The notes under the pieces: model-generated
Seen by the model: the letters and a program-made list of their open reading frames with translations, nothing else
Databases searched by the model: none
Told to the model about the DNA's origin: nothing
Program-made: the position numbers and the translations under genes
Shown: one piece after another, positions 1 to 51,069 of the stretch
Layout of the letters: each line of letters begins with the position of its first letter
Numbering within the stretch: the first letter of the stretch is position 1
From: Deltaproteobacteria bacterium
Lineage (GTDB): Bacteria; Myxococcota_A; UBA9160; UBA4427
NCBI GenBank assembly: GCA_019310385.1
Contig: JAFDEK010000015.1
Span: forward strand, 1-51,069
Direction: 5' to 3'
Length of the DNA: 51,069 nt

Positions 1-1
1 G

Positions 2-67
2 ATCGGCGCTCTGGTCGCTTCGGGGGCGGTGGCCCTCGAGTCCCGGGGCGGCACCTTCGGCGGCTGA
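2..67 (+). CDS. C-terminal end of an unidentified gene (partial)
   Basis: From base 2 a frame stays open for 21 codons and ends at a TGA at 65-67, encoding a small-residue-rich tail that ends GGTFGG. It lies 30 bp before the next gene on the same strand, so it could be the 3' end of an upstream gene in the same unit. Too little is present to name a family, and a chance open frame is possible in DNA this GC-rich. Confidence 0.3.
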   Translation: MGALVASGAVALESRGGTFGG

Positions 68-97
68 CCTTATGTAGAATGGGGGCGGGAGACCGGC

Positions 98-1774
98 ATG
101 GCCGAAGCGGTTCAGCAGACGAGCGACGAGATCCAGGACGCCTTTGCCCTGCTGGCGGAGATGACCCAGGGCTTCGCCGACACCATGGATCTGGACGCGA
201 CCCTCGCCCGGGCCCTGGCCTCCATCCGCGATCTCGTCGACGCCGAGGAGGGCTCCCTGTGGATGCTCGAGCCCGACGGGGAGCAGATCATCTGTGTGGC
301 CTCCGTCGGCCTTCACCCCATCGACGGCCTGCGCCTGCCCGTCAGCCAGGGGATCGTCGGCAAGAGCGTCCGCGAGTGCGCGTGCCAGCAGGTCTTCGAC
401 GCCTCGAATGACCCGCACTTCTCCTCCCAGGCCGACGACGAGAGCGGGGCCCAGACCCGCTCGTTGCTCTGCTCGCCCATGACCTTCTCCGACGAGGTCA
501 TCGGCGCCGTCGAAATGATCAACAAACGCTCGGGCAGCGGCTGCTTCGAGATGAGCGACGCCCATCTCCTGAAGGTCCTGGCCTCTTCGGCGGGGCTCGC
601 CATCGCGAACGCGCGCCTGTCTGCCGCAAAGGTGGAGCACGAGAAGGTGCGCCGCGAGATGGAGCTCGCCGCAGAGATCCAGCGCGGTCTCCTGCCCGAA
701 TCCCGTCCGGCTCCCTTCCCGATCTACGGAATCAACGTGCCGGCCCGTACGGTCTCGGGCGACTTCTTCGACATCCAGACCCTGGCGAACGGGCGCATCG
801 CCTTCTGCCTGGGCGACGTCTCGGGCAAGGGCATGAACGCGGCGCTGCTCATGGCCAAGACCGCCAGCCTCTACCGCTGTCTCGTCAAGACCATCGAGCG
901 TCCCGCCGAGCTGCTCTGCAGGTTGAATTCCGAGGTCTACGAGACCGCGACGCGAGGCATGTTCGTCACCATGGCGGCGGGAGTCTACGACCCCCAGAGC
1001 GGGGTCGTCTGCATCTCCAACGCGGGACACGAGCCCCCGCTGTACGCGACCCGGGAGGGAAGCTTCAGCGCGACTCCCGCAGACGCGCCACCGCTGGGAA
1101 TCCTGCCGGACTGCGACTTCACGGAGAGCGAGATCCAGCTCGAGGGCGGGACCCTGTATCTCTGCTCCGACGGCCTCACCGAGGCCATCGGGGGCGACGG
1201 GGAGAGCCTCGGAAGCGAGGGGCTGGAGCGCCTGGCGATCCGCTACCGCGGCGAGCCCGTGGGCGAGCGCATCACCGCCATCGTCGACCAGGTGGGCGAG
1301 CTGCTGCTGCGCGACGACCTCACGCTGCTCGGTGTGAGCGACGAGCCCCGCTACGCCGCCCTGGAGGGGCGGCTTCTCGAGCGGCGCTTCCCCGCCGAGG
1401 CGGGGCAGCTCGCCTCGGTGCGCAAGGCCGTCGAGGGCTGTGTGCTCTCCCGGGGTGCGGCCCAGGAGACCGCGTGCGACGTGGTGCGGGCCGTGGACGA
1501 GGCGTGCCAGAACATCATCCGCCATGCCTACGCGGATGAGGAAAAGGGCGACATCGTCCTTGAAATCGATTCCCAGCCCGGCGGGCTGATCGTCTCGCTC
1601 ACGGACTTCGCACCGCGCATCGACCCGCGCTGCGTCAAGCCCCGGGATCTCGACGATCTGAGGCCAGGAGGCCTGGGCACCCATCTGATCCGTGAGATCA
1701 TGGACTCGGTCGAGTTTTTGGAGCCGCCCCCGGGATGCGGCAATCTGCTAAGAATGATCAAGCGAATCGATTAG
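98..1774 (+). CDS. GAF - PP2C (SpoIIE/RsbU type) phosphatase - HATPase regulator
   Basis: 558-residue cytoplasmic signalling protein. A GAF sensor domain occupies about residues 15-172, followed by a short charged helix and a SpoIIE/RsbU-type Ser/Thr phosphatase domain (about 190-400) with the metal-binding Asp motifs SGDFFD (220-225) and GDVSGKG (239-245). An RsbW-like ATPase/kinase domain (about 425-555) follows, with N-box DEACQNIIRHAY (from 467) and glycine box GGLGTHLI. Families of this architecture both dephosphorylate a STAS anti-anti-sigma protein and carry an anti-sigma kinase module, making a partner-switching node. The very next gene is a STAS protein with the acceptor serine motif, its plausible substrate. 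The ATG at 98 gives a complete GAF domain. No sigma-factor gene is in view. Domain assignments are from sequence motifs; the ligand of the GAF domain is unknown. Confidence 0.9.
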   Translation: MAEAVQQTSDEIQDAFALLAEMTQGFADTMDLDATLARALASIRDLVDAEEGSLWMLEPDGEQIICVASVGLHPIDGLRLPVSQGIVGKSVRECACQQVFDASNDPHFSSQADDESGAQTRSLLCSPMTFSDEVIGAVEMINKRSGSGCFEMSDAHLLKVLASSAGLAIANARLSAAKVEHEKVRREMELAAEIQRGLLPESRPAPFPIYGINVPARTVSGDFFDIQTLANGRIAFCLGDVSGKGMNAALLMAKTASLYRCLVKTIERPAELLCRLNSEVYETATRGMFVTMAAGVYDPQSGVVCISNAGHEPPLYATREGSFSATPADAPPLGILPDCDFTESEIQLEGGTLYLCSDGLTEAIGGDGESLGSEGLERLAIRYRGEPVGERITAIVDQVGELLLRDDLTLLGVSDEPRYAALEGRLLERRFPAEAGQLASVRKAVEGCVLSRGAAQETACDVVRAVDEACQNIIRHAYADEEKGDIVLEIDSQPGGLIVSLTDFAPRIDPRCVKPRDLDDLRPGGLGTHLIREIMDSVEFLEPPPGCGNLLRMIKRID

Positions 1775-1834
1775 GAATGTGACCCGGGGATCGGGTCACT
1801 GGACCCCCAGCTAGAAGCGGCGCCGGAGAGCAAG

Positions 1835-2155
1835 GTGGAGCACAGCATCAGGGAAGAGGGGGCGAGTCTCGTCGTCGCTTTCTCGGGCGACGTCGATCTC
1901 GAGCACTCACCGAAGGCTCGTGAGGTGCTCCTCGAGACCGTGGGCCGGGGCAAGAAGGTCCTCGTCGACCTCTCGGGCGTCGAGTACATCGACAGCTCCG
2001 GCGTGGCGAGCCTGGTCGAGGCCTACAAGCTGGCGAAGACCCGGAGCCAGGAGCTCGCGCTGGCGTCGGTCAGTGCATCCGCCTTGCGCGTCCTGAAGCT
2101 CGCCCGCCTGGACAAGGTCTTCACCATCCACCCGACCGTGGCGGACGGCCTCTAG
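1835..2155 (+). CDS. STAS-domain protein (anti-anti-sigma factor or MlaB-like)
   Basis: 106-residue single STAS domain. The motif EYIDSSGVASLVEA contains the DSSG serine that is phosphorylated in SpoIIAA/RsbV proteins. The GTG start at 1835 is chosen because GGAG lies 6 bases upstream; the preceding gene stops 60 bp earlier. The stop is one base before the mlaE start, so it is probably co-translated with the transporter. Position fits two roles: substrate of the upstream phosphatase/kinase protein, or the MlaB-type STAS subunit that binds the transporter ATPase MlaF. Both are possible for one protein; the sequence alone does not decide between them. Confidence 0.85.
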   Translation: MEHSIREEGASLVVAFSGDVDLEHSPKAREVLLETVGRGKKVLVDLSGVEYIDSSGVASLVEAYKLAKTRSQELALASVSASALRVLKLARLDKVFTIHPTVADGL

Positions 2156-2156
2156 C

Positions 2157-2978
2157 ATGGCGGGACGGGCCAGCGCGCCGCCCTTTGCCGTGCGGCTGAC
2201 CGAGAGCGTCGGCCGGGGCACCCTGCGCGGCCTCTCCTCCGTGGGCTTCGGCGCCGCGCTGGTGGGTCAATCCATCTACTGGCTGTTCCTCGGCCGCCGC
2301 CATGGCCAGGTGGTGCGCGCCCGGCCGGTCTTTGCCGAGATGATGGAGATCGGGATTCGCGCCCTTCCCATCGTTACCCTGCTCTCGGTCACCATCGGGA
2401 TCATGCTGGCCATTCAGGGCATCTACCAGCTGAAGCGCTTCGGCGCCGAGAGCCAGGTGGTGCTCGGGGTGGCCTTCGGCATGACCCGGGAGTTTGCCCC
2501 ACTGATCACGGGCATCCTCGTGGCCGGCCGCTCGGGCTCGGCGCTGGCGGCGCGCCTGGGCACCATGACGATCAACCAGGAGGTCGACGCGCTGCGCGTC
2601 ATGGGGCTGAATCCGGTGCGCTTCCTCGCCGTGCCGAGCCTGGTCGCCATGATGATCATGCTGCCCTGCCTCGTCCTCTGGGCCGACATGGTCTCGCTCG
2701 TGGGCGCCGGTTTCTACATCAGCGCCGATCTCGGAATGACCATGTCCGCCTACTTCAACGAGGTGCTCGACCTGCTCAAGGTGGACGACATCCTCCACGG
2801 ACTCGAGAAGAGCGCCATCTTCGCGGTGCTCGTCACCGTCATAGGCATCGTGGATGGGGCCTCGGTGGAAGGCGGCGCGGAAGGGGTGGGCCGGGTCACC
2901 ACCAGCGCCGTGGTCCACGGCATCACGGCCATCGTCCTCGTCGACATGGTCTTTGCCTTCGCGACGACCCGGGGCTGA
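2157..2978 (+). CDS. mlaE: MlaE-family ABC lipid transporter permease
   Basis: 273 residues, typical length for MlaE/TTG2B permeases. Hydrophobic segments sit at about residues 65-90, 115-140, 160-195 and 210-270, with the family's conserved loop VAGRSGSALAARLGTM and the coupling region EVDALRVMGLNPVRFL. The family forms the inner-membrane channel of a phospholipid transporter working between the inner and outer membranes, with an MlaF ATPase and a periplasmic MCE ring. It starts one base after the STAS stop and is followed directly by the ATPase gene, so the operon order STAS-permease-ATPase-MCE-lipoprotein differs from the E. coli order but contains the same parts. Confidence 0.93.
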   Translation: MAGRASAPPFAVRLTESVGRGTLRGLSSVGFGAALVGQSIYWLFLGRRHGQVVRARPVFAEMMEIGIRALPIVTLLSVTIGIMLAIQGIYQLKRFGAESQVVLGVAFGMTREFAPLITGILVAGRSGSALAARLGTMTINQEVDALRVMGLNPVRFLAVPSLVAMMIMLPCLVLWADMVSLVGAGFYISADLGMTMSAYFNEVLDLLKVDDILHGLEKSAIFAVLVTVIGIVDGASVEGGAEGVGRVTTSAVVHGITAIVLVDMVFAFATTRG

Positions 2979-2981
2979 TTG

Positions 2982-3806
2982 ATGAGCGAAGCGAGCAGCG
3001 CTGCAGCGGAGGGCCCGGTCATCGAGGTGAGCGACCTCGTCACCCACTACGGCGAGCGGGAGATCCTCCACGGGGTGGATGTCTCCATTCGCCGGGGCGA
3101 GATCATGGTCATCATGGGGGGCAGCGGTTCCGGCAAGACCACCCTGCTGCGCCACATGCTGGGCCTCGAGCGCGCCACCTCGGGCTCGATCCGCCTGCTG
3201 GGCCACGAGCTCACCGAGATGAGCGACACCGAGCTCTACCAGCTCAGCAAGAAGATGGGCGTCGCCTTCCAGAGCGGCGCCCTCTTCAGCTCCATGACGG
3301 TGGGCGAGAACGTGATGCTCCCCCTGGTGGAGCACACCAAGCTCGACCGCGACACCATGGAGATCATGATGCGCATGAAGCTCGAGATCGTGCGCCTCGC
3401 CGGCTTCGAGGACCTCATGCCCTCGGAGCTCTCCGGCGGCATGATCAAGCGGGCCGCCTTTGCCCGCTCCATCATCATGGATCCCGCGGTGCTCTTCGCC
3501 GACGAGCCCTCCGCGGGGCTGGATCCGGTAGTGTCCCGCTCCCTGGATGAGCTCATCCTGGCCTTGCGGGACGCCATGGGGATGACGGTGGTGGTCGTCA
3601 CCCACGAGCTCGACAGCGCCTTTCGCATTGCCGACCGCATCACGGTTCTCGACCAGGGTGAGGTGCTCATCATCGGCAGCGTGGAAGAGGTGAAGAGCAG
3701 CGGAAACGAGCGCATCCAGAATCTGCTCCACCGGCGCTTCGAAGAGGTGGAGATTGACCCCGACGAGTACCTGGCGCGACTGACCGGGGACGAGCTGAGA
3801 GAGTGA
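2982..3806 (+). CDS. mlaF: MlaF-family ABC transporter ATPase
   Basis: 274 residues with the full ABC ATPase set: Walker A GGSGSGKTT, Q-loop AFQSGALFSSMT (typical of MlaF/MKL proteins), signature LSGGMIKRAAFARS, Walker B VLFADEPSAGLDP and the H-loop VVVTHELD. It energises the MlaE permease. A TTG three bases earlier is in frame, but the ATG at 2982 is the ordinary start, three bases after the mlaE stop. The C-terminal extension after the H-loop (about 45 residues) matches MlaF proteins that contact the STAS partner. The next gene follows after 4 bases. Confidence 0.93.
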   Translation: MSEASSAAAEGPVIEVSDLVTHYGEREILHGVDVSIRRGEIMVIMGGSGSGKTTLLRHMLGLERATSGSIRLLGHELTEMSDTELYQLSKKMGVAFQSGALFSSMTVGENVMLPLVEHTKLDRDTMEIMMRMKLEIVRLAGFEDLMPSELSGGMIKRAAFARSIIMDPAVLFADEPSAGLDPVVSRSLDELILALRDAMGMTVVVVTHELDSAFRIADRITVLDQGEVLIIGSVEEVKSSGNERIQNLLHRRFEEVEIDPDEYLARLTGDELRE

Positions 3807-3810
3807 GGCG

Positions 3811-4713
3811 ATGAGAGACGACGCGAAGAACTACATCCTGGTGGGCACCTTCGTGATGGCCATGGTGGCGGCATTGATCATCTGGATCGCGCTGGTCTCG
3901 GGGCGGACGGGGCCGGTGGATCACTATCGCGTCGTCTACGACAACGTCCTGGGCCTCAAGTCGGGCGTAGAGATCCTCTTCGAGGGCTATCCCGTGGGCT
4001 TCATCGAGTCGATCTCGCCCGTCGACCGGGACGGGCAGCGTCGCTACGAGCTCGAGGTGAGCGTGAAGGAAGGCTGGCCCGTTCCCGCCGACAGCATCGC
4101 GTCGATCCGCAGCCCGGGCCTGCTCGCGGCCTTCGTGATCGACATTCGGGGCGGAGAGTCCAATGCCCTGCTCCCGCCGGGCTCGGAGATCCCGAGCGCC
4201 GCAGCAGGGGACATCCTCGAGACCATGAACAAGCTGGCCGCCGGCGTGGATGGCATCCTGGAGGAGTCCGTCCGGCCGCTCCTGGACACGATCGCCGAGG
4301 GCGTTCCGTCGGTGCTCAGCAGCGTCGAGGAGATCACCACCGAGCTGAAGCATTCCACGAAGAACATCAATCGCCTGCTCGGTGACACGAACGTGGCGAG
4401 GGTTTCGAGCATCCTTCAGAACCTGGAATCGACCAGCGGCAACGCCAACCAGCTCGTTGTGAGCCTCTCCGACACCCGTGCGCGGCTCGACGAGGTGATC
4501 GGCAAGGTCGACGTGATCATGGAGCGGGAGAGTGGCGAGCTGCAGAAGGCCATCGCCGAGCTCAACTACTCCCTCGCGGCGGTATCTCGCCACATCGACG
4601 CCATCACGGCGAACCTCGAGACGACGACCCGCAACGCCAGCGAGTTCAGCCGCCAGATTCGCGAGAACCCGAGCGTCGTGCTGCGCGGCCGCGAACAGGC
4701 CGACGAGGAGTGA
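3811..4713 (+). CDS. mlaD: MlaD-family MCE-domain protein
   Basis: 300 residues. One N-terminal transmembrane anchor (about residues 8-28) is followed by an MCE domain (about 38-120; start of the fold VVYDNVLGLKSGVEILFEGYPVG). The long C-terminal region (about 130-290) is predicted helical, rich in Leu/Ile with Asn/Asp/Ser, and reads as a coiled coil. MCE proteins form hexameric rings that bind lipids in the periplasm; longer helical tails in PqiB/YebT- and Mce-type members build tunnels. This protein is longer than E. coli MlaD (about 180 residues), so the tail may span more of the periplasm. Its TGA overlaps the next gene's GTG. Confidence 0.9.
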   Translation: MRDDAKNYILVGTFVMAMVAALIIWIALVSGRTGPVDHYRVVYDNVLGLKSGVEILFEGYPVGFIESISPVDRDGQRRYELEVSVKEGWPVPADSIASIRSPGLLAAFVIDIRGGESNALLPPGSEIPSAAAGDILETMNKLAAGVDGILEESVRPLLDTIAEGVPSVLSSVEEITTELKHSTKNINRLLGDTNVARVSSILQNLESTSGNANQLVVSLSDTRARLDEVIGKVDVIMERESGELQKAIAELNYSLAAVSRHIDAITANLETTTRNASEFSRQIRENPSVVLRGREQADEE

Positions 4714-5351
4714 AGGCCGTGACGATCCAGCGGAGTTCATCGGTGCGCGCCCCGGGCAGCCTCCTGCCGGTAGCGTTCCTCTGCGCGCTCTTGTGCGGCG
4801 CCTGCGCGGCCGGCCCGGCGCCCCGCGACCACTTCTACCGCATCGATGTGGCGCTTCCCGAGCGCGCGGAGGCTGCGCCGGCCCACGACGGCATTCTCAT
4901 GGTGGAGCGCTTCTCCTCCGACTCCCTGATCCGGGGGCGACCGATCCTGCGTCGCAGCTCGGAGGACTCCCTCGAGGTCGTGCCCCTCGCCCGTCACTTG
5001 TGGACCGACTCGGCCCCGGTTCTGCTGCAGGGCGAGATGATCGACTACCTGCAGGCGGCGGGAGTCGCCCGCGAGGTCGTTTCGCACATCTTCAGGGCGA
5101 CTCCCGACTGGATCCTGCGGGGCCACATCAATCGCTTCGAGTTCGTCTCCACGCCCGCCGGCAACCGGGTCATCGTCGACCTGGAGCTCCGGGTTTCGAA
5201 GCCCCGCAGCGCGACCGCGCTGTGGGCCGGTACCTATCGCGTGGAGCGCGACGCGAGTTCCGGCGACTTCGAGAATACGGTGCACGCCTTCTCGGCGGCT
5301 CTGACGGAGCTGATGGCGGATCTGTCCGAAGACCTCAGACAGGCGCGCTGA
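4710..5351 (+). CDS. ABC-type transport auxiliary lipoprotein (PqiC/YmbA-like)
   Basis: 213 residues. The GTG at 4710 overlaps the mlaD stop as GTGA, indicating translational coupling. An N-terminal signal segment with hydrophobic core LLPVAFLCALL ends in LLCGAC, a plausible but not ideal lipobox. The mature part has the pattern of the ABC-type transport auxiliary lipoprotein family: an N-terminal HFYRIDVALPE strand, then RPILRRSSEDSLEVV and LWTDSAPVLLQ. Family members attach to the outer membrane and are the OM partner of MCE transporters (PqiC with PqiB). It closes the Mla-type operon, and two strong hairpins follow. The family call rests on position plus overall pattern rather than a diagnostic motif. 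Confidence 0.78.
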   Translation: MKAVTIQRSSSVRAPGSLLPVAFLCALLCGACAAGPAPRDHFYRIDVALPERAEAAPAHDGILMVERFSSDSLIRGRPILRRSSEDSLEVVPLARHLWTDSAPVLLQGEMIDYLQAAGVAREVVSHIFRATPDWILRGHINRFEFVSTPAGNRVIVDLELRVSKPRSATALWAGTYRVERDASSGDFENTVHAFSAALTELMADLSEDLRQAR

Positions 5352-5414
5352 TCCCCCGGGCGAGGGCGGCGTTGCCCATGGGCCAGGCGATCGATCGAGG
5401 CTTCGGCCACGAGA

Positions 5415-5458
5415 AGCAACGAGGCCCCCACCCTGTCCGGGTGAGGGCCTCGCTTGCT
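5415..5458. terminator. hairpin between convergent operons
   Basis: A stem of about 18 bp, with a small bulge, pairs AGCAACGAGGCCC with GGGCCTCGCTTGCT around a short loop. It lies between the 3' end of the Mla operon (+) and the 3' end of the peroxiredoxin gene (-), so it can serve either strand. No clear U-run follows, so it may be a processing or Rho-assisted end rather than a classic intrinsic terminator. Confidence 0.55.
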
Positions 5459-5465
5459 ACCTGAT

Positions 5466-5502
5466 CCCGCAGCTTCTCCGTCTGTGCCGGAGGACCTGCG
5501 GG
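5466..5502. terminator. second hairpin between convergent operons
   Basis: CCCGCAG pairs with CTGCGGG, and inside it CTCCG pairs with CGGAG. It ends 8 bp from the peroxiredoxin stop codon. Its position immediately after the gene on the minus strand suggests an mRNA 3'-end stabiliser or terminator for that gene. Confidence 0.5.
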
Positions 5503-5509
5503 CTCTCGC

Positions 5510-6256
5510 TCAGAGCGGCACCGACGCGGCCACCAGCTTGGCGATGATGGCGGGGTGCTCGCTCGTCGCCTCGCCGCCGATCACCAGACAGGGCGCCTGG
5601 CTCGCGCCCGAAGCCTTGTCGAGTGCGCCCGCCGCGGCGCTGTCCTCGGACACGTTCTTCACCTGGATTCCGCTCAGGTGGAGATTCGCGAGGGCCTCCT
5701 GGGTGAAGCGCGAAGGACCGCAGTTGCTGCGCACGTAGAGCACGCCCGCGGCCGTGCCCGGCGCCGCCGGGACGTCCTCGGTGGGGGTGCCCCCGCCGTC
5801 GACGCGCTCGCACTCGGCCGCGAGGGCTTCGATGTCACGCTGCCCGCCGGGCCCGGTGCTCTCCGCGTACTGCACCGTGCCGGCGCTATCGATCAGCACC
5901 GTGGCGCGGTCCGTGATGCCGGCTCCCTCGAGATAGAGGCCCAGCTTCTGGGCGAGTTCGCCCTTGGGATTGAAATCGGCCAGCAGCGGAAAGGAGATAC
6001 CGCCGAGGGAGGCGCCCCATGCTGCATGGCTGAACTTGCTATCGACACTGACACCCAGCACCTGGGTGTGGGCCGCGCGGAAGCGCGCTTGGAGCGCCTC
6101 CGTCTGCGGCACTTCGATGCTTCAGGTGGGTGTCCAGTCGAGGGGATAGAAGAGGAGCAGCACGTGCCGTCTCCCCTTGAAGTCGCCGAGCGCGACCTTC
6201 CGCCCGAACTGGTCCTCGAGCGTGAAGTCGGGCGCGGCGTCGCCTACACCGATCAT
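5510..6256 (-). CDS. Selenocysteine peroxiredoxin (AhpC/BCP type) with C-terminal glutaredoxin-like domain
   Basis: Reading starts at ATG 6256-6254 behind an ideal GGAGGAG ribosome site (6 bases away). Codon 45 is TGA (6124-6122), after which the same frame continues to a stop at 5510. The N-terminal part begins MIGVGDAAPDFTLEDQFG, the usual peroxiredoxin start, and leads to LLLFYPLDWTPT-U-SIEVPQ. In this family the motif is PxxxTxxC, and UGA sits exactly on the peroxidatic cysteine, so the product is a 248-residue selenoprotein with Sec45. The thioredoxin fold continues to about residue 165 (VLGVSVDSKFSHAAW, FPLLADF). A second domain (about 170-248) looks glutaredoxin-like with VRSNCGPSR, a single-cysteine version of CxxC. 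It would reduce hydroperoxides, perhaps using its own C-terminal domain. Conventional calling starts at GTG 6112 and loses the active site. A cysteine-to-stop mutation is the alternative, but the rest of the frame is intact. Confidence 0.85.
6093..6113 (-). promoter_or_regulatory. candidate bacterial SECIS hairpin
   Basis: Just after the UGA, AGTGCC (6113-6108) pairs with GGCGCT (6098-6093), giving a 6-bp stem with a 9-base loop GCAGACGGA that starts with G. Bacterial SECIS elements are short hairpins just downstream of UGA with a G at the start of the loop. Here the loop G is the 15th base after UGA, slightly closer than the commonly quoted spacing. A second small hairpin (GCGCT-CCA-AGCGC) overlaps the 3' arm, so the exact fold is uncertain. 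Confidence 0.5.
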
Positions 6257-6462
6257 GTCATTCTCCTCCGCTTCCATTGCGGTATGTCGGGCGCCTGCGT
6301 TCCGCCCAGGGCACTGCTTCTCTCGGCGAGCTTAACACCGCCGAGCTACAGCCCCCAGTGCCGCCAGGCGCGCCTCGATCTGCTCGCGCTCGGCGGCATT
6401 TACGGCGTTGCGAGCCGCCTCCTCGCCTGGGACGTGGACCCCGGGGCAGCCTTCGCCGCGGC

Positions 6463-6717
6463 CTACTCGTCCCCGGCCTCCTCGACCCCGGCCTCCTCTT
6501 CGAGGCGCCGCTCCCACTCCGAGAAGGCCTCGGCGGCTTCGCGCAGCAGCCCATCCGCGTCGCCGCTGGGGACCTCGTCGATCATCAGGATGTTGCCGTC
6601 GAGGCGGAGGTCGGCGTCGCCTTCCGGGATCTCGACGACGAAGCGAGGCGTCTCGAGGTGGACGACGAAGTCGCGCTCGCCGTCGATGCTCTGGGCGATG
6701 AGCCAGCGCTCCTTCAT
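6463..6717 (-). CDS. small acidic protein of unknown function
   Basis: 84 residues starting at ATG 6717, which overlaps the upstream cyclase stop as ATGA, so it is translated with that gene. I do not recognise a family. The first half alternates hydrophobic and charged residues (FVVHLETPRFVVEIPEG, then LRLDGNILMIDEVP), suggesting a small beta fold. The second half is a very acidic helix (WERRLEEEAGVEEAGDE at the end). No membrane segment or cysteine is present. Tight coupling to the hydrolase-cyclase gene suggests a partner or modulator, but that is only inference. Confidence 0.7.
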   Translation of the reverse strand: MKERWLIAQSIDGERDFVVHLETPRFVVEIPEGDADLRLDGNILMIDEVPSGDADGLLREAAEAFSEWERRLEEEAGVEEAGDE

Positions 6718-8063
6718 GCCGGTGCGGGGACCTCGGCGGCAAAGAGCTGCCACTGCCCGGGAATGCCCTTCAGCGCGTGGACGCCCCGGTCGTGGAACTC
6801 GAGACCGGATCCCGCCACCAGGTCCCGAACCGTCTGGGAGGCGAGCACCTCCCCCGGCTCGGCCTGGGCGAGCACCCGCGCGGCGGTGTGCACCGCAATG
6901 CCGCCCACTTTGCCGCTCATCACCTCGCACTCGCCGGTGTGGATGCCCGCGCGGACCGCCAGCTGGAGGTCGCCGAGGGCGTCGTGAATCGCCCAGGCGC
7001 AGCGGATGGCGCGGGCGGGGCCGTCGAAGGTGGCGAAGAAGCCGTCGCCCGCCGTGTCCATCTCCCGCCCCCGGTAGCGCTGGAGCTGCCCGCGCACGAC
7101 GCCGTAGTAGCGCTCGAGGAGCTCCCGCCAACGGCGATCGCCCAGCTCGACGGCTCTCTCCGAGGACTTCACGATGTCGGTGAAGAGCACGGTCGCGAGC
7201 ACCCGGTCGATCTCCGGCTCGCGGCGCGCGCCGGTGAGGAACTCCTGGACCTCGTCCACGACACTGTCCACGTCGCCGACGAAGAAGAGGTGATCCGCAC
7301 CGGGCAGCTCGACCATGCGTGCGTCGGGAATGTGCTCGGCGAGATAGCGCCCGCACTCGACCCGGATCAGCCGGTCGTCCCTGCGGTGCAGGACGAGGGT
7401 GGGAACCCGGATCGTGGGGAGGACGGGACGCACGTCGATCTCGATGTTCATGCGCAGTAGCGCGATGGCTGCGCTCGGACTCGCGCCCGCGCGCAGATAC
7501 GCGGCCCAGCTTTCCAGGAATGCTTCGTCTTCGGCCAGGCTGGGCGCGAAGAGATTGGCTCCGAGGGGCGTGCCCCAGTCCCGCTCGAAGGCCTCGGCGA
7601 CCAGGGCGTGCTGCTCGCGGGTGGGCGCCCAGGGATAGTCGGGCTCCTGCATCCAGCGCGCGTAGCTTCCGTACATGATGAGCGCCTCGGTGCGCTCCGG
7701 GTAGGTGGCGCTGAAGAGGGCCGACATGGGGCCGCCTTCGGAGACGCCCAAGAGCGCCGCGCGCTCGGAGCCCGCCGCATCCATGACGGCTCGCACATCG
7801 TCCATTCGCTGCTCGAGGGTGGGCAGGTCGGATTCGGAGACGCGGTCGGAGAGCCCCGTGCCGCGCTTGTCGAAGACGATGACCCGCGCAAAGGACGCCA
7901 GCCCGCTTAGCAGACGAACGCAGCCCGGCTCGCGCCACAGGGCATCGAGATTGGAAACCCAGCCGGGCACCAGGACCAGGTCTAGATCGCCCTCTCCCAG
8001 CACCTGATAGGCGATGCTGACGTCGCCGCTACGGGCGAAACGGACTTGGGGCGCTGTCTCCAT
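6714..8063 (-). CDS. alpha/beta-hydrolase - class III nucleotide cyclase fusion
   Basis: About 449 residues from ATG 8063; an upstream GTG/ATG would add 34 unlikely residues. The N-terminal half is an alpha/beta hydrolase: oxyanion region VPGWVSNLD, nucleophile elbow GVSEGGP (Ser108), later a catalytic Asp (LHRRDDRLI) and His (PGADHLFF). The C-terminal half (about 285-445) is an adenylate/guanylate cyclase domain: LFTDIVKSS with a metal Asp, DTAGDGFFATFDGPARAI with the second metal Asp, and the transition-state region GGIAVHTAARV. Such fusions occur in several proteobacteria and actinobacteria and may couple a small-molecule ligand or hydrolysis to cAMP/cGMP production. The substrate and the cyclic nucleotide are unknown. 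It is translationally coupled to the small gene downstream. Confidence 0.87.
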   Translation of the reverse strand: METAPQVRFARSGDVSIAYQVLGEGDLDLVLVPGWVSNLDALWREPGCVRLLSGLASFARVIVFDKRGTGLSDRVSESDLPTLEQRMDDVRAVMDAAGSERAALLGVSEGGPMSALFSATYPERTEALIMYGSYARWMQEPDYPWAPTREQHALVAEAFERDWGTPLGANLFAPSLAEDEAFLESWAAYLRAGASPSAAIALLRMNIEIDVRPVLPTIRVPTLVLHRRDDRLIRVECGRYLAEHIPDARMVELPGADHLFFVGDVDSVVDEVQEFLTGARREPEIDRVLATVLFTDIVKSSERAVELGDRRWRELLERYYGVVRGQLQRYRGREMDTAGDGFFATFDGPARAIRCAWAIHDALGDLQLAVRAGIHTGECEVMSGKVGGIAVHTAARVLAQAEPGEVLASQTVRDLVAGSGLEFHDRGVHALKGIPGQWQLFAAEVPAPA

Positions 8064-8172
8064 GGAATCCAGGTCCAGTCCAGTTTCGGGAATCAGCGCA
8101 GAGGGTACAGCGGAATCGGCCCAGGGCGCAGCGGTCCGGTGTAGCTCCAACCTGCGCCGGCCCATCCTCGCG

Positions 8173-9336
8173 TCAGGGCTGCTCGATGGAGATGCGTATC
8201 TTGCTGGGCTCGACGTCGATCACCTCGAGCTCCGGCGGATGGTCGAGCTCGTCGGGACCGATCTCGAAGGTGCGCCGCCCCAGCCGGGCGAGAAAGGCGT
8301 CGATCCGCACCGAGACCTTGCCGCGGTTGCCGAGGTGAAGATCCCGGCGACGCCCCTCCACGGTGACGAGCACCGCCAGCGGCGTGACGGACTCGAGGGC
8401 GTAGTCCTCGGGCAGGTTCTCGATGGCGACGTCGACGGGAAAGGTGACTCGCTGCAGGGCGGCGCCCGGCACGGCGACGTACCACAGAGCCAGGGTGAGG
8501 AGCAGCGCCAGCACGGCTTCGCGCCAGCGGGTTCCCATGCGCAGCAGCAGCCGTGGGAGTCCCGGCCGCCCCGGCTTGCTGAGGCCGGCGCTACGCGCGA
8601 AGGACTCGAGCTCGGCGGAGAACTCCTCGGGGCCCGACATCTCCCGCAGCTGGCCGCGGCGCGCCACCGAGACCACGCCGCGCTCTTCGGAGACCGCGAC
8701 ACACAGGGCGTCGCTGCGCTCGGCCAGCCCCAGGGCGGCGGCGTGACGGGTGCCGCGCTGACCGAGCTGGTCCCACTGGGTGGAGAGCGGCAGGTGCACG
8801 CCGAAGCGCACGACCGTGTTGGCCCGCAGGACGAGGGCGCCGTCGTGGCCCGCCGAGCTCGGGTCGAAGATGCTCTCGAGCAGCTCCTCGCTGACGCGGC
8901 CGTCGAGGTGGACGCCGCCTTCCAGGTGGCGCTCCAGGGGCTCGCGGCCGGGCAGCACGACGAGGGCTCCGATCCTCTGCTGGGCGAGCAGATAGCTGGT
9001 GCGCACCAGCAGACGCATGCTGTCCGGAGCCGGCCGGGGCTTGCCGCGGCGCAGCCCCCAGAGTGCGATGCCCTCGAAGAGCCGCCGCAGATCCTCCTGG
9101 AAGACGACGACGAGCACGAGGGCGAAGAAGGCGAAGAAGCCCTGGAAGAGAAGCGTGGTGAGCTCGAGAGAGAACTCCTGGGCGAGGGCGTAGAGCCCGG
9201 CCAGGGCCGCAACGCCCATGAGGGCCAGGCGCGCGCGCGAGGTCTGGAGCCAGCTGATCGCGATCCACAAGAGAGTGGCCACGACCGCCAGGTCGATCAG
9301 GTTGGGCAGTTGCAGCCACTCGAGGAGGGAGTTCAA
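8173..9336 (-). CDS. cdaA: membrane diadenylate cyclase CdaA fused to a YbbR/CdaR domain
   Basis: 387 residues if translation begins at TTG 9336, which overlaps the upstream protease stop as TTGA and has AAAGG 7 bases before it. Three N-terminal membrane helices (about residues 12-32, 36-52, 60-80) precede the DAC domain (about 85-230) with the c-di-AMP synthase motifs DGA (165-167, in GHDGALVL) and RHAAALG (from 197). A fourth membrane segment (about 274-290, VLALLLTLALWYVAV) leads to a single YbbR-like domain (about 295-387). In Firmicutes CdaA and its regulator CdaR (YbbR repeats outside the membrane) are separate neighbouring genes; here they are one polypeptide. It makes c-di-AMP from two ATP at the inner membrane, with the YbbR part expected in the periplasm. 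Confidence 0.9.
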   Translation of the reverse strand: MNSLLEWLQLPNLIDLAVVATLLWIAISWLQTSRARLALMGVAALAGLYALAQEFSLELTTLLFQGFFAFFALVLVVVFQEDLRRLFEGIALWGLRRGKPRPAPDSMRLLVRTSYLLAQQRIGALVVLPGREPLERHLEGGVHLDGRVSEELLESIFDPSSAGHDGALVLRANTVVRFGVHLPLSTQWDQLGQRGTRHAAALGLAERSDALCVAVSEERGVVSVARRGQLREMSGPEEFSAELESFARSAGLSKPGRPGLPRLLLRMGTRWREAVLALLLTLALWYVAVPGAALQRVTFPVDVAIENLPEDYALESVTPLAVLVTVEGRRRDLHLGNRGKVSVRIDAFLARLGRRTFEIGPDELDHPPELEVIDVEPSKIRISIEQP

Positions 9337-11735
9337 GCCGGCCTTTGACCCGTCTGCATGAATTGTTGGATGCGTCGCGCCAGTGCTTCCAGGCTGTCGT
9401 CTACTGCGCAGTTGAGGGTCTCGGGCTCCATGGGCGAGCCGGCGCTGCAACCGGTCAGCACCTCGAGCGCCGCGTCGACGTTCTTCACCGGGTAGAGGTG
9501 GAAGCGCCCCTCGCCAACTGCCGCGACGACATCCTCGCGCAGCAGCACGTTGTCGATGTTCGCGACGGGAAACACCACGCCCTGGTCTCCGCTGAGTCCA
9601 TTCAGCTGGCAGCAGTCGAAGAAGCCCTCGATCTTCTCCGTCACGCCTCCGACGGCCTGCACCTCACCGCGCTGGTTGACGGAGCCGGTGACTGCCAGGT
9701 CCTGGCGCAGGGCAAATTCGCCGATGCGCGAGAGGATGGCGACGAGCTCGGCCAGGGAGGCCGAGTCGCCTTCCAGCGGTCCGTAGGACTGCTCGAAGAC
9801 CACCGACGCGCGCAGAGAGAGGGGGCGGCTGTGGGCGAAGCGGTCGCGCAGGAAGCTCTCGAGGATGAGCACCCCCTTATCGTGGGTAGGGCCCGTGAGC
9901 TGCGTCTCGCGGTCGATGCTCACCACGCCTTCGCTGCCGATCCCAACGGCAGAGGTCACCCGCGAGGGGCGCCCGAAGGCGTGGCCGCCGAGCTCGAGAA
10001 CCGCGAGCGCGTTGACCTGGCCGACGCTCTCGCCCTCGACATCCACCAGCAGCTGGCCCCGGGAGATGGATTCGCGGATGTGTTCCTCCACGCGGTCGAG
10101 ACGGTGCTCGCGCTCGTGTACCGCCTGCCGGACCTGCTCGCGGTCGACGTGGGAGAGGCCGGCGCTGCGCACACGCGCGCCCGCCTCCCGGGCGGCGTCG
10201 AGCACCCGCTCGCTTCCCAGGTGGATCTTGCGGCGGTCAGCCGCCTCGCGCACCGCGAGCTCCACCAGGGCGTCGAGAGCGTCGGCTTCGAATGGGGGCA
10301 GCCCCTCCTTCTCGGCAGTGGCCGCGATGCGTCCGCACACGTCCCGAATGCTCCCGTCGTCGAGATCCACGACCGGCGAGAAGTCGGCCAGTACCTTGAA
10401 GAGGTCGCGGAACTCGACATCGTTGGCGAGGAGGAGCTCGAAGAGCCAGCGCGGGCCCACCAGGACGACCTTGGTCTTCACCTGGATGGGGTCCGGGCGC
10501 AGGGCCGCGGGCGTGAAGCCCACGAAGGGGTCGTAGGCCTCGATCTCCACCCGGCCCGAGCGCAGGGCGCGGCGCAGGACCCGCCACACGAAGGGCTCGA
10601 TGAGCACGTCCTCGGCCTCGATGACCACGACCCCGCCATCGGCTTCGAGCAGCGCCCCTGCCTCGATGCGCCGGAAGTCGGTGGTGACCCGACCCGTGCG
10701 ATCGACGGTGCGTTCGATCAGCCCGAAGAGGTTCTTGTAGGTGGGACTGTCCACCACGATCACCGGCGGGCCCTCGGTGTGGGCGTTGTCGACGACCCGG
10801 TTGACCGCGTAGATCGCGAAGGGATCCGCCTCCTCGCTCACCATGAAGGAGAAGGGGGACTTCGGCGCCGCCGCCTCACCGCGGAAGGGGTCGAGGTGGT
10901 CGAGGACGTGCTGGGCGAGCTGCTCCAGGTAACGGGAGAGCTCGGGGACGTCGAAGCGCTGGGCGAGGGCGCCGACCCGGGCCTCGACGATCTGCGCGGC
11001 GAACTGCCGCTCGATGGTCGCTACCTCCTCGTCGAGCTGGTCGTGCTGGCCGCGCTGCTGCTCGAGGTGCTTGCGCAGCTCCGTGGCGACCCGCTCCCGC
11101 GCCTTCTCGAGCTCGGCGGTGCGCTCGGGGCCCAGGTCGAGGTACTGCTGCTCGTTCTCGATGGGCTTGCCGTCGACCACGGGGATGAGGGCGATGTTGC
11201 CCTGGGGCGCGAAGAGGATCTGAAAGCCCGCCTTGCTGGCCAGCGCTTCCAGGGCGGCCTGCTGCTCCTTGCCGCGCTCCTCGTAGGCCTTTACGACCCG
11301 GTGCTTCTCGCTCTCGAAGGCGTCCTCGTGGAAGGCCCGGGGCAGATCCTCGCGCAGCTTGCTCAAGAGCTCCCCCAGCTCGCTGCGCAGCCGGCTTGCG
11401 TCTCCGGCCGCCAGACGCAGGGCGTGGGGCCGGTTGGGGTCCTCGAAGTTGGCCACGTAGACCCAGTCCCAGAGGGCCTCGTCTCGCAGGATCATGGGGC
11501 CCGCCATGGCGGCCATGCGCTCCAGGCGATCGGGGCCCTCGAGCCCGCACACGAAGGCGTGGTAGCCCGGTCCGTCGAGGTTCAGGGCCAGGCGCAGCGC
11601 TTCCTCGCCTCGGCTATCGCCCATGGCCGCGCTCGGCTCGACACCCGTCGAGGAAGAGATGCCCAGCTTGCCGACGTCGGAGCGGTAGCAGGCCTCTTCG
11701 GCGCTGAGCTCGCGCGGGGCCTCGGCGCTCTTCAT
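9333..11735 (-). CDS. Lon-like ATP-dependent protease (LonB/AAA_32 family) with degenerate P-loop
   Basis: 800 residues from ATG 11735, which overlaps the Hsp20 stop as ATGA. Architecture matches the AAA_32 Lon-like family: N-terminal partial AAA segment, long helical insertion (about 95-330), AAA core (about 350-480, GGVVVIEAEDVL as Walker B) and C-terminal Lon protease domain (about 590-780). The catalytic dyad is Ser658 (GDSAS) and Lys701 (GGVTEKIEGF), spaced 43 residues apart as in Lon. At the P-loop position, GYHAFVCGLEGPDRLERM replaces the usual G-x2-GTGR-S/T, so the phosphate-binding Gly and Ser/Thr are absent. ATP use may therefore be impaired or done elsewhere. Its operon partners are a small heat-shock protein and c-di-AMP synthase, suggesting a protein-quality or envelope-stress unit. 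Confidence 0.9.
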   Translation of the reverse strand: MKSAEAPRELSAEEACYRSDVGKLGISSSTGVEPSAAMGDSRGEEALRLALNLDGPGYHAFVCGLEGPDRLERMAAMAGPMILRDEALWDWVYVANFEDPNRPHALRLAAGDASRLRSELGELLSKLREDLPRAFHEDAFESEKHRVVKAYEERGKEQQAALEALASKAGFQILFAPQGNIALIPVVDGKPIENEQQYLDLGPERTAELEKARERVATELRKHLEQQRGQHDQLDEEVATIERQFAAQIVEARVGALAQRFDVPELSRYLEQLAQHVLDHLDPFRGEAAAPKSPFSFMVSEEADPFAIYAVNRVVDNAHTEGPPVIVVDSPTYKNLFGLIERTVDRTGRVTTDFRRIEAGALLEADGGVVVIEAEDVLIEPFVWRVLRRALRSGRVEIEAYDPFVGFTPAALRPDPIQVKTKVVLVGPRWLFELLLANDVEFRDLFKVLADFSPVVDLDDGSIRDVCGRIAATAEKEGLPPFEADALDALVELAVREAADRRKIHLGSERVLDAAREAGARVRSAGLSHVDREQVRQAVHEREHRLDRVEEHIRESISRGQLLVDVEGESVGQVNALAVLELGGHAFGRPSRVTSAVGIGSEGVVSIDRETQLTGPTHDKGVLILESFLRDRFAHSRPLSLRASVVFEQSYGPLEGDSASLAELVAILSRIGEFALRQDLAVTGSVNQRGEVQAVGGVTEKIEGFFDCCQLNGLSGDQGVVFPVANIDNVLLREDVVAAVGEGRFHLYPVKNVDAALEVLTGCSAGSPMEPETLNCAVDDSLEALARRIQQFMQTGQRPA

Positions 11736-12199
11736 CGGGCTCGCTCTGGGATCAAACGCAGCAGCAGCACGCCCGAGCGCAGCTCGTAGACGAGGCGTGC
11801 CGTGCCGGGCTTGACGGGGAGGGGAATGCGCCGGTGCAGGGGGCCGCGCGGACGTTCGAGGAGCGCGGCGCGGGCTCCCTCGGCGGGGGGCTCGCGGCGG
11901 CGGATCGCCTCGACGACCAGGCAGTCTTCCTCGATGCGGGCCCTCAGATCGCTCTCGTCGACCCCGGGGAGGTCCATCTGCACGAGGATCCCGTCGTCGA
12001 GGACGAAGACGTCGACGGGCGCCTCGCTGCGGGGCGCCCGCCAGCGGCGGAGCCGCTCTTCGAAGCGCTGCTCGACGTCTCGTGCGGTGGGAAACGCGCG
12101 CTTCGTCGAGATTTCCCAATGGAAATAGCGAGCGCTGGTGGCGGCCTCGTCGGTCCGGCCGGCCTTCTCGTTTCCGTTCTCCGGATCTGTCGGAATCAT
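11732..12199 (-). CDS. Hsp20/alpha-crystallin small heat-shock protein
   Basis: 155 residues from ATG 12199. An in-frame extension upstream runs through the neighbouring tRNA gene and is not coding. An alpha-crystallin domain spans about residues 60-150: VDVFVLDDGILVQMDLPGV, DLRARIEEDCLVVEA, then the RIPLPVKP strand and a short C-terminal tail. A charged N-terminal arm precedes it. Small heat-shock proteins bind unfolding proteins without ATP. The gene overlaps the Lon-like protease start, pairing a holdase with a protease. No heat-shock promoter element was identified. Confidence 0.85.
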   Translation of the reverse strand: MIPTDPENGNEKAGRTDEAATSARYFHWEISTKRAFPTARDVEQRFEERLRRWRAPRSEAPVDVFVLDDGILVQMDLPGVDESDLRARIEEDCLVVEAIRRREPPAEGARAALLERPRGPLHRRIPLPVKPGTARLVYELRSGVLLLRLIPERAR

Positions 12200-12262
12200 C
12201 TGATCTGCCGATCTGAAGCGACCCGCCGCGCGAGGGCGGCCGAGGTGAATTGTAGTCCAGAT

Positions 12263-12319
12263 CCCGAAAAGAGAGCGGCCGGCAGCCCCCTCGCTGCAAG
12301 GCGAGAGGCTGCCGGCCGC
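12263..12319 (-). terminator. intrinsic terminator of tRNA-Asn
   Basis: On the minus strand, directly after the tRNA, a perfect 13-bp stem GCGGCCGGCAGCC/GGCTGCCGGCCGC (12307-12319 with 12275-12287) with further pairing inside the loop is followed by a TCTCTTTT run. This is a textbook Rho-independent terminator and would separate the tRNA from the Hsp20-Lon-cdaA operon. Confidence 0.88.
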
Positions 12320-12330
12320 ATGAAAGCTGG

Positions 12331-12403
12331 CTCCTCGGGTAGGACTTGAACCTACGACCCGGCGGTTAACAGCCGCCTGCTCTACCAACTGAGCTACCGA
12401 GGA
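12331..12403 (-). tRNA. tRNA-Asn (GTT)
   Basis: Cloverleaf on the minus strand: acceptor TCCTCGG/CCGAGGA, D-loop AGCTCAGTTGGTAGAGC, anticodon loop CTGTTAA giving anticodon GTT, T-arm GTAGGTTCAAGTCCTAC, discriminator G as expected for Asn. CCA is not encoded. 73 bases. Confidence 0.96.
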
Positions 12404-12490
12404 ACAATCGAAGCCGCGGGATCTTAGAATCTACGCGGCGAAAATCAACGATGCGCTGGGAAGTGCCCGGCGGCCGCCTCTCACGATCCA

Positions 12491-12529
12491 CAAAAACCCA
12501 GAGAATCCGAGGGCTTTTGGGTCATTCTC
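12491..12529 (-). terminator. weak terminator after greA
   Basis: On the minus strand, immediately after the greA stop, GAGAAT pairs with ATTCTC and is followed within four bases by TTTTT; a competing ACCCA/TGGGT pairing also precedes the T-run. The stem is short, so this is a modest call. Confidence 0.4.
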
Positions 12530-12530
12530 C

Positions 12531-13007
12531 TCACTCGTAGCGGATCTTGAGGATCTCGAAGGTGCGCGTGCCCTTCGGGACCTTGACCGTCACCTCGTCG
12601 TCGGGCTCTTTGTTCATGAGAGCCCGGGCGACCGGGGACGTGACCGAGATGAGCCCCTGGGCGACATCCGATTCGTCCTCCCCGACGATTCGGTAGGACA
12701 CCTCTTCCCCGCTCTCACTGTCTTCGAGCACCACGGTTGCGCCGAAACGCACGCGATCGGGCTCCTGCCCGCTGGGATCGATGACCTGGGCTCGCGCGAT
12801 CCGGTCGTCGATCTGGTCGATGCGGCCCGCGATGTGGCTCTGCTTCTCCTTGGCGGCGTGGTATTCGGCGTTTTCGGATAGATCTCCATGGGCGATGGCG
12901 GTCTCGATTTCCTTGACGTTCAGAGGCCGCTCAACGGTCTTCAGGCGATGGAGCTCCTGCTTGAGCCGTTCGTAGCCGGTCGCCGTCATCGGAACCTTGT
13001 CTACCAT
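12531..13007 (-). CDS. greA: transcription elongation factor GreA
   Basis: 158 residues, the standard GreA length. The N-terminal coiled coil (about 1-78) has MTATGYERLKQELHRLK and the acidic tip GDLSENAEYHAAKEKQ, which enters the RNA polymerase secondary channel to trigger cleavage of backtracked transcripts. The C-terminal globular domain (about 80-158) contains VVLEDSESGEEVSYRIVG and SPVARALMNKEPDDEV. It is a stand-alone gene followed by a tRNA. The ATG at 13007 is preceded by AGAGGCGCGACC, an acceptable ribosome site. Confidence 0.97.
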   Translation of the reverse strand: MVDKVPMTATGYERLKQELHRLKTVERPLNVKEIETAIAHGDLSENAEYHAAKEKQSHIAGRIDQIDDRIARAQVIDPSGQEPDRVRFGATVVLEDSESGEEVSYRIVGEDESDVAQGLISVTSPVARALMNKEPDDEVTVKVPKGTRTFEILKIRYE

Positions 13008-13383
13008 GGTCGCGCCTCTCTTGGTCGATAGTCGGTCGGGCTCTGGGTCCGCACTAACCTATCGGCAGCGGGCAGCAGGGAGCTGAAGCCAACGCGCCAT
13101 CTCGCGAAAACCGTTCGCCGGCGCCACGTCCTGGGGTAGGCTGCCGGCCCGAACCGGCATTCCACCGGTCGGCATCGGGATCGCAGACGGATTCCCGAAA
13201 AAAGCGTCAGGCCGACGCGATCCCCTTGGGAAACAGCCGGCCTACTCAGAGAATCTACCCTCCGGGCCGAGCAGAGGCAACGAGCCGGGGGCAATCAGCA
13301 GGCGCGAGCCGGAGCGCCGGCGGCTGGAGAGAGCTGGCGGCTGAAGTGCGCCGGGCTCCGAGCACGACGGCGAAGAGGATGGG
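13008..13383. other. 376-bp spacer between divergent greA and CPBP genes
   Basis: This stretch must contain the promoters of greA (-) and the CPBP protease gene (+). I see short inverted pieces around 13140-13180 (GCCGGC, ACCGGC/ACCGGT) but no clear promoter box, RNA gene or convincing reading frame. Confidence 0.5.
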
Positions 13384-14040
13384 ATGCCCGATAGACCCGC
13401 GGAGGAGGCGCCGCCCCACCGCTTCGTGCGACTTGGCCTGTTCTTCTACGGCGCCATGGCGGCCGTGGCGGTGATCTGGCGCATGGGCTTCTACGGAGAG
13501 CCCATCCTCTACGCCGACGCCGCCGGCGAGGCCCGGGGCCTGTCTCTGGCCTTCGATCTGGCTGTGGGTCTCGCGGCCGGAGTATTCGTGGTGGTCGCCT
13601 CGGACCTCGCCACCCGCAACACCGGCTGGGGCGAGGAGCTGGCTCGGGCCATGGGGGCGGCGCTCGGCCCCATCTCGACGCCCAATGCCATTTTACTGGC
13701 CTTCGCGAGCGGCATGGCGGAAGAGATGCTGTTTCGGGGGGCCCTGCAGCCGCGGGTGGGACTCGTGCTGGCGAGCCTGCTCTTCGGCTGCGTCCACTTC
13801 GTTCCGAACCGGATCTTCCTGCCGTGGACTGTCTTCGCCGTGCTGGTCGGCGGGCTCCTGGGCGCGCTCTTCCAGTGGACGGGAAATCTCGTCGCGCCCG
13901 TCGCGGCCCACATCCTGGTGAACGCGATCAACCTGCCCCTGTTGATTCGTCGCTACGGCCAGGGTGCTTCGCCGGTGGCACTGCCAGGCGTGGAAGAGCC
14001 GGTCGACACTCCCAGCGACGAGCGCGACCGCGAAGACTGA
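13384..14040 (+). CDS. CPBP-family intramembrane metalloprotease
   Basis: 218 residues with several membrane helices (about 18-38, 58-78, 100-118, 125-142, 150-185). The family motifs are present: EEMLFRG (motif 1, EExxxR, in SGMAEEMLFRGALQP), FGCVHF (motif 2 His) and AAHILVNAINL (motif 3 HxxxN). These residues form the glutamate/metal active site of Rce1/CPBP proteases. The substrate is unknown; bacterial members are linked to prenyl-protein-like processing, bacteriocin immunity or none known. It is a single gene, converging with ridA. Confidence 0.88.
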   Translation: MPDRPAEEAPPHRFVRLGLFFYGAMAAVAVIWRMGFYGEPILYADAAGEARGLSLAFDLAVGLAAGVFVVVASDLATRNTGWGEELARAMGAALGPISTPNAILLAFASGMAEEMLFRGALQPRVGLVLASLLFGCVHFVPNRIFLPWTVFAVLVGGLLGALFQWTGNLVAPVAAHILVNAINLPLLIRRYGQGASPVALPGVEEPVDTPSDERDRED

Positions 14041-14091
14041 CTCGCACGCGGCCCGGGGTCCGGTCAGGGTCCGCGGACAGGGGCTGCCCCG

Positions 14092-14487
14092 TCAGGGGAC
14101 GCGCGCGATGGCGTCGATCTCGATTCCGGCGCCGAGGGGCAGCGCGGAGACCTCTACGGTGGCGCGCGCGGGGGCGGGATCGCTGCCGAAGTGCTCGGCG
14201 TAGACGGCATTGACCCGGGGAAAGAGGGAGAGGTCCGTGAGATAGACGGTGGTCTTGAGGACCTGCGCCATGGAGGAGCCGGCGGCTTCCAGCACCGCAC
14301 GCAGGTTCGCGAGAACCCTCCGGGCCTGGTCCTCGATTTCGCCCCCGACCATCTCCCCGCTCTCGGGGTCGAGGGGGATCTGGCCCGAGAGGAAGACGAT
14401 GCCGTCGAGAACCACGGCTTGGGAGTAGGGCCCCACCGGCTCGGGCGCACCGATGGTGCGGACTTCGCGTGCGGTTTGCTTCAGCAT
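14092..14487 (-). CDS. ridA: RidA-family enamine/imine deaminase
   Basis: 131 residues. Family signature regions are EPVGPYSQAVVLDGIVFLSGQIPLDPESG, QARRVLANLRAVLEAAG and the C-terminal RATVEVSALPLGAGIEIDAIA with the conserved Arg of the carboxylate-binding site and Glu near the end. RidA hydrolyses reactive 2-aminoacrylate-type enamines and imines released by PLP enzymes, protecting other PLP enzymes. The trimeric cytosolic fold is implied. It is an isolated gene upstream of a small unknown gene's 3' end. Confidence 0.93.
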   Translation of the reverse strand: MLKQTAREVRTIGAPEPVGPYSQAVVLDGIVFLSGQIPLDPESGEMVGGEIEDQARRVLANLRAVLEAAGSSMAQVLKTTVYLTDLSLFPRVNAVYAEHFGSDPAPARATVEVSALPLGAGIEIDAIARVP

Positions 14488-14533
14488 GATGTCGAGATGT
14501 AGCTCAGCGGTCGGGTTGCTGCTTCCGGGCCGG

Positions 14534-14800
14534 CTACTGCTTCGCCGGGACCTTGGGCAGCAGCCGCTCCTCGAGCACGTGAACCAGATAGCCGATCAGC
14601 ATCAGGTTGGGGAGACGCTCAGCGGTGTCATTCGTGACTCCGCACGAGTCTCCGAAGTTGAAGGCGTACTTGTTGAAGAACTCGAGAGTCTCGAAGGGCA
14701 CGTTCTTGGCGAGCATCTCGTTGATCTGGTCGACATCGAGCTCGTCGAACACCTCGGCGAATTCCCAGGCCATTTCCTCGAAGGTCATTGCTATGTCCAC
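14534..14800 (-). CDS. small acidic protein of unknown function
   Basis: 88 residues from ATG 14800 (a second ATG four codons later is equally possible). It is acidic and mostly helical at the N-terminus (FEEMAWEFAEVFDELDVDQINEML), with one cysteine (FGDSCGVT) and a hydrophobic C-terminal helix LMLIGYLVHVLEERLLP. I do not recognise a family. Codon and amino-acid use look like a real protein, and the stop falls 46 bp before ridA's start region on the same strand, so both may be in one transcript. Confidence 0.65.
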   Translation of the reverse strand: MDIAMTFEEMAWEFAEVFDELDVDQINEMLAKNVPFETLEFFNKYAFNFGDSCGVTNDTAERLPNLMLIGYLVHVLEERLLPKVPAKQ

Positions 14801-15290
14801 TCCAATGGGACCTTGCTCGACCCTGCGCGCATCTCGCGCCGTGTTCGAGGGTGGTCGGGGCTATGTGGCTTCGACGGCCAAGAAGCTCCGTCACTGAGTG
14901 TTCCGATCTCCGGGAGCTCTGGCCCGATGGGGTCCAAATGCGGCGATCGGTCTTGCATCGATTCGCAGAATACTCGAATGATCCTGACAGTCGCCGATCG
15001 CGATGTCAACGGAAGCTAGAGTGCACTTAGGCGTACTGCTCTCGTGTTGCGCGAGTGTTGCGCACGAAATGCGACGGTGATGAAGGTTTGGTTTTTCGTG
15101 AACGAGATGTGCGGCCGTGCGCACTCGACACCGTCGAGGAATTCGAGAGCGATTCCGAAAGCGGAGTCGGCAGAGTTGCCGGTGAGGCGCGAGTGCCGGG
15201 GCGGCCGAAGTGCGATTGGCAGGGACGCTCGGAGTAACGCGGGGCGGGGCGGCCGAAGTGCGAGTGGCAGGGCGGCCGAAGTGCGAGTGG
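14801..15290. other. 490-bp spacer with direct repeats, no gene seen
   Basis: This is a gene-poor stretch between the small unknown gene and the 3' end of tRNA-Pro. Around 14970-15200 it is lower in GC than its surroundings by eye. It holds short direct repeats such as GTGTTGCGC near 15040-15060, and then the 23-bp repeat cluster. Open frames here have no recognisable protein. A decayed insertion next to a tRNA is possible. Confidence 0.5.

Positions 15291-15292
<2 letters not shown>
15198..15292 (+). repeat. 23-bp direct repeats abutting the 3' end of tRNA-Pro
   Basis: The unit GGGCGGCCGAAGTGCGAGTGG plus 2 bases occurs at 15198-15220 (one change), 15247-15269 and 15270-15292. The last two are exactly in tandem, and the last copy runs two bases into the tRNA 3' end. 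They are short, few and not separated by unique spacers of equal size, so this is not a CRISPR array. Confidence 0.85.
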
Positions 15293-15364
<72 letters not shown>

Positions 15365-15580
15365 ACACTGGCCGGCTGATTATGACGTGTTCTGGCCACG
15401 CGACAAGGACCCGGGGGCACTTCTTCTCAGGCTTTCGCACCTCGCCCGCCACGGTGCCTCTGGCGCCACACTGGGTCTCGCACCCAAGGGTGGCGGGTTC
15501 CCCTAGTATCTGGGATCACGCGGGCTTGCGAGGCTTCTGACCGCCGTGGAGGCGCTCCGCGGAAGGGATGCGGAGAGGGG

Positions 15581-17989
15581 ATGGCAGACGCCGGAACAGC
15601 CTTCGACCCAGGTGTCTTCGGCCTGATCGCGGGTCTGCTGCTGGCGCTGGGGCTGGCCTCCGCCGCGCTGCGGCCCGGGTGGATCGTCGGCCATCCGCGG
15701 GGTGTGCTCATCGCCCTGCTGCTCGTCTGCCTGCTGGCGGCGTCGGCCCTCTTCCGTCTGGACCCGCCCGGCATCGATCTTGCCATCGATCCCTCGACGC
15801 AGCCCTTGCTGCCCCGGGGCGATCCCGCCCAGGAGATCTACCGGAGGGCGGTTCTCGACTTCGGCGACGACGAAGTCTTCGTCATCGCAGTGGAGTGCGA
15901 GCAGGTCTTCAGTCGAGGCTGTCTCGAGACCATCGATGGAATCGGGGACCGGGTCGCCCGCCTGCCGGGCGTGCGTTCGGTGACGAGTATCGTCGACGTG
16001 ACCTCTTTTCGCTGGGTAGACGACGAGGAATGGGTCGAGGTTCGTCCCTTCATCGACGAGATTCCCGCCGACCCCGATGCCCTCGAGGCGCTGCGCCAGC
16101 GAGCGCTCGCAGACCCCGTCTATCGCCGCACCCTCGTTTCCGAAGACGCCAGGGCGGCGGCCATCAACGTGAGCTTTCGCGACATGAGCGACGCAGAGTT
16201 CATCGCGTCGGGGCTCGACGACGCGGTGGCGGAGATCCTGCGCGACGAAGCCGGCGACGGCTTGCGCTTCCATGTAGCGGGTCGCGCCCACGTGAAGGTG
16301 CACGTCTACCGGGGCATGCTGCGCGACCTGTTGCTGCTGATCCCACTCGGTGTGGTGACCATGGCCCTGGTGCTCTGGATCCTCACGGGTTGGCGGCGCG
16401 GCGTATTCTTCCCCATTGCGACTTCCCTGGTGTCGATCCTCTGGACCTTTGCCGCCATGGCGGTCACGGGACGGCCGCTCACCCTGCTCACCGGCCTCCT
16501 TGCCCCCATGCTCCTCGCCATTGGGAGTGTCTACGGCGTGCACGTCCTGGCGCGCTACCAGGAGGAGGCGGCCACGAGCCAGTGCGCCGCCGAGGCGGCT
16601 CTGCGCACTCTCGAGCACCTGGTGTTGCCGGTATCGATTGCCGGGCTCACGACCACCGTCGGCTTCGCGGCGCTGCTCATTACCGACGTCCCGGCTGTCT
16701 TCGAGCTGGGCGCCTTCTCGATGCTGGGGGTCGCTTCGATCACCCTCGTCTCACTGACGGGGGTGCCGGCGGGCCTTGCGCTGTTGCCCTTGCGGCCGGC
16801 GCCCGCCACGCACACGGAAATGGCCTCGGGCCGGCGCAGGTCCGCGCGCCTTGCCTGGGCGATCGATCTGCGACTCGGAGCCTTCCTCGATTCCCTCGGA
16901 CACGGTGTCGCCCGCGTTTCGCTCCCGATCATCGCCTTCTCGCTCCTCCTCGCCATGGTGGCGATCCTTGCCCTGCCCAACATCGTGCTCGATACCGACT
17001 ACCTGAGCTACTTCGACGAGGACGACCCGGTGCGGCTCGAGTTCGAGGCGGTCAACCGGCTGTTGGCCGGAGCCGTGCCCATCTATGTCGCCCTGGACGG
17101 AGCGGGCCCGGGACGCTTCCGCGATCCCGAAGTGCTGGAGGCGATGGAAGCTCTGCAGCGGCGTATCGATGGCATCCCGGGCGTGAGCCGGACCCTCTCG
17201 TCCCTGGATACCATGCGCGTCCTCAACCGGGCCTTCCACGCCGGCGATCCCGCACACGAGCGAATCCCCGACACCCGCGCCGGGGTGACCGAGCTCCTCT
17301 TCATGATGCCCAAGGCTGAGTTCTCCCAGTACGCCACCGTGAATCACGGCAAGGCGAACCTCATCGTGCGCACCGGGGAGGTGGGCTCGGCGGCCATCAA
17401 CCGGCTCAGCCGGGCCATCGAGGGGGCGCTCGACGAAGCGGCGCTGCCCGCGGGCGTCACGGGGGTGGTTACGGGCAACACGATCCTGGTGGCGCGCAGT
17501 GACGACGAGATCGTACGCCGGCAGCCCTGGAGCGTGGCCCTGGCCGCCCTTGCGATCTTCGTGCTCATCTCGCTCGGGCTGCGCTCGCCGGGGCTCGGGG
17601 CCATCGCCATGGTGCCCAACCTGCTGCCGGTGCTGCTCTACTTCGGGCTGCTCGGGCTCGGCGTGGCGCCGCTCTCCCTGCCCACCAGCCTGATCGGCTG
17701 CGTGGCCCTCGGCATCGCCATCGACGACACGGTGCATTACCTCGTGCGCTACCGCGCCGAGCGCGGGGCCGGCGCCACGCCGGAAGAGGCAGTTCGCCGC
17801 TGCGCCGGGCGGGTCGGCCGCCCCATCGTCATCACCTCCGTGATGATCTCGACGGGCTTCCTGGTCGTCGCCTTCTCGGAGTTCGCCACCCTGCGCCAGT
17901 TCGGCATCCTCTCCGCCCTGACCATGGCCCTCTGCCTGCTCACCGACCTCCTCCTCCTCCCCGCCCTCCTCGTCCGCGCCCGCATCTAA
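15581..17989 (+). CDS. RND/MMPL superfamily exporter (HAE3-like)
   Basis: 802 residues, with ATG 15581 behind GGAGAGGGG. It has the duplicated RND plan: a first hydrophobic pair near the N-terminus, a large extracytoplasmic loop (about 60-240), then a block of membrane helices (about 245-400), a second loop (about 470-640) and a second block (about 640-800). Conserved membrane motifs appear twice: LLAIGSVYGVHVLARYQEE and GIAIDDTVHYLVRYRAER, the second with the Asp pair used for proton coupling. Family members move lipids or hydrophobic compounds across the inner membrane. A LolA-like protein gene converges directly with it, a frequent pairing. Substrate unknown. Confidence 0.9.
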   Translation: MADAGTAFDPGVFGLIAGLLLALGLASAALRPGWIVGHPRGVLIALLLVCLLAASALFRLDPPGIDLAIDPSTQPLLPRGDPAQEIYRRAVLDFGDDEVFVIAVECEQVFSRGCLETIDGIGDRVARLPGVRSVTSIVDVTSFRWVDDEEWVEVRPFIDEIPADPDALEALRQRALADPVYRRTLVSEDARAAAINVSFRDMSDAEFIASGLDDAVAEILRDEAGDGLRFHVAGRAHVKVHVYRGMLRDLLLLIPLGVVTMALVLWILTGWRRGVFFPIATSLVSILWTFAAMAVTGRPLTLLTGLLAPMLLAIGSVYGVHVLARYQEEAATSQCAAEAALRTLEHLVLPVSIAGLTTTVGFAALLITDVPAVFELGAFSMLGVASITLVSLTGVPAGLALLPLRPAPATHTEMASGRRRSARLAWAIDLRLGAFLDSLGHGVARVSLPIIAFSLLLAMVAILALPNIVLDTDYLSYFDEDDPVRLEFEAVNRLLAGAVPIYVALDGAGPGRFRDPEVLEAMEALQRRIDGIPGVSRTLSSLDTMRVLNRAFHAGDPAHERIPDTRAGVTELLFMMPKAEFSQYATVNHGKANLIVRTGEVGSAAINRLSRAIEGALDEAALPAGVTGVVTGNTILVARSDDEIVRRQPWSVALAALAIFVLISLGLRSPGLGAIAMVPNLLPVLLYFGLLGLGVAPLSLPTSLIGCVALGIAIDDTVHYLVRYRAERGAGATPEEAVRRCAGRVGRPIVITSVMISTGFLVVAFSEFATLRQFGILSALTMALCLLTDLLLLPALLVRARI

Positions 17990-18867
17990 TGGCCTTCCAG
18001 GCGGCGGAGGTCGAAGTGGGTGCGGGTGAGTTCGATGTTGGGATCGATCTCGTCGACGTTCAGGGTGGTGTAGGAGTCGAGCTTGAGGTGGCGCATGGTG
18101 ATGCGGCGCGGAACCCACACGCGCTGGATGAGCTCGATGGCGCCGAGATGGGCGGTCATCTCCTTGATGATTATTTCGCGCTCGTCCCAGTAACGCGCCC
18201 GCAGGACCAGGGAGCGGTCCTTCTCCACGTAGGCGCGGATCTTCGAGTACTCCGACTTGGCGATCGGCTTCGGGACGGCTTCGATGACGAAGACCGGCCT
18301 GCCCTCGATCTGCTCGTCGGGTAGGCGCGAGTAGGTCGAGTCCTCGAGCTCGTGGGGGATCACGTCCTCGAAGCTGAAGTCCGTGCCGAAGACCGTCTCG
18401 CCGCGCAGATTCACCCGGCGCACCAGGCGCTGACTGTTGAGATAGACGAACTGGTCGTTGGGGAAGTCGAGCTTGTTGATGACCAGGTAGCCCGAGTGGC
18501 GCAGGTCGAAGGGGGCCAGGTAGCGCACCAGGGTCTTCGAGAGCGTGATGCCGTCCAGGGGCTTGCGGTCCGCGTCCCGGAGGCTCTCGAACCACATCTT
18601 GAGTCGCGTAGTCTGGGCGTTACCGCCACGATCGGCCGAGGTGAGGGTGGTTTCCTGGATGTAGGTGTCGAAGCGGTTGTCGAGGACCCGCTCGTAGATC
18701 TCGCTGCCCGTCAGCTTGTCATCGGGGATCTCGGCGTGGGGGGGGATTCGGACCCGGGCGGCAACGTGGGGCTCGCTGGCGCCGGCGAAGGCAAGCAGAG
18801 TCGCGGTCATCAGCACGAGAAGCCGGGCGATCCAGCCCGTGAAGCTTCGCAACCCGGCGCGCACCAT
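17986..18867 (-). CDS. outer-membrane lipoprotein-sorting (LolA-like) protein
   Basis: 293 residues. A signal peptide covers about residues 1-32 (ARLLVLMTATLLAFAGA, cleavage near ASEPHVAA). The mature part has the LolA-like pattern of the RND-associated family: MWFESLRDADRK, YLAPFDLRHSGYLVIN, NSQRLVRRVNL, DVIPHELEDSTYSRLP, and strand-rich C-terminus VPRRITMRHLKL. Members are predicted periplasmic lipid/lipoprotein carriers and usually sit next to MMPL/RND exporters, as here. It converges with the exporter, and the two stop codons overlap by 4 bases. It is directly upstream-spaced (10 bp) from the end of rpe, so it may be read together with the rsmB-rpe operon. Confidence 0.85.
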   Translation of the reverse strand: MVRAGLRSFTGWIARLLVLMTATLLAFAGASEPHVAARVRIPPHAEIPDDKLTGSEIYERVLDNRFDTYIQETTLTSADRGGNAQTTRLKMWFESLRDADRKPLDGITLSKTLVRYLAPFDLRHSGYLVINKLDFPNDQFVYLNSQRLVRRVNLRGETVFGTDFSFEDVIPHELEDSTYSRLPDEQIEGRPVFVIEAVPKPIAKSEYSKIRAYVEKDRSLVLRARYWDEREIIIKEMTAHLGAIELIQRVWVPRRITMRHLKLDSYTTLNVDEIDPNIELTRTHFDLRRLEGH

Positions 18868-18877
18868 CGACCTCCGC

Positions 18878-19558
18878 TCAGCCTTCTTCGGCGCGCTTGC
18901 GCAGCTCCGCGATGGCGACCGCGAAGTCCGGAGCGCCGAAGACCGCGGTTCCGGCGACGAAGACGTCTGCCCCGGCGCCGCGGGCGCTCGCGATGGTGTC
19001 GCTCGCGATGCCGCCGTCGACCTCGAGATCGACCGACAGGCCGCGCTCGTCGATCCAGCGCCGAATGGTCTCGATCTTGGGCAGCATCCCGGTGATGAAG
19101 CGCTGACCCCCGAAGCCGGGGTTGACGGTCATCACCAATACCTGGTCGATGTCGCCGAGCACGTACTCGAGGGCGTTGGCTGGAGTGGCGGGGTTGAGGA
19201 CCACACAGGCCCGAGCGCCGGCCTCGCGAATCTGGGCGACGCTGCGGTGGAGGTTGGGGCAGGTCTCGGCGTGGACGCCCACGATGTCGGCGCCCGCCTT
19301 CACGAAGTCGCCCACGTAGCGTTCCGGCTGCTCGATCATGAGGTGGACGTCCAGGGGGAGCGAGGTGTGCTCCTTGACTGCCTCGACGATCAGGGGGCCG
19401 ATGGTGATGTTGGGAACGAAGTGCCCATCCATGACGTCGACGTGCACCCAGTCCGCCCCCCCGGCCTCGACGGCCTTTACCTGCTCGCCGAGGCGCGAGA
19501 AGTCGGCGGCCAGGATGGAGGGGGCGATGCGGATGGCGCGCGCGGCCTTGCTGCTCAT
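18878..19558 (-). CDS. rpe: ribulose-phosphate 3-epimerase
   Basis: 226 residues from ATG 19558, which overlaps the rsmB stop as ATGA. It is a TIM barrel with all Rpe hallmarks: IAPSILAADFSRLG, VHVDVMDGHFVPNITIGP (metal-binding His and Asp), LDVHLMIE, VLVMTVNPGFGGQ and LEVDGGI. It interconverts ribulose-5-phosphate and xylulose-5-phosphate in the pentose phosphate pathway. It closes the priA-def-fmt-rsmB-rpe gene order, which is common in bacteria. Confidence 0.97.
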   Translation of the reverse strand: MSSKAARAIRIAPSILAADFSRLGEQVKAVEAGGADWVHVDVMDGHFVPNITIGPLIVEAVKEHTSLPLDVHLMIEQPERYVGDFVKAGADIVGVHAETCPNLHRSVAQIREAGARACVVLNPATPANALEYVLGDIDQVLVMTVNPGFGGQRFITGMLPKIETIRRWIDERGLSVDLEVDGGIASDTIASARGAGADVFVAGTAVFGAPDFAVAIAELRKRAEEG

Positions 19559-21081
19559 TGCGTCCTCTCGAGGCGAACGGCGAAGAAGCCGTCGGTGGCC
19601 ACCCGGTGGGGGAGGCAGCGGAGGGTACCGTCTTCTTCGAGCACCGGCGTGAGCGACTCGGGGAGCTCGCTCCGGGGCACCTGGCGAAAGTGAGGGTGAT
19701 CCTGCAGGAACGCCGCCACGATCTCCTGATTCTCCTCCCGGAGCACCGTGCAGGTACTGTAAACGAGGCAGCCCCCGGGCCTCAACACGCGGCTTGCCTC
19801 GTGCAGGATCGCGGCCTGCACCGTGGCGAGACGGGTCGGGTCCTCGGCGCTCAGCCGCCAGCGGGCATCCGGGTTGCGGCGCAGGGTACCGAGGCCCGAG
19901 CAGGGGGCGTCGACGAGAACCCGGTCGAAGTCCTTCGCCTGCGGGGCGTCGGCGTCCGCGTCGCTGGCGGCCAGATCCACCAGGGGCAGGGTGGCGTCGC
20001 GTGAGAGCGTGGTGATGCCGCGCAGTCCGAGTCGTCTCGCGTCCCGGTCCACGAGGCCGAGTCGCTTGAGGTTGCGGTCGAGGGCGAGGACCCGCCCCTC
20101 CTCTCCCAGCCGCTCCGCAATGGCGGTGGCCTTGGTCCCCGGGGCCGCGCAGGTGTCCAGAACGCGATCGTCCGGCTGCGGGTCGAGGAGGCAGACCACG
20201 AGCTGCGAGGCCTCGTCCTGCACGGTGTAACGCCCCTCGAGAAAGGCCGGGCTGCTGGCCGGATTGCCGCCATGGCCGAGCACCAGGCCGTCGGGCGCCA
20301 GCGTGCAGCGGTGGGCGTCCGGGAATTTCTCGCGCAGCTCTTCCAGCAGAGCGGCCGGAGTCGTGCACCGGCGATTCGCGCGAATCGTCACGGGCGGGGT
20401 GGTGTTGCTGGCGACGGCCAGGGCGGCGGCCTCCTCGGCGCCGAACTCGTCGATCCAGCGCCGCGCGATCCACTCGGGCAGCGAGAGGGCGTGGACGATG
20501 TGCTCGAGCGGATCGTCTTCGAAGGCGGGCAGCGGGAGGGTCTCGCTCTCCCGGGCGAGGCGGCGGAGCACGGCGTTCACGAGCCCCGTAGCGCGCGAGC
20601 TCCCCAACGAGTGCGCGCAGGCCACGGCCTGGTCCACCGCCGCACTCTGGGGAATGCGGTCCATGAAGAGCAGCTGATAGGCGCCGAGGCGCAGGGTACT
20701 GGCGACCAGGGGCTCGAGCTTCTCGAGCTTCTGGTCGAGCACCTGGGAGAGCAGGTAGTCGATGCGGCCACGCCAGCGCAGGGTTCCATAGGCGAGCTCG
20801 GTGGCCAGAGCGCGGTCGGCGGCGGAGAGGGGGCTGCGGGCAAGGGCCTGGTGGAGGGCGATGTCCGCATAGGCGTGAACCCGCTCCACCCGCTCGAGCA
20901 CTCGCACCGCGACCAGGCGCGCCACCGTGGCACCCGAGCCGCGCCGCCGCTCCGTCGCGTCGTTGCGCGACTGGGGGCGCCCGCGGCCGGGACGCGGGGA
21001 GCCGCCTCCCCTCTTGCCGCCGCCCTTCCTGCCGCCGCCCTTCCTGCCGCCGCCCTTCTTGCCGCCGTCTTCCTCACTCAT
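19555..21081 (-). CDS. rsmB: 16S rRNA (cytosine-967-C5)-methyltransferase RsmB with basic repeat N-terminus
   Basis: 508 residues. After an unusual N-terminal tail (about 1-48) made of repeated GGGRK/GGGKR units, a NusB-like RNA-binding domain spans about 50-185 (ALATELAYGTLRWRGRIDYLL, MDRIPQSAAVDQAVACA). The Rossmann methyltransferase domain (about 195-505) has the SAM motif DTCAAPGTKATAIAE, the DAPCSG motif with one active cysteine, and YSTCTV with the second. It methylates C967 of 16S rRNA. E. coli RsmB is about 430 residues; the difference is mostly the basic tail, which could add nonspecific RNA affinity. Start ATG 21081 overlaps the fmt stop by 8 bases. Confidence 0.95.
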   Translation of the reverse strand: MSEEDGGKKGGGRKGGGRKGGGKRGGGSPRPGRGRPQSRNDATERRRGSGATVARLVAVRVLERVERVHAYADIALHQALARSPLSAADRALATELAYGTLRWRGRIDYLLSQVLDQKLEKLEPLVASTLRLGAYQLLFMDRIPQSAAVDQAVACAHSLGSSRATGLVNAVLRRLARESETLPLPAFEDDPLEHIVHALSLPEWIARRWIDEFGAEEAAALAVASNTTPPVTIRANRRCTTPAALLEELREKFPDAHRCTLAPDGLVLGHGGNPASSPAFLEGRYTVQDEASQLVVCLLDPQPDDRVLDTCAAPGTKATAIAERLGEEGRVLALDRNLKRLGLVDRDARRLGLRGITTLSRDATLPLVDLAASDADADAPQAKDFDRVLVDAPCSGLGTLRRNPDARWRLSAEDPTRLATVQAAILHEASRVLRPGGCLVYSTCTVLREENQEIVAAFLQDHPHFRQVPRSELPESLTPVLEEDGTLRCLPHRVATDGFFAVRLERTQ

Positions 21082-22051
21082 GGCCGGAGGCTACCGGGTC
21101 GTCTGCACCCAGACGAATGCCGTCGGGGATGGGGCGACCGCGCAGGAAGGCGTCGACCTCCATCGCCCTGGCGCCGGCGCGCTGCAGGCGCAGGGGGATC
21201 AGCCAGCCTTCGCCGGTCGCAATGCGCAGCGACTCGCCGTCGCAGCGCACCGTCCCCGGCGGCTCGCCGACCTTGCCGGCGCGGACCTCGGCGGCGAGGA
21301 TGCGCAGGGGCTCTCCCGCCAGCAAGGTGAAGGCCCCCGGCTTCGGCGCCATGGCGTAGACGCGCCGCGCCAGGGCGGCCGCGCTCTCGTGCCAATCGAG
21401 GCGCGCCATGTCGCGTTCGACCTTGGGCGCCAAACTGGCGCGGGCGTGATCCTGCTCACTCCACTCGATGCGTCCGGCGGCCAGCTGCCCGAGCGCCTCG
21501 TCGACGGCCTCGGCGGCCAGCCGTGCCAGTCGCTCGCCGAGCTCGGCGGTGTTCTCGTGGTCGCCGATCCTGGTCTCGCGCACGAGGGCGACGGGACCGG
21601 TGTCCATTTCACGCTCGATTCGCATCACCGAGATCCCTGTCGTCTTCTCGCCAGCCAGGATCGCGTGGTTGATGGGAGCCGCGCCGCGGAAGTGGGGAAG
21701 CAGGCTCGCGTGGGCGTTGATCATGAAGCCCAGCCCGGGGAGCTCGCGCAGCGCCTTGGGGATGAACTGACCGAAGGCCACCACCACGCCAATGTCGGGC
21801 GCGAGGGCGCGCAGGGCTTCCACCACCTCGGGCTCGCCGACGCGTTCGGGCCGCAGCAGTGGGATCCCCGCCTCGAGGGCGGTCCGGGCGACTGGCGAGG
21901 GCGAGAGCTTGCGTCCGCGGCCCCGGGGCCGGTCGGGTTGGCTCACCACCGCCACCACCTCCCAGGGGCCGGCGATGAGGCGCTCGAGGGTGGGGACTGC
22001 GATCTCGGGGGTTCCGAAGAAGGCGACCCGTAGGCTAGAAGCGGCTGCCAC
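21074..22051 (-). CDS. fmt: methionyl-tRNA formyltransferase
   Basis: 325 residues if translation starts at GTG 22051, giving the usual opening LRVAFFGTPEIAVPTLERL after six residues. A longer in-frame extension into def is not needed. Catalytic-domain motifs are present: VVSQPDRPRGRG, FGQFIPK, INAHASLLPHFRGAAPINHAI (with the catalytic His and the loop motif) and DTGPVA. The C-terminal domain begins about residue 215 and carries the RVYAMAPKPGAFT segment. It formylates initiator Met-tRNA. The first 17 bases overlap the end of def, so the two are translationally coupled. Confidence 0.95.
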   Translation of the reverse strand: MAAASSLRVAFFGTPEIAVPTLERLIAGPWEVVAVVSQPDRPRGRGRKLSPSPVARTALEAGIPLLRPERVGEPEVVEALRALAPDIGVVVAFGQFIPKALRELPGLGFMINAHASLLPHFRGAAPINHAILAGEKTTGISVMRIEREMDTGPVALVRETRIGDHENTAELGERLARLAAEAVDEALGQLAAGRIEWSEQDHARASLAPKVERDMARLDWHESAAALARRVYAMAPKPGAFTLLAGEPLRILAAEVRAGKVGEPPGTVRCDGESLRIATGEGWLIPLRLQRAGARAMEVDAFLRGRPIPDGIRLGADDPVASGHE

Positions 22052-22586
22052 TGATGTCGACTTCGTCGTCGCTCTGCTCGGCGGCCAGCTGCTTCTTGCG
22101 GCGTTTGACGTACATGCTGCGTTTGAGGCGACTGATGCGGTCGATGAAGAGGACGCCATTGAGGTGGTCGATCTCGTGTTGCAGGCACACTGCGCGCAGC
22201 CCCTCGGCCTCCTCGATGATCTCGTTGCCGTCGAGATCGAGTCCGCGCACGCGGACGCGCTCGCTGCGAGTCACCTCCGCGTTGAAGTCGGGGACCGAGA
22301 GGCAGCCCTCCTCCCACACGATCTTCCCCTCGATCTCGACGAACTCGGGATTGACGATCACCGTGGGACTCTTCTCGTTCCCCTCGTCGCTCCAGTCCGT
22401 GTCGATGACGATGAGCCGCACCCCTTCGCCCACCTGGGGTGCCGCGAGACCGATGCCCGGCTCGTCGTACATCACCTCGCACATGTCCCCGGCGAGTTCG
22501 CGCAGCTCGTCGGTGATCTCCTTGATGGGCTCGGAGACCTGCTTGAGTCGCGGATCGGGAAACTGCAGTACTTCGCGTAGGGCCAT
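22035..22586 (-). CDS. def: peptide deformylase
   Basis: 183 residues, with all three deformylase motifs: GIGLAAPQ, EEGCLSVP (metal-binding Cys) and LQHEIDHLNG (HExxH). It removes the N-formyl group from new proteins, acting after Fmt. A charged C-terminal tail (KRRKKQLAAEQSDDEVDIS) is ordinary for the group. The ATG at 22586 is clear and gives the usual start with FPDPRLKQVSEP. Confidence 0.97.
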   Translation of the reverse strand: MALREVLQFPDPRLKQVSEPIKEITDELRELAGDMCEVMYDEPGIGLAAPQVGEGVRLIVIDTDWSDEGNEKSPTVIVNPEFVEIEGKIVWEEGCLSVPDFNAEVTRSERVRVRGLDLDGNEIIEEAEGLRAVCLQHEIDHLNGVLFIDRISRLKRSMYVKRRKKQLAAEQSDDEVDISGSRF

Positions 22587-22902
22587 GAATCGTCTCGTGT
22601 TCTGGGGGCGCCCGGCGAGGGGCCGCCCGTCGTCGTTTCAGTCGGTTTCAGTCGGTCGCAGTCGATGGGTCGCGGTATTCCCGGAGACAGGGCTTCGCTG
22701 CTTCGAGGATCGGCTGCGTGACGCCTCGCGCTGCGAATCGGCGTCGAGCAGGGCCCCCCCCCGGCCGCGGAGCCGACGAGAGTACCACGGCGACGCCCTC
22801 GCTCGCCCCCGGCTGCCGAGGCGGGGGCCACGTCCCTCCCAAAGGGCGCGGCGCGAAGCTCGGAGATTGGCCCAAGTCTCCGTCTTGTCGACACTATTGG
22901 GT
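22587..22902. other. 316-bp spacer between priA and def
   Basis: No supported gene. It contains two exact tandem copies of TTTCAGTCGG (22636-22655) plus a third degenerate copy, and a run of nine C (from about 22754). A minus-strand frame extends through it, but its composition is not protein-like. The promoter for def-fmt-rsmB-rpe may lie here. Confidence 0.5.
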
Positions 22903-25461
22903 TCATAGCATGCTGACGGGATCAGCGTCGAGGGCGGCGTGGACCTCCCGGGGAAGGCGCGCCAGGGCCCTGGCCAGCAGCTCGCTGGCGCGCCGCACCC
23001 GATGCACGTCGCTGCCCTTGATCAGCAGCTGATAGCGGAAGCGGCCACGCAGCCGGGCCAGCGGTGCAGGGGCAGGGCCCAGGACCTCGAAGCGGTGCCC
23101 CTCCGGCGCCGCGCCGGGCTCCCCGGGCTCGGCGTCGGCGGGCCGGAGCGCCCGGACCTGCTCGGCCAGAGACTCGGCGGCGCCCCGGGCGCTCTCCTCA
23201 TCGACGGCCGAGATGATCACCTGGGTGATCCGGCCGAAGGGCGGGTAGGCGAGGGCCCGGCGGTGCTCGAGCTCGGTGCGGTAGAAGTGCTCGTAATCGT
23301 GGTCTTGCACCGGCCGGATCGCGTAGTGATCCGGAACGAAGGTCTGGAGGATCACCCGCCCCGGCTCCTCCGAGCGTCCGGCGCGCCCCGCGACCTGGGT
23401 CAGCAGCTGGAAGCTGCGTTCGGCGGCCCGGAAGTCGGGCATGTGCAGGCCCTGATCGGCGGCGATCACCCCCACCAGGCGAACGCCGGGGAAGTCGTGG
23501 CCCTTGGCGACCATCTGGGTGCCCACCAGCACGTTGGCGTCGCCGCTGTGCAGCGCCCGCAGCACCGACTCCGTGTAGCCCTTGCGCTGGGACTTGTCCC
23601 GGTCGAGGCGCACGATGCGGGCCTCGGGAAAGAGCGCCTGCACCTCCTCCTCGAGGCGCTCGGTGCCCACGCCGAGGAGAACCGTGCCCGTCGCCCCGCA
23701 GCCGCCGCACTTCTCCGGCGGCGGCTTGTGGAAGTCGCAGTAGTGGCAGCGCAGCTGGTGACTCGCTGCGTGGAACACCAGGGCGACGTCGCAGCTCTCG
23801 CAGCGTTCGGCGTAGCCGCAGTCGAAGCAGTAGATCTGGGTCGAGAAGCCGCGCCGATTCAGGAAGAGAATTGCCTGCCCACCCGTATTCAAAGTCTCGG
23901 CGAGGGCCTTGTGCAGGGGATGGGTCAGGACGCTGCGGCGATCGCGGGGGGTAATGTCGCGCTCCCGCGCCAGATCCACGATTTCGACCGCGGGCAGGGG
24001 GCGTCCCGCGACCCGGCGCTCGAGGACCAGCCGCGTGATCTCGCCGCGCTCGGCCGCGAAGCGGGTCTCCAGGGAGGGAGTCGCCGAGCCCAGCACCAGC
24101 GGGCAACGGGCCTGCTCGGCCCTCCGGGCCGCCAGATTGTGGGCGCGGTAGCGGAAGCCCTCCTCGTTCTTGTAGGCCGAGTCGTGCTCCTCGTCGATCA
24201 CGATGACGCCGAGCTCTTCGAGAGGGGCGAAGAGGGCGCTGCGCGCTCCCACCGCGATGGGGGTGTCGCCGCGACGCAGGCGCTGCCACTGCTCGAGGCG
24301 CTCGCCCTGGCTCAGGCCGCTGTGGAGGATGGCGAGCTCGTCGCCGAAGCGGGCGCGCAGGCGCGCGACGATCTGATGGGTGAGGGTGATCTCGGGAACC
24401 AGGATCAGGGCCTGGCGGCCTCGGGCCAGGGCCTCGGCGACGGCGCGCAGGTAGACCTCGGTCTTTCCGCTGCCCGTCACGCCGTGGAGCAGGAAGCGCT
24501 CGCAGCGCCCGGCGCGGATGGCCTCGGCAATGGGAGCGAGGGCGGTCTCCTGCTCGCCGCTGAGGTCGAGGGGACGATCGCGCTCGACCGGGTCTCCGAG
24601 CACGTCCCGGGGAGCGGCCCGGCGGCTCTCGACCAGGAAGCCGCGGCCGATCAGTGTGCGCACCAGCGGGCCGTTGCCCGCGTGCTCGGCCGCCAGAACC
24701 GCAGTCGCGACCGTGCCGTCCCGGGCGACCCGGCGCAGCAGCTCCGCCTGCCGGCGGGCGCGGCCGAGCTGCTCCGTGCAGACCGTCTCGACCGCGAGGC
24801 CCTCGGGCACGGAAACCATGCGTTCGGTCTTCTCTTTGGCGCTGGGGCCCTCCTCGAGGCTGGCGCACTCGATCAGCCCATCGCGCTCGAGGTCGCGGAC
24901 GAGATCCCGGTCCCGGGGAAAGCGCCTGGACAGGGTCGCCGGGGCGAGGGGGTTTCCGGCCAGGGCTTCGAGGACGCGACGTCCCTCGCCCCGCATGGCG
25001 CCGCTCTCGAGGGCGTGCTCTCCGCGGCGGGTGAGGCGCTGCCGGCGCACGATGCGGGGGGCCGTGCCGGGGGGAAGAGCCGCCGCCAGGGCCATGCCGA
25101 CGGGGCAGAAGACCTCGACGGCGGCCTCGCGCAGCATGGAGATCATTTCCGCTGAGAGCGCCGGCTCGGGGTCGACGATGCGCTCGATGCATGCGAGGGT
25201 TGCCCGGCCGCGTTCTCTGCCGGCGCGCGGTTCCCGTGCCGGGTCTTCGGCGTCGCCGACCTCGACGATAACACCGGTAAGCCGTCGCCCCGCGAAGGGG
25301 ACGAGGGCGCGACAACCGGCGCGAGGCTCCACTGCGAGATCGGCGGGCAGCGCGTAGTCGAAGAGGGAGTCGATGGGGACCGGAAGCGCAATGCGGGCGA
25401 CCCGCCGAGGGGCGGGACTGGAGAAGAGCGGATCGAACATGGCCCCATTGTATGCGGACAT
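22903..25461 (-). CDS. priA: primosomal replication-restart helicase PriA
   Basis: 852 residues from ATG 25461; ATG 25440 (M-F-D-P-L-F) is an equally good start. The N-terminal DNA-binding domain (about 1-110) is followed by a winged helix and a superfamily 2 helicase: Walker A GVTGSGKTEVYLR, DEEH box VIDEEHDSAYKNEEG, and motifs LGSATPSLET, VLVGTQMVAKGHDFPG and QVAGRAGR. The zinc-binding insert has pairs CFDC, CESC, CHYC and CGGC, as required for primosome assembly. It restarts collapsed replication forks. It is divergent from the spermidine-synthase-like gene, with a shared 57-bp promoter region. Confidence 0.96.
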   Translation of the reverse strand: MSAYNGAMFDPLFSSPAPRRVARIALPVPIDSLFDYALPADLAVEPRAGCRALVPFAGRRLTGVIVEVGDAEDPAREPRAGRERGRATLACIERIVDPEPALSAEMISMLREAAVEVFCPVGMALAAALPPGTAPRIVRRQRLTRRGEHALESGAMRGEGRRVLEALAGNPLAPATLSRRFPRDRDLVRDLERDGLIECASLEEGPSAKEKTERMVSVPEGLAVETVCTEQLGRARRQAELLRRVARDGTVATAVLAAEHAGNGPLVRTLIGRGFLVESRRAAPRDVLGDPVERDRPLDLSGEQETALAPIAEAIRAGRCERFLLHGVTGSGKTEVYLRAVAEALARGRQALILVPEITLTHQIVARLRARFGDELAILHSGLSQGERLEQWQRLRRGDTPIAVGARSALFAPLEELGVIVIDEEHDSAYKNEEGFRYRAHNLAARRAEQARCPLVLGSATPSLETRFAAERGEITRLVLERRVAGRPLPAVEIVDLARERDITPRDRRSVLTHPLHKALAETLNTGGQAILFLNRRGFSTQIYCFDCGYAERCESCDVALVFHAASHQLRCHYCDFHKPPPEKCGGCGATGTVLLGVGTERLEEEVQALFPEARIVRLDRDKSQRKGYTESVLRALHSGDANVLVGTQMVAKGHDFPGVRLVGVIAADQGLHMPDFRAAERSFQLLTQVAGRAGRSEEPGRVILQTFVPDHYAIRPVQDHDYEHFYRTELEHRRALAYPPFGRITQVIISAVDEESARGAAESLAEQVRALRPADAEPGEPGAAPEGHRFEVLGPAPAPLARLRGRFRYQLLIKGSDVHRVRRASELLARALARLPREVHAALDADPVSML

Positions 25462-25518
25462 CTCGCTACGGGAAATCAGTCAGGCGGACCTCGCCGGGCC
25501 GAGGGCGGTCGAGGGACC

Positions 25519-26250
25519 GTGACGGCGCGGCGGCGCCGGCCCATTCGCGTGCGGCGGCCGAGGGTGGAGGTTCGCCACGGCAAGCACGGACGCGAGCTGC
25601 GGGTAGAGGGGACCTTTGCCTCCTGGTATCGGCCCGGCTCGCCGGTCACGGGATCCGTGTGGGACGCCATTGCGGCGCCAATCCTGGCACTTCCACCCCA
25701 GCGACGCCGCCGGGTGCTGCTGCTGGGGGTCGGGGGTGGCAGCGCGGCCCGGGTCGTGCGTGCCATCGAGCCCGAGGCGCACATCCTCGGCGTCGAGCTG
25801 GATGCCGAGGTGGTGCAGGCCGCCCGGGACCACTTCGACCTCGACGCCATGGGGCTCGAGGTGGTGATCGCCGACGCCCTGGCCTTCCTGAAGGACGACG
25901 ACGGCCGCTACGACCTGATCCTCGAGGATGTCTTTGCGGGAGTGGGCCGTAACGTCCACAAGCCGCTGTGGCTGCCGCGGCCGGGACACGAGCTCGCCCT
26001 CGATCGCCTCGCCGAGGGGGGATTGCTGGTCAGCAACACCCTGGACGAGGCCAGGGAGGTGGGACAATCCATGCGGGACCTCTTCCCGGGCGTGCTGCGT
26101 ATCCAGGTCGCGGATTACGAAAACCAGGTCTTCGTCGGAGGGCCGGGCACGCTCTCGGGCGCCGCCCTGCGGGCCGCCCTCGTCGCCGACCCCGTGCTCT
26201 CGAGCAGCGCGAGGCAGCTCTCGTTTCGCACGCTGCAGCGGGATCGCTGA
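25519..26250 (+). CDS. spermidine-synthase-like methyltransferase-fold protein
   Basis: 243 residues starting at GTG 25519. Residues about 65-190 form a Rossmann SAM-binding fold: RRVLLLGVGGGSAARVV (glycine loop), ILGVELDAEVVQAAR, VVIADALAFLKD and YDLILEDVF. This resembles the spermidine synthase/SpeE-like domain. The Asp pair expected in true aminopropyltransferases is only partly matched (LEDVF in place of the D-x-x-D style), so it may be a SpeE-like methyltransferase of unknown substrate rather than a polyamine enzyme. The basic N-terminus (MTARRRRPIRVRRPRVEVRH) is notable. It converges with the next gene. Confidence 0.8.
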   Translation: MTARRRRPIRVRRPRVEVRHGKHGRELRVEGTFASWYRPGSPVTGSVWDAIAAPILALPPQRRRRVLLLGVGGGSAARVVRAIEPEAHILGVELDAEVVQAARDHFDLDAMGLEVVIADALAFLKDDDGRYDLILEDVFAGVGRNVHKPLWLPRPGHELALDRLAEGGLLVSNTLDEAREVGQSMRDLFPGVLRIQVADYENQVFVGGPGTLSGAALRAALVADPVLSSSARQLSFRTLQRDR

Positions 26251-26268
26251 GTCCGGCGCCGCGCGAGC

Positions 26269-27093
26269 CTACTGATCGCGCAGGAACTGCAGCACCACCT
26301 GGTTGAAGCGCTCGGCGGACTCGGCCATCACGAGGTGGCCACCGTAGTGGATCGTGATGAGGTGTGCGCCCGGGATCTCGTCGGCAAGCTCGCGGTGGAA
26401 CTTGGGCGGCGTCAGCTGATCGTTGCGGCCGCACACCACCAGGGTGGGCTGCGTGATCTCGCGCAGTCGATCGGCCGAGTCGTGGTCGATGCAGGCCGCG
26501 CACTGGCGGGCGAAAAGCTCCGGCGAGAGGGGGCTGCCCTCTTTCATGTAGAACTGCACCATGCTCTCGATCAGGTCGGTCTGCTCGAGGGTCTCGTCCT
26601 GGAGGGTCCAGACCAGGCGCCGGCGGAGCATGCTCTCGTCGGAGATGCCCGCGTGGGCGAGATCGGCCCAGGACGAGAGGAGCATGCGCCGCTTGGCGTC
26701 CGGGCGGCTGTAGGTCCCCGTGAGCACGAGGCTGCGCACGCGCTCCGGGTAGCGCAGGGCCAGCTCCTGGGCCGCCATGCCGCCCATGAAGGCGCCCAGT
26801 ACGTCGGCCTTGCTGATCGCGAGGGCCGTCAGCAGCTGGGCGGCGTCGTCGGCGAGGTCCGCGGTGGAGAATGCGGTGCCGGGGTCTTCGCTCTCGCCGA
26901 CGCCGCGGTTGTCGAAGACCAGGGTCTTGCGGCTCTTCGAGAAGTCCGGGACCTGGAGTGGCAGCCAGCCGCGGCAGGAGCCGCCCATGCCCATGATGAG
27001 CATCAGCGGGGGGGGCTGCTCCTCTTCCGTGGGCTCCGTGGGCCCGTGGAGCTCGTAGTAGACCTTGCGGCCTGCGATCTCGGCGAACGCCAT
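26269..27093 (-). CDS. alpha/beta-hydrolase-fold protein lacking the nucleophile serine
   Basis: 274 residues with a standard alpha/beta hydrolase layout: oxyanion loop LIMGMGGSCRGW, LVFDNRGVGESE, cap domain at about 140-205, acid VVCGRNDQLTPP and base YGGHLVMAE. At the nucleophile elbow the expected G-x-S-x-GG reads VLGAFMGGMAAQE, with Phe102 (TTC) in place of Ser. As written it cannot use the usual serine mechanism. It may be a non-catalytic binder, an enzyme that uses another mechanism, or one base change (TCC to TTC) from an active enzyme. It is preceded by mglA on the same strand with an 81-bp gap. Confidence 0.85.
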   Translation of the reverse strand: MAFAEIAGRKVYYELHGPTEPTEEEQPPPLMLIMGMGGSCRGWLPLQVPDFSKSRKTLVFDNRGVGESEDPGTAFSTADLADDAAQLLTALAISKADVLGAFMGGMAAQELALRYPERVRSLVLTGTYSRPDAKRRMLLSSWADLAHAGISDESMLRRRLVWTLQDETLEQTDLIESMVQFYMKEGSPLSPELFARQCAACIDHDSADRLREITQPTLVVCGRNDQLTPPKFHRELADEIPGAHLITIHYGGHLVMAESAERFNQVVLQFLRDQ

Positions 27094-27174
27094 CGCGCCA
27101 GTGTAGCAGTCGGGGCGCGTCGTCGAGGAGCGCGAAGTCGCCGACAGTGAAGGGTGGCGCGGTGCCGGGCCGGG

Positions 27175-27762
<588 letters not shown>

Positions 27763-27771
27763 GGGTCCCGT

Positions 27772-28260
27772 TCAGTCCGAAAAGAGGTTGTCGATGTCGT
27801 CGTCGGTGATCTCGGCGAAGGGGCTGTCGCCCCTCATCGCCTCCTGCTCGGACTTCTTCTTGATCTCCTCGAAGAGCCTGGCGAGCTCGGAGCCGGCCTT
27901 CTTGACGCGGAGCCGGACGAGGCCGAGGGAGCTGCGCTCGTCGAAGACGACCATCAGGATCATCCGATTGCCCACCAGGGTGATGTGCAGGTTGTCTCGC
28001 TGGCCCTGGTGGAAGTGGGTCGGGAACTCCTCCTCGCCGACGATCTTCGCGAGGCCCCCCGTGGCGGCGATGCAGCCGGCGGTGAGGGAGGCGAGGCTGG
28101 TGCTGTCCACCCCGTTCATCTCGCCCGCCTCGGCGATCAGCTGCCCGTTCTTGTCGACGATATAGATGCCCTTCGCGTTGGCGTCGCGCACCAGACGCTC
28201 GATCACCGCGGCGATGCGGCGGTGATCGTCCTCGAGCATCACGAGCTGAGTGTCAAACAT
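27772..28260 (-). CDS. mglB: roadblock/LC7 GTPase-activating protein MglB
   Basis: 162 residues from ATG 28260 (an upstream in-frame start would add 13 unlikely residues). The roadblock/LC7 fold covers about residues 10-115: RLVRDANAKGIYIVDKNGQL, DSTSLASLTAGCIAATGGLA, and MILMVVFDERSSLGLVR. A charged C-terminal tail ends in acidic DDDIDNLFSD. In Myxococcus, MglB is the GAP for MglA and marks the lagging pole. Gene order mglB-mglA is as expected. Confidence 0.93.
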   Translation of the reverse strand: MFDTQLVMLEDDHRRIAAVIERLVRDANAKGIYIVDKNGQLIAEAGEMNGVDSTSLASLTAGCIAATGGLAKIVGEEEFPTHFHQGQRDNLHITLVGNRMILMVVFDERSSLGLVRLRVKKAGSELARLFEEIKKKSEQEAMRGDSPFAEITDDDIDNLFSD

Positions 28261-28435
28261 CGGCACTTGCCTTTGTAAGCGACTGGAATCGAAGAGCAAA
28301 CCAACCGGAATCTAACCGTCGCGTCCGCTGTGGGCAACTTGCCTGCCCCCGAGCTGGATCGGCTTGGGGTGCCGCCGCCTTTAGTGGTGATGCGCCTTCT
28401 GGCTCTTTCGTCGGCCCCGTGCCCCCGCTCGCCCC

Positions 28436-29035
28436 TCAGTCGATCTTGCGGCGGTTCTCCAGGGAGCGGGCCACGGTGACGTGGTCCGCGTATTCGAGAT
28501 CGCCGCCGAGGGGCATCCCGTACGCGATTCGGGTCAGGGGGACGCCCGTGGGCCGGAGGCGCTCGGCGATGTAGCTCGCGGTGGCCTCGCCCTCGAGATT
28601 GGGGTTGGTGGCCAGGATGATCTCGCGCACCTGCCCCGAGCGCACCCGCTGCTCGAGCTCGCTGATGCGCAGGTGCGCGGGCCCCATGCCGTCGATGGGG
28701 GAGAGGGCACCGCCCAGGACGTGGTAGCGGCCTCGGAAGCGGCCGCTGGCTTCGATTGCGACCCGATCGGCGGGCTCCTCGACGACGCAGACCAGGGAGT
28801 CGTCCCGGCTCTCGTCCGCGCAGAGCTTGCAGGGCGACCGGTCGCCCAGGTCGAAGCAGCGCTCGCACAGGAGGGTCTCGCGCTTGAGGCGCATCAGGGA
28901 CTCGGCCAGCTCGACGGCCAGCTCGTCTGGTGCACGCAGCAGGTAGAAGGTCAGGCGCGTTGCCGACTTCTCTCCGATTCCGGGCAGGCGCTTGAGGCTC
29001 TCGACGAGCCGGTCCATGGCGGGAGAGCCGGCCAC
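28436..29035 (-). CDS. recR: recombination protein RecR
   Basis: 199 residues from GTG 29035, which overlaps no other stop and has AGGGG 10 bases upstream; ATG 29017 would shorten it by six residues. Motifs: helix-hairpin-helix LKRLPGIGEKSATRL, zinc finger CERCFDLGDRSPCKLC and Toprim domain VCVVEEPADRVAIEA with GGALSPIDGMGP. RecR with RecO/RecF loads RecA at gaps. It follows ebfC by 2 bp. A 175-bp gap separates it from mglB, so the mgl pair may have its own promoter. Confidence 0.96.
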   Translation of the reverse strand: MAGSPAMDRLVESLKRLPGIGEKSATRLTFYLLRAPDELAVELAESLMRLKRETLLCERCFDLGDRSPCKLCADESRDDSLVCVVEEPADRVAIEASGRFRGRYHVLGGALSPIDGMGPAHLRISELEQRVRSGQVREIILATNPNLEGEATASYIAERLRPTGVPLTRIAYGMPLGGDLEYADHVTVARSLENRRKID

Positions 29036-29037
29036 GA

Positions 29038-29373
29038 TCAGCCCGCCCCTCCCGGTGGCATCATGTTCGGCAGCGCCATCCCGCCCGAGAGGCGCTGGAA
29101 CTCCTCCTGCACCGCGCGCTGGGCGTTGGCGAGGGCCGCGTTGACCGCTGCCGCGCACAGGTCCTGGACCATCTCGCGATCTCCGCTGGACAGGAGACCC
29201 GGCTCGATCTCGACGGCCACGATGCGCAGCTCGCCGCTCGCCACGGCCTTCACCATGCCGCCGCCCGCAGAGGCCTCGTAGCGCCGGGTGGCGAGCTCGC
29301 GTTGGAGCTCCGCCATGCGGCTCTGCATCTGCTGAGCCTGGGCGAGGATCTTTCCGATGTCGGGCTGGCTCAC
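29038..29373 (-). CDS. ebfC: YbaB/EbfC nucleoid-associated protein
   Basis: 111 residues from GTG 29373, overlapping the dnaX stop as GTGA. The helical N-terminus (ILAQAQQMQSRMAELQREL) is followed by the typical GGGMVKAVASGELRIVAVEIEP and the SGDREMVQDLCAAAVNAAL helix. YbaB/EbfC dimers bind DNA and are regularly encoded between dnaX and recR, as here. Confidence 0.95.
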   Translation of the reverse strand: MSQPDIGKILAQAQQMQSRMAELQRELATRRYEASAGGGMVKAVASGELRIVAVEIEPGLLSSGDREMVQDLCAAAVNAALANAQRAVQEEFQRLSGGMALPNMMPPGGAG

Positions 29374-31205
29374 TTCTCTTCTCCCCGGCCCGCGCTCTGG
29401 CCCCCGCCGATGGGGCGGATCTCGATGATCTGGGCCTTGAGCTCTTTGAGAACGAGGTTTACGGCCGGATGATTGAGTGCGGCCTGCTTCCGGGCGCGGT
29501 CTTCTTCGCGCTTGGCCGGCGCTCGGCCCGGACCCGCCGGCGCGGCCGCGCCCGGCTCGTCCTGGGTGATTTCGATGCGCATGGCGCGGCCGAAGAAGCG
29601 GGCGCAGAGCGCGTCCAGATCCCCCTTCTTGTCCTCGAGCCGCCGGGCGTGGAAGGGGCTCGACACGCTGAATCGAAGCTGGTCCTCGGAGCGCGCGACC
29701 AGGCGCACGGCCTCGAGGGTGTGGAACAGGGTCGTGAACTCCTGCTTCGCGATGCCGCGGAGGCGGTCGTATACGACCTCGAGGGAGGCGATGGCCTCGA
29801 CCGCGGGACGCACCTCGCGCGCCTCGGCGGCCGGAGACGAGATCGGCTCAGCGGCCGGAGACGAGATCGCCTTGGCGGCCGAAGGAGCGGAGCCCATTGG
29901 CCCGCCTCCCTTGATTCCGGCCGTCGACGGGGCGCGGGGGGCCGCGGGTCGCGCGGAACGTCCCGAGCCGCCGGAGCGCTCGCCTCCGCCTCCGCGGGTT
30001 GCCGCGCCTGGGCCCGGTGCCGAGCCGCCGCGAGGCGCTCCACCGCCTCCGCCCGGCCCACCGAGCCGTTTTTCCAGGGCCTCGAGGCGCGCGAGCAGCC
30101 GCGAGACATCGTCGCCGGCCGGCATGGTGGCCAGGCGCACGATGGCCATCTCGAGCACCGCCATGGGTTGGGGCGCCCAGGTGAGATCCTCGTGCTCCCG
30201 GATGAGGGCCCGGAACATGCGCCGCAGGCGTCCCTCACCGGCCCCCTCGGCGAGGACGCGCAGCTCGGCGATCTCGTCGTCGCTGCCCTCGACCAGCTCG
30301 CTCGAATCCGGGGCCACGCTCAGCACCGTGAGATCCCGCAGCAGCTGGACCAATGCCGAGGCCAGGCGCTTGGGATCCGTGCCCTTCTCCATGGCGAGGC
30401 TGCAGGCCTCGAGCGCTGCCGCGGGCTGCCCGTCGATGCACGCGGTGGCGATGGCGAGCAGCACCCGGCGATCGATGAGATCGAGCACCCGGGCCACGGT
30501 CTCGTCGTCGACGGCGTCACCCCCGTAGGAGATCACCTGGTCGAAGAGGGTCTGGGAGTCGCGCATGGAGCCGTCGCCTTCCCGGGCCAGGGCGAGCAGG
30601 CTCTGCTTCGAGATCTCGATCCCCTCGGCCTCGGCGATGGAGCCGAGGCGGGCCGCGACCTCGCTGGCCGCGATGCGGCGCAGGTCGTAGCGCTGGCAGC
30701 GGGAGAGCACCGTGAAGGGGATCTTCTCGGGGTTGGTGGTCGCGAAGACGAAGAGGCTGCGCGGGGGCGGCTCTTCGAGGGTCTTGAGCAGGGCGTTGAA
30801 GGCCTGCGTCGACAGCATGTGGACCTCGTCGACGACGTAGATCCGGTGCTTGCCGGGGGAGGGCGCATAGCGGATCGACTCGATCACCTCGCGGATGTCG
30901 TCGACGCCGGTGCGGCTCGCGGCATCGATCTCCTGAACGTCCGTCGAGTAGCCGGAGATGATCTCCAGACACGGATCGCAGCTGCCGCAGGGCGTGTCCG
31001 TCGGCCCCTTCTCGCAGTTGAGACAGCGGGCCAGAATGCGCGCGAGGGTGGTCTTGCCGACGCCGCGGGGCCCCGTCAGGAGCAGGGCGTGGGGCACCCG
31101 GTCGCTGCGAATGGCATTGCGAAGCGGTGTGGTGACGTGGCTCTGCCCCGTCACCTCATCGAAGGCCTGGGGCCTCCACTTGCGTGCTGTGACCTGATAG
31201 CTCAC
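29370..31205 (-). CDS. dnaX: DNA polymerase III subunit tau/gamma
   Basis: 611 residues from GTG 31205 (opening SYQVTARKWRPQAFDEVTGQ). AAA+ clamp-loader ATPase: Walker A GPRGVGKTTLARIL, zinc-binding cysteines around CLNCEKGPTDTPCGSCDPC, Walker B VVDEVHML, sensor SRCQRYDL. About residues 365-470 form a Gly/Ala/Pro-rich linker, including the near-repeat AISSPAAEPISSPAAEA. A C-terminal tau-type domain follows and ends at the stop overlapping ebfC. I did not see an A-rich frameshift site that would make a separate gamma form. The SRP RNA gene lies just upstream. Confidence 0.95.
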   Translation of the reverse strand: MSYQVTARKWRPQAFDEVTGQSHVTTPLRNAIRSDRVPHALLLTGPRGVGKTTLARILARCLNCEKGPTDTPCGSCDPCLEIISGYSTDVQEIDAASRTGVDDIREVIESIRYAPSPGKHRIYVVDEVHMLSTQAFNALLKTLEEPPPRSLFVFATTNPEKIPFTVLSRCQRYDLRRIAASEVAARLGSIAEAEGIEISKQSLLALAREGDGSMRDSQTLFDQVISYGGDAVDDETVARVLDLIDRRVLLAIATACIDGQPAAALEACSLAMEKGTDPKRLASALVQLLRDLTVLSVAPDSSELVEGSDDEIAELRVLAEGAGEGRLRRMFRALIREHEDLTWAPQPMAVLEMAIVRLATMPAGDDVSRLLARLEALEKRLGGPGGGGGAPRGGSAPGPGAATRGGGGERSGGSGRSARPAAPRAPSTAGIKGGGPMGSAPSAAKAISSPAAEPISSPAAEAREVRPAVEAIASLEVVYDRLRGIAKQEFTTLFHTLEAVRLVARSEDQLRFSVSSPFHARRLEDKKGDLDALCARFFGRAMRIEITQDEPGAAAPAGPGRAPAKREEDRARKQAALNHPAVNLVLKELKAQIIEIRPIGGGQSAGRGEEK

Positions 31206-31258
31206 GGGGGGCGCCCTCAGTCCTGCGGCATGACTCGAGGCCTTCCGAGACCTCCTGA

Positions 31259-31381
31259 GGCGAGACAGGATCGCAGGGCACCCCCACCCACAACCATCTC
31301 CCCGATACGGCTGCTTCCTTCCGGATCTGACCGGGTTCACGAAGCGGTGGCTCGGGCAGGACCCTGCGATCGTGTCTCGCC
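31259..31381 (-). ncRNA. ffs: bacterial signal recognition particle (4.5S) RNA
   Basis: Minus strand. The conserved domain IV hairpin is unmistakable: GTCAGATCCGGAAGGAAGCAGC (here cut short; centred near 31315-31335) with the GGAA loop and asymmetric internal loop. The closing stem is long: GGCGAGACAGGATCGCAGGG (31259-31278) pairs with 31362-31381 with one mismatch, and pairing may go a few bases further. The core 31272-31368 is about the size of E. coli 4.5S RNA; the extended stem would give about 123 bases. Location next to dnaX is common. Confidence 0.93.
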
Positions 31382-31443
31382 ACAGGAAGGAACCAATCTA
31401 CACGGCGTCCGGCAGAGGGTCAAACCGCGCCGCCTGCCTCTCT

Positions 31444-31481
31444 TTTTCGTCGCATTGACGGCTTTTCGTCGCATTGACGGC
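31444..31481 (+). repeat. exact tandem duplication of 19 bp
   Basis: TTTTCGTCGCATTGACGGC is repeated twice without a gap in the spacer between the SRP RNA and the amino-acid dehydrogenase gene. It may be a duplicated operator or a replication slip; nothing else in the 240-bp spacer decides this. Confidence 0.9.
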
Positions 31482-31622
31482 GCAGCCCGCCAGGGCCCAG
31501 CTCGTCGTCTGGCCTCTCTCTTTTACCCTCAGCATCCTTCGTGGTCCTCGAGAGTCATTCCCGTGCATACGAAGCGAGCCGGATGATCATGTAAGCTCCG
31601 TCGCGAGCAGGAGGCGCTCTTC

Positions 31623-32735
31623 ATGGCAGACGCGTTCGGTTTCAGCGACGAGCTTGGTCCCGCGAAGGTGATCCATCTCCACGAGCCGGGGGTCGGGCTC
31701 GAGGCGATCCTGGTGGTGGACAACGTTGCGGCGGGGCCTTCCATCGGTGGCTTGCGCATGGCGCCGGACGTGAGCCTGGGAGAGTGCTTCCGCCTCGCCC
31801 GGGCCATGACGCTGAAGAACGCTGCGGCGGGCCTCTCCCACGGCGGCGGCAAGTCGGTGCTCTTCGGCGATCCCAAGATGCCTCTGGAGCAGAAGGAGCA
31901 GCTGATCCGCGCCATGGCGTGCGCGCTGCGGGACGTCTCGGACTACATCTTCGGGCCCGACATGGGGACCGACGAGACCTGCATGGCCTGGGTGAAGGAC
32001 GAGATCGGCCGGGCCGTGGGCCTGCCCCGGGAGCTCGGCGGCATTCCCCTGGACGAGATCGGCGCCACGGGTTGGGGGCTGCGCCACTCCGCCGAAGTCG
32101 CGGCCGAGTACTGCGGCTTTGCGCTCGAGGGCGCCCGGGTGGTGGTCCAGGGCTTCGGCTCCGTGGGGATGCACGCGGCCCGCTTCCTGGGCGAGTGCGG
32201 CGCGGTGCTGGTCGGCGCATCCGACTCCCAGGGCGCCGTTCACAGCGCCGGGGGCCTCGACGTCGACGCGCTCATCGAGCTGAAGCAGTCCGGGAAGAGC
32301 GTTGCTGCCTACGGGGACGGCGAGGTGTCCGATCGCGAAGCGGTCATCGAGATGGAGTGCGAGATCTGGATCCCGGCCGCGCGGCCCGACGTGATCAACG
32401 AGAACAACGTCGGAAGCTTGCAGACGAAGATGGTGGTCGCCGGCGCCAACATCCCCGCGACCCCGGCCGCCGAGCGGGCCCTCCACGAGCGCGGCATCCT
32501 CAATGTGCCGGACTTCATCGCCAACGCGGGTGGGGTGATCTGTGCCGCCATGGAGTACCACGGCGCCACCCAGACCGCGGCCTTCCAGGCTATCGAGGAG
32601 CGGATTCGCGGTAACACCCGAGAGATCGTCGAGGCGAGCCGCGGCAAGGACATCCTGCCCCGGGCGGCCGCGGAGCAGCTCAGCCTGGAGCGGGTGAAGG
32701 CCGCCATGGCGACCCGCCGCTGGTCTATCTTCTGA
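31623..32735 (+). CDS. Glu/Leu/Phe/Val-family amino acid dehydrogenase
   Basis: 370 residues, closest in length and pattern to leucine/valine/phenylalanine dehydrogenases. Catalytic region: GGLRMAPDVSLGECFRLA, LSHGGGKSVL (catalytic Lys), GPDMGTDETCMAW (catalytic Asp). The NAD-binding domain (about 165-310) has VVVQGFGSVGMHAARFL. It reversibly deaminates an amino acid to a 2-oxoacid and NH3 with NAD. Forty bases downstream begins a 2-oxoacid:ferredoxin oxidoreductase operon on the same strand, so the oxoacid product is probably its substrate. Substrate choice among Leu/Val/Ile/Phe cannot be read from the sequence. Confidence 0.9.
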   Translation: MADAFGFSDELGPAKVIHLHEPGVGLEAILVVDNVAAGPSIGGLRMAPDVSLGECFRLARAMTLKNAAAGLSHGGGKSVLFGDPKMPLEQKEQLIRAMACALRDVSDYIFGPDMGTDETCMAWVKDEIGRAVGLPRELGGIPLDEIGATGWGLRHSAEVAAEYCGFALEGARVVVQGFGSVGMHAARFLGECGAVLVGASDSQGAVHSAGGLDVDALIELKQSGKSVAAYGDGEVSDREAVIEMECEIWIPAARPDVINENNVGSLQTKMVVAGANIPATPAAERALHERGILNVPDFIANAGGVICAAMEYHGATQTAAFQAIEERIRGNTREIVEASRGKDILPRAAAEQLSLERVKAAMATRRWSIF

Positions 32736-32775
32736 TCCGGGGCCGAAGCGCGAACCCGGCCTCCGGAGGCGAGGG

Positions 32776-33726
32776 ATGTACCGGATCCGCCTGCACGGAC
32801 GCGGTGGCCAGGGCATGAAGACCGCGAGCCGCATCCTGGGCAGCGCCCTCTTTCGCGAGGGCTTCGAGGTCCAGGACGCGCCGCGCTACGGCGCCGAGCG
32901 AAGGGGTGCGCCCATCTTCGCCTACGTGCGCGCGGACCGCAGGCCCGTTCGCGAGCGGGGCATCATCCGGCGGCCGGATCTGGTGCTGGTCGCCGACGAG
33001 ACCCTCGTGCCCGTGAATGCGGCGGGCGTGCTCGACGGCGTCGGCGCGCGCACCGTGCTGCTGATCAACAGCGCCGAGGCGCCCGGGGTCTGGGGCGAGC
33101 GACTCAAGGTCGCAGGCCCGGTCTTGACCCTTCCCGTCGCGGCCGAGGAGCGCGCCGAGCTGCCTTTTCTCGGCGCCGTGTGCGCGGCCGCCGCCGCGCG
33201 CCTGCTCGGTGTGGTGTCGCGCGGCGCGCTGGAGGCCGCGATCGCGGAGGAGCTCGCGGATCTGCCTCCGGCCGTGGTCGCGGAGAACCGCGAGCGGGGC
33301 CTCGCCGCCTTCGACGCGCTGGCGGAGCGCGAGGGCTGCGTCGAAGAGGGCGGCGGGGTGAGCGCCAGCGGCTACGAACGCCCGGACTGGATCGACGTGC
33401 CCTTCGATCCGGCGCGGGTGTCGGCGCCCGACATCCACGCCCGGGCGAGCAGCGTGCAGGTGCGAACGGGGCTCTGGCGCACTCTGCGCCCGGTCGTCGA
33501 CTACGAGCGCTGTCGCGGTTGCTCGTGGATGTGCAGCACCTTCTGCCCCGACAGCGCCATCGCGGTCGCGGAGGACCGCTCGCCCCGCATCGACCTCGAC
33601 CACTGCAAGGGCTGCATGATCTGCGTCGCCGTCTGTCCCACCCACGCCATCGAGGCGATCGCCGAGCGCGAGGCGGCGAGGGCCGATGGGGCTGCAGCGG
33701 ATTGCGAGGAGGAGGCCGGACCGTGA
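32776..33726 (+). CDS. 2-oxoacid:ferredoxin oxidoreductase, fused gamma and delta subunits
   Basis: 316 residues. Residues about 1-180 are the gamma domain (GRGGQGMKTASRILGSALFREGF, AERRGAPIFAYVR). The C-terminal part (about 195-316) is a delta, 2[4Fe-4S] domain. Its second cluster is a standard CKGCMICVAVCP; the first reads CRGCSWMCSTFCP, with spacing C-x2-C-x3-C-x3-CP rather than the more usual x2-x2-x3. With the alpha and beta subunits downstream it forms a complex that oxidises a 2-oxoacid plus CoA to acyl-CoA, CO2 and reduced ferredoxin. The stop overlaps the next start as GTGA. Confidence 0.9.
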   Translation: MYRIRLHGRGGQGMKTASRILGSALFREGFEVQDAPRYGAERRGAPIFAYVRADRRPVRERGIIRRPDLVLVADETLVPVNAAGVLDGVGARTVLLINSAEAPGVWGERLKVAGPVLTLPVAAEERAELPFLGAVCAAAAARLLGVVSRGALEAAIAEELADLPPAVVAENRERGLAAFDALAEREGCVEEGGGVSASGYERPDWIDVPFDPARVSAPDIHARASSVQVRTGLWRTLRPVVDYERCRGCSWMCSTFCPDSAIAVAEDRSPRIDLDHCKGCMICVAVCPTHAIEAIAEREAARADGAAADCEEEAGP

Positions 33727-34964
33727 CTCGCCAGTTGCTCACGGGAAACGGCGCCGCGGCCTGGGGCGCTCGCCTGGCGGGCGTGGACTACGTGCCCGCC
33801 TTCCCCATCACGCCCCAGACCGAGATCATCGAGACCCTGGGCCGCTGGATCGAGGCCGGCGAGCTCGACGCCCGCATGGTGACCCTCGACTCGGAGCACT
33901 CCATGATCACCGCGGCGGGCACCGCGGCCGCCACCGGCGTGCGGGTCTTCAGCGCGACCTCGAGCCAGGGCCTGCTCTACGGCATGGAGATGATCTTCAC
34001 CGTCTCCGGCTGGCGCGCGCCCTTCGTGCTCGTGAACGTGTCGCGTGGCATCGCGACCCCGGTGACCCTGGAGGCGGATCACTGTGATGTGTTGGCCGCG
34101 CGGGACAGCGGCTTCCTGCAGATCCACTGCTCCACCTGCCAGGAGACCCTGGACAGCGTGATCCTCGCCCACCGTCTGGCCGAGGACCGCCGGGTGCGCC
34201 TGCCCGTCATCGTGAACCTCGACGGCTTCCATCTCTCCTTCACCCGGGAGCCCGTCGAGCTGCCCGGCGCCGAGGCGGTGAGTGCCTTCCTCCCCGACTT
34301 CGATCCCGACAGCCTGGGCTTCCGCGCCAGCGAGCCCGTGAGCCAGGCGGTCGCGGTGCTCGGCGGCGGGCCCTACTCCTACTTCCGCTACGAGACCCAC
34401 CTGGCCCAGCGCAGCGCCCTCGAGGTCTACGACGAGATCGCGGGCGAGTTCGCGGAGCGCTTCGGCCGCCGGCACCCTGCGGTGGAGGCCTACCGCTGCG
34501 AGGACGCCGAGGTGGTCTTCCTCATGCTGGGCTCCTTCGCGACTCGGGCCAAGGACGCGGTAGACGAGCTGCGCGCTGCGGGCCGGCCCGTGGGCCTCGT
34601 GCGACCGCGCGTTTTGAGACCCTATCCCGGCGAGAAGCTGCGCCAGCTGCTGGCCGGCAAGCGCGCCGTGGCGGTGATCGACCAGAACCTCTCCATGGGG
34701 ATGGGGGGCGTGCTGCACTCGGAGCTGGCCGCCTGTCTCTATGGCGCGGCCGATGCGCCGCCCGTGCTGGTCAGCTTCATCGGCGGCCTCGGCGGTCGCG
34801 ACATCCCGGCCGAGGAGTTCTACGAGATGGCGGAGCGCAGCTTCGAGGCGGCCGACGCCGGGCGCAGCCCCGAGCCGCGGCTGCTCTACACCAGCGAGGA
34901 GCTGCGCGAAGTGCGCAAGCTCCAGGCCATCGCGGCCCACGAGCGCGAAGGAGCGGAGCCGTGA
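33723..34964 (+). CDS. 2-oxoacid:ferredoxin oxidoreductase alpha subunit
   Basis: 413 residues from GTG 33723, overlapping the gamma/delta stop. The pyrimidine-binding domain I starts LTGNGAAAWGARLAGVDYVPAFPITPQTEI and includes LDSEHSMITAAGTAAATGVRVF and SSQGLLYGMEMIFTVSG, as in pyruvate and related oxoacid oxidoreductases. The C-terminal domain II includes LMLGSFATRAKDAVDELR and PRVLRPYPGEKLRQLL. It pairs with the TPP-binding beta subunit encoded next. Whether the substrate is pyruvate, a branched-chain oxoacid or an aromatic oxoacid is not certain; the neighbouring dehydrogenase favours an amino-acid-derived oxoacid. Confidence 0.93.
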   Translation: MTRQLLTGNGAAAWGARLAGVDYVPAFPITPQTEIIETLGRWIEAGELDARMVTLDSEHSMITAAGTAAATGVRVFSATSSQGLLYGMEMIFTVSGWRAPFVLVNVSRGIATPVTLEADHCDVLAARDSGFLQIHCSTCQETLDSVILAHRLAEDRRVRLPVIVNLDGFHLSFTREPVELPGAEAVSAFLPDFDPDSLGFRASEPVSQAVAVLGGGPYSYFRYETHLAQRSALEVYDEIAGEFAERFGRRHPAVEAYRCEDAEVVFLMLGSFATRAKDAVDELRAAGRPVGLVRPRVLRPYPGEKLRQLLAGKRAVAVIDQNLSMGMGGVLHSELAACLYGAADAPPVLVSFIGGLGGRDIPAEEFYEMAERSFEAADAGRSPEPRLLYTSEELREVRKLQAIAAHEREGAEP

Positions 34965-35890
34965 GCGAGAGCGCCTTCCGGCGCATGAAGGACCTCCCCT
35001 CTACGCACCTCATGGGCGCGGGCACCCCCATGTGCGCCGGCTGCGGCGGCCTGCAGGCCCTGCACGAGATCTACGACGTGCTGGGCGAGAAGACGGTCTT
35101 CGTCAACGCGGCCGGCTGCATGACCCTGCTCTCCGTATATCCCTTCACGCCCTTCCGGGGCTCGTGGATCTACACCGCCATGGCGTCGGCGCCGGCCGGA
35201 GCCCAGGGCGTGCGGGACGCCCTCGACCTGCTGCTCCACAAGGGGCGCATGCAGGCCGAGGAAGACCTCGAGGTCGTCGTGCTCACGGGAGACGGCGCCG
35301 CCTATGGGATGGGGCTCTCGGCGACATCGGGCGCCATCGAGCGGGGCCTCGACTTCATCTACCTCTGCTACGACAACGAAGGCTACGGCAATACCGGTCA
35401 GCAGTTCTCCGGCGCCACGCCTCACGGCGCGCACACCGCGACCAGCACCGGCCCCCGTGGCTACCCGGGCTACAAGAAGGACCTCTTCTCGATCTGGGCA
35501 GCTCATCGGCCCGCCTACGTCGCCACGGTGATCGGCTCGGATCCCGTCGACCTGGCGCGCAAGGTCGAGAAGGCGCGCGGTCTGGACGGGCCGCGTCTGC
35601 TGCTGGCTCTCTCGCCCTGCCCGACGGGCTGGGGCTTCGATCCGGCGCTGTCCGTGGAGATCGGCCAGCTCGCCGTGAAGACCGGCATCTGGCCCCTCAA
35701 GGAGTACGTCGACGGCGAGCTCGTCCACACCAAGCACCCGCGCCAGCGGCTTCCGGTGGAGGAGTACCTCGCGAAGCAGGAGCGCTTTGCCCACCTCTTC
35801 TCACCGCGGCGCAACGATGCGCTGATTGCCGAGATCCAGGGCCGGGTCGACGCCTACTGGGAGGCGGTGGAGCGTGATCCGGTGGGCTGA
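34961..35890 (+). CDS. 2-oxoacid:ferredoxin oxidoreductase beta subunit (TPP-binding)
   Basis: 309 residues from GTG 34961, overlapping the alpha stop as GTGA. Hallmarks: GAGTPMCAGCGGLQALHEIYD (family CxGCG motif, here CAGCGG), an [Fe-S]-associated cysteine in NAAGCMTLLSVYP, and the thiamine diphosphate site VVLTGDGAAYGMGLSATSGAIERGL with YDNEGYGNTGQQ. The last 37 bases are shared, on the opposite strand, with the end of the PEP-CTERM gene. It completes a dehydrogenase-gamma/delta-alpha-beta unit. Confidence 0.94.
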   Translation: MSESAFRRMKDLPSTHLMGAGTPMCAGCGGLQALHEIYDVLGEKTVFVNAAGCMTLLSVYPFTPFRGSWIYTAMASAPAGAQGVRDALDLLLHKGRMQAEEDLEVVVLTGDGAAYGMGLSATSGAIERGLDFIYLCYDNEGYGNTGQQFSGATPHGAHTATSTGPRGYPGYKKDLFSIWAAHRPAYVATVIGSDPVDLARKVEKARGLDGPRLLLALSPCPTGWGFDPALSVEIGQLAVKTGIWPLKEYVDGELVHTKHPRQRLPVEEYLAKQERFAHLFSPRRNDALIAEIQGRVDAYWEAVERDPVG

Positions 35891-36759
35891 GCGCCCCTTC
35901 GGCGGACGCAGGAGAGCCCGATCAGCCCGAGCATGACGAGTGTAAAGGTGTTGGGCTCGGGTGTGCGCTCGCCCGTGACGAGGTAGACGAAGGAGCCCCC
36001 GCCGTTATCGGGATCGGTCCATGCAGTTGGATCGTCCCAGCCGCTCTCGGTGCCGTTCACGTCCTGATTGAGATTGGTGGGATTGTTCCCGGTTCCCACG
36101 ATGTAGCCGACCCCGGTGTCCTCGTCGATGGTGATTCCCAATACGCCCATCTGGGTCACGAGGTCGTTGAAGGGGAGCGTGAAGCTGAGGAACTGGTCCG
36201 TGCCATTGTTGCCGAAGTCGGTGGTCTCCACACCCGGATCGATGGTGTTGTTGACGCTGCTGAAATCGTAGTTGCTGGTGCTGAAGTCGTAGCTCAGCAA
36301 GGCCGGTGTGAGGATGGCGGTCGTCGCCGGTGAGGTGTTCGTGCCGGCCCCCGGCTGATAGATCGAGATCTCGTCCGTTCCCCCCTGGCCGTCGACGCCC
36401 AGGAAGACGTCGATGTCGCCGCCGCCGAAGTCGAGCCCGATGACCAGGAAGTTGTTGAAGCCGGCCGACTGGGAATCGTCGCTGAGCCGGATCCGGAAGC
36501 CCAGGGTGCCGTCGACCTTCGAGGAGGTTCCAGCGTTGTCGAAGGCCACATAGAAGGCCGGGTCGTCGTCGTCCCCGACGATGTCGCCCTCATCCTTGCC
36601 GGTTCCCTGGTCGCCCGAGGTGTCCGGAACCGTACCCGGCGAGCTGATGGGGGTCCACAGGGTCGTGGGGGAGTTGGGGAGGAAGGAGGCCGCTACCGCG
36701 GTTCCGTGGACAGCCAGCAGGCAGGCTGACATCAAGAATGTGAAAGCTATGCGCAGCAT
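35854..36759 (-). CDS. PEP-CTERM exosortase-sorted secreted protein
   Basis: 301 residues. A signal peptide (about 1-24, FTFLMSACLLAVHGTAVAA) is followed by an Asp/Gly/Asn/Thr-rich beta-type domain without recognised family. The C-terminus is a PEP-CTERM sorting signal: TPEPNTFTLVMLGLIGLSCVRRRG, i.e. PEP motif, membrane helix and arginine cluster (about 268-291). Exosortase cleaves and anchors or releases such proteins, often with exopolysaccharide. No exosortase gene is in the window. The 3' end overlaps the oxidoreductase beta gene by 37 bases on the other strand. Confidence 0.88.
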   Translation of the reverse strand: MLRIAFTFLMSACLLAVHGTAVAASFLPNSPTTLWTPISSPGTVPDTSGDQGTGKDEGDIVGDDDDPAFYVAFDNAGTSSKVDGTLGFRIRLSDDSQSAGFNNFLVIGLDFGGGDIDVFLGVDGQGGTDEISIYQPGAGTNTSPATTAILTPALLSYDFSTSNYDFSSVNNTIDPGVETTDFGNNGTDQFLSFTLPFNDLVTQMGVLGITIDEDTGVGYIVGTGNNPTNLNQDVNGTESGWDDPTAWTDPDNGGGSFVYLVTGERTPEPNTFTLVMLGLIGLSCVRRRGAQPTGSRSTASQ

Positions 36760-36912
36760 TGGCGTGTGCGTCTCCCTGATGGCCGAATCGGTCGATCGGG
36801 GAGATTGCTGAAGTCCGAGGTCGCGTAGCGCAAGCAGGGGAGGCTCGCGGCCGCGGAGGCCGCGTCTGTGGCTATCGCCAGGGCGGCTGGCGGGTGACGT
36901 GCCGCAAATGGG

Positions 36913-38055
36913 TCACAGATCCAGCGAGAAGCCCACGGAGATGCGGAAGTCGTTCTGCTTGGGGACGTTGCCCGCGGCGTCGGCCGTCGGCTCGTTGACC
37001 CAGTCCCACTGGAAGGTCGTGTCGAGGTCGACGGGACCCCACAGGTCGAAGGAAAAGGTCGACGAGAGGTGCTGATTCGTCTTGCCGATGTCCGTGGCGA
37101 CGAGCTGCAGCTGGTAGGTGGTGTCCCATTCGAAACGCTTGGGCAGGTCAATGTCGATGTCGGTGTTGAGCTGCACGGCCAGGTCACTGTCGAAGTCGTC
37201 GCCTTCCTCGACGGACAGGAACTTGGTGCCCTGATAGCCCAGCGCGAGCCCCGCCTGCCAGCGGCTCTTCTTGCGGTCGATGATGTTGTAGCCGAAGCCC
37301 GCGGCCGGAGTGACGCGGAGCTCGATGTTCTGGAACTCGTCCTGGAAGGCCTCGATGCTGGGGACGATGAGATAGAGGCGGCGGGTCAGGTAGACGTTGA
37401 ATCTCCCGACCGCGCGGTGGTTGTTGGCGGACAGCTCGTTCCGCTGGGTGGCGACATTGCCGGTGTAGTCCAGGCTGCCGATGGTGAGCGCGGTCTCCCG
37501 GGCGAGCTTCAGCTGGGTATTGAGGCTCAGCTGCTCGGTGTTTCCCGCCTGCCCGGAGAGGCCCAGGCCCACCCGCAGCGACCAGTAGTCCAGCTCTCGG
37601 CCGCTTCCGCGGATCATGCTGACGAATTCCGATCGCTCGAACTCCTGGATCTCGTCGCCGCTGCGAATGCGGATCGTGTCTCCGCGCATGCGGGCGGCTC
37701 CGGTGACGATACGCCGCCCGTCGAAGCGGAAGGTGTGCTCCTTCCCGGTCAGCAGCTCGGTGATGTCCTCCCAGTCGAAGTCCAGATCATCGAGCTTGTC
37801 GCTATCGAAGTACACCGTGTCGTTCTGGATCAGCCGGATCTCGCCCTTGAGCCACTCGCCGCTGTCGAGCTGGATCCAGTCGTACTTCGAGGCCTTCGGC
37901 TCCAGCGGCTCCCATTTGCCGTCTTCGACGCCCTCGCCCGCCTCCGCATCGTCCCGCTGGCCCGGGTGTTGCCCATCCTGGGCCAGGAGGGGCGGGGGAT
38001 GTGCGGAGAAGATCATCAGCGCGAGAAGAAGGCGAAGCGCGAGCGAGGCCCTCAG
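36913..38055 (-). CDS. DUF481-like outer-membrane beta-barrel protein
   Basis: About 380 residues. The signal peptide LALRLLLALMIFSAHPPPLLAQ is clear, but the start codon is not: CTG 38055 gives a normal 26-residue signal, TTG 38121 an over-long one and ATG 38016 a truncated one. After a charged segment a small beta domain (about 60-140, WIQLDSGEWLKGEIRLIQND) precedes a strand-rich part with alternating hydrophobic residues (about 150-380: LSLNTQLKLARET, RRLYLIVPSIEAFQDEF, WQAGLALGYQGTKFL) ending in Leu-Asp-Leu. The pattern matches DUF481 outer-membrane proteins, whose role is unknown. It is downstream of a MacAB-like exporter on the same strand. Confidence 0.8.
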   Translation of the reverse strand: MRASLALRLLLALMIFSAHPPPLLAQDGQHPGQRDDAEAGEGVEDGKWEPLEPKASKYDWIQLDSGEWLKGEIRLIQNDTVYFDSDKLDDLDFDWEDITELLTGKEHTFRFDGRRIVTGAARMRGDTIRIRSGDEIQEFERSEFVSMIRGSGRELDYWSLRVGLGLSGQAGNTEQLSLNTQLKLARETALTIGSLDYTGNVATQRNELSANNHRAVGRFNVYLTRRLYLIVPSIEAFQDEFQNIELRVTPAAGFGYNIIDRKKSRWQAGLALGYQGTKFLSVEEGDDFDSDLAVQLNTDIDIDLPKRFEWDTTYQLQLVATDIGKTNQHLSSTFSFDLWGPVDLDTTFQWDWVNEPTADAAGNVPKQNDFRISVGFSLDL

Positions 38056-38243
38056 CGACGTTGGCCTGCAGCGCTGGGCCCGCGTCGGGAAAGCTCTGGC
38101 AGGATCGACGAGCGGCAGCAATGGCCTCTCCGAGTGCGCCCTTGCTGCCCGCTCACGCCCCCGCGGCGTGCGGTCAGCTTCTCTGACCTGGCCTCCTTCG
38201 TAGTCCAACCCGTCCGCAAACGCAAAGGAGGCGGCCGGCCTGG

Positions 38244-39464
38244 CTACTCGTAGCGCAGCGCCTCGATGGGCCGCAGCCGGGCCGCCCGGCGCGCCGGGTG
38301 CAGGCCGAAGAAGACCCCCACCGCGCCGGAGAAGCAGAAGGCCAGAGCGATGGAGCGGGGCGTGATCGCCACCGCGAACTCGGAGAAGCGCTCCAGCACC
38401 AGGGCGCCCGCGCAGCCCAGGGCGATACCCAGCACCCCTCCCGCGGCGCTCAGCAGCAGCGCCTCGAGGAGGAACTGCCAGAGAATGTCCCGCGGCCGCG
38501 CGCCCACCGCCATGCGGATGCCGATCTCCCGGGTGCGTTCCGTCACCGAGACGAGCATGATGTTCATGATCCCGATCCCGCCCACCAGCAGCGAGACCGA
38601 GGCGATGCTGCCCAGGAGCCAGGCGAAGATGCGGGCGCTCGTCTCCGCGTTGCGCACCCACTCGGCGCGGTTGTAGTGGCGGAAGTCGTCGTCCTGGCCT
38701 TCGCGCAGGCGGTGGCGGCGGCGCAGCACCGGTTTGAACTCCTCGGGAATGCGGAAGGCCGCCTCGCGTCCCGCGGCCTGGAGCTCGATGCGATCGACGT
38801 GAGCGATGCCGCGAATCTTGCGCTGCACCGTCGTGATGGGAGCGAGGATGACGTCGTCCTGGTCGGTGCCCCAGGCCGAGGCCCCCTTCTCGCCGAGGAG
38901 GCCCACCACCTTGCACGCGAGACTGCCCAGCAGGATCGTCTCGCCGATGGGCTTTGCCAGGCCGAAGAGCTCGCGCGCGACGCTGCGGCCGAGCACGCAG
39001 ACCTGGGCGGCAGTCGCCACGTCCCGCTCGCTGAAGAAAGCGCCTTCGGCGAGGGGCCAGGAGCGCACCTGCAGGAACTCGGGCGTTACCCCTTCTACCG
39101 TCGTTCCCCAGTTGGCGCCCCGGTGGCGCGCCTGGACGGCGCCGCGCACGCTGGGCGCGGCCGCTACCACCGAGGGCAGCCGCGCGACCGCCTCGGCATC
39201 GGCCAGGGTGAGGGTCGTGGTGGTTCCCATGCCTGTTCTCACGCCCCCGTGCGTGACGCTGCCCGGACGGATGACCACGTTGTTGCTTCCCATGTTCTCG
39301 AATTGCTCGGCGATGCGGCGACGGGCGCCCGTGCCCACGGCGAGCATGGCGATGACCGACGCGACGCCGATGATGACGCCGAGGGCGGTGAGGGCGGCCC
39401 GGGTTCGGTTGCGCCAGAGCGCGCCCAGGGCCAGCCGCAAGCAGTCTCGCCAGCCCATGCTCAA
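38244..39464 (-). CDS. MacB-like ABC exporter permease
   Basis: 406 residues. One membrane helix near the N-terminus ([20 protein letters not shown]), a periplasmic MacB-PCD domain (about 50-270, [40 protein letters not shown]) and a C-terminal FtsX-like block of three helices (about 285-395, [31 protein letters not shown]). MacB-type systems use ATP to drive efflux or lipoprotein/peptide export through an outer-membrane channel. It overlaps the ATPase stop by 4 bases (ATGA). Here the ATPase is a separate protein, unlike fused MacB. Confidence 0.92.
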
Positions 39465-40144
39465 TGCTCCAGCAAGCCGTCGCGCATGACGAGGCGGCGA
39501 CCCGCACGGGCGGCCACCTCGAGCTCGTGGGTGATGAGGACGATGGTGAGGCCCTCCTCGCGGTTGAGCGCCGCGAGCAGATCGAGGATCTCTCCGCTGG
39601 TTGCCGTGTCGAGGTTGCCCGTGGGCTCGTCGGCGAGGAGCAGGCCGGGGCGGTTCACCAGGGCACGCGCGATCGCGACCCGCTGCTGTTGTCCGCCCGA
39701 GAGCTGGCTGGGGAGGTGGGCCATGCGATCGGCCAGTCCCAGGCGCTCGAGCATCTCGCGAGCGCGTTCCCTGCGCTGCCTGACGCTGGCGCCCGAGTAG
39801 ATGAGCGGCGTCTCGACGTTCTCGAGGGCGCTGGTGCGCGGCAGCAGATTGAAGCCCTGGAAGACGAAGCCGAGCTCCCGGTTGCGCAGAGCCGCCAGGG
39901 CGTCGGCATCGAGCCGCGTGACGTCGCTGCCGCCCAGGGAGAAGCGGCCCGCGTCGGGGACGTCGAGGCAGCCGATGATGTTCATGAGTGTCGACTTTCC
40001 GGAGCCCGAAGCGCCGCTGATGGCGAGGAACTCGCCCGGCGCGACCGCGAGGTCGACACCCCGCAGAGCGTGGACCTCGACGCCGTCCAGGGCGTAGTGC
40101 TTGTGCACGCCCTCCATCACGATACCCGGTGCGGCCCGCAGCAT
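39461..40144 (-). CDS. MacB/LolD-like ABC exporter ATPase
   Basis: 227 residues from ATG 40144. Contains Walker [17 protein letters not shown]-loop [12 protein letters not shown], signature [15 protein letters not shown], Walker [13 protein letters not shown] and H-loop ITHE, all characteristic of the LolD/MacB ATPase group. It partners the permease downstream. The start ATG overlaps the membrane-fusion protein stop (TGATG), so the three genes are coupled. Confidence 0.95.
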
Positions 40145-41337
40145 CAGAAGAAGCGGAACCCGCGGCGGCGGCGCGGGCCGCGTTCCTGGCCCGTGCTCGG
40201 TAACGCGACCACCATTCCCTCCTTCAGCTCGTCTGCACTCACCTCGGTCTGCTCGTCGCTCGCCAGGTCGGTCTTCACCACGATCGGGCGCAGGCCCTCG
40301 CCGCCGACGATCCACAGGATGGCTTCGCGTCGGTCGAGGCCCTTGCGTAGCGGCCCGACCTCTTCGGGTAGGGGCTCGGGGACGAAGCGCAGCGCCGCGT
40401 TGGGGACCCGGAGCACTTTCTCCCTTCGCTCCACCTCGATGGCGACGTTGGCCGTCATGCCAGGCTTGAGGGCGAGGTCCGCGTTGTCGACGTGGATGAT
40501 GCAGTTGTACTTCACTACGCCGGCCTCGACGATGGGGTCGAGGCGCACCTGGGCGACTCGTCCCTGGAAGCGGCGTTCGGGGTAGGCGAAGACCTCGAAC
40601 GCGACGCTCTGGCCCGGCGCCACGCCGGCAATGAAGGCCTCGTCGACCTCTGCCTCGATCTGCATGCGCTCGAGGTCGCCGGCGATGACGAAGAGGATCG
40701 GAGCCTGGAGGCTGGCCGCCACGGTCTGCCCGACATCGACGTTGCGCGAGATCACGACCCCGTCGATGGGGGCGAGGATGCGGGTGTTGCGCAGGTCCAC
40801 CTGGGTCAGGGTGAGAGCGCCGCGGCGCTGGCCCACTGCGGCAGCGCGTACCCGCTCCTCCGCCCTGGCGGCCTCGAGCGCGAACTGTGCCGCATCGAGA
40901 TCGGAGTCGGAGACGACGTGTCTCTTCGACAGGCCGAGCAGGCGGTCGAGCTGCCGCTGGGCATCGCGCCGTTGCACGTGAGCCTTCTCCTGAGACGCAA
41001 GGGCGCTCTCGAGGTCGGCCTCGGCCTGGGCGACTTTCGCCTGGAAGAGGGAGGGCCCGAGCTCCGCGATCAGCTCGCCGCTCTTCACGCGGCTGTTGAA
41101 GTCGGCATGGAGGCGCTGGATCGTGCCCGAGACCTCGCTCCCGACCTGCACGGCAACCAGAGGGCTGAGCGAGCCCGTTGCGGAGACGGTCGCGACCAGG
41201 GTGCCCCGCTGGAGCTCGCTGGTGGCGAAGACGGGGGTGTGCTGCGCCTCGTCGGGCCCACAGGAGAGCACGAAGGATCCCACGAGTGCGACCATGCCGG
41301 ACCGGAGTGTGAGCGCGAGGCGATGCATTGGACCCAT
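40144..41337 (-). CDS. MacA/HlyD-like membrane fusion protein
   Basis: 397 residues. An N-terminal lipoprotein-like signal (GMVALVGSFVLSCG) suggests lipidation at Cys26. The biotinyl-lipoyl-like domain (VQVGSEVSGTIQRLHADFNSRVKSG), a helical hairpin (about 90-165), a second lipoyl half (LAPIDGVVISRNVDVGQTV) and beta-barrel and membrane-proximal domains follow. The C-terminus is basic (RGPRRRRGFRFF). This is the periplasmic adaptor of the ABC exporter encoded next; the outer-membrane partner gene (TolC type) is not in the window. Confidence 0.93.
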   Translation of the reverse strand: MGPMHRLALTLRSGMVALVGSFVLSCGPDEAQHTPVFATSELQRGTLVATVSATGSLSPLVAVQVGSEVSGTIQRLHADFNSRVKSGELIAELGPSLFQAKVAQAEADLESALASQEKAHVQRRDAQRQLDRLLGLSKRHVVSDSDLDAAQFALEAARAEERVRAAAVGQRRGALTLTQVDLRNTRILAPIDGVVISRNVDVGQTVAASLQAPILFVIAGDLERMQIEAEVDEAFIAGVAPGQSVAFEVFAYPERRFQGRVAQVRLDPIVEAGVVKYNCIIHVDNADLALKPGMTANVAIEVERREKVLRVPNAALRFVPEPLPEEVGPLRKGLDRREAILWIVGGEGLRPIVVKTDLASDEQTEVSADELKEGMVVALPSTGQERGPRRRRGFRFF

Positions 41338-41381
41338 TGGAAGCTAACACAGCGCTGCGCCGGCCCGGGGCGAAGCCACTC

Positions 41382-43808
41382 TCAGGCCGGCTCCGTGGGC
41401 TCCGATCGGTCTGTGTCTGCGACGAGCAGAGTCATCAGCGCCGGCGCCAGGAAGTAGTCGGCCAGCAGCGCAACGAGGATGGCGAGGCCCGTGAGCAGGC
41501 CGAAGTTCCTGAGGTTGCTCATGGAGGAGAACATGAAGATGAAGAAGCCGATGGAGAGCACCACGGTGGTGACCAGCATTGCGCGCCCGGTCGTGAACAG
41601 GGTCTCGCGCACGGCTTCGCGGACCTGACCCGTCTCGGCGTGGTAGCGCCGGAAGTTGTGCATGAAGTGCACCGTATCGTCCACCGCCAGGCCGATGGCG
41701 ATGGAGCCGATCATCATCGTAAAGAGATCGAGGGGCAGGGCGAGGAGCCACATCAATCCCATGACGAGGACGATGGGGAGCAGGTTGGGAATCATGCTCA
41801 CGAGACCGAGGCGCAGGTTTCCCACCAGCGCAATCATCATGGCGGTGATGACGAGGACGGCGATCACATAGCTCGTGGCCGTGCTCAGCATGGCGGCGTG
41901 GACGGTCCGGGCGAGCAGCGGCAGCAGGCCGGTGACCGTGATCTCGAACTCGCCTCCGAAGGCCTCGTGGTACCGCTCGCTGAGGAGGTCCAGGAAGTCC
42001 CCGTAGTAGATGGCGTCCACCCACGGGACCTTCACGCTGACCCGAGCGGTACGGAACTGGCTGTCCGTAACGTCCTCGAGGTCGTCGGAGCCTGAGTTTT
42101 CGAAGAGGAGGAGCTCCTGGGCGACGAGGAGTCGATCGTCGGGAATCCTGTAGTAGGCGGGATCGTTCTCGTTGAGGGCCTGGTGGATCTCCTTGAGGAT
42201 GTCGACAATGGACACGACCTTGCCGACGGAGATGGTCGTCTCCTGCATCTCGCTTGTGGCGCGGTTGGTCGCGTCCAGCTCATGGAGGAAATCCGGCTCG
42301 TAGAGGCCGTTCTCGCGGCCCGTGTCGAGCAGCACCTCGACTGTGATGCTGCCCCGGAGTTCGCGATCGACGAGCTCGGTGGCGAGGCGCGACTCGGAGT
42401 CCGGAGGCAGCCAGGTCAGGGGGTTGTGGGAGAACTGGAGCTGGCTTGCGGCGGCGACCGCGGCGGCGATGACCACGAGGCTCGTCGCTACGATCGCGCG
42501 CGCGTGGGTGGTGGAGAAGTGTGCGACGCCGATGAGCAGGGAGTCCATCCAGCCGCTTCGACGCTCGGCTGCCCCGCCGGCGTGGGTGCGGATCGGCAGC
42601 AGGGCGATCAGGGTGGGTAGCAAGAGGATCGTGTAGATCAAGCCGAGCATTACGCCGACGCTGGCGAAGATCCCGAGGCGGGCGATGGGTGCGACTTCGG
42701 CCGTCGAGAAGGAGGCGAGGCCGGCCGCGGTCGTGAGGCCGGTCATCAGCACAGGGAGGCCCGAGTGCCGCATGGACCAGACGATCGCTTCTTCCTTGTC
42801 GTCGCCCAGCTGCAAGCGCCGGAAGAAGATCGCCAGGATGTGAACCGAGCCGCCGACGCCGACGGCCAGCAGGAAGGAGGGCAGGATCTGCGTGGGAATC
42901 TGGATGGGAGTTCCTACGATCGCCATGACCGCGAGGGTGGAAAGGAGAGACAGGACGACGATGAAGAGCGGCATCAGCACGCCGGAGATGCGCCGGAACA
43001 TCACGAAGAGGAAGATCGCGATGGTACCGATCGCCATGGCCATGAAGCGTTGCATGTCCTTCTTCATCGAGTTCTTGACCGAGTTCGTGATGATGGGCGA
43101 GCCCGCGGCGAGCAAGGGAAACGCTTCGCTGCGATGGCGCGATAGCACCGCCTCGACGGCAGCGACGGCCTCGCTGTTCTCGGCGTCGGTGAGGAAGGGG
43201 CGTTCGGCCGCGTCTGCTGTTGCGAGCAGGTCCGCTTCGTCCTCGAAGCCCCCCTCGAGGGGATCCGTCTCTCCTGCGGAGGAGTAGGCGGAGGTGCGGA
43301 TCACCACGGTGGTGAAGCGGCCGTCTTCGGATATCAGCAGGTTGCGGTAGATGGGATGGGCGAGGACGTACTCGCGCAGGGCGCGCAGCTCTTCGGCGTT
43401 CTCGGGGAACTCGTCCAGCAGGTCCTCGACGATGAGCTCGGACTCCTCGCCCCGGGTGCTTCGGGCGTTGACGAGGCTCGTGATCTCGTCGATGTGGGGG
43501 ACTTCCTCCTCGAGCTCATCGTGGAGCGCCCGGAGCTTCTCGAGGAAGCCGAGCTCGAAGACGTCGCTGGGGCCGACGCTGACGACGATCACCTCGTCGC
43601 GGCCGAAGACCGCGCGGAATTCGTTGTAGGTGACGAGGGCCGGATCGTTCTCGTGGAGAAAGCCCTCGGTCGAGGTATCGATCTCGATCCGCGGCAGCTG
43701 GGAGATCAGGGCTCCAACCGCGACCAGCATCAAGATCAGCGACGACACGCGCCGCCGATAAAGAAGGCGCGCCAACTCCCCGAACCACCGCTCAACCCGC
43801 GCCCGCAT
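41382..43808 (-). CDS. second RND/MMPL superfamily exporter (HAE3-like)
   Basis: 808 residues with the RND plan: one N-terminal helix (LILMLVAVGALISQLP), an extracytoplasmic loop (about 35-240), membrane helices (about 245-420 with FLLAVGVGGSVHILAIFFRRL), a second loop (about 460-640) and a second membrane block (about 640-800) with GLAVDDTVHFMHNFRRY and the Asp pair for proton coupling. It is similar in outline to the 15.6-kb exporter. It lies 44 bp before the MacAB-like operon and after hypE; a perfect inverted repeat separates it from hypE, so it probably starts its own transcript. Substrate unknown; hydrophobic or lipid compounds are typical for the family. Confidence 0.9.
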   Translation of the reverse strand: MRARVERWFGELARLLYRRRVSSLILMLVAVGALISQLPRIEIDTSTEGFLHENDPALVTYNEFRAVFGRDEVIVVSVGPSDVFELGFLEKLRALHDELEEEVPHIDEITSLVNARSTRGEESELIVEDLLDEFPENAEELRALREYVLAHPIYRNLLISEDGRFTTVVIRTSAYSSAGETDPLEGGFEDEADLLATADAAERPFLTDAENSEAVAAVEAVLSRHRSEAFPLLAAGSPIITNSVKNSMKKDMQRFMAMAIGTIAIFLFVMFRRISGVLMPLFIVVLSLLSTLAVMAIVGTPIQIPTQILPSFLLAVGVGGSVHILAIFFRRLQLGDDKEEAIVWSMRHSGLPVLMTGLTTAAGLASFSTAEVAPIARLGIFASVGVMLGLIYTILLLPTLIALLPIRTHAGGAAERRSGWMDSLLIGVAHFSTTHARAIVATSLVVIAAAVAAASQLQFSHNPLTWLPPDSESRLATELVDRELRGSITVEVLLDTGRENGLYEPDFLHELDATNRATSEMQETTISVGKVVSIVDILKEIHQALNENDPAYYRIPDDRLLVAQELLLFENSGSDDLEDVTDSQFRTARVSVKVPWVDAIYYGDFLDLLSERYHEAFGGEFEITVTGLLPLLARTVHAAMLSTATSYVIAVLVITAMMIALVGNLRLGLVSMIPNLLPIVLVMGLMWLLALPLDLFTMMIGSIAIGLAVDDTVHFMHNFRRYHAETGQVREAVRETLFTTGRAMLVTTVVLSIGFFIFMFSSMSNLRNFGLLTGLAILVALLADYFLAPALMTLLVADTDRSEPTEPA

Positions 43809-43816
43809 CCCCCCTC

Positions 43817-43916
43817 CAACGCAAGGGCGGGGACGGTCCTTAACGGAATGTCCCCACCCAATTCCGTCGGGTTTCGCCCCCAGCTTGCGTTAAGGACCGT
43901 CCCCGCCCTTGCGTTG
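43817..43916. repeat. perfect 29-bp inverted repeat with 42-bp centre
   Basis: CAACGCAAGGGCGGGGACGG plus nine more bases (43817-43845) is the exact reverse complement of 43888-43916. The right arm ends at the base before the hypE stop codon and the left arm begins 9 bp from the second RND start codon. The RNA would be a very stable hairpin. It could terminate the hyp operon, but no U-run follows; a REP/REPIN or MITE-like mobile palindrome is the alternative. Confidence 0.9.
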
Positions 43917-44936
43917 TTAGCAGATGCGGGGAAGGTTGGCGCCGGAGAGGAGGTCGACGGGGCGTTCGCCGCCGATCTGGGTGTGGATGACGACGGGAGC
44001 GCCGGCGGTCATGGGCGCCTCGACGCGGCCGATGGGGGCGGCGCCCTGGCCGAGGGGGTGGGCACACAGGACATCGAGGGCGCGCTCGGCGTCGCGCTCG
44101 ACGACGAAGGCGAGGAGGCGCCCCTCGCTGGCGAGGTGGAGCGGGTCGAGGCCGAGGAGCTCACAGGTGGCGCGCACCTCGGAGCGGATTGGCAGGTTGG
44201 CCTCGTCGAGGACGATGCGCGCGCCGGCGTGCTCGGCGACCTCGTGGCAGATGGTGCCCACGCCGCCCCGGGTGGGGTCGTGCATGGTGTGCACCTCGGC
44301 GCCGCTCTCGAGCAATGCTTCGACCAGGGAGGCGAGTGAGGCGCAGTCCGATCGCAGACCTGCGCCTTCGAGGCCATGTCGACAGGCCATCACCGTGGCG
44401 CCGTGATCACCGAGGGGGCCGCTGCTGAGGATGACGTCGCCCGGCGTCACTCGGTGGTCGCCGAGGTCGCGCCCCGGCGGCGACACGCCCAGCCCCGTGG
44501 TGACGGCATACACGCGATCTCCCTTGCCCTTGGGCACCACCTTGGTGTCGCCGGCCACGATCTGCACTCCCGCCTCTTCGGCGGCCCGCGCGGCGCTCCG
44601 GGTGATGGTCGCCAGCAGCTCCTCGTCGCAGCCCTCCTCGAGGATCAGTGCCCAGGTGAGCCACAGCGGACGCGCGCCCGCGACGGCGAGGTCGTTCACG
44701 GTTCCGTAGACCGAGAGACAGCCGAGGTCGCCGCCCGGAAAGACCGGCGGGTCCACCACGAAGCCGTCGGTGGTGAGGGCGGGCCGGCCCCCGGGCAGCT
44801 CCGGGAGCAGCGCCGCATCGCTGAGGGGCGAGAGAGCCGGGTTCTTGAATGCGGGCAGGAAGAGACCGCGCACGAGCTCCTGGGTAAGGCGGCCGCCGGA
44901 GCCGTGGCCGAGCAGGATCTTGTCGAATCGCTTCAC
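43917..44936 (-). CDS. hypE: hydrogenase maturation protein HypE
   Basis: 339 residues from GTG 44936, overlapping the hypD stop as GTGA. PurM/SelD-like ATPase fold: ILLGHGSGGRLTQELV, VVAGDTKVVPKGKGD and DPTRGGVGTICHEVAEHAG. The C-terminus ends PRIC, with Cys339 being the residue that HypF carbamoylates and HypE dehydrates to thiocyanate, the source of the CN ligands of the NiFe active site. The complete tail shows it is functional HypE rather than SelD. It is the last gene of the hyp cluster. Confidence 0.97.
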   Translation of the reverse strand: MKRFDKILLGHGSGGRLTQELVRGLFLPAFKNPALSPLSDAALLPELPGGRPALTTDGFVVDPPVFPGGDLGCLSVYGTVNDLAVAGARPLWLTWALILEEGCDEELLATITRSAARAAEEAGVQIVAGDTKVVPKGKGDRVYAVTTGLGVSPPGRDLGDHRVTPGDVILSSGPLGDHGATVMACRHGLEGAGLRSDCASLASLVEALLESGAEVHTMHDPTRGGVGTICHEVAEHAGARIVLDEANLPIRSEVRATCELLGLDPLHLASEGRLLAFVVERDAERALDVLCAHPLGQGAAPIGRVEAPMTAGAPVVIHTQIGGERPVDLLSGANLPRIC

Positions 44937-46132
44937 CTTTGTGTGCCCGTCCTGGCGCCCATCCCCCGATCCATCCCTTCGCTCATTCCTTCGCCCCTCC
45001 CTCCGCCCAAGGCGAAGCGCTCGTGGCGATACCAGGCTGCGCAGGTCCCCTCGCTGGAGACCATGCAGGCGCCGATGGGGTTCTCGGGCACGCAGGCCTT
45101 TTCGAAGAGGGGGCATTCGGGAGGCTCGATGGTGCCCTTGAGCACCTCGCCGCAGCGGCAGCCGCCCGGCTCCCGAGACTGGATCACCTCCACCGGGATG
45201 CGCCAGGCATCGCGTCGTGCGTACTGCGGGCGCAGGGCGAGGCCGGAGGCGGGGATCTCGCCCAGTCCGCGCCAGCGCGTGTCAGCCGGCTCGAAGTAGC
45301 GCGCCATGAGCTCCTGGGCGGACTTGTTCCCCTCCGGTGTCACCACCCGGCTGTAGAGGTTCGCGATGCGCGGCCGGCCGGCCGCGAGCTGCTCCACCAG
45401 CTCGCACACCCCCGCCAGGATGTCCACGGGCGCAAAGCCCGCGATGGCGGCGGGGACCGCGTAGTCCTCGGCGAGGAATCGATAGAAATCGGATCCCAGG
45501 ATTACCGAGACGTGGCCCGGGAGAAGAAAGGCGTCGACCTCCACCTCGCCGTCCTCGAGCAGGGCGCGCAGGGGCGGCTCGATGAGCTTGGCGCCAGTCA
45601 GGATCAGGAAGTTCGCGATGCCCTCGCGCTCGGCCTCGTCGAGTGCCGCGGTAAAGGTGGGCACGGTTGTCTCGAAGCCGACGCCCAGGAAGACGACCTG
45701 CTTTTCGGGGTTCTCCCGCGCCACGGTCAGGGCCTCTCGCGGCGAGTACATGGGGCGGATGTCGCAGCCCTCCGCCCGCTCCCGTTCGAGGCTGCTCTGG
45801 GTTGCGGGCACCCGCAGCAGATCGCCGAAGGTGCACACGATGACGTCGGGCCGACGCGCCAGGGCGATGGCCCGGTCGAGGTAGTCGACGGGCGTCACGC
45901 AGACGGGGCAGCCCGGACCGGAAATGAGCTTCACCTTCTCCGGCAGCAGCCGCCGCAGGCCGGCTTCGGAGATGGCGTGGGTGTGGGTGCCGCACACCTC
46001 CATGATGGTGATCCGGCGCGTGAGTTCCCGTGCGCGCTCTGCCAGGTGGCGCGTCAGGGCTCGCACCCGCTCCGGATCGCGGTAGGCGTCGTTGTTCATC
46101 ATTCGAAAGTTCATCATTCGAAAGTCCATCAT
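44933..46132 (-). CDS. hypD: hydrogenase maturation protein HypD
   Basis: 399 residues from ATG 46132 (overlapping the hypC stop as ATGA). HypD carries the [4Fe-4S] cluster and, with HypC, assembles Fe(CN)2CO. Diagnostic motifs: IMEVCGTHTHAI, ISGPGCPVCVTP, FLGVGFETTVPT, PGHVSVILGSDFY and C-terminal GGCRCGEVLKG with CPLFEKACVPENPIGACMVSSEGTCAAWY. The first 12 residues (MMDFRMMNFRMM) come from a three-copy 15-bp repeat, so translation could begin at any of several Met codons; the conserved protein begins near NNDAYRDPERV. A low-complexity tail (MSEGMDRGMGARTG) is dispensable-looking. Confidence 0.96.
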   Translation of the reverse strand: MMDFRMMNFRMMNNDAYRDPERVRALTRHLAERARELTRRITIMEVCGTHTHAISEAGLRRLLPEKVKLISGPGCPVCVTPVDYLDRAIALARRPDVIVCTFGDLLRVPATQSSLERERAEGCDIRPMYSPREALTVARENPEKQVVFLGVGFETTVPTFTAALDEAEREGIANFLILTGAKLIEPPLRALLEDGEVEVDAFLLPGHVSVILGSDFYRFLAEDYAVPAAIAGFAPVDILAGVCELVEQLAAGRPRIANLYSRVVTPEGNKSAQELMARYFEPADTRWRGLGEIPASGLALRPQYARRDAWRIPVEVIQSREPGGCRCGEVLKGTIEPPECPLFEKACVPENPIGACMVSSEGTCAAWYRHERFALGGGRGEGMSEGMDRGMGARTGTQR

Positions 46133-46138
46133 TCGAAG
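46094..46138 (+). repeat. three 15-bp tandem repeats across the hypC-hypD junction
   Basis: The unit GTTCATCATTCGAAA (minus strand: TTTCGAATGATGAAC) occurs at 46094-46108 and 46109-46123, and a 2-base variant at 46124-46138. The outermost copy contains the hypC stop and the hypD ATG. Because the unit is 15 bp, each copy keeps hypD in frame and supplies two more ATGs. Confidence 0.92.
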
Positions 46139-46404
46139 GCTCCCGGTCCGAGGGCGCCCTGCCGCTCGAGGCCCCCTTCCTCGAAGACCTCTCTGCCCAG
46201 GGCCTCCTCGATCAGGGCCAGGGTGCGCAGGGCCTCCTCCTCGTCGATCTCGCTGATCGCGTAGCCCGCGTGGACGAGCACGAAGTCACCCTGGCGCGCG
46301 TCGGGGCAGAGCATCATGGAGATCTGCCGGCGCACGCCTCCCACCTCCGCGGTGCCGTCGAACTCTCGGCGCTCCACTACGCGCATGGGAATCGCGAGAC
46401 ACAT
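46129..46404 (-). CDS. hypC: hydrogenase maturation chaperone HypC
   Basis: 91 residues if it starts at ATG 46404, the second of two adjacent ATGs. The second is preferred because the mature protein needs an N-terminal Met-Cys (MCLAIPMRVVE), whose cysteine binds Fe(CN)2CO, and because the GGAGGT ribosome site is then 5 bases away. Central segment GDFVLVHAGYAISEIDEEEA is typical. It shares bases with the hypF stop (TGATG) and with the hypD start. Confidence 0.95.
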   Translation of the reverse strand: MCLAIPMRVVERREFDGTAEVGGVRRQISMMLCPDARQGDFVLVHAGYAISEIDEEEALRTLALIEEALGREVFEEGGLERQGALGPGAFE

Positions 46405-48788
46405 CATTCACCTCCAATCCATGCGGGCAGCATACCCCGCGTCAGGCTGGCGCTCGCGACCAGGCACTGTCCATAGGAAAGGGCTCCGTCGCCCGCAGGC
46501 AGCGCGCTCGGGAGCAGCACTTCGAAGCCGAGAGCTTCGAGCTCCGTGCGCAGCCCCTCTCGCAGCAGGCGGTTCACCAGGCAGCCACCTCCCACGGCGA
46601 GGGTGCGCACGCCCGCAGGCAGCACCGCGGCGCTGAGCTGCGCCGCCAGGGCGCAGAAGCTGGCGTGAAAGCCCGCGGCCACGCGTGCCGGCTCCTCGCC
46701 CTCGCTCCGGCGCCGGCACGCCGCGGCCAGGAGCTGCGCGGTGGGAAGCTCGCGCTCGCCCTCGGCGAGCTCGACTTCGCTCCAAGCTGAGACCCTCCCG
46801 CCGGCTCGGCTGGCCAGGGACTCGAGGCGCGCCGCGCACTCGCCCTCCCAGTGATTCCGGGGCCCCGCGCCGAGCAGGGCCCCGGCGGCTTCGAAGACGC
46901 GGCCGGCACCCGTGGCCCGCGGCCAGTCGCCGCTGTCCGCCAGCGCGCAGACCGAATCGAAGACGGAGCGCTCCACTCCCGTGGCCGCCGCCAGCTCGGG
47001 AAGCAGCTCGTCGTGTCCGCTCGCGCGCAGCGCCGCAGCGGCGACCCGCCACGGCTCGCGCACGGCGCGCTCACCGCCCACCAGCGCAAGGGGAGTTGTG
47101 TGAGCGAGACGCTGCCAGCGCAGGTCACCCTCGAGCAGCAGCCACTCGCCGCCCCACGCCGTACCATCCGGCCCCCAGCCCGTGCCGTCGAGGATCAGCG
47201 CCGCGCAGCACTCTCCATCCGCGGGAAAGCGACCGTGCTCTCCGAGTACCGCCGCCGCATGGGCGAGGTGGTGCTGCACGCGCAGTAGCCGCCCGCCGCG
47301 TGCCTCGGCGAGACGCTCTCCGAGCCAGCTGCTGGCATAGTCGGGATGCAGGTCGACGGCGATCACGCCGGCCTCGACCTCGAGGAATTCCTCGAGGCCC
47401 GACGCGACCTCTTCGAGGAAGGCCCGGGCGGGTGCGGTGTCCAGGTCTCCCACGTGCTGGGAGAGGAAGGCTTCGCTTCCGACGGCGAGGCAGGCCGTGG
47501 TCTGCAGGTGTCCGCCGAGGGCGAGGACGGGCTCGGGGGTGGGCAGGGGAAGCTGAACGGGTTCGGGAACGAAGCCCCGGGATCGGCGGACGAGAAGCGC
47601 GCCTTTCGGGGTGCTGCGAAGCACCGAGTCGTCCACCCGCCGCACGACCTCCCGGTCGTGGAGCAGGAGGCTCTGCGCGAAGCCCGCGAGCTCCCTCGAG
47701 GCCTCGTCGTTGCAGCGTGCGATGGGCTCGTCCCAGGCGTTGCCCGAGGTCATGACCAGAGCCGCGAAGGGCGCGCCGCGAAAGAGCTCGACGTGAAGGG
47801 GCGTCGTCGGGAGCATCACGCCCACGTCGTCGATCCCCGGCGCCACTTCGTCGCAGAGGAGCTCACACTCTCTTCGCGGCGCCAGGAGTATGGGGGCGCG
47901 GGCCGACGCCAGCAGGGCGCAGTCCTCGTTGCTGAGCCGGGCCATCTGTCGCGCGCTGGCGAGGTCCGGAGCCATGACGGCGAAGGGCTTGGTGGGTCGT
48001 CGCTTCGCGGCGCGCAGGCGTACCAACGCCGACGCTCGGTCGGCGCGGCACGCGAGCTGAAAGCCCCCCAGGCCCTTCACCGCGACGGTCTCCCCCCGCG
48101 CCAGAGCCTCGCGCGCCGCGTCCAGAGCCGCCTCCCCCGTCGCCTCTACGCCGCCGCCCGGGGCCGAGAGCCAGAGCCGCGGCCCGCACGCGGGACAGCA
48201 GGTCGCTTCGGCGTGGAAGCGGCGGTTCTCCGGGGCGCCGTACTCCTTCTCGCAGGTCGGGCACAGGGGGAAGCGCGCCATGGAGGTGCGTTCGCGATCG
48301 TAGGGCAGGCCGAGACTCAGGGAGAAGCGCGGTCCGCAATTGGTGCAGGTCGTGAAGGCGTAGCGATGGCGGCGATCGTCGGGATCCTCCATCTCGGCCC
48401 TGCAGTCCGCACACAGAGATGCGTCGGGTGGGATACGGGCGCCGTGTCGCGCGCCGAGGATGGAGGTCTCGACGCGAAACCCGCTTTCCCCGCGAAGCGG
48501 CTGCTCGCGCAGCGCGAGGCCGTCGAGCTGCGCAAGGGGCGGCAGGGAGTCGCGCAGCCGGGCGACGAAGAGGTCGACGGCCGCGGGCGGGCCCTCGACC
48601 TCGATGGTGGCGCCTTCCGCGTCGTTGCGCACGGCGCCCGCGAGGCCGAGGCTCTGGGCGAGCCGGAAGACAGCCGGCCGGAAGCCGACGCCTTGCACGG
48701 CGCCGCGGCAGCGCAGCTGCCGCCTTATCAGGGCGCCGGCGCCACGGCGGCCTTTGCGGCCGATCGGGTCCGCAGCAGTCTGCACCAT
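46404..48788 (-). CDS. hypF: carbamoyltransferase HypF
   Basis: 794 residues from ATG 48788, overlapping hypB by 61 bases; a CTG at about 48731 just after the overlap is an alternative. Domains in order: acylphosphatase (RCRGAVQGVGFRPAVFRLA), two zinc fingers (CADC/CTNC, CPTC/CPAC), YrdC-like carbamoyl-AMP domain (about 210-395, AVKGLGGFQLACRADRASAL, KRRPTKPFAVM) and Kae1-like domain (about 420-790, VQHHLAHAAAVLGEHG with metal His pair). It makes carbamoyl adenylate from carbamoyl phosphate and transfers the carbamoyl group to HypE. Confidence 0.95.
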   Translation of the reverse strand: MVQTAADPIGRKGRRGAGALIRRQLRCRGAVQGVGFRPAVFRLAQSLGLAGAVRNDAEGATIEVEGPPAAVDLFVARLRDSLPPLAQLDGLALREQPLRGESGFRVETSILGARHGARIPPDASLCADCRAEMEDPDDRRHRYAFTTCTNCGPRFSLSLGLPYDRERTSMARFPLCPTCEKEYGAPENRRFHAEATCCPACGPRLWLSAPGGGVEATGEAALDAAREALARGETVAVKGLGGFQLACRADRASALVRLRAAKRRPTKPFAVMAPDLASARQMARLSNEDCALLASARAPILLAPRRECELLCDEVAPGIDDVGVMLPTTPLHVELFRGAPFAALVMTSGNAWDEPIARCNDEASRELAGFAQSLLLHDREVVRRVDDSVLRSTPKGALLVRRSRGFVPEPVQLPLPTPEPVLALGGHLQTTACLAVGSEAFLSQHVGDLDTAPARAFLEEVASGLEEFLEVEAGVIAVDLHPDYASSWLGERLAEARGGRLLRVQHHLAHAAAVLGEHGRFPADGECCAALILDGTGWGPDGTAWGGEWLLLEGDLRWQRLAHTTPLALVGGERAVREPWRVAAAALRASGHDELLPELAAATGVERSVFDSVCALADSGDWPRATGAGRVFEAAGALLGAGPRNHWEGECAARLESLASRAGGRVSAWSEVELAEGERELPTAQLLAAACRRRSEGEEPARVAAGFHASFCALAAQLSAAVLPAGVRTLAVGGGCLVNRLLREGLRTELEALGFEVLLPSALPAGDGALSYGQCLVASASLTRGMLPAWIGGE

Positions 48789-49402
48789 GCATCGATTCCC
48801 TTCCCGGCTCGGGTCGAGATCTCGAGGATCTCGGCGTCCGGGTTGAGCGAGCGAATCTGCTCGCGTGCCACCGCGATATCGAAGTCGACGTGGGGCAGCA
48901 GGTCGATCTTCGTGATGAGGCTGACGTCGGCGCGGGCGAAGATCGCGGGGTACTTGAAGGGCTTGTCGTGGCCCTCGGCCACCGAGAGCAGAGCCACCTT
49001 GACGTCGTCGCCCAGCGCGTAGGAGGCGGGGCAGACCAGGTTTCCGACGTTCTCGATGAAGAGCAGATCCAGCTCGCCGAAGCCGGCCGTCTCCAGGCCT
49101 TCGCGCACCAGGCGCGCGTCCAGGTGACAGGCTCCCCCTGTTACGATCTGATGGGCGGGCAGGCCAGCGTTGCGGAGCCGCTGCGCGTCGAGCTCCGTCG
49201 CGATGTCGCCCACTACGCAGCCCACGCGGACCGAGTCCGCCAGCTGCAGTGCCGTGGCTTCGAGGAGCGAGGTCTTCCCCGAGCCCGGTGAAGAGACGAG
49301 GTCCACGACGAAGGTTCCCGTCGCGGCGAACTTCTCGTTCAACATGGCGGCTTCGGCGTCGTTGGCGGCCAGGATCTTCTTGCGGAACTCGACCCGATTC
49401 AT
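48728..49402 (-). CDS. hypB: hydrogenase nickel-insertion GTPase HypB
   Basis: 224 residues from ATG 49402, overlapping the hypA stop as ATGA. G-domain: P-loop VSSPGSGKTSLLEAT, VVGDIATELDAQRL, metal-site region GGACHLDA, IENVGNLVCPA, and TKIDLLPH. The His-rich and CxxCGC N-terminal nickel-storage sequences of some HypB are absent, leaving only the GTPase nickel site. It delivers nickel with HypA to the hydrogenase large subunit. Confidence 0.97.
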   Translation of the reverse strand: MNRVEFRKKILAANDAEAAMLNEKFAATGTFVVDLVSSPGSGKTSLLEATALQLADSVRVGCVVGDIATELDAQRLRNAGLPAHQIVTGGACHLDARLVREGLETAGFGELDLLFIENVGNLVCPASYALGDDVKVALLSVAEGHDKPFKYPAIFARADVSLITKIDLLPHVDFDIAVAREQIRSLNPDAEILEISTRAGKGIDAWCRLLRTRSAAKAAVAPAP

Positions 49403-49773
49403 GCATCTGCCTCCGCGCACTCCGCTTGCGCCTCGAAGGCGAAGGAGAGGATGTCGAGGTCGTGGCCGCCGTCCAGCTGAAGAGGGCTCTCGCAGTCCGG
49501 ACACAGGCGCAGCCAGGAGCCCGGCTGCCGTTCGACCACGTCGCCGCAGCTGGGGCAGCACTGCCGCGCGGGATGCCACTCGATATCGAGCCGTGCCCCC
49601 GCGTCGGGGCCGTCGGCGGTCACCGCCTCCCAGGCGAAGGCGAGCAGCTCGGGCTCGACGGCCGCAAGCTCGCCCACCGCCACCCGCACCTCGTCGAGGC
49701 GCCCTCCGCCTCGCGCCTGCAGCTCGCTGCAGCAGACCCGGTAGAGCTCCGTTGCGACGCTCAGCTCGTGAAT
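49399..49773 (-). CDS. hypA: hydrogenase nickel chaperone HypA, initiated at AUU
   Basis: 124 residues if translation begins at ATT 49773. That gives Met-His-Glu-Leu-Ser-Val-Ala-Thr-Glu-Leu-Tyr, the invariant HypA opening in which His2 binds nickel, and a normal length. AGGAGG sits 6 bases before the ATT. In this frame a TGA lies 13 codons upstream, with no ATG, GTG or TTG between it and ATT; the first conventional start, GTG 49689, would remove the nickel site. The zinc site is CCPSC...CPDC. It overlaps the protease gene by 13 bases. Conventional calling would annotate a truncated 96-residue protein. Confidence 0.9.
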   Translation of the reverse strand: MHELSVATELYRVCCSELQARGGGRLDEVRVAVGELAAVEPELLAFAWEAVTADGPDAGARLDIEWHPARQCCPSCGDVVERQPGSWLRLCPDCESPLQLDGGHDLDILSFAFEAQAECAEADA

Positions 49774-50285
49774 GGCTCGCCTCCTCGTCTTGCGCGGCCC
49801 GCTTGCGCGTCATCGAGAAGCTCGTCGAGGAGCTTGCCCGCGGATTCGAGTGCCCCGGGGAGGGCCTGCTCGACGAGTCCCGAAAGGCCCACGCCCGTCT
49901 CCAGCACCGCCGGCACGACGCCCACCACCGCGGCGCTCGCGGGCAGCTCGCCCAGGAGCTGGGCCGCCGCCAGCAGTCCGCTCGCGTTGGCGCCGTGGGC
50001 GCCGAAGCCCTGGGGGCTCAGGTGGGCAAGGGGGTCGCGTAGCACCTCGACGCTGCCTGGTGCGGCGCCCGTCGAGACCGCGTCGAGGATCAGCACGGCG
50101 CGGCGGCCACCAAGGAAGCCGAGCAGCGCCACGCCCTGGGTGCCGCCGTCGACGAACTCCACGCGCTCGTCATGGCCCCGCTCTGCGCGCAGTGCCTGCA
50201 GCAGCTCGAGCCCGACGCCGTCGTCCCGCAGCAGAAGATTCCCCAGGCCGAGCACCAGAACCCCTGCGGGCTCGTCAATCGTCAT
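49761..50285 (-). CDS. [NiFe] hydrogenase maturation protease (HyaD/HupD family)
   Basis: 174 residues. N-terminal GLGNLLLRDDGVGLELLQALR is the family signature, with the metal-binding Glu/Asp near the front; FVDGGTQGVALL and the Asp in LILDAVSTG carry the second ligand, and HGANASGLLAAAQLL the third region. It removes the C-terminal peptide from the hydrogenase large subunit after nickel insertion. It overlaps cytochrome b upstream by 11 bases and hypA downstream by 13 bases. Confidence 0.92.
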   Translation of the reverse strand: MTIDEPAGVLVLGLGNLLLRDDGVGLELLQALRAERGHDERVEFVDGGTQGVALLGFLGGRRAVLILDAVSTGAAPGSVEVLRDPLAHLSPQGFGAHGANASGLLAAAQLLGELPASAAVVGVVPAVLETGVGLSGLVEQALPGALESAGKLLDELLDDAQAGRARRGGEPFTS

Positions 50286-50979
50286 CGGGCTCCTCCGATA
50301 CGCGGCGGAATTTGTTGCCGTGGATCATCGATCCGATGAGGCCGTTTCGGAATTCGCGGCTGTCGAGCAGGATGATGTAGAGATGCAGGATGACGAAGAC
50401 CACGAAGCCCCATGCGGTGAGGTGATGCCACATGAGGGTCTGGAAGGGGCCGCCAAGGAGCGGGATCACCCAGCCCACCAGGCCGTCGATGAAGCCTCCC
50501 GGGTTCGACTGGGAGTAGAGTGCGAAGCCCGTGAAGATCTGCGCCGTTCCCAGTCCGATGACGAAGGTCGTGTAGGCCACGCCCGCCATGGGGTTGTGGC
50601 CCAGGTGGGGCTTGCCGGCCTCGAGACGCAGATAGAGGGAGAGCTGGTGGAGCAGGGAGCGCCACCAGGTCCTGCTCCAAATGCTTGGGAAGCCCGTGCG
50701 CGCGTAGTGGTTGCCCAGAAAGAACCAGGCGCCGCGCCAGGCGTAGTTCACCACGAAGACGAAGGCGAAGGAAAAGTGGATCTCGCGCACCCAGCCCATG
50801 AAGAACTTGTTCCAGGCCTCGCCGCTCGAACCGCTCAGGAAGAGCACCGTCACGCAGAGGCCGTTGAGCCAATGGAAGAGTCGGATGGGAAGCTGCCAGA
50901 CGTAGATTCGCTCGAAGCGCGCCGGCCCGCTGACCGGGGCCTGGATGGATTCCATCGCCGTCGTGTCGTGATGCGCCAT
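50275..50979 (-). CDS. Ni/Fe-hydrogenase b-type cytochrome subunit
   Basis: 234 residues from ATG 50979 behind AGGAG. Four membrane segments, with haem-ligand histidines in IRLFHWLNGL, VREIHFSFAF, MWHHLTAWG and VILHLYII, match HyaC/HupC cytochromes. The family anchors group 1 uptake hydrogenases at the membrane and passes electrons from H2 to quinone. The structural hydrogenase subunits should lie just beyond the window end. It is followed immediately by the maturation protease gene. Confidence 0.95.
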   Translation of the reverse strand: MAHHDTTAMESIQAPVSGPARFERIYVWQLPIRLFHWLNGLCVTVLFLSGSSGEAWNKFFMGWVREIHFSFAFVFVVNYAWRGAWFFLGNHYARTGFPSIWSRTWWRSLLHQLSLYLRLEAGKPHLGHNPMAGVAYTTFVIGLGTAQIFTGFALYSQSNPGGFIDGLVGWVIPLLGGPFQTLMWHHLTAWGFVVFVILHLYIILLDSREFRNGLIGSMIHGNKFRRVSEEPDDD

Positions 50980-50980
50980 T

Positions 50981-51067
50981 GCGAGCTCCTCCCTGCTTCC
51001 AGTCCCATCCGCGGCAGCGCCGCTCCGCGCGCTCGCGGATTACCACCTCGGCGAGCTTCCGTCCGTC
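50981..51067 (-). CDS. possible C-terminal end of hydrogenase large subunit (partial, frame uncertain)
   Basis: From the window edge, one minus frame reads DGRKLAEVVIRERAERR, which resembles the peptide after the last Cys/His motif of NiFe large subunits (typically DxxGRxLxxVxI). That frame has no stop before the cytochrome start; another frame has a TAA after a few codons. Either the subunit ends with a shift (indel) or this is coincidence. Its position just upstream of the cytochrome gene is where hyaB/hupL normally ends. Confidence 0.3.
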
Positions 51068-51069
51068 GG

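Follow-up and report, generated by a model that had tools for sequence, protein, structure and literature searches.

A predicted selenocysteine peroxiredoxin of the AhpE type with a fused glutaredoxin-like domain

A peroxiredoxin gene with an internal TGA codon

The window, which comprises 51,069 nucleotides of a contig from a Deltaproteobacteria bacterium, carries on its minus strand a gene that appears to encode a peroxiredoxin joined to a C-terminal glutaredoxin-like domain (Table 1). The reading frame starts at ATG 6256, passes through a single in-frame TGA at codon 45 (6124-6122) and ends at a TGA stop codon (5512-5510). The residues ahead of the internal TGA are MIGVGDAAPDFTLEDQFGRKVALGDFKGRRHVLLLFYPLDWTPT, and those after it begin with SIEVPQ. 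An earlier, sequence-only reading of this DNA had recognized an N-terminal peroxiredoxin motif with TGA in place of the cysteine of PxxxTxxC, a frame that remains open past this codon, and a good ribosome-binding site upstream of the ATG. All of the coordinates that we examined are accurate, and there is no further stop before the terminal TGA. The same reading anticipated that gene finders would begin at GTG 6112. A standard ORF caller does exactly this, and reports a 200 aa protein (5510..6112) without the active site. Ordinary annotation of these genomes can readily overlook the enzyme, because gene callers start at this GTG and drop its active site.

Table 1. Features of the fusion gene and its surroundings (positions in the window).
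Feature	Position	Strand	Basis or remark
Complete CDS, selenocysteine (Sec)-peroxiredoxin/glutaredoxin-like fusion (predicted), 248 aa	5510..6256	-	Frame reading and family comparison
Ribosome-binding site GGAGGAG, 6 nt from ATG 6256	6263..6269	-	Read in the sequence
Peroxiredoxin domain (AhpC-TSA, AhpE-like), residues 4-130	5867..6247	-	Pfam PF00578
In-frame UGA, residue 45, predicted peroxidatic selenocysteine position (PLDWTPT-U-S)	6122..6124	-	TGA in 33/33 family genes
Predicted SECIS hairpin, -14.5 kcal/mol; its apical loop opens with a G, 26 nt beyond the UGA	6070..6112	-	
Glutaredoxin-like domain, residues 172-229	5570..5743	-	Pfam PF00462
Cys179 of the C-G-P-S motif, proposed resolving residue	5720..5722	-	Invariant in the 32/32 members reaching the C-terminal domain
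Pro222-Cys223, Pro the predicted cis-Pro	5588..5593	-	Cys retained by some three quarters of the members
Inverted repeat, 14-nt arms 93% complementary, 58 nt beyond the stop; possible terminator without a T-run	5420..5452	-	

The fusion gene lies tail to tail with an Mla-type lipid transport operon (2157-5351, plus strand) that encodes an MlaE permease, an ABC ATPase, MlaD and an auxiliary lipoprotein. The upstream gene (6714-8165, minus strand) encodes an alpha/beta hydrolase joined to an adenylate/guanylate cyclase domain. Conserved operon partners were considered, and by eye the flanking ORFs of the relatives (kinases, decarboxylases, a beta-propeller-like protein) look mutually unrelated. 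On this visual inspection we treated the fusion gene as standing alone. A terminator scan found none, and an Rfam scan near it found no known regulatory RNA at gathering strength.

Conservation of the TGA codon in fusion genes from three phyla

A protein query was searched against 61 related genomes, with stops read through, and returned ten strong matches besides the window's gene, nine of them full-length and one ending at a contig end. Each of the ten has exactly one TGA, at codon 45. A profile (A1) was built from ten full-length members and then searched in further genomes. This recovered 26 fusion genes from 379 genomes of the window's phylum (the one at the contig end included), one from 195 genomes of a second phylum, and seven from 297 genomes of the phylum to which an Acidobacteria-labelled MAG belongs; a contig end cuts off one of these seven genes ahead of the site. 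The window's phylum is distinct from those of the Myxococcales-labelled MAG (L057) and the Acidobacteria-labelled MAG (L053). The site is intact in 33 genes (the window's gene and 32 others) from the three phyla, and every one of them has TGA at codon 45. Pairwise identity within the family is as low as 39%. No plasmid record was found to hold 80% of the fusion.

The sequence-only reading had suggested looking for alternation of Cys and Sec among homologues. Inside the fusion family this was not seen: none of the 33 genes from the three sampled phyla has the Cys form (TGC or TGT at codon 45), even though the query carried C there. Alternation shows only when the fusions are compared with their single-domain relatives. 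In keeping with membership among the selenoproteins, the in-frame UGA aligns with the peroxidatic Cys of AhpE and of the Cys-containing peroxiredoxin relatives (L055-L063). We also considered whether AGC is specially chosen after the UGA. The Ser46 codon is AGY in 32 of 32 members, but those of the conserved Ser 70 and 73 are nearly as biased, and we make no claim from this pattern.

Selenocysteine machinery in the source genome

The source genome (4.93 Mb, 88% complete) is a draft of 215 contigs. It encodes tRNA-Sec (71.8 bits against an Rfam gathering threshold of 47; anticodon tca according to ARAGORN), selA (504 bits), selD (324 bits) and selB, which is divided between two contigs: the gene begins at the end of C157 and continues at the start of C75. 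All four components of the machinery, a search for which the sequence-only reading had named as a check, are present in the genome. The selD gene (G000 contig C77, locus L018 1501-2424, minus strand) itself has an in-frame TGA within GGUARK, which we take to be the known Sec/Cys site of SelD, and ordinary annotation would truncate it. Given tRNA-Sec, selA, selB and selD, and a selD that carries its own Sec-UGA, translation of UGA as Sec in the source organism is very probable. Although each of the 26 genomes of the window's phylum with a fusion gene has selA, this gene also occurs in 75 of the 80 genomes of the order, and its co-occurrence with the fusion adds little.

Could the internal TGA be something other than a Sec codon? 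In a draft assembly, one TGA in a frame of 248 codons could be a sequencing or assembly error, or could mark a pseudogene interrupted by a stop. We regard this as vanishingly improbable and set it aside, because the TGA stands at codon 45 in 33/33 genes whose identity falls to 39%. These genes were assembled separately and have no other internal stop, and dN/dS in close pairs is about 0.1 to 0.2 on both sides of the TGA, indicating constraint at the protein level. The earlier argument that a chance stop would be unlikely to fall on this residue is borne out by the identical codon in the 32 other genes and by the coding constraint on both sides. It is also highly improbable that a general change of the code or near-cognate readthrough places Trp, Cys or another residue at the UGA. 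Some readthrough of UGA is always possible and nothing more specific favors this explanation, whereas UGA is the ordinary terminator of the fusion gene itself and of several relatives, the site is that of a chalcogen nucleophile, and the Sec machinery is complete. We consider it very likely, from the comparative sequence data and the Sec machinery, that the fusion gene encodes a selenoprotein and that Sec is the catalytic residue 45 of a peroxide-destroying enzyme.

A predicted hairpin downstream of the UGA codon

In the published bacterial SECIS model, the apical loop has 3-9 nt with a G in the first two loop positions, the loop lies 16-37 nt after the UGA, and the energy is at most -7.5 kcal/mol (PMC13188914). 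All 33 family genes fit these constraints. Compared with synonymous recodings, which preserve the protein and the codon usage of the family, hairpin stability has a mean z of -1.06 (SEM 0.19 for 33 genes, a figure that overstates their independence, since they are related); GC-rich control recodings often also pass the energy threshold. In approximately half of the members, a GGA loop 20 nt downstream of the UGA caps a stem of 6-7 bp, and some (L097, L104) show compensatory stem changes, for example GCAC/GUGC. The hairpin predicted in the window is in a different register from this stem, and with a z of only -0.39 against its synonymous recodings it is not distinguishable from controls. A SECIS element is supported at the level of the family, and for the window's own gene we infer one.

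Domain organization of the fusion protein

The peroxiredoxin domain matches AhpC-TSA (PF00578) with 112.5 bits against a cut-off of 26, and the match spans the TGA without a break. The AF2 model has a pLDDT of about 95 over residues 1-150, and the solved structure closest to this predicted fold is that of Mycobacterium tuberculosis AhpE (1.1 Å rmsd, TM 0.94 by target), which is also the best sequence match. The peroxiredoxin fold, the PxxxT(S)xxC/U motif and the conserved Arg of the AhpE subgroup are present. On the predicted fold and these motifs, the domain is AhpE-type, and the protein is assigned as a putative peroxidase from its predicted peroxiredoxin active site. Residues invariant in the family include P38, T42, U45 and R117 in the peroxiredoxin domain, and C179 and P222 in the second domain.

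The C-terminal domain, which the sequence-only reading had called glutaredoxin-like, has a modest score of 27.7 bits to Glutaredoxin (PF00462; cut-off 22.9). This Pfam family was matched by all 10 members scanned, eight of which also matched GST_N families. The motif of the second domain is C-x-x-S in 30 of the 32 members; L106 and L117 have C-x-x-C instead. Among the residues that could have redox roles, only U45 and C179 are invariant; C149 (found in most members) and C223 are common, not invariant, and are possible candidates for other resolving residues. The AF2 model of the glutaredoxin domain is poor, with a pLDDT of about 50 in two runs, and yields no confident fold or Sec45-Cys179 distance.

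Comparison with known peroxiredoxins

The Sec-peroxiredoxins are established as a family of selenoproteins (PMC1794560, PMC1088965, PMC13188914). Like the fusion as predicted here, PrxU of Eubacterium acidaminophilum (TxxU family in catalogues of prokaryotic selenoproteins, NCBIfam NF040737) has Sec for the peroxidatic Cys in PxxxTxxU, its UGA being decoded with the help of a downstream hairpin. The PrxU model comprises a single peroxiredoxin domain, whereas the fusion has an AhpE-like peroxiredoxin domain and a C-terminal glutaredoxin-like domain. The fusion scores 71.1 bits to NF040737 and does not reach its cut-off of 270, and none of the curated NCBIfam models reaches its cut-off on the fusion. 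M. tuberculosis AhpE is a 1-Cys peroxiredoxin that is reduced by the glutaredoxin-like mycoredoxin-1 (Mrx1); unlike the fusion, it has Cys as nucleophile and relies on a reductase encoded separately (PMC4360819). The PGdx protein of Haemophilus influenzae, with an N-terminal peroxiredoxin and a C-terminal glutaredoxin, is a glutathione-dependent peroxidase and an atypical 2-Cys peroxiredoxin (PMC1361801). PGdx resembles the fusion in having both domains in a single chain. By its description, it is set apart by Cys where the fusion is predicted to have Sec, and by the AhpE-type peroxiredoxin domain and monothiol glutaredoxin motif of the fusion. The peroxiredoxin domain of PGdx is of the Prx5 type, and the best relatives of the fusion are of the AhpE type and AhpC-TSA, not Prx5.

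The sequence-only reading had raised the possibility of an undescribed architecture. This holds in part: we found no description of an AhpE-type Sec-peroxiredoxin/glutaredoxin fusion in the open-licence literature, but the joining of peroxiredoxin and glutaredoxin per se is known from PGdx. We would class the protein as a new domain architecture among the Sec-peroxiredoxins, of the AhpE type. Sec-peroxiredoxins counted in earlier surveys (e.g., three in Anaeromyxobacter) could include undescribed fusions.

Single-domain Sec-peroxiredoxins occur in Acidobacteria/Blastocatellia MAGs (L052-L054), with the site PLDWTPV-U-T and 48-49% identity to the fusion in the peroxiredoxin domain; they differ from it in having no glutaredoxin domain. 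Two others, at L033 (match 1501-1908, minus strand) and at L119, have the sites PLAFTGG-U-T and PLDFTPT-U-S; they come from other genomes, one of them of the family to which the window's organism belongs. The single-domain relatives of Phenylobacterium, Sphingopyxis and others have Cys at the peroxidatic site. In the Phenylobacterium MAG (L055, 3001-3777), the AhpE-like Cys-peroxiredoxin gene ends with TAA, and beyond this stop a distinct glutaredoxin-like ORF (3484-3777) lies in the same frame. This ORF resembles the fused domain weakly (hhalign E 0.0046, probability 7.6%), and the pair is only suggestive of an unfused counterpart of the fusion.

Proposed reaction cycle and thiol donor

With the codon and the machinery present, tRNA-Sec and SelB would insert Sec45 at UGA 6124-6122, aided by the hairpin just downstream. 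Judging from the peroxiredoxin active site, Sec45 would reduce H2O2 or organic hydroperoxides and be converted to a selenenic acid. Cys179 of the monothiol (CGxS) glutaredoxin-like domain may then regenerate the selenol, alone or via a small-thiol adduct on Sec45. In this way, one chain would carry out the step for which AhpE, a separate 1-Cys enzyme, depends on mycoredoxin-1. Because U45 and C179 are invariant, the second motif is C-x-x-S and the system resembles AhpE/mycoredoxin-1, we lean toward a 1-Sec peroxidase with an intramolecular relay, in which oxidized Sec45 would be resolved by the fused monothiol glutaredoxin domain.

Alternatively, the Sec-peroxiredoxin may be real and its C-terminal domain not the reductant. 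The domain could instead bind a partner, an Fe-S cluster or glutathione, with free thioredoxin recycling the enzyme as for PrxU/AhpC. The CGFS-type motif resembles that of the monothiol glutaredoxins, which in many cases bind an Fe-S cluster, and the scores of most scanned members to GST_N families and the Acidobacteriota-side genomes without a clear GshB (see below) point in the same direction. An invariant Cys fused to a peroxidase site, together with the AhpE/mycoredoxin-1 and Cys-type PGdx precedents, argues instead for the relay, as does the separate glutaredoxin-like gene directly behind the Cys-peroxiredoxin gene in the Phenylobacterium MAG. We consider a role other than that of reductant possible, but doubtful. 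If the relay operates, the fusion provides a single-chain model for AhpE and mycoredoxin. The combination of a fast Sec nucleophile with a tethered resolving domain, for which no Cys fusion was found, also lends itself to testing why Sec is retained in evolution.

The source of electrons may vary within the family. Among the Acidobacteriota-side fusion genomes (G583, G626, G662, G819, G843, G851 and G859), six have no GshB and G843 has a weak match. It is unlikely that glutathione made by GshB is the donor in all members, unless the organisms on the Acidobacteriota side import glutathione or synthesize it in another way, or their genomes are incomplete. We give roughly even odds to a broader proposal, that these proteins form an obligate, Sec-only family of 1-Sec, AhpE-type peroxidases in at least three phyla, with an intramolecular glutaredoxin resolver and, in some phyla, a thiol other than GshB-made glutathione. 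The GshB ATP domain was detected in the source genome, in every other genome of the window's phylum that carries the fusion, and in the genome from the second phylum. Based on the presence of GshB, the final electron donor in the window's organism is probably glutathione.

Follow-up and report, generated by a model that had tools for sequence, protein, structure and literature searches.

The hypA gene studied here raises the question of which codon starts its translation: read base by base, the first codon of the HypA frame is ATT, and the frame opens with I-H-E-L-S. The window, i.e., the whole stretch of DNA analyzed (51,069 nt), is an entire contig (C76) of a 4.93-Mb, metagenome-type draft genome in 215 contigs (88% complete, 5.2% contamination), and its composition lies near the genome's centre and is typical of that genome. 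AUU appears to be the best reading of the hypA start, as suggested by a gene survey, by a very strong Shine-Dalgarno (SD) sequence and by the infC starts of the lineage, which appear to be non-canonical.

The hypA start site and its product

The minus-strand frame runs ...TGA CGC GCA AGC GGG CCG CGC AAG ACG AGG AGG CGA GCC ATT CAC GAG CTG AGC... (Table 1). The initial annotation had proposed that hypA starts at ATT with AGGAGG six nucleotides upstream, that an in-frame TGA 13 codons before ATT shuts out an upstream start, and that the stop codon of an upstream protease gene lies just inside hypA. The sequence features behind these statements hold base for base: none of the 12 codons between TGA and ATT is ATG, GTG or TTG, and the protease TGA falls within hypA. 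The first canonical codon 3' of ATT in this frame, GTG at 49689, is situated within the domain, and a start there would cost HypA its first 28 residues, including the nickel site. The conserved N-terminus cannot be obtained from any canonical start, and the SD sequence stands at an appropriate spacing from ATT.

The hypA product matches the PF01155 profile with 78.6 bits (cut-off 28.9, E = 4.5e-22). Its top NCBIfam match is TIGR00100 (positions 1-114) with 64.7 bits, which is below the equivalog cut-off of 88.1, and the product is therefore regarded as a divergent HypA. All zinc cysteines are kept in two CxxC motifs (Cys 73/76 and 91/94). The nickel-site residues His2 and Glu3 are likewise present, and Met1 would be present only if initiator tRNA reads AUU. 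Nickel binding by HypA requires the N-terminal amine together with His2, and the insertion of a single residue (L2*) already leaves the protein nickel-binding deficient (PMC7055735, PMC5557546). This requirement argues for an initiator methionine at the ATT codon.

With the 16S rRNA tail assumed to be the standard one, the computed pairing energy of the hypA SD sequence is -13.3 kcal/mol, a value that 1.9% of 987 genes reach or surpass, and this figure is conservative because the 987 gene starts were chosen by a rule favouring strong SD sequences. Compensation by a strong SD sequence has likewise been described for non-canonical starts in S. aureus (PMC13009471). The structure around the hypA start is average when compared with real genes of the genome. 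An 80-nt fold was less structured than its own shuffles, but in view of the average value against real genes no claim is based on structure.

Table 1. Coordinates of hypA, its initiation signals and the neighboring genes in the window.
Feature	Position	Strand	Remarks
Ni/Fe-hydrogenase b-type cytochrome subunit	50275..50979	-	TIGR02125 above its cut-off
HyaD/HybD/HupD-type hydrogenase maturation protease	49761..50285	-	TGA 49763-49761 overlaps hypA by 13 nt
In-frame TGA	49810..49812	-	13 codons 5' of ATT; rules out a distant upstream start
Shine-Dalgarno AGGAGG	49780..49785	-	spacer to ATT of 6 nt
ATT start codon (best reading)	49771..49773	-	in alignment with the start codons of all related HypA
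hypA	49399..49773	-	124 codons from ATT plus TGA stop; product I(M)HELSVATELYR...
hypB	48728..49402	-	intact; ATG overlaps hypA stop
hypF	46404..48788	-	intact
hypC	46129..46407	-	intact
hypD	44933..46132	-	intact
hypE-holding frame	43917..45116	-	family match from ORF residue 66; true start internal

Operon and genome setting

The genes for cytochrome b, the protease, hypA, hypB, hypF, hypC, hypD and hypE form a run on one strand in which all members are identified and uninterrupted, and hypA is thereby placed in the hydrogenase maturation neighbourhood expected of HypA/HybF. As the operon is intact and the zinc cysteines and the His-Glu pair are kept, there is no sign of decay. The contig breaks off immediately 5' of the cytochrome b gene, cutting the operon and leaving the ATT codon 1.3 kb from the contig end. 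Neither a large nor a small hydrogenase subunit was found in the 88% complete draft genome. Since the contig stops where the subunit genes would be expected, their absence is ascribed to the missing part of the genome, and the structural subunits are most likely located just beyond the contig end. At its very edge (50980-51069, minus strand), the contig holds a frame reading DGRKLAEVVIRERAERR, which runs without a stop up to the cytochrome b gene and which we take to resemble the C-terminal end of the large subunit of NiFe hydrogenases; this stretch may contain a small sequence error.

A second hypA with a normal start, which the initial annotation had named as evidence against an AUU start, was not found in the draft genome at its 88% completeness. 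A HypF-based scan of genome contigs returned two distant loci only. In a search of plasmids no match was obtained at the DNA level, and the protein search yielded 27 records, all of them below 40% identity. An overlap of protease and hypA is also present in the Acaryochloris plasmid pMB02. In a first check, the protease was mostly absent upstream of hypA in relatives, and the protease-hypA order is consequently not general in the phylum.

Start codons in relatives and elsewhere in the genome

Start codons were compared among full-length HypA proteins with His-Glu at positions 2-3, a subset of the listed HypA places drawn from a sample of the phylum and from the class of G289. The 127 distinct proteins of the phylum begin with ATG (94), GTG (31), TTG (1) or ATT (1, the window's own), and ATT occurs in none of the other 126, which come from other genera. 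As the set was chosen for His-Glu, the 100% conservation of these residues is partly by construction, while the start codon was unselected. Two GCG “starts” in the tally proved to be HypF frames and were left out of the 127. The window's HypA shares about 39% identity with its nearest relative, so that the comparison documents the rarity of ATT but not its age in this lineage. With ATT found in one draft genome and in 0 of 126 others, the nearest of them at this distance, the codon has no demonstrated conservation among relatives.

Several further features of the family were observed in this comparison. GTG-started HypA proteins make up about one quarter of the full-length set of the phylum (31 of 127; for example, L064, L082, and L109). 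Short HypA-like proteins that begin with MHEA or VHEA are found in many relatives (L010-L016, L020, L023-L027); they cover profile positions 1-70 only, the zinc-finger half being unmatched. Several genomes of family f29 have HypA-like frames that lack the His-Glu pair at positions 2-3 (L115-L122, L124).

A survey of 1.54 Mb (31% of the genome) comprised 1155 predicted ORFs, 35 of which lack a canonical codon around the onset of coding. Within this group, hypA alone offers a convincing SD-led AUU, AUC or AUA codon. Five other loci with an SD-led AUH or CTG codon (L197, L156, L164, L203, and L228) were interpreted as shadow frames or internal positions from low score or frame depth alone. A first count of codon enrichment gave an excess of ATT (four seen, 1.0 expected); three of the four adjoin canonical starts, leaving hypA, and genome-wide use of AUU starts is consequently not supported.

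The only other such case in the first pass, which covered the first 0.91 Mb, was infC, which falls outside the subset of 35 ORFs because a conserved GTG codon lies within the scanned zone. The infC gene of this genome (G000:C96:2837, minus strand, locus L155) exhibits AGGAGG followed, after 8 nt, by ATA, with no canonical codon at the start, and thus apparently starts at AUA. In 30 infC genes read from relatives of the same order (L125-L154), most have ATT, ATA or ATC behind an SD sequence at the homologous place, and a few have ATG (L127, L130, and L147). As read from sequence, the pattern agrees with that of infC in other organisms. This prevalence suggests that the ribosomes of the lineage probably accept AUU, AUC, and AUA starts.

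Readings of the ATT codon and known rare starts

A genuine AUU start of hypA, on which ribosomes would be placed by the SD sequence and probably by termination of the protease, is the reading that we consider likely. The very strong SD sequence (AGGAGG, 6-nt spacer) would position ribosomes at AUU, probably with the help of ribosomes fresh from terminating on the overlapping protease gene, whose TGA lies 10 nt 3' of AUU. Initiator tRNA would then read AUU despite the third-position mismatch, and the outcome would be the fMet-His-Glu N-terminus needed for nickel binding, at reduced yield. Short distance and the presence of an SD sequence favour re-initiation after an upstream stop (PMC2268962), and IF3 discriminates against AUU starts, which reduce expression (PMC9764084, PMC9410913, PMC13009471, PMC5472188). 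Judged from such precedent, and from the 13-nt overlap of hypA with the protease gene, coupled gene pairs having a downstream start that overlaps or abuts the upstream stop, coupling of hypA translation to the protease gene, as proposed in the initial annotation, is plausible. Precedent likewise makes it plausible that hypA is limited by IF3 via its AUU codon. The best reading is a start that is real but weak and inefficient; we infer a reduced yield, and any benefit of the AUU start would be a matter of inference as well.

Alternatively, the codon might really be ATG, with the T arising from a consensus error or picked by the assembler from a minority strain. We regard this as unlikely, although the draft is fragmented and contaminated, the site is close to a contig end, ATT is one transversion away from the most frequent start, and ATT is known from this one draft genome. 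The uninterrupted neighboring genes and the typical composition of the contig give no sign of poor sequence nearby, and an unusually strong SD sequence sits exactly at the ATT codon. Moreover, single-base consensus errors are, as far as is known, rarer than real non-canonical starts. By our own reckoning, two AUU genes among some 4,300 in E. coli correspond to a base rate of roughly 5e-4, which is judged to exceed the chance of a one-base consensus error; the count of two is as cited in PMC9410913. Switches from AUG to AUU among close relatives are very rare, at one of 61,358 reconstructed AUG starts or about 1.6e-5 per start (PMC5622118), and this rarity speaks against a genuine AUU start.

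It is considerably more doubtful that a true ATG-to-ATT mutation crippled hypA, so that the protein is not made or is truncated from the internal GTG. The failure to find hydrogenase structural subunits in the draft genome and the restriction of the codon to this one member of the set would fit such a scenario. However, the whole hyp operon is intact, all invariant HypA residues are kept, the missing subunits are most probably encoded just past the contig end that cuts the operon, and a product from GTG 49689 would lack the nickel site. Very improbable, in our view, is a reading of AUU as a selected control point, by which hypA output would track the IF3 level and protease translation. Owing to the poor pairing of AUU with initiator tRNA, a fraction of HypA would in this case lack fMet and start at His2 by drop-off-reinitiation, with an altered amine ligand and different nickel binding; drop-off-reinitiation at AUU has been observed in vitro (PMC10158994). 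A start elsewhere, either at the near-cognate ACG that lies five codons upstream inside the open stretch or by frameshift from the protease frame, is barely credible, as the ACG abuts the SD sequence on its 5' side and has no SD sequence to serve it, and the resulting N-terminal extension would bury the nickel-ligating amine; none of the surveyed HypA proteins requires such an extension.

Several known rare starts can be compared with a genuine AUU start of hypA. The initial annotation had described AUU starts as known mainly for infC. The example stands, but the list needs extending, for instance by cvfC1 of S. aureus (PMC13009471) and by pcnB of E. coli (cited in PMC9764084, PMC9410913). Like hypA, the IF3 gene infC has an AUH start behind an SD sequence (AUU in E. 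coli, AUA in S. aureus). Its low initiation and discrimination by IF3 are established, whereas for hypA they would be expected by analogy; infC also feeds back on itself and its non-canonical start is widely conserved, whereas HypA has no role in translation and its ATT was seen once. The pcnB gene (Binns and Masters 2002, cited in PMC9764084 and PMC9410913) is an ordinary, non-translation gene limited by AUU, as is proposed for hypA, but is described as having a poor ribosome-binding site, in contrast to the hypA SD sequence, which is among the strongest of the genome and is accompanied by overlap with the upstream gene.

The AUU of cvfC1 and the AUA of ccpN in S. aureus resemble hypA in combining a non-canonical start outside infC with an extended SD sequence; their use has been demonstrated with ribosome profiling and reporters, and relatives share them, whereas hypA is known from its sequence alone (PMC13009471). 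The GTC start of sigR in Streptomyces sets dosage amid overlapping operon genes, an arrangement similar to that of hypA, but the codon differs and was demonstrated experimentally together with repression by IF3 (PMC5472188). In lepA, a different gene, AUU was deduced from the sequence in the same manner as here, no other codon yielding the complete conserved protein (PMC1780047), and hypA would belong with such sequence-inferred AUU starts, with better-than-usual support for where the protein begins.

What makes HypA a good test case is the chemical need for its first residue: nickel is bound by the N-terminal amine and His2, and the start codon can consequently be fixed from sequence more surely than in most genes. 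If the AUU start is real, start callers restricted to ATG, GTG and TTG would miss hypA or shorten it past the nickel site, and a metal-chaperone gene would join the short list of AUU-started genes.
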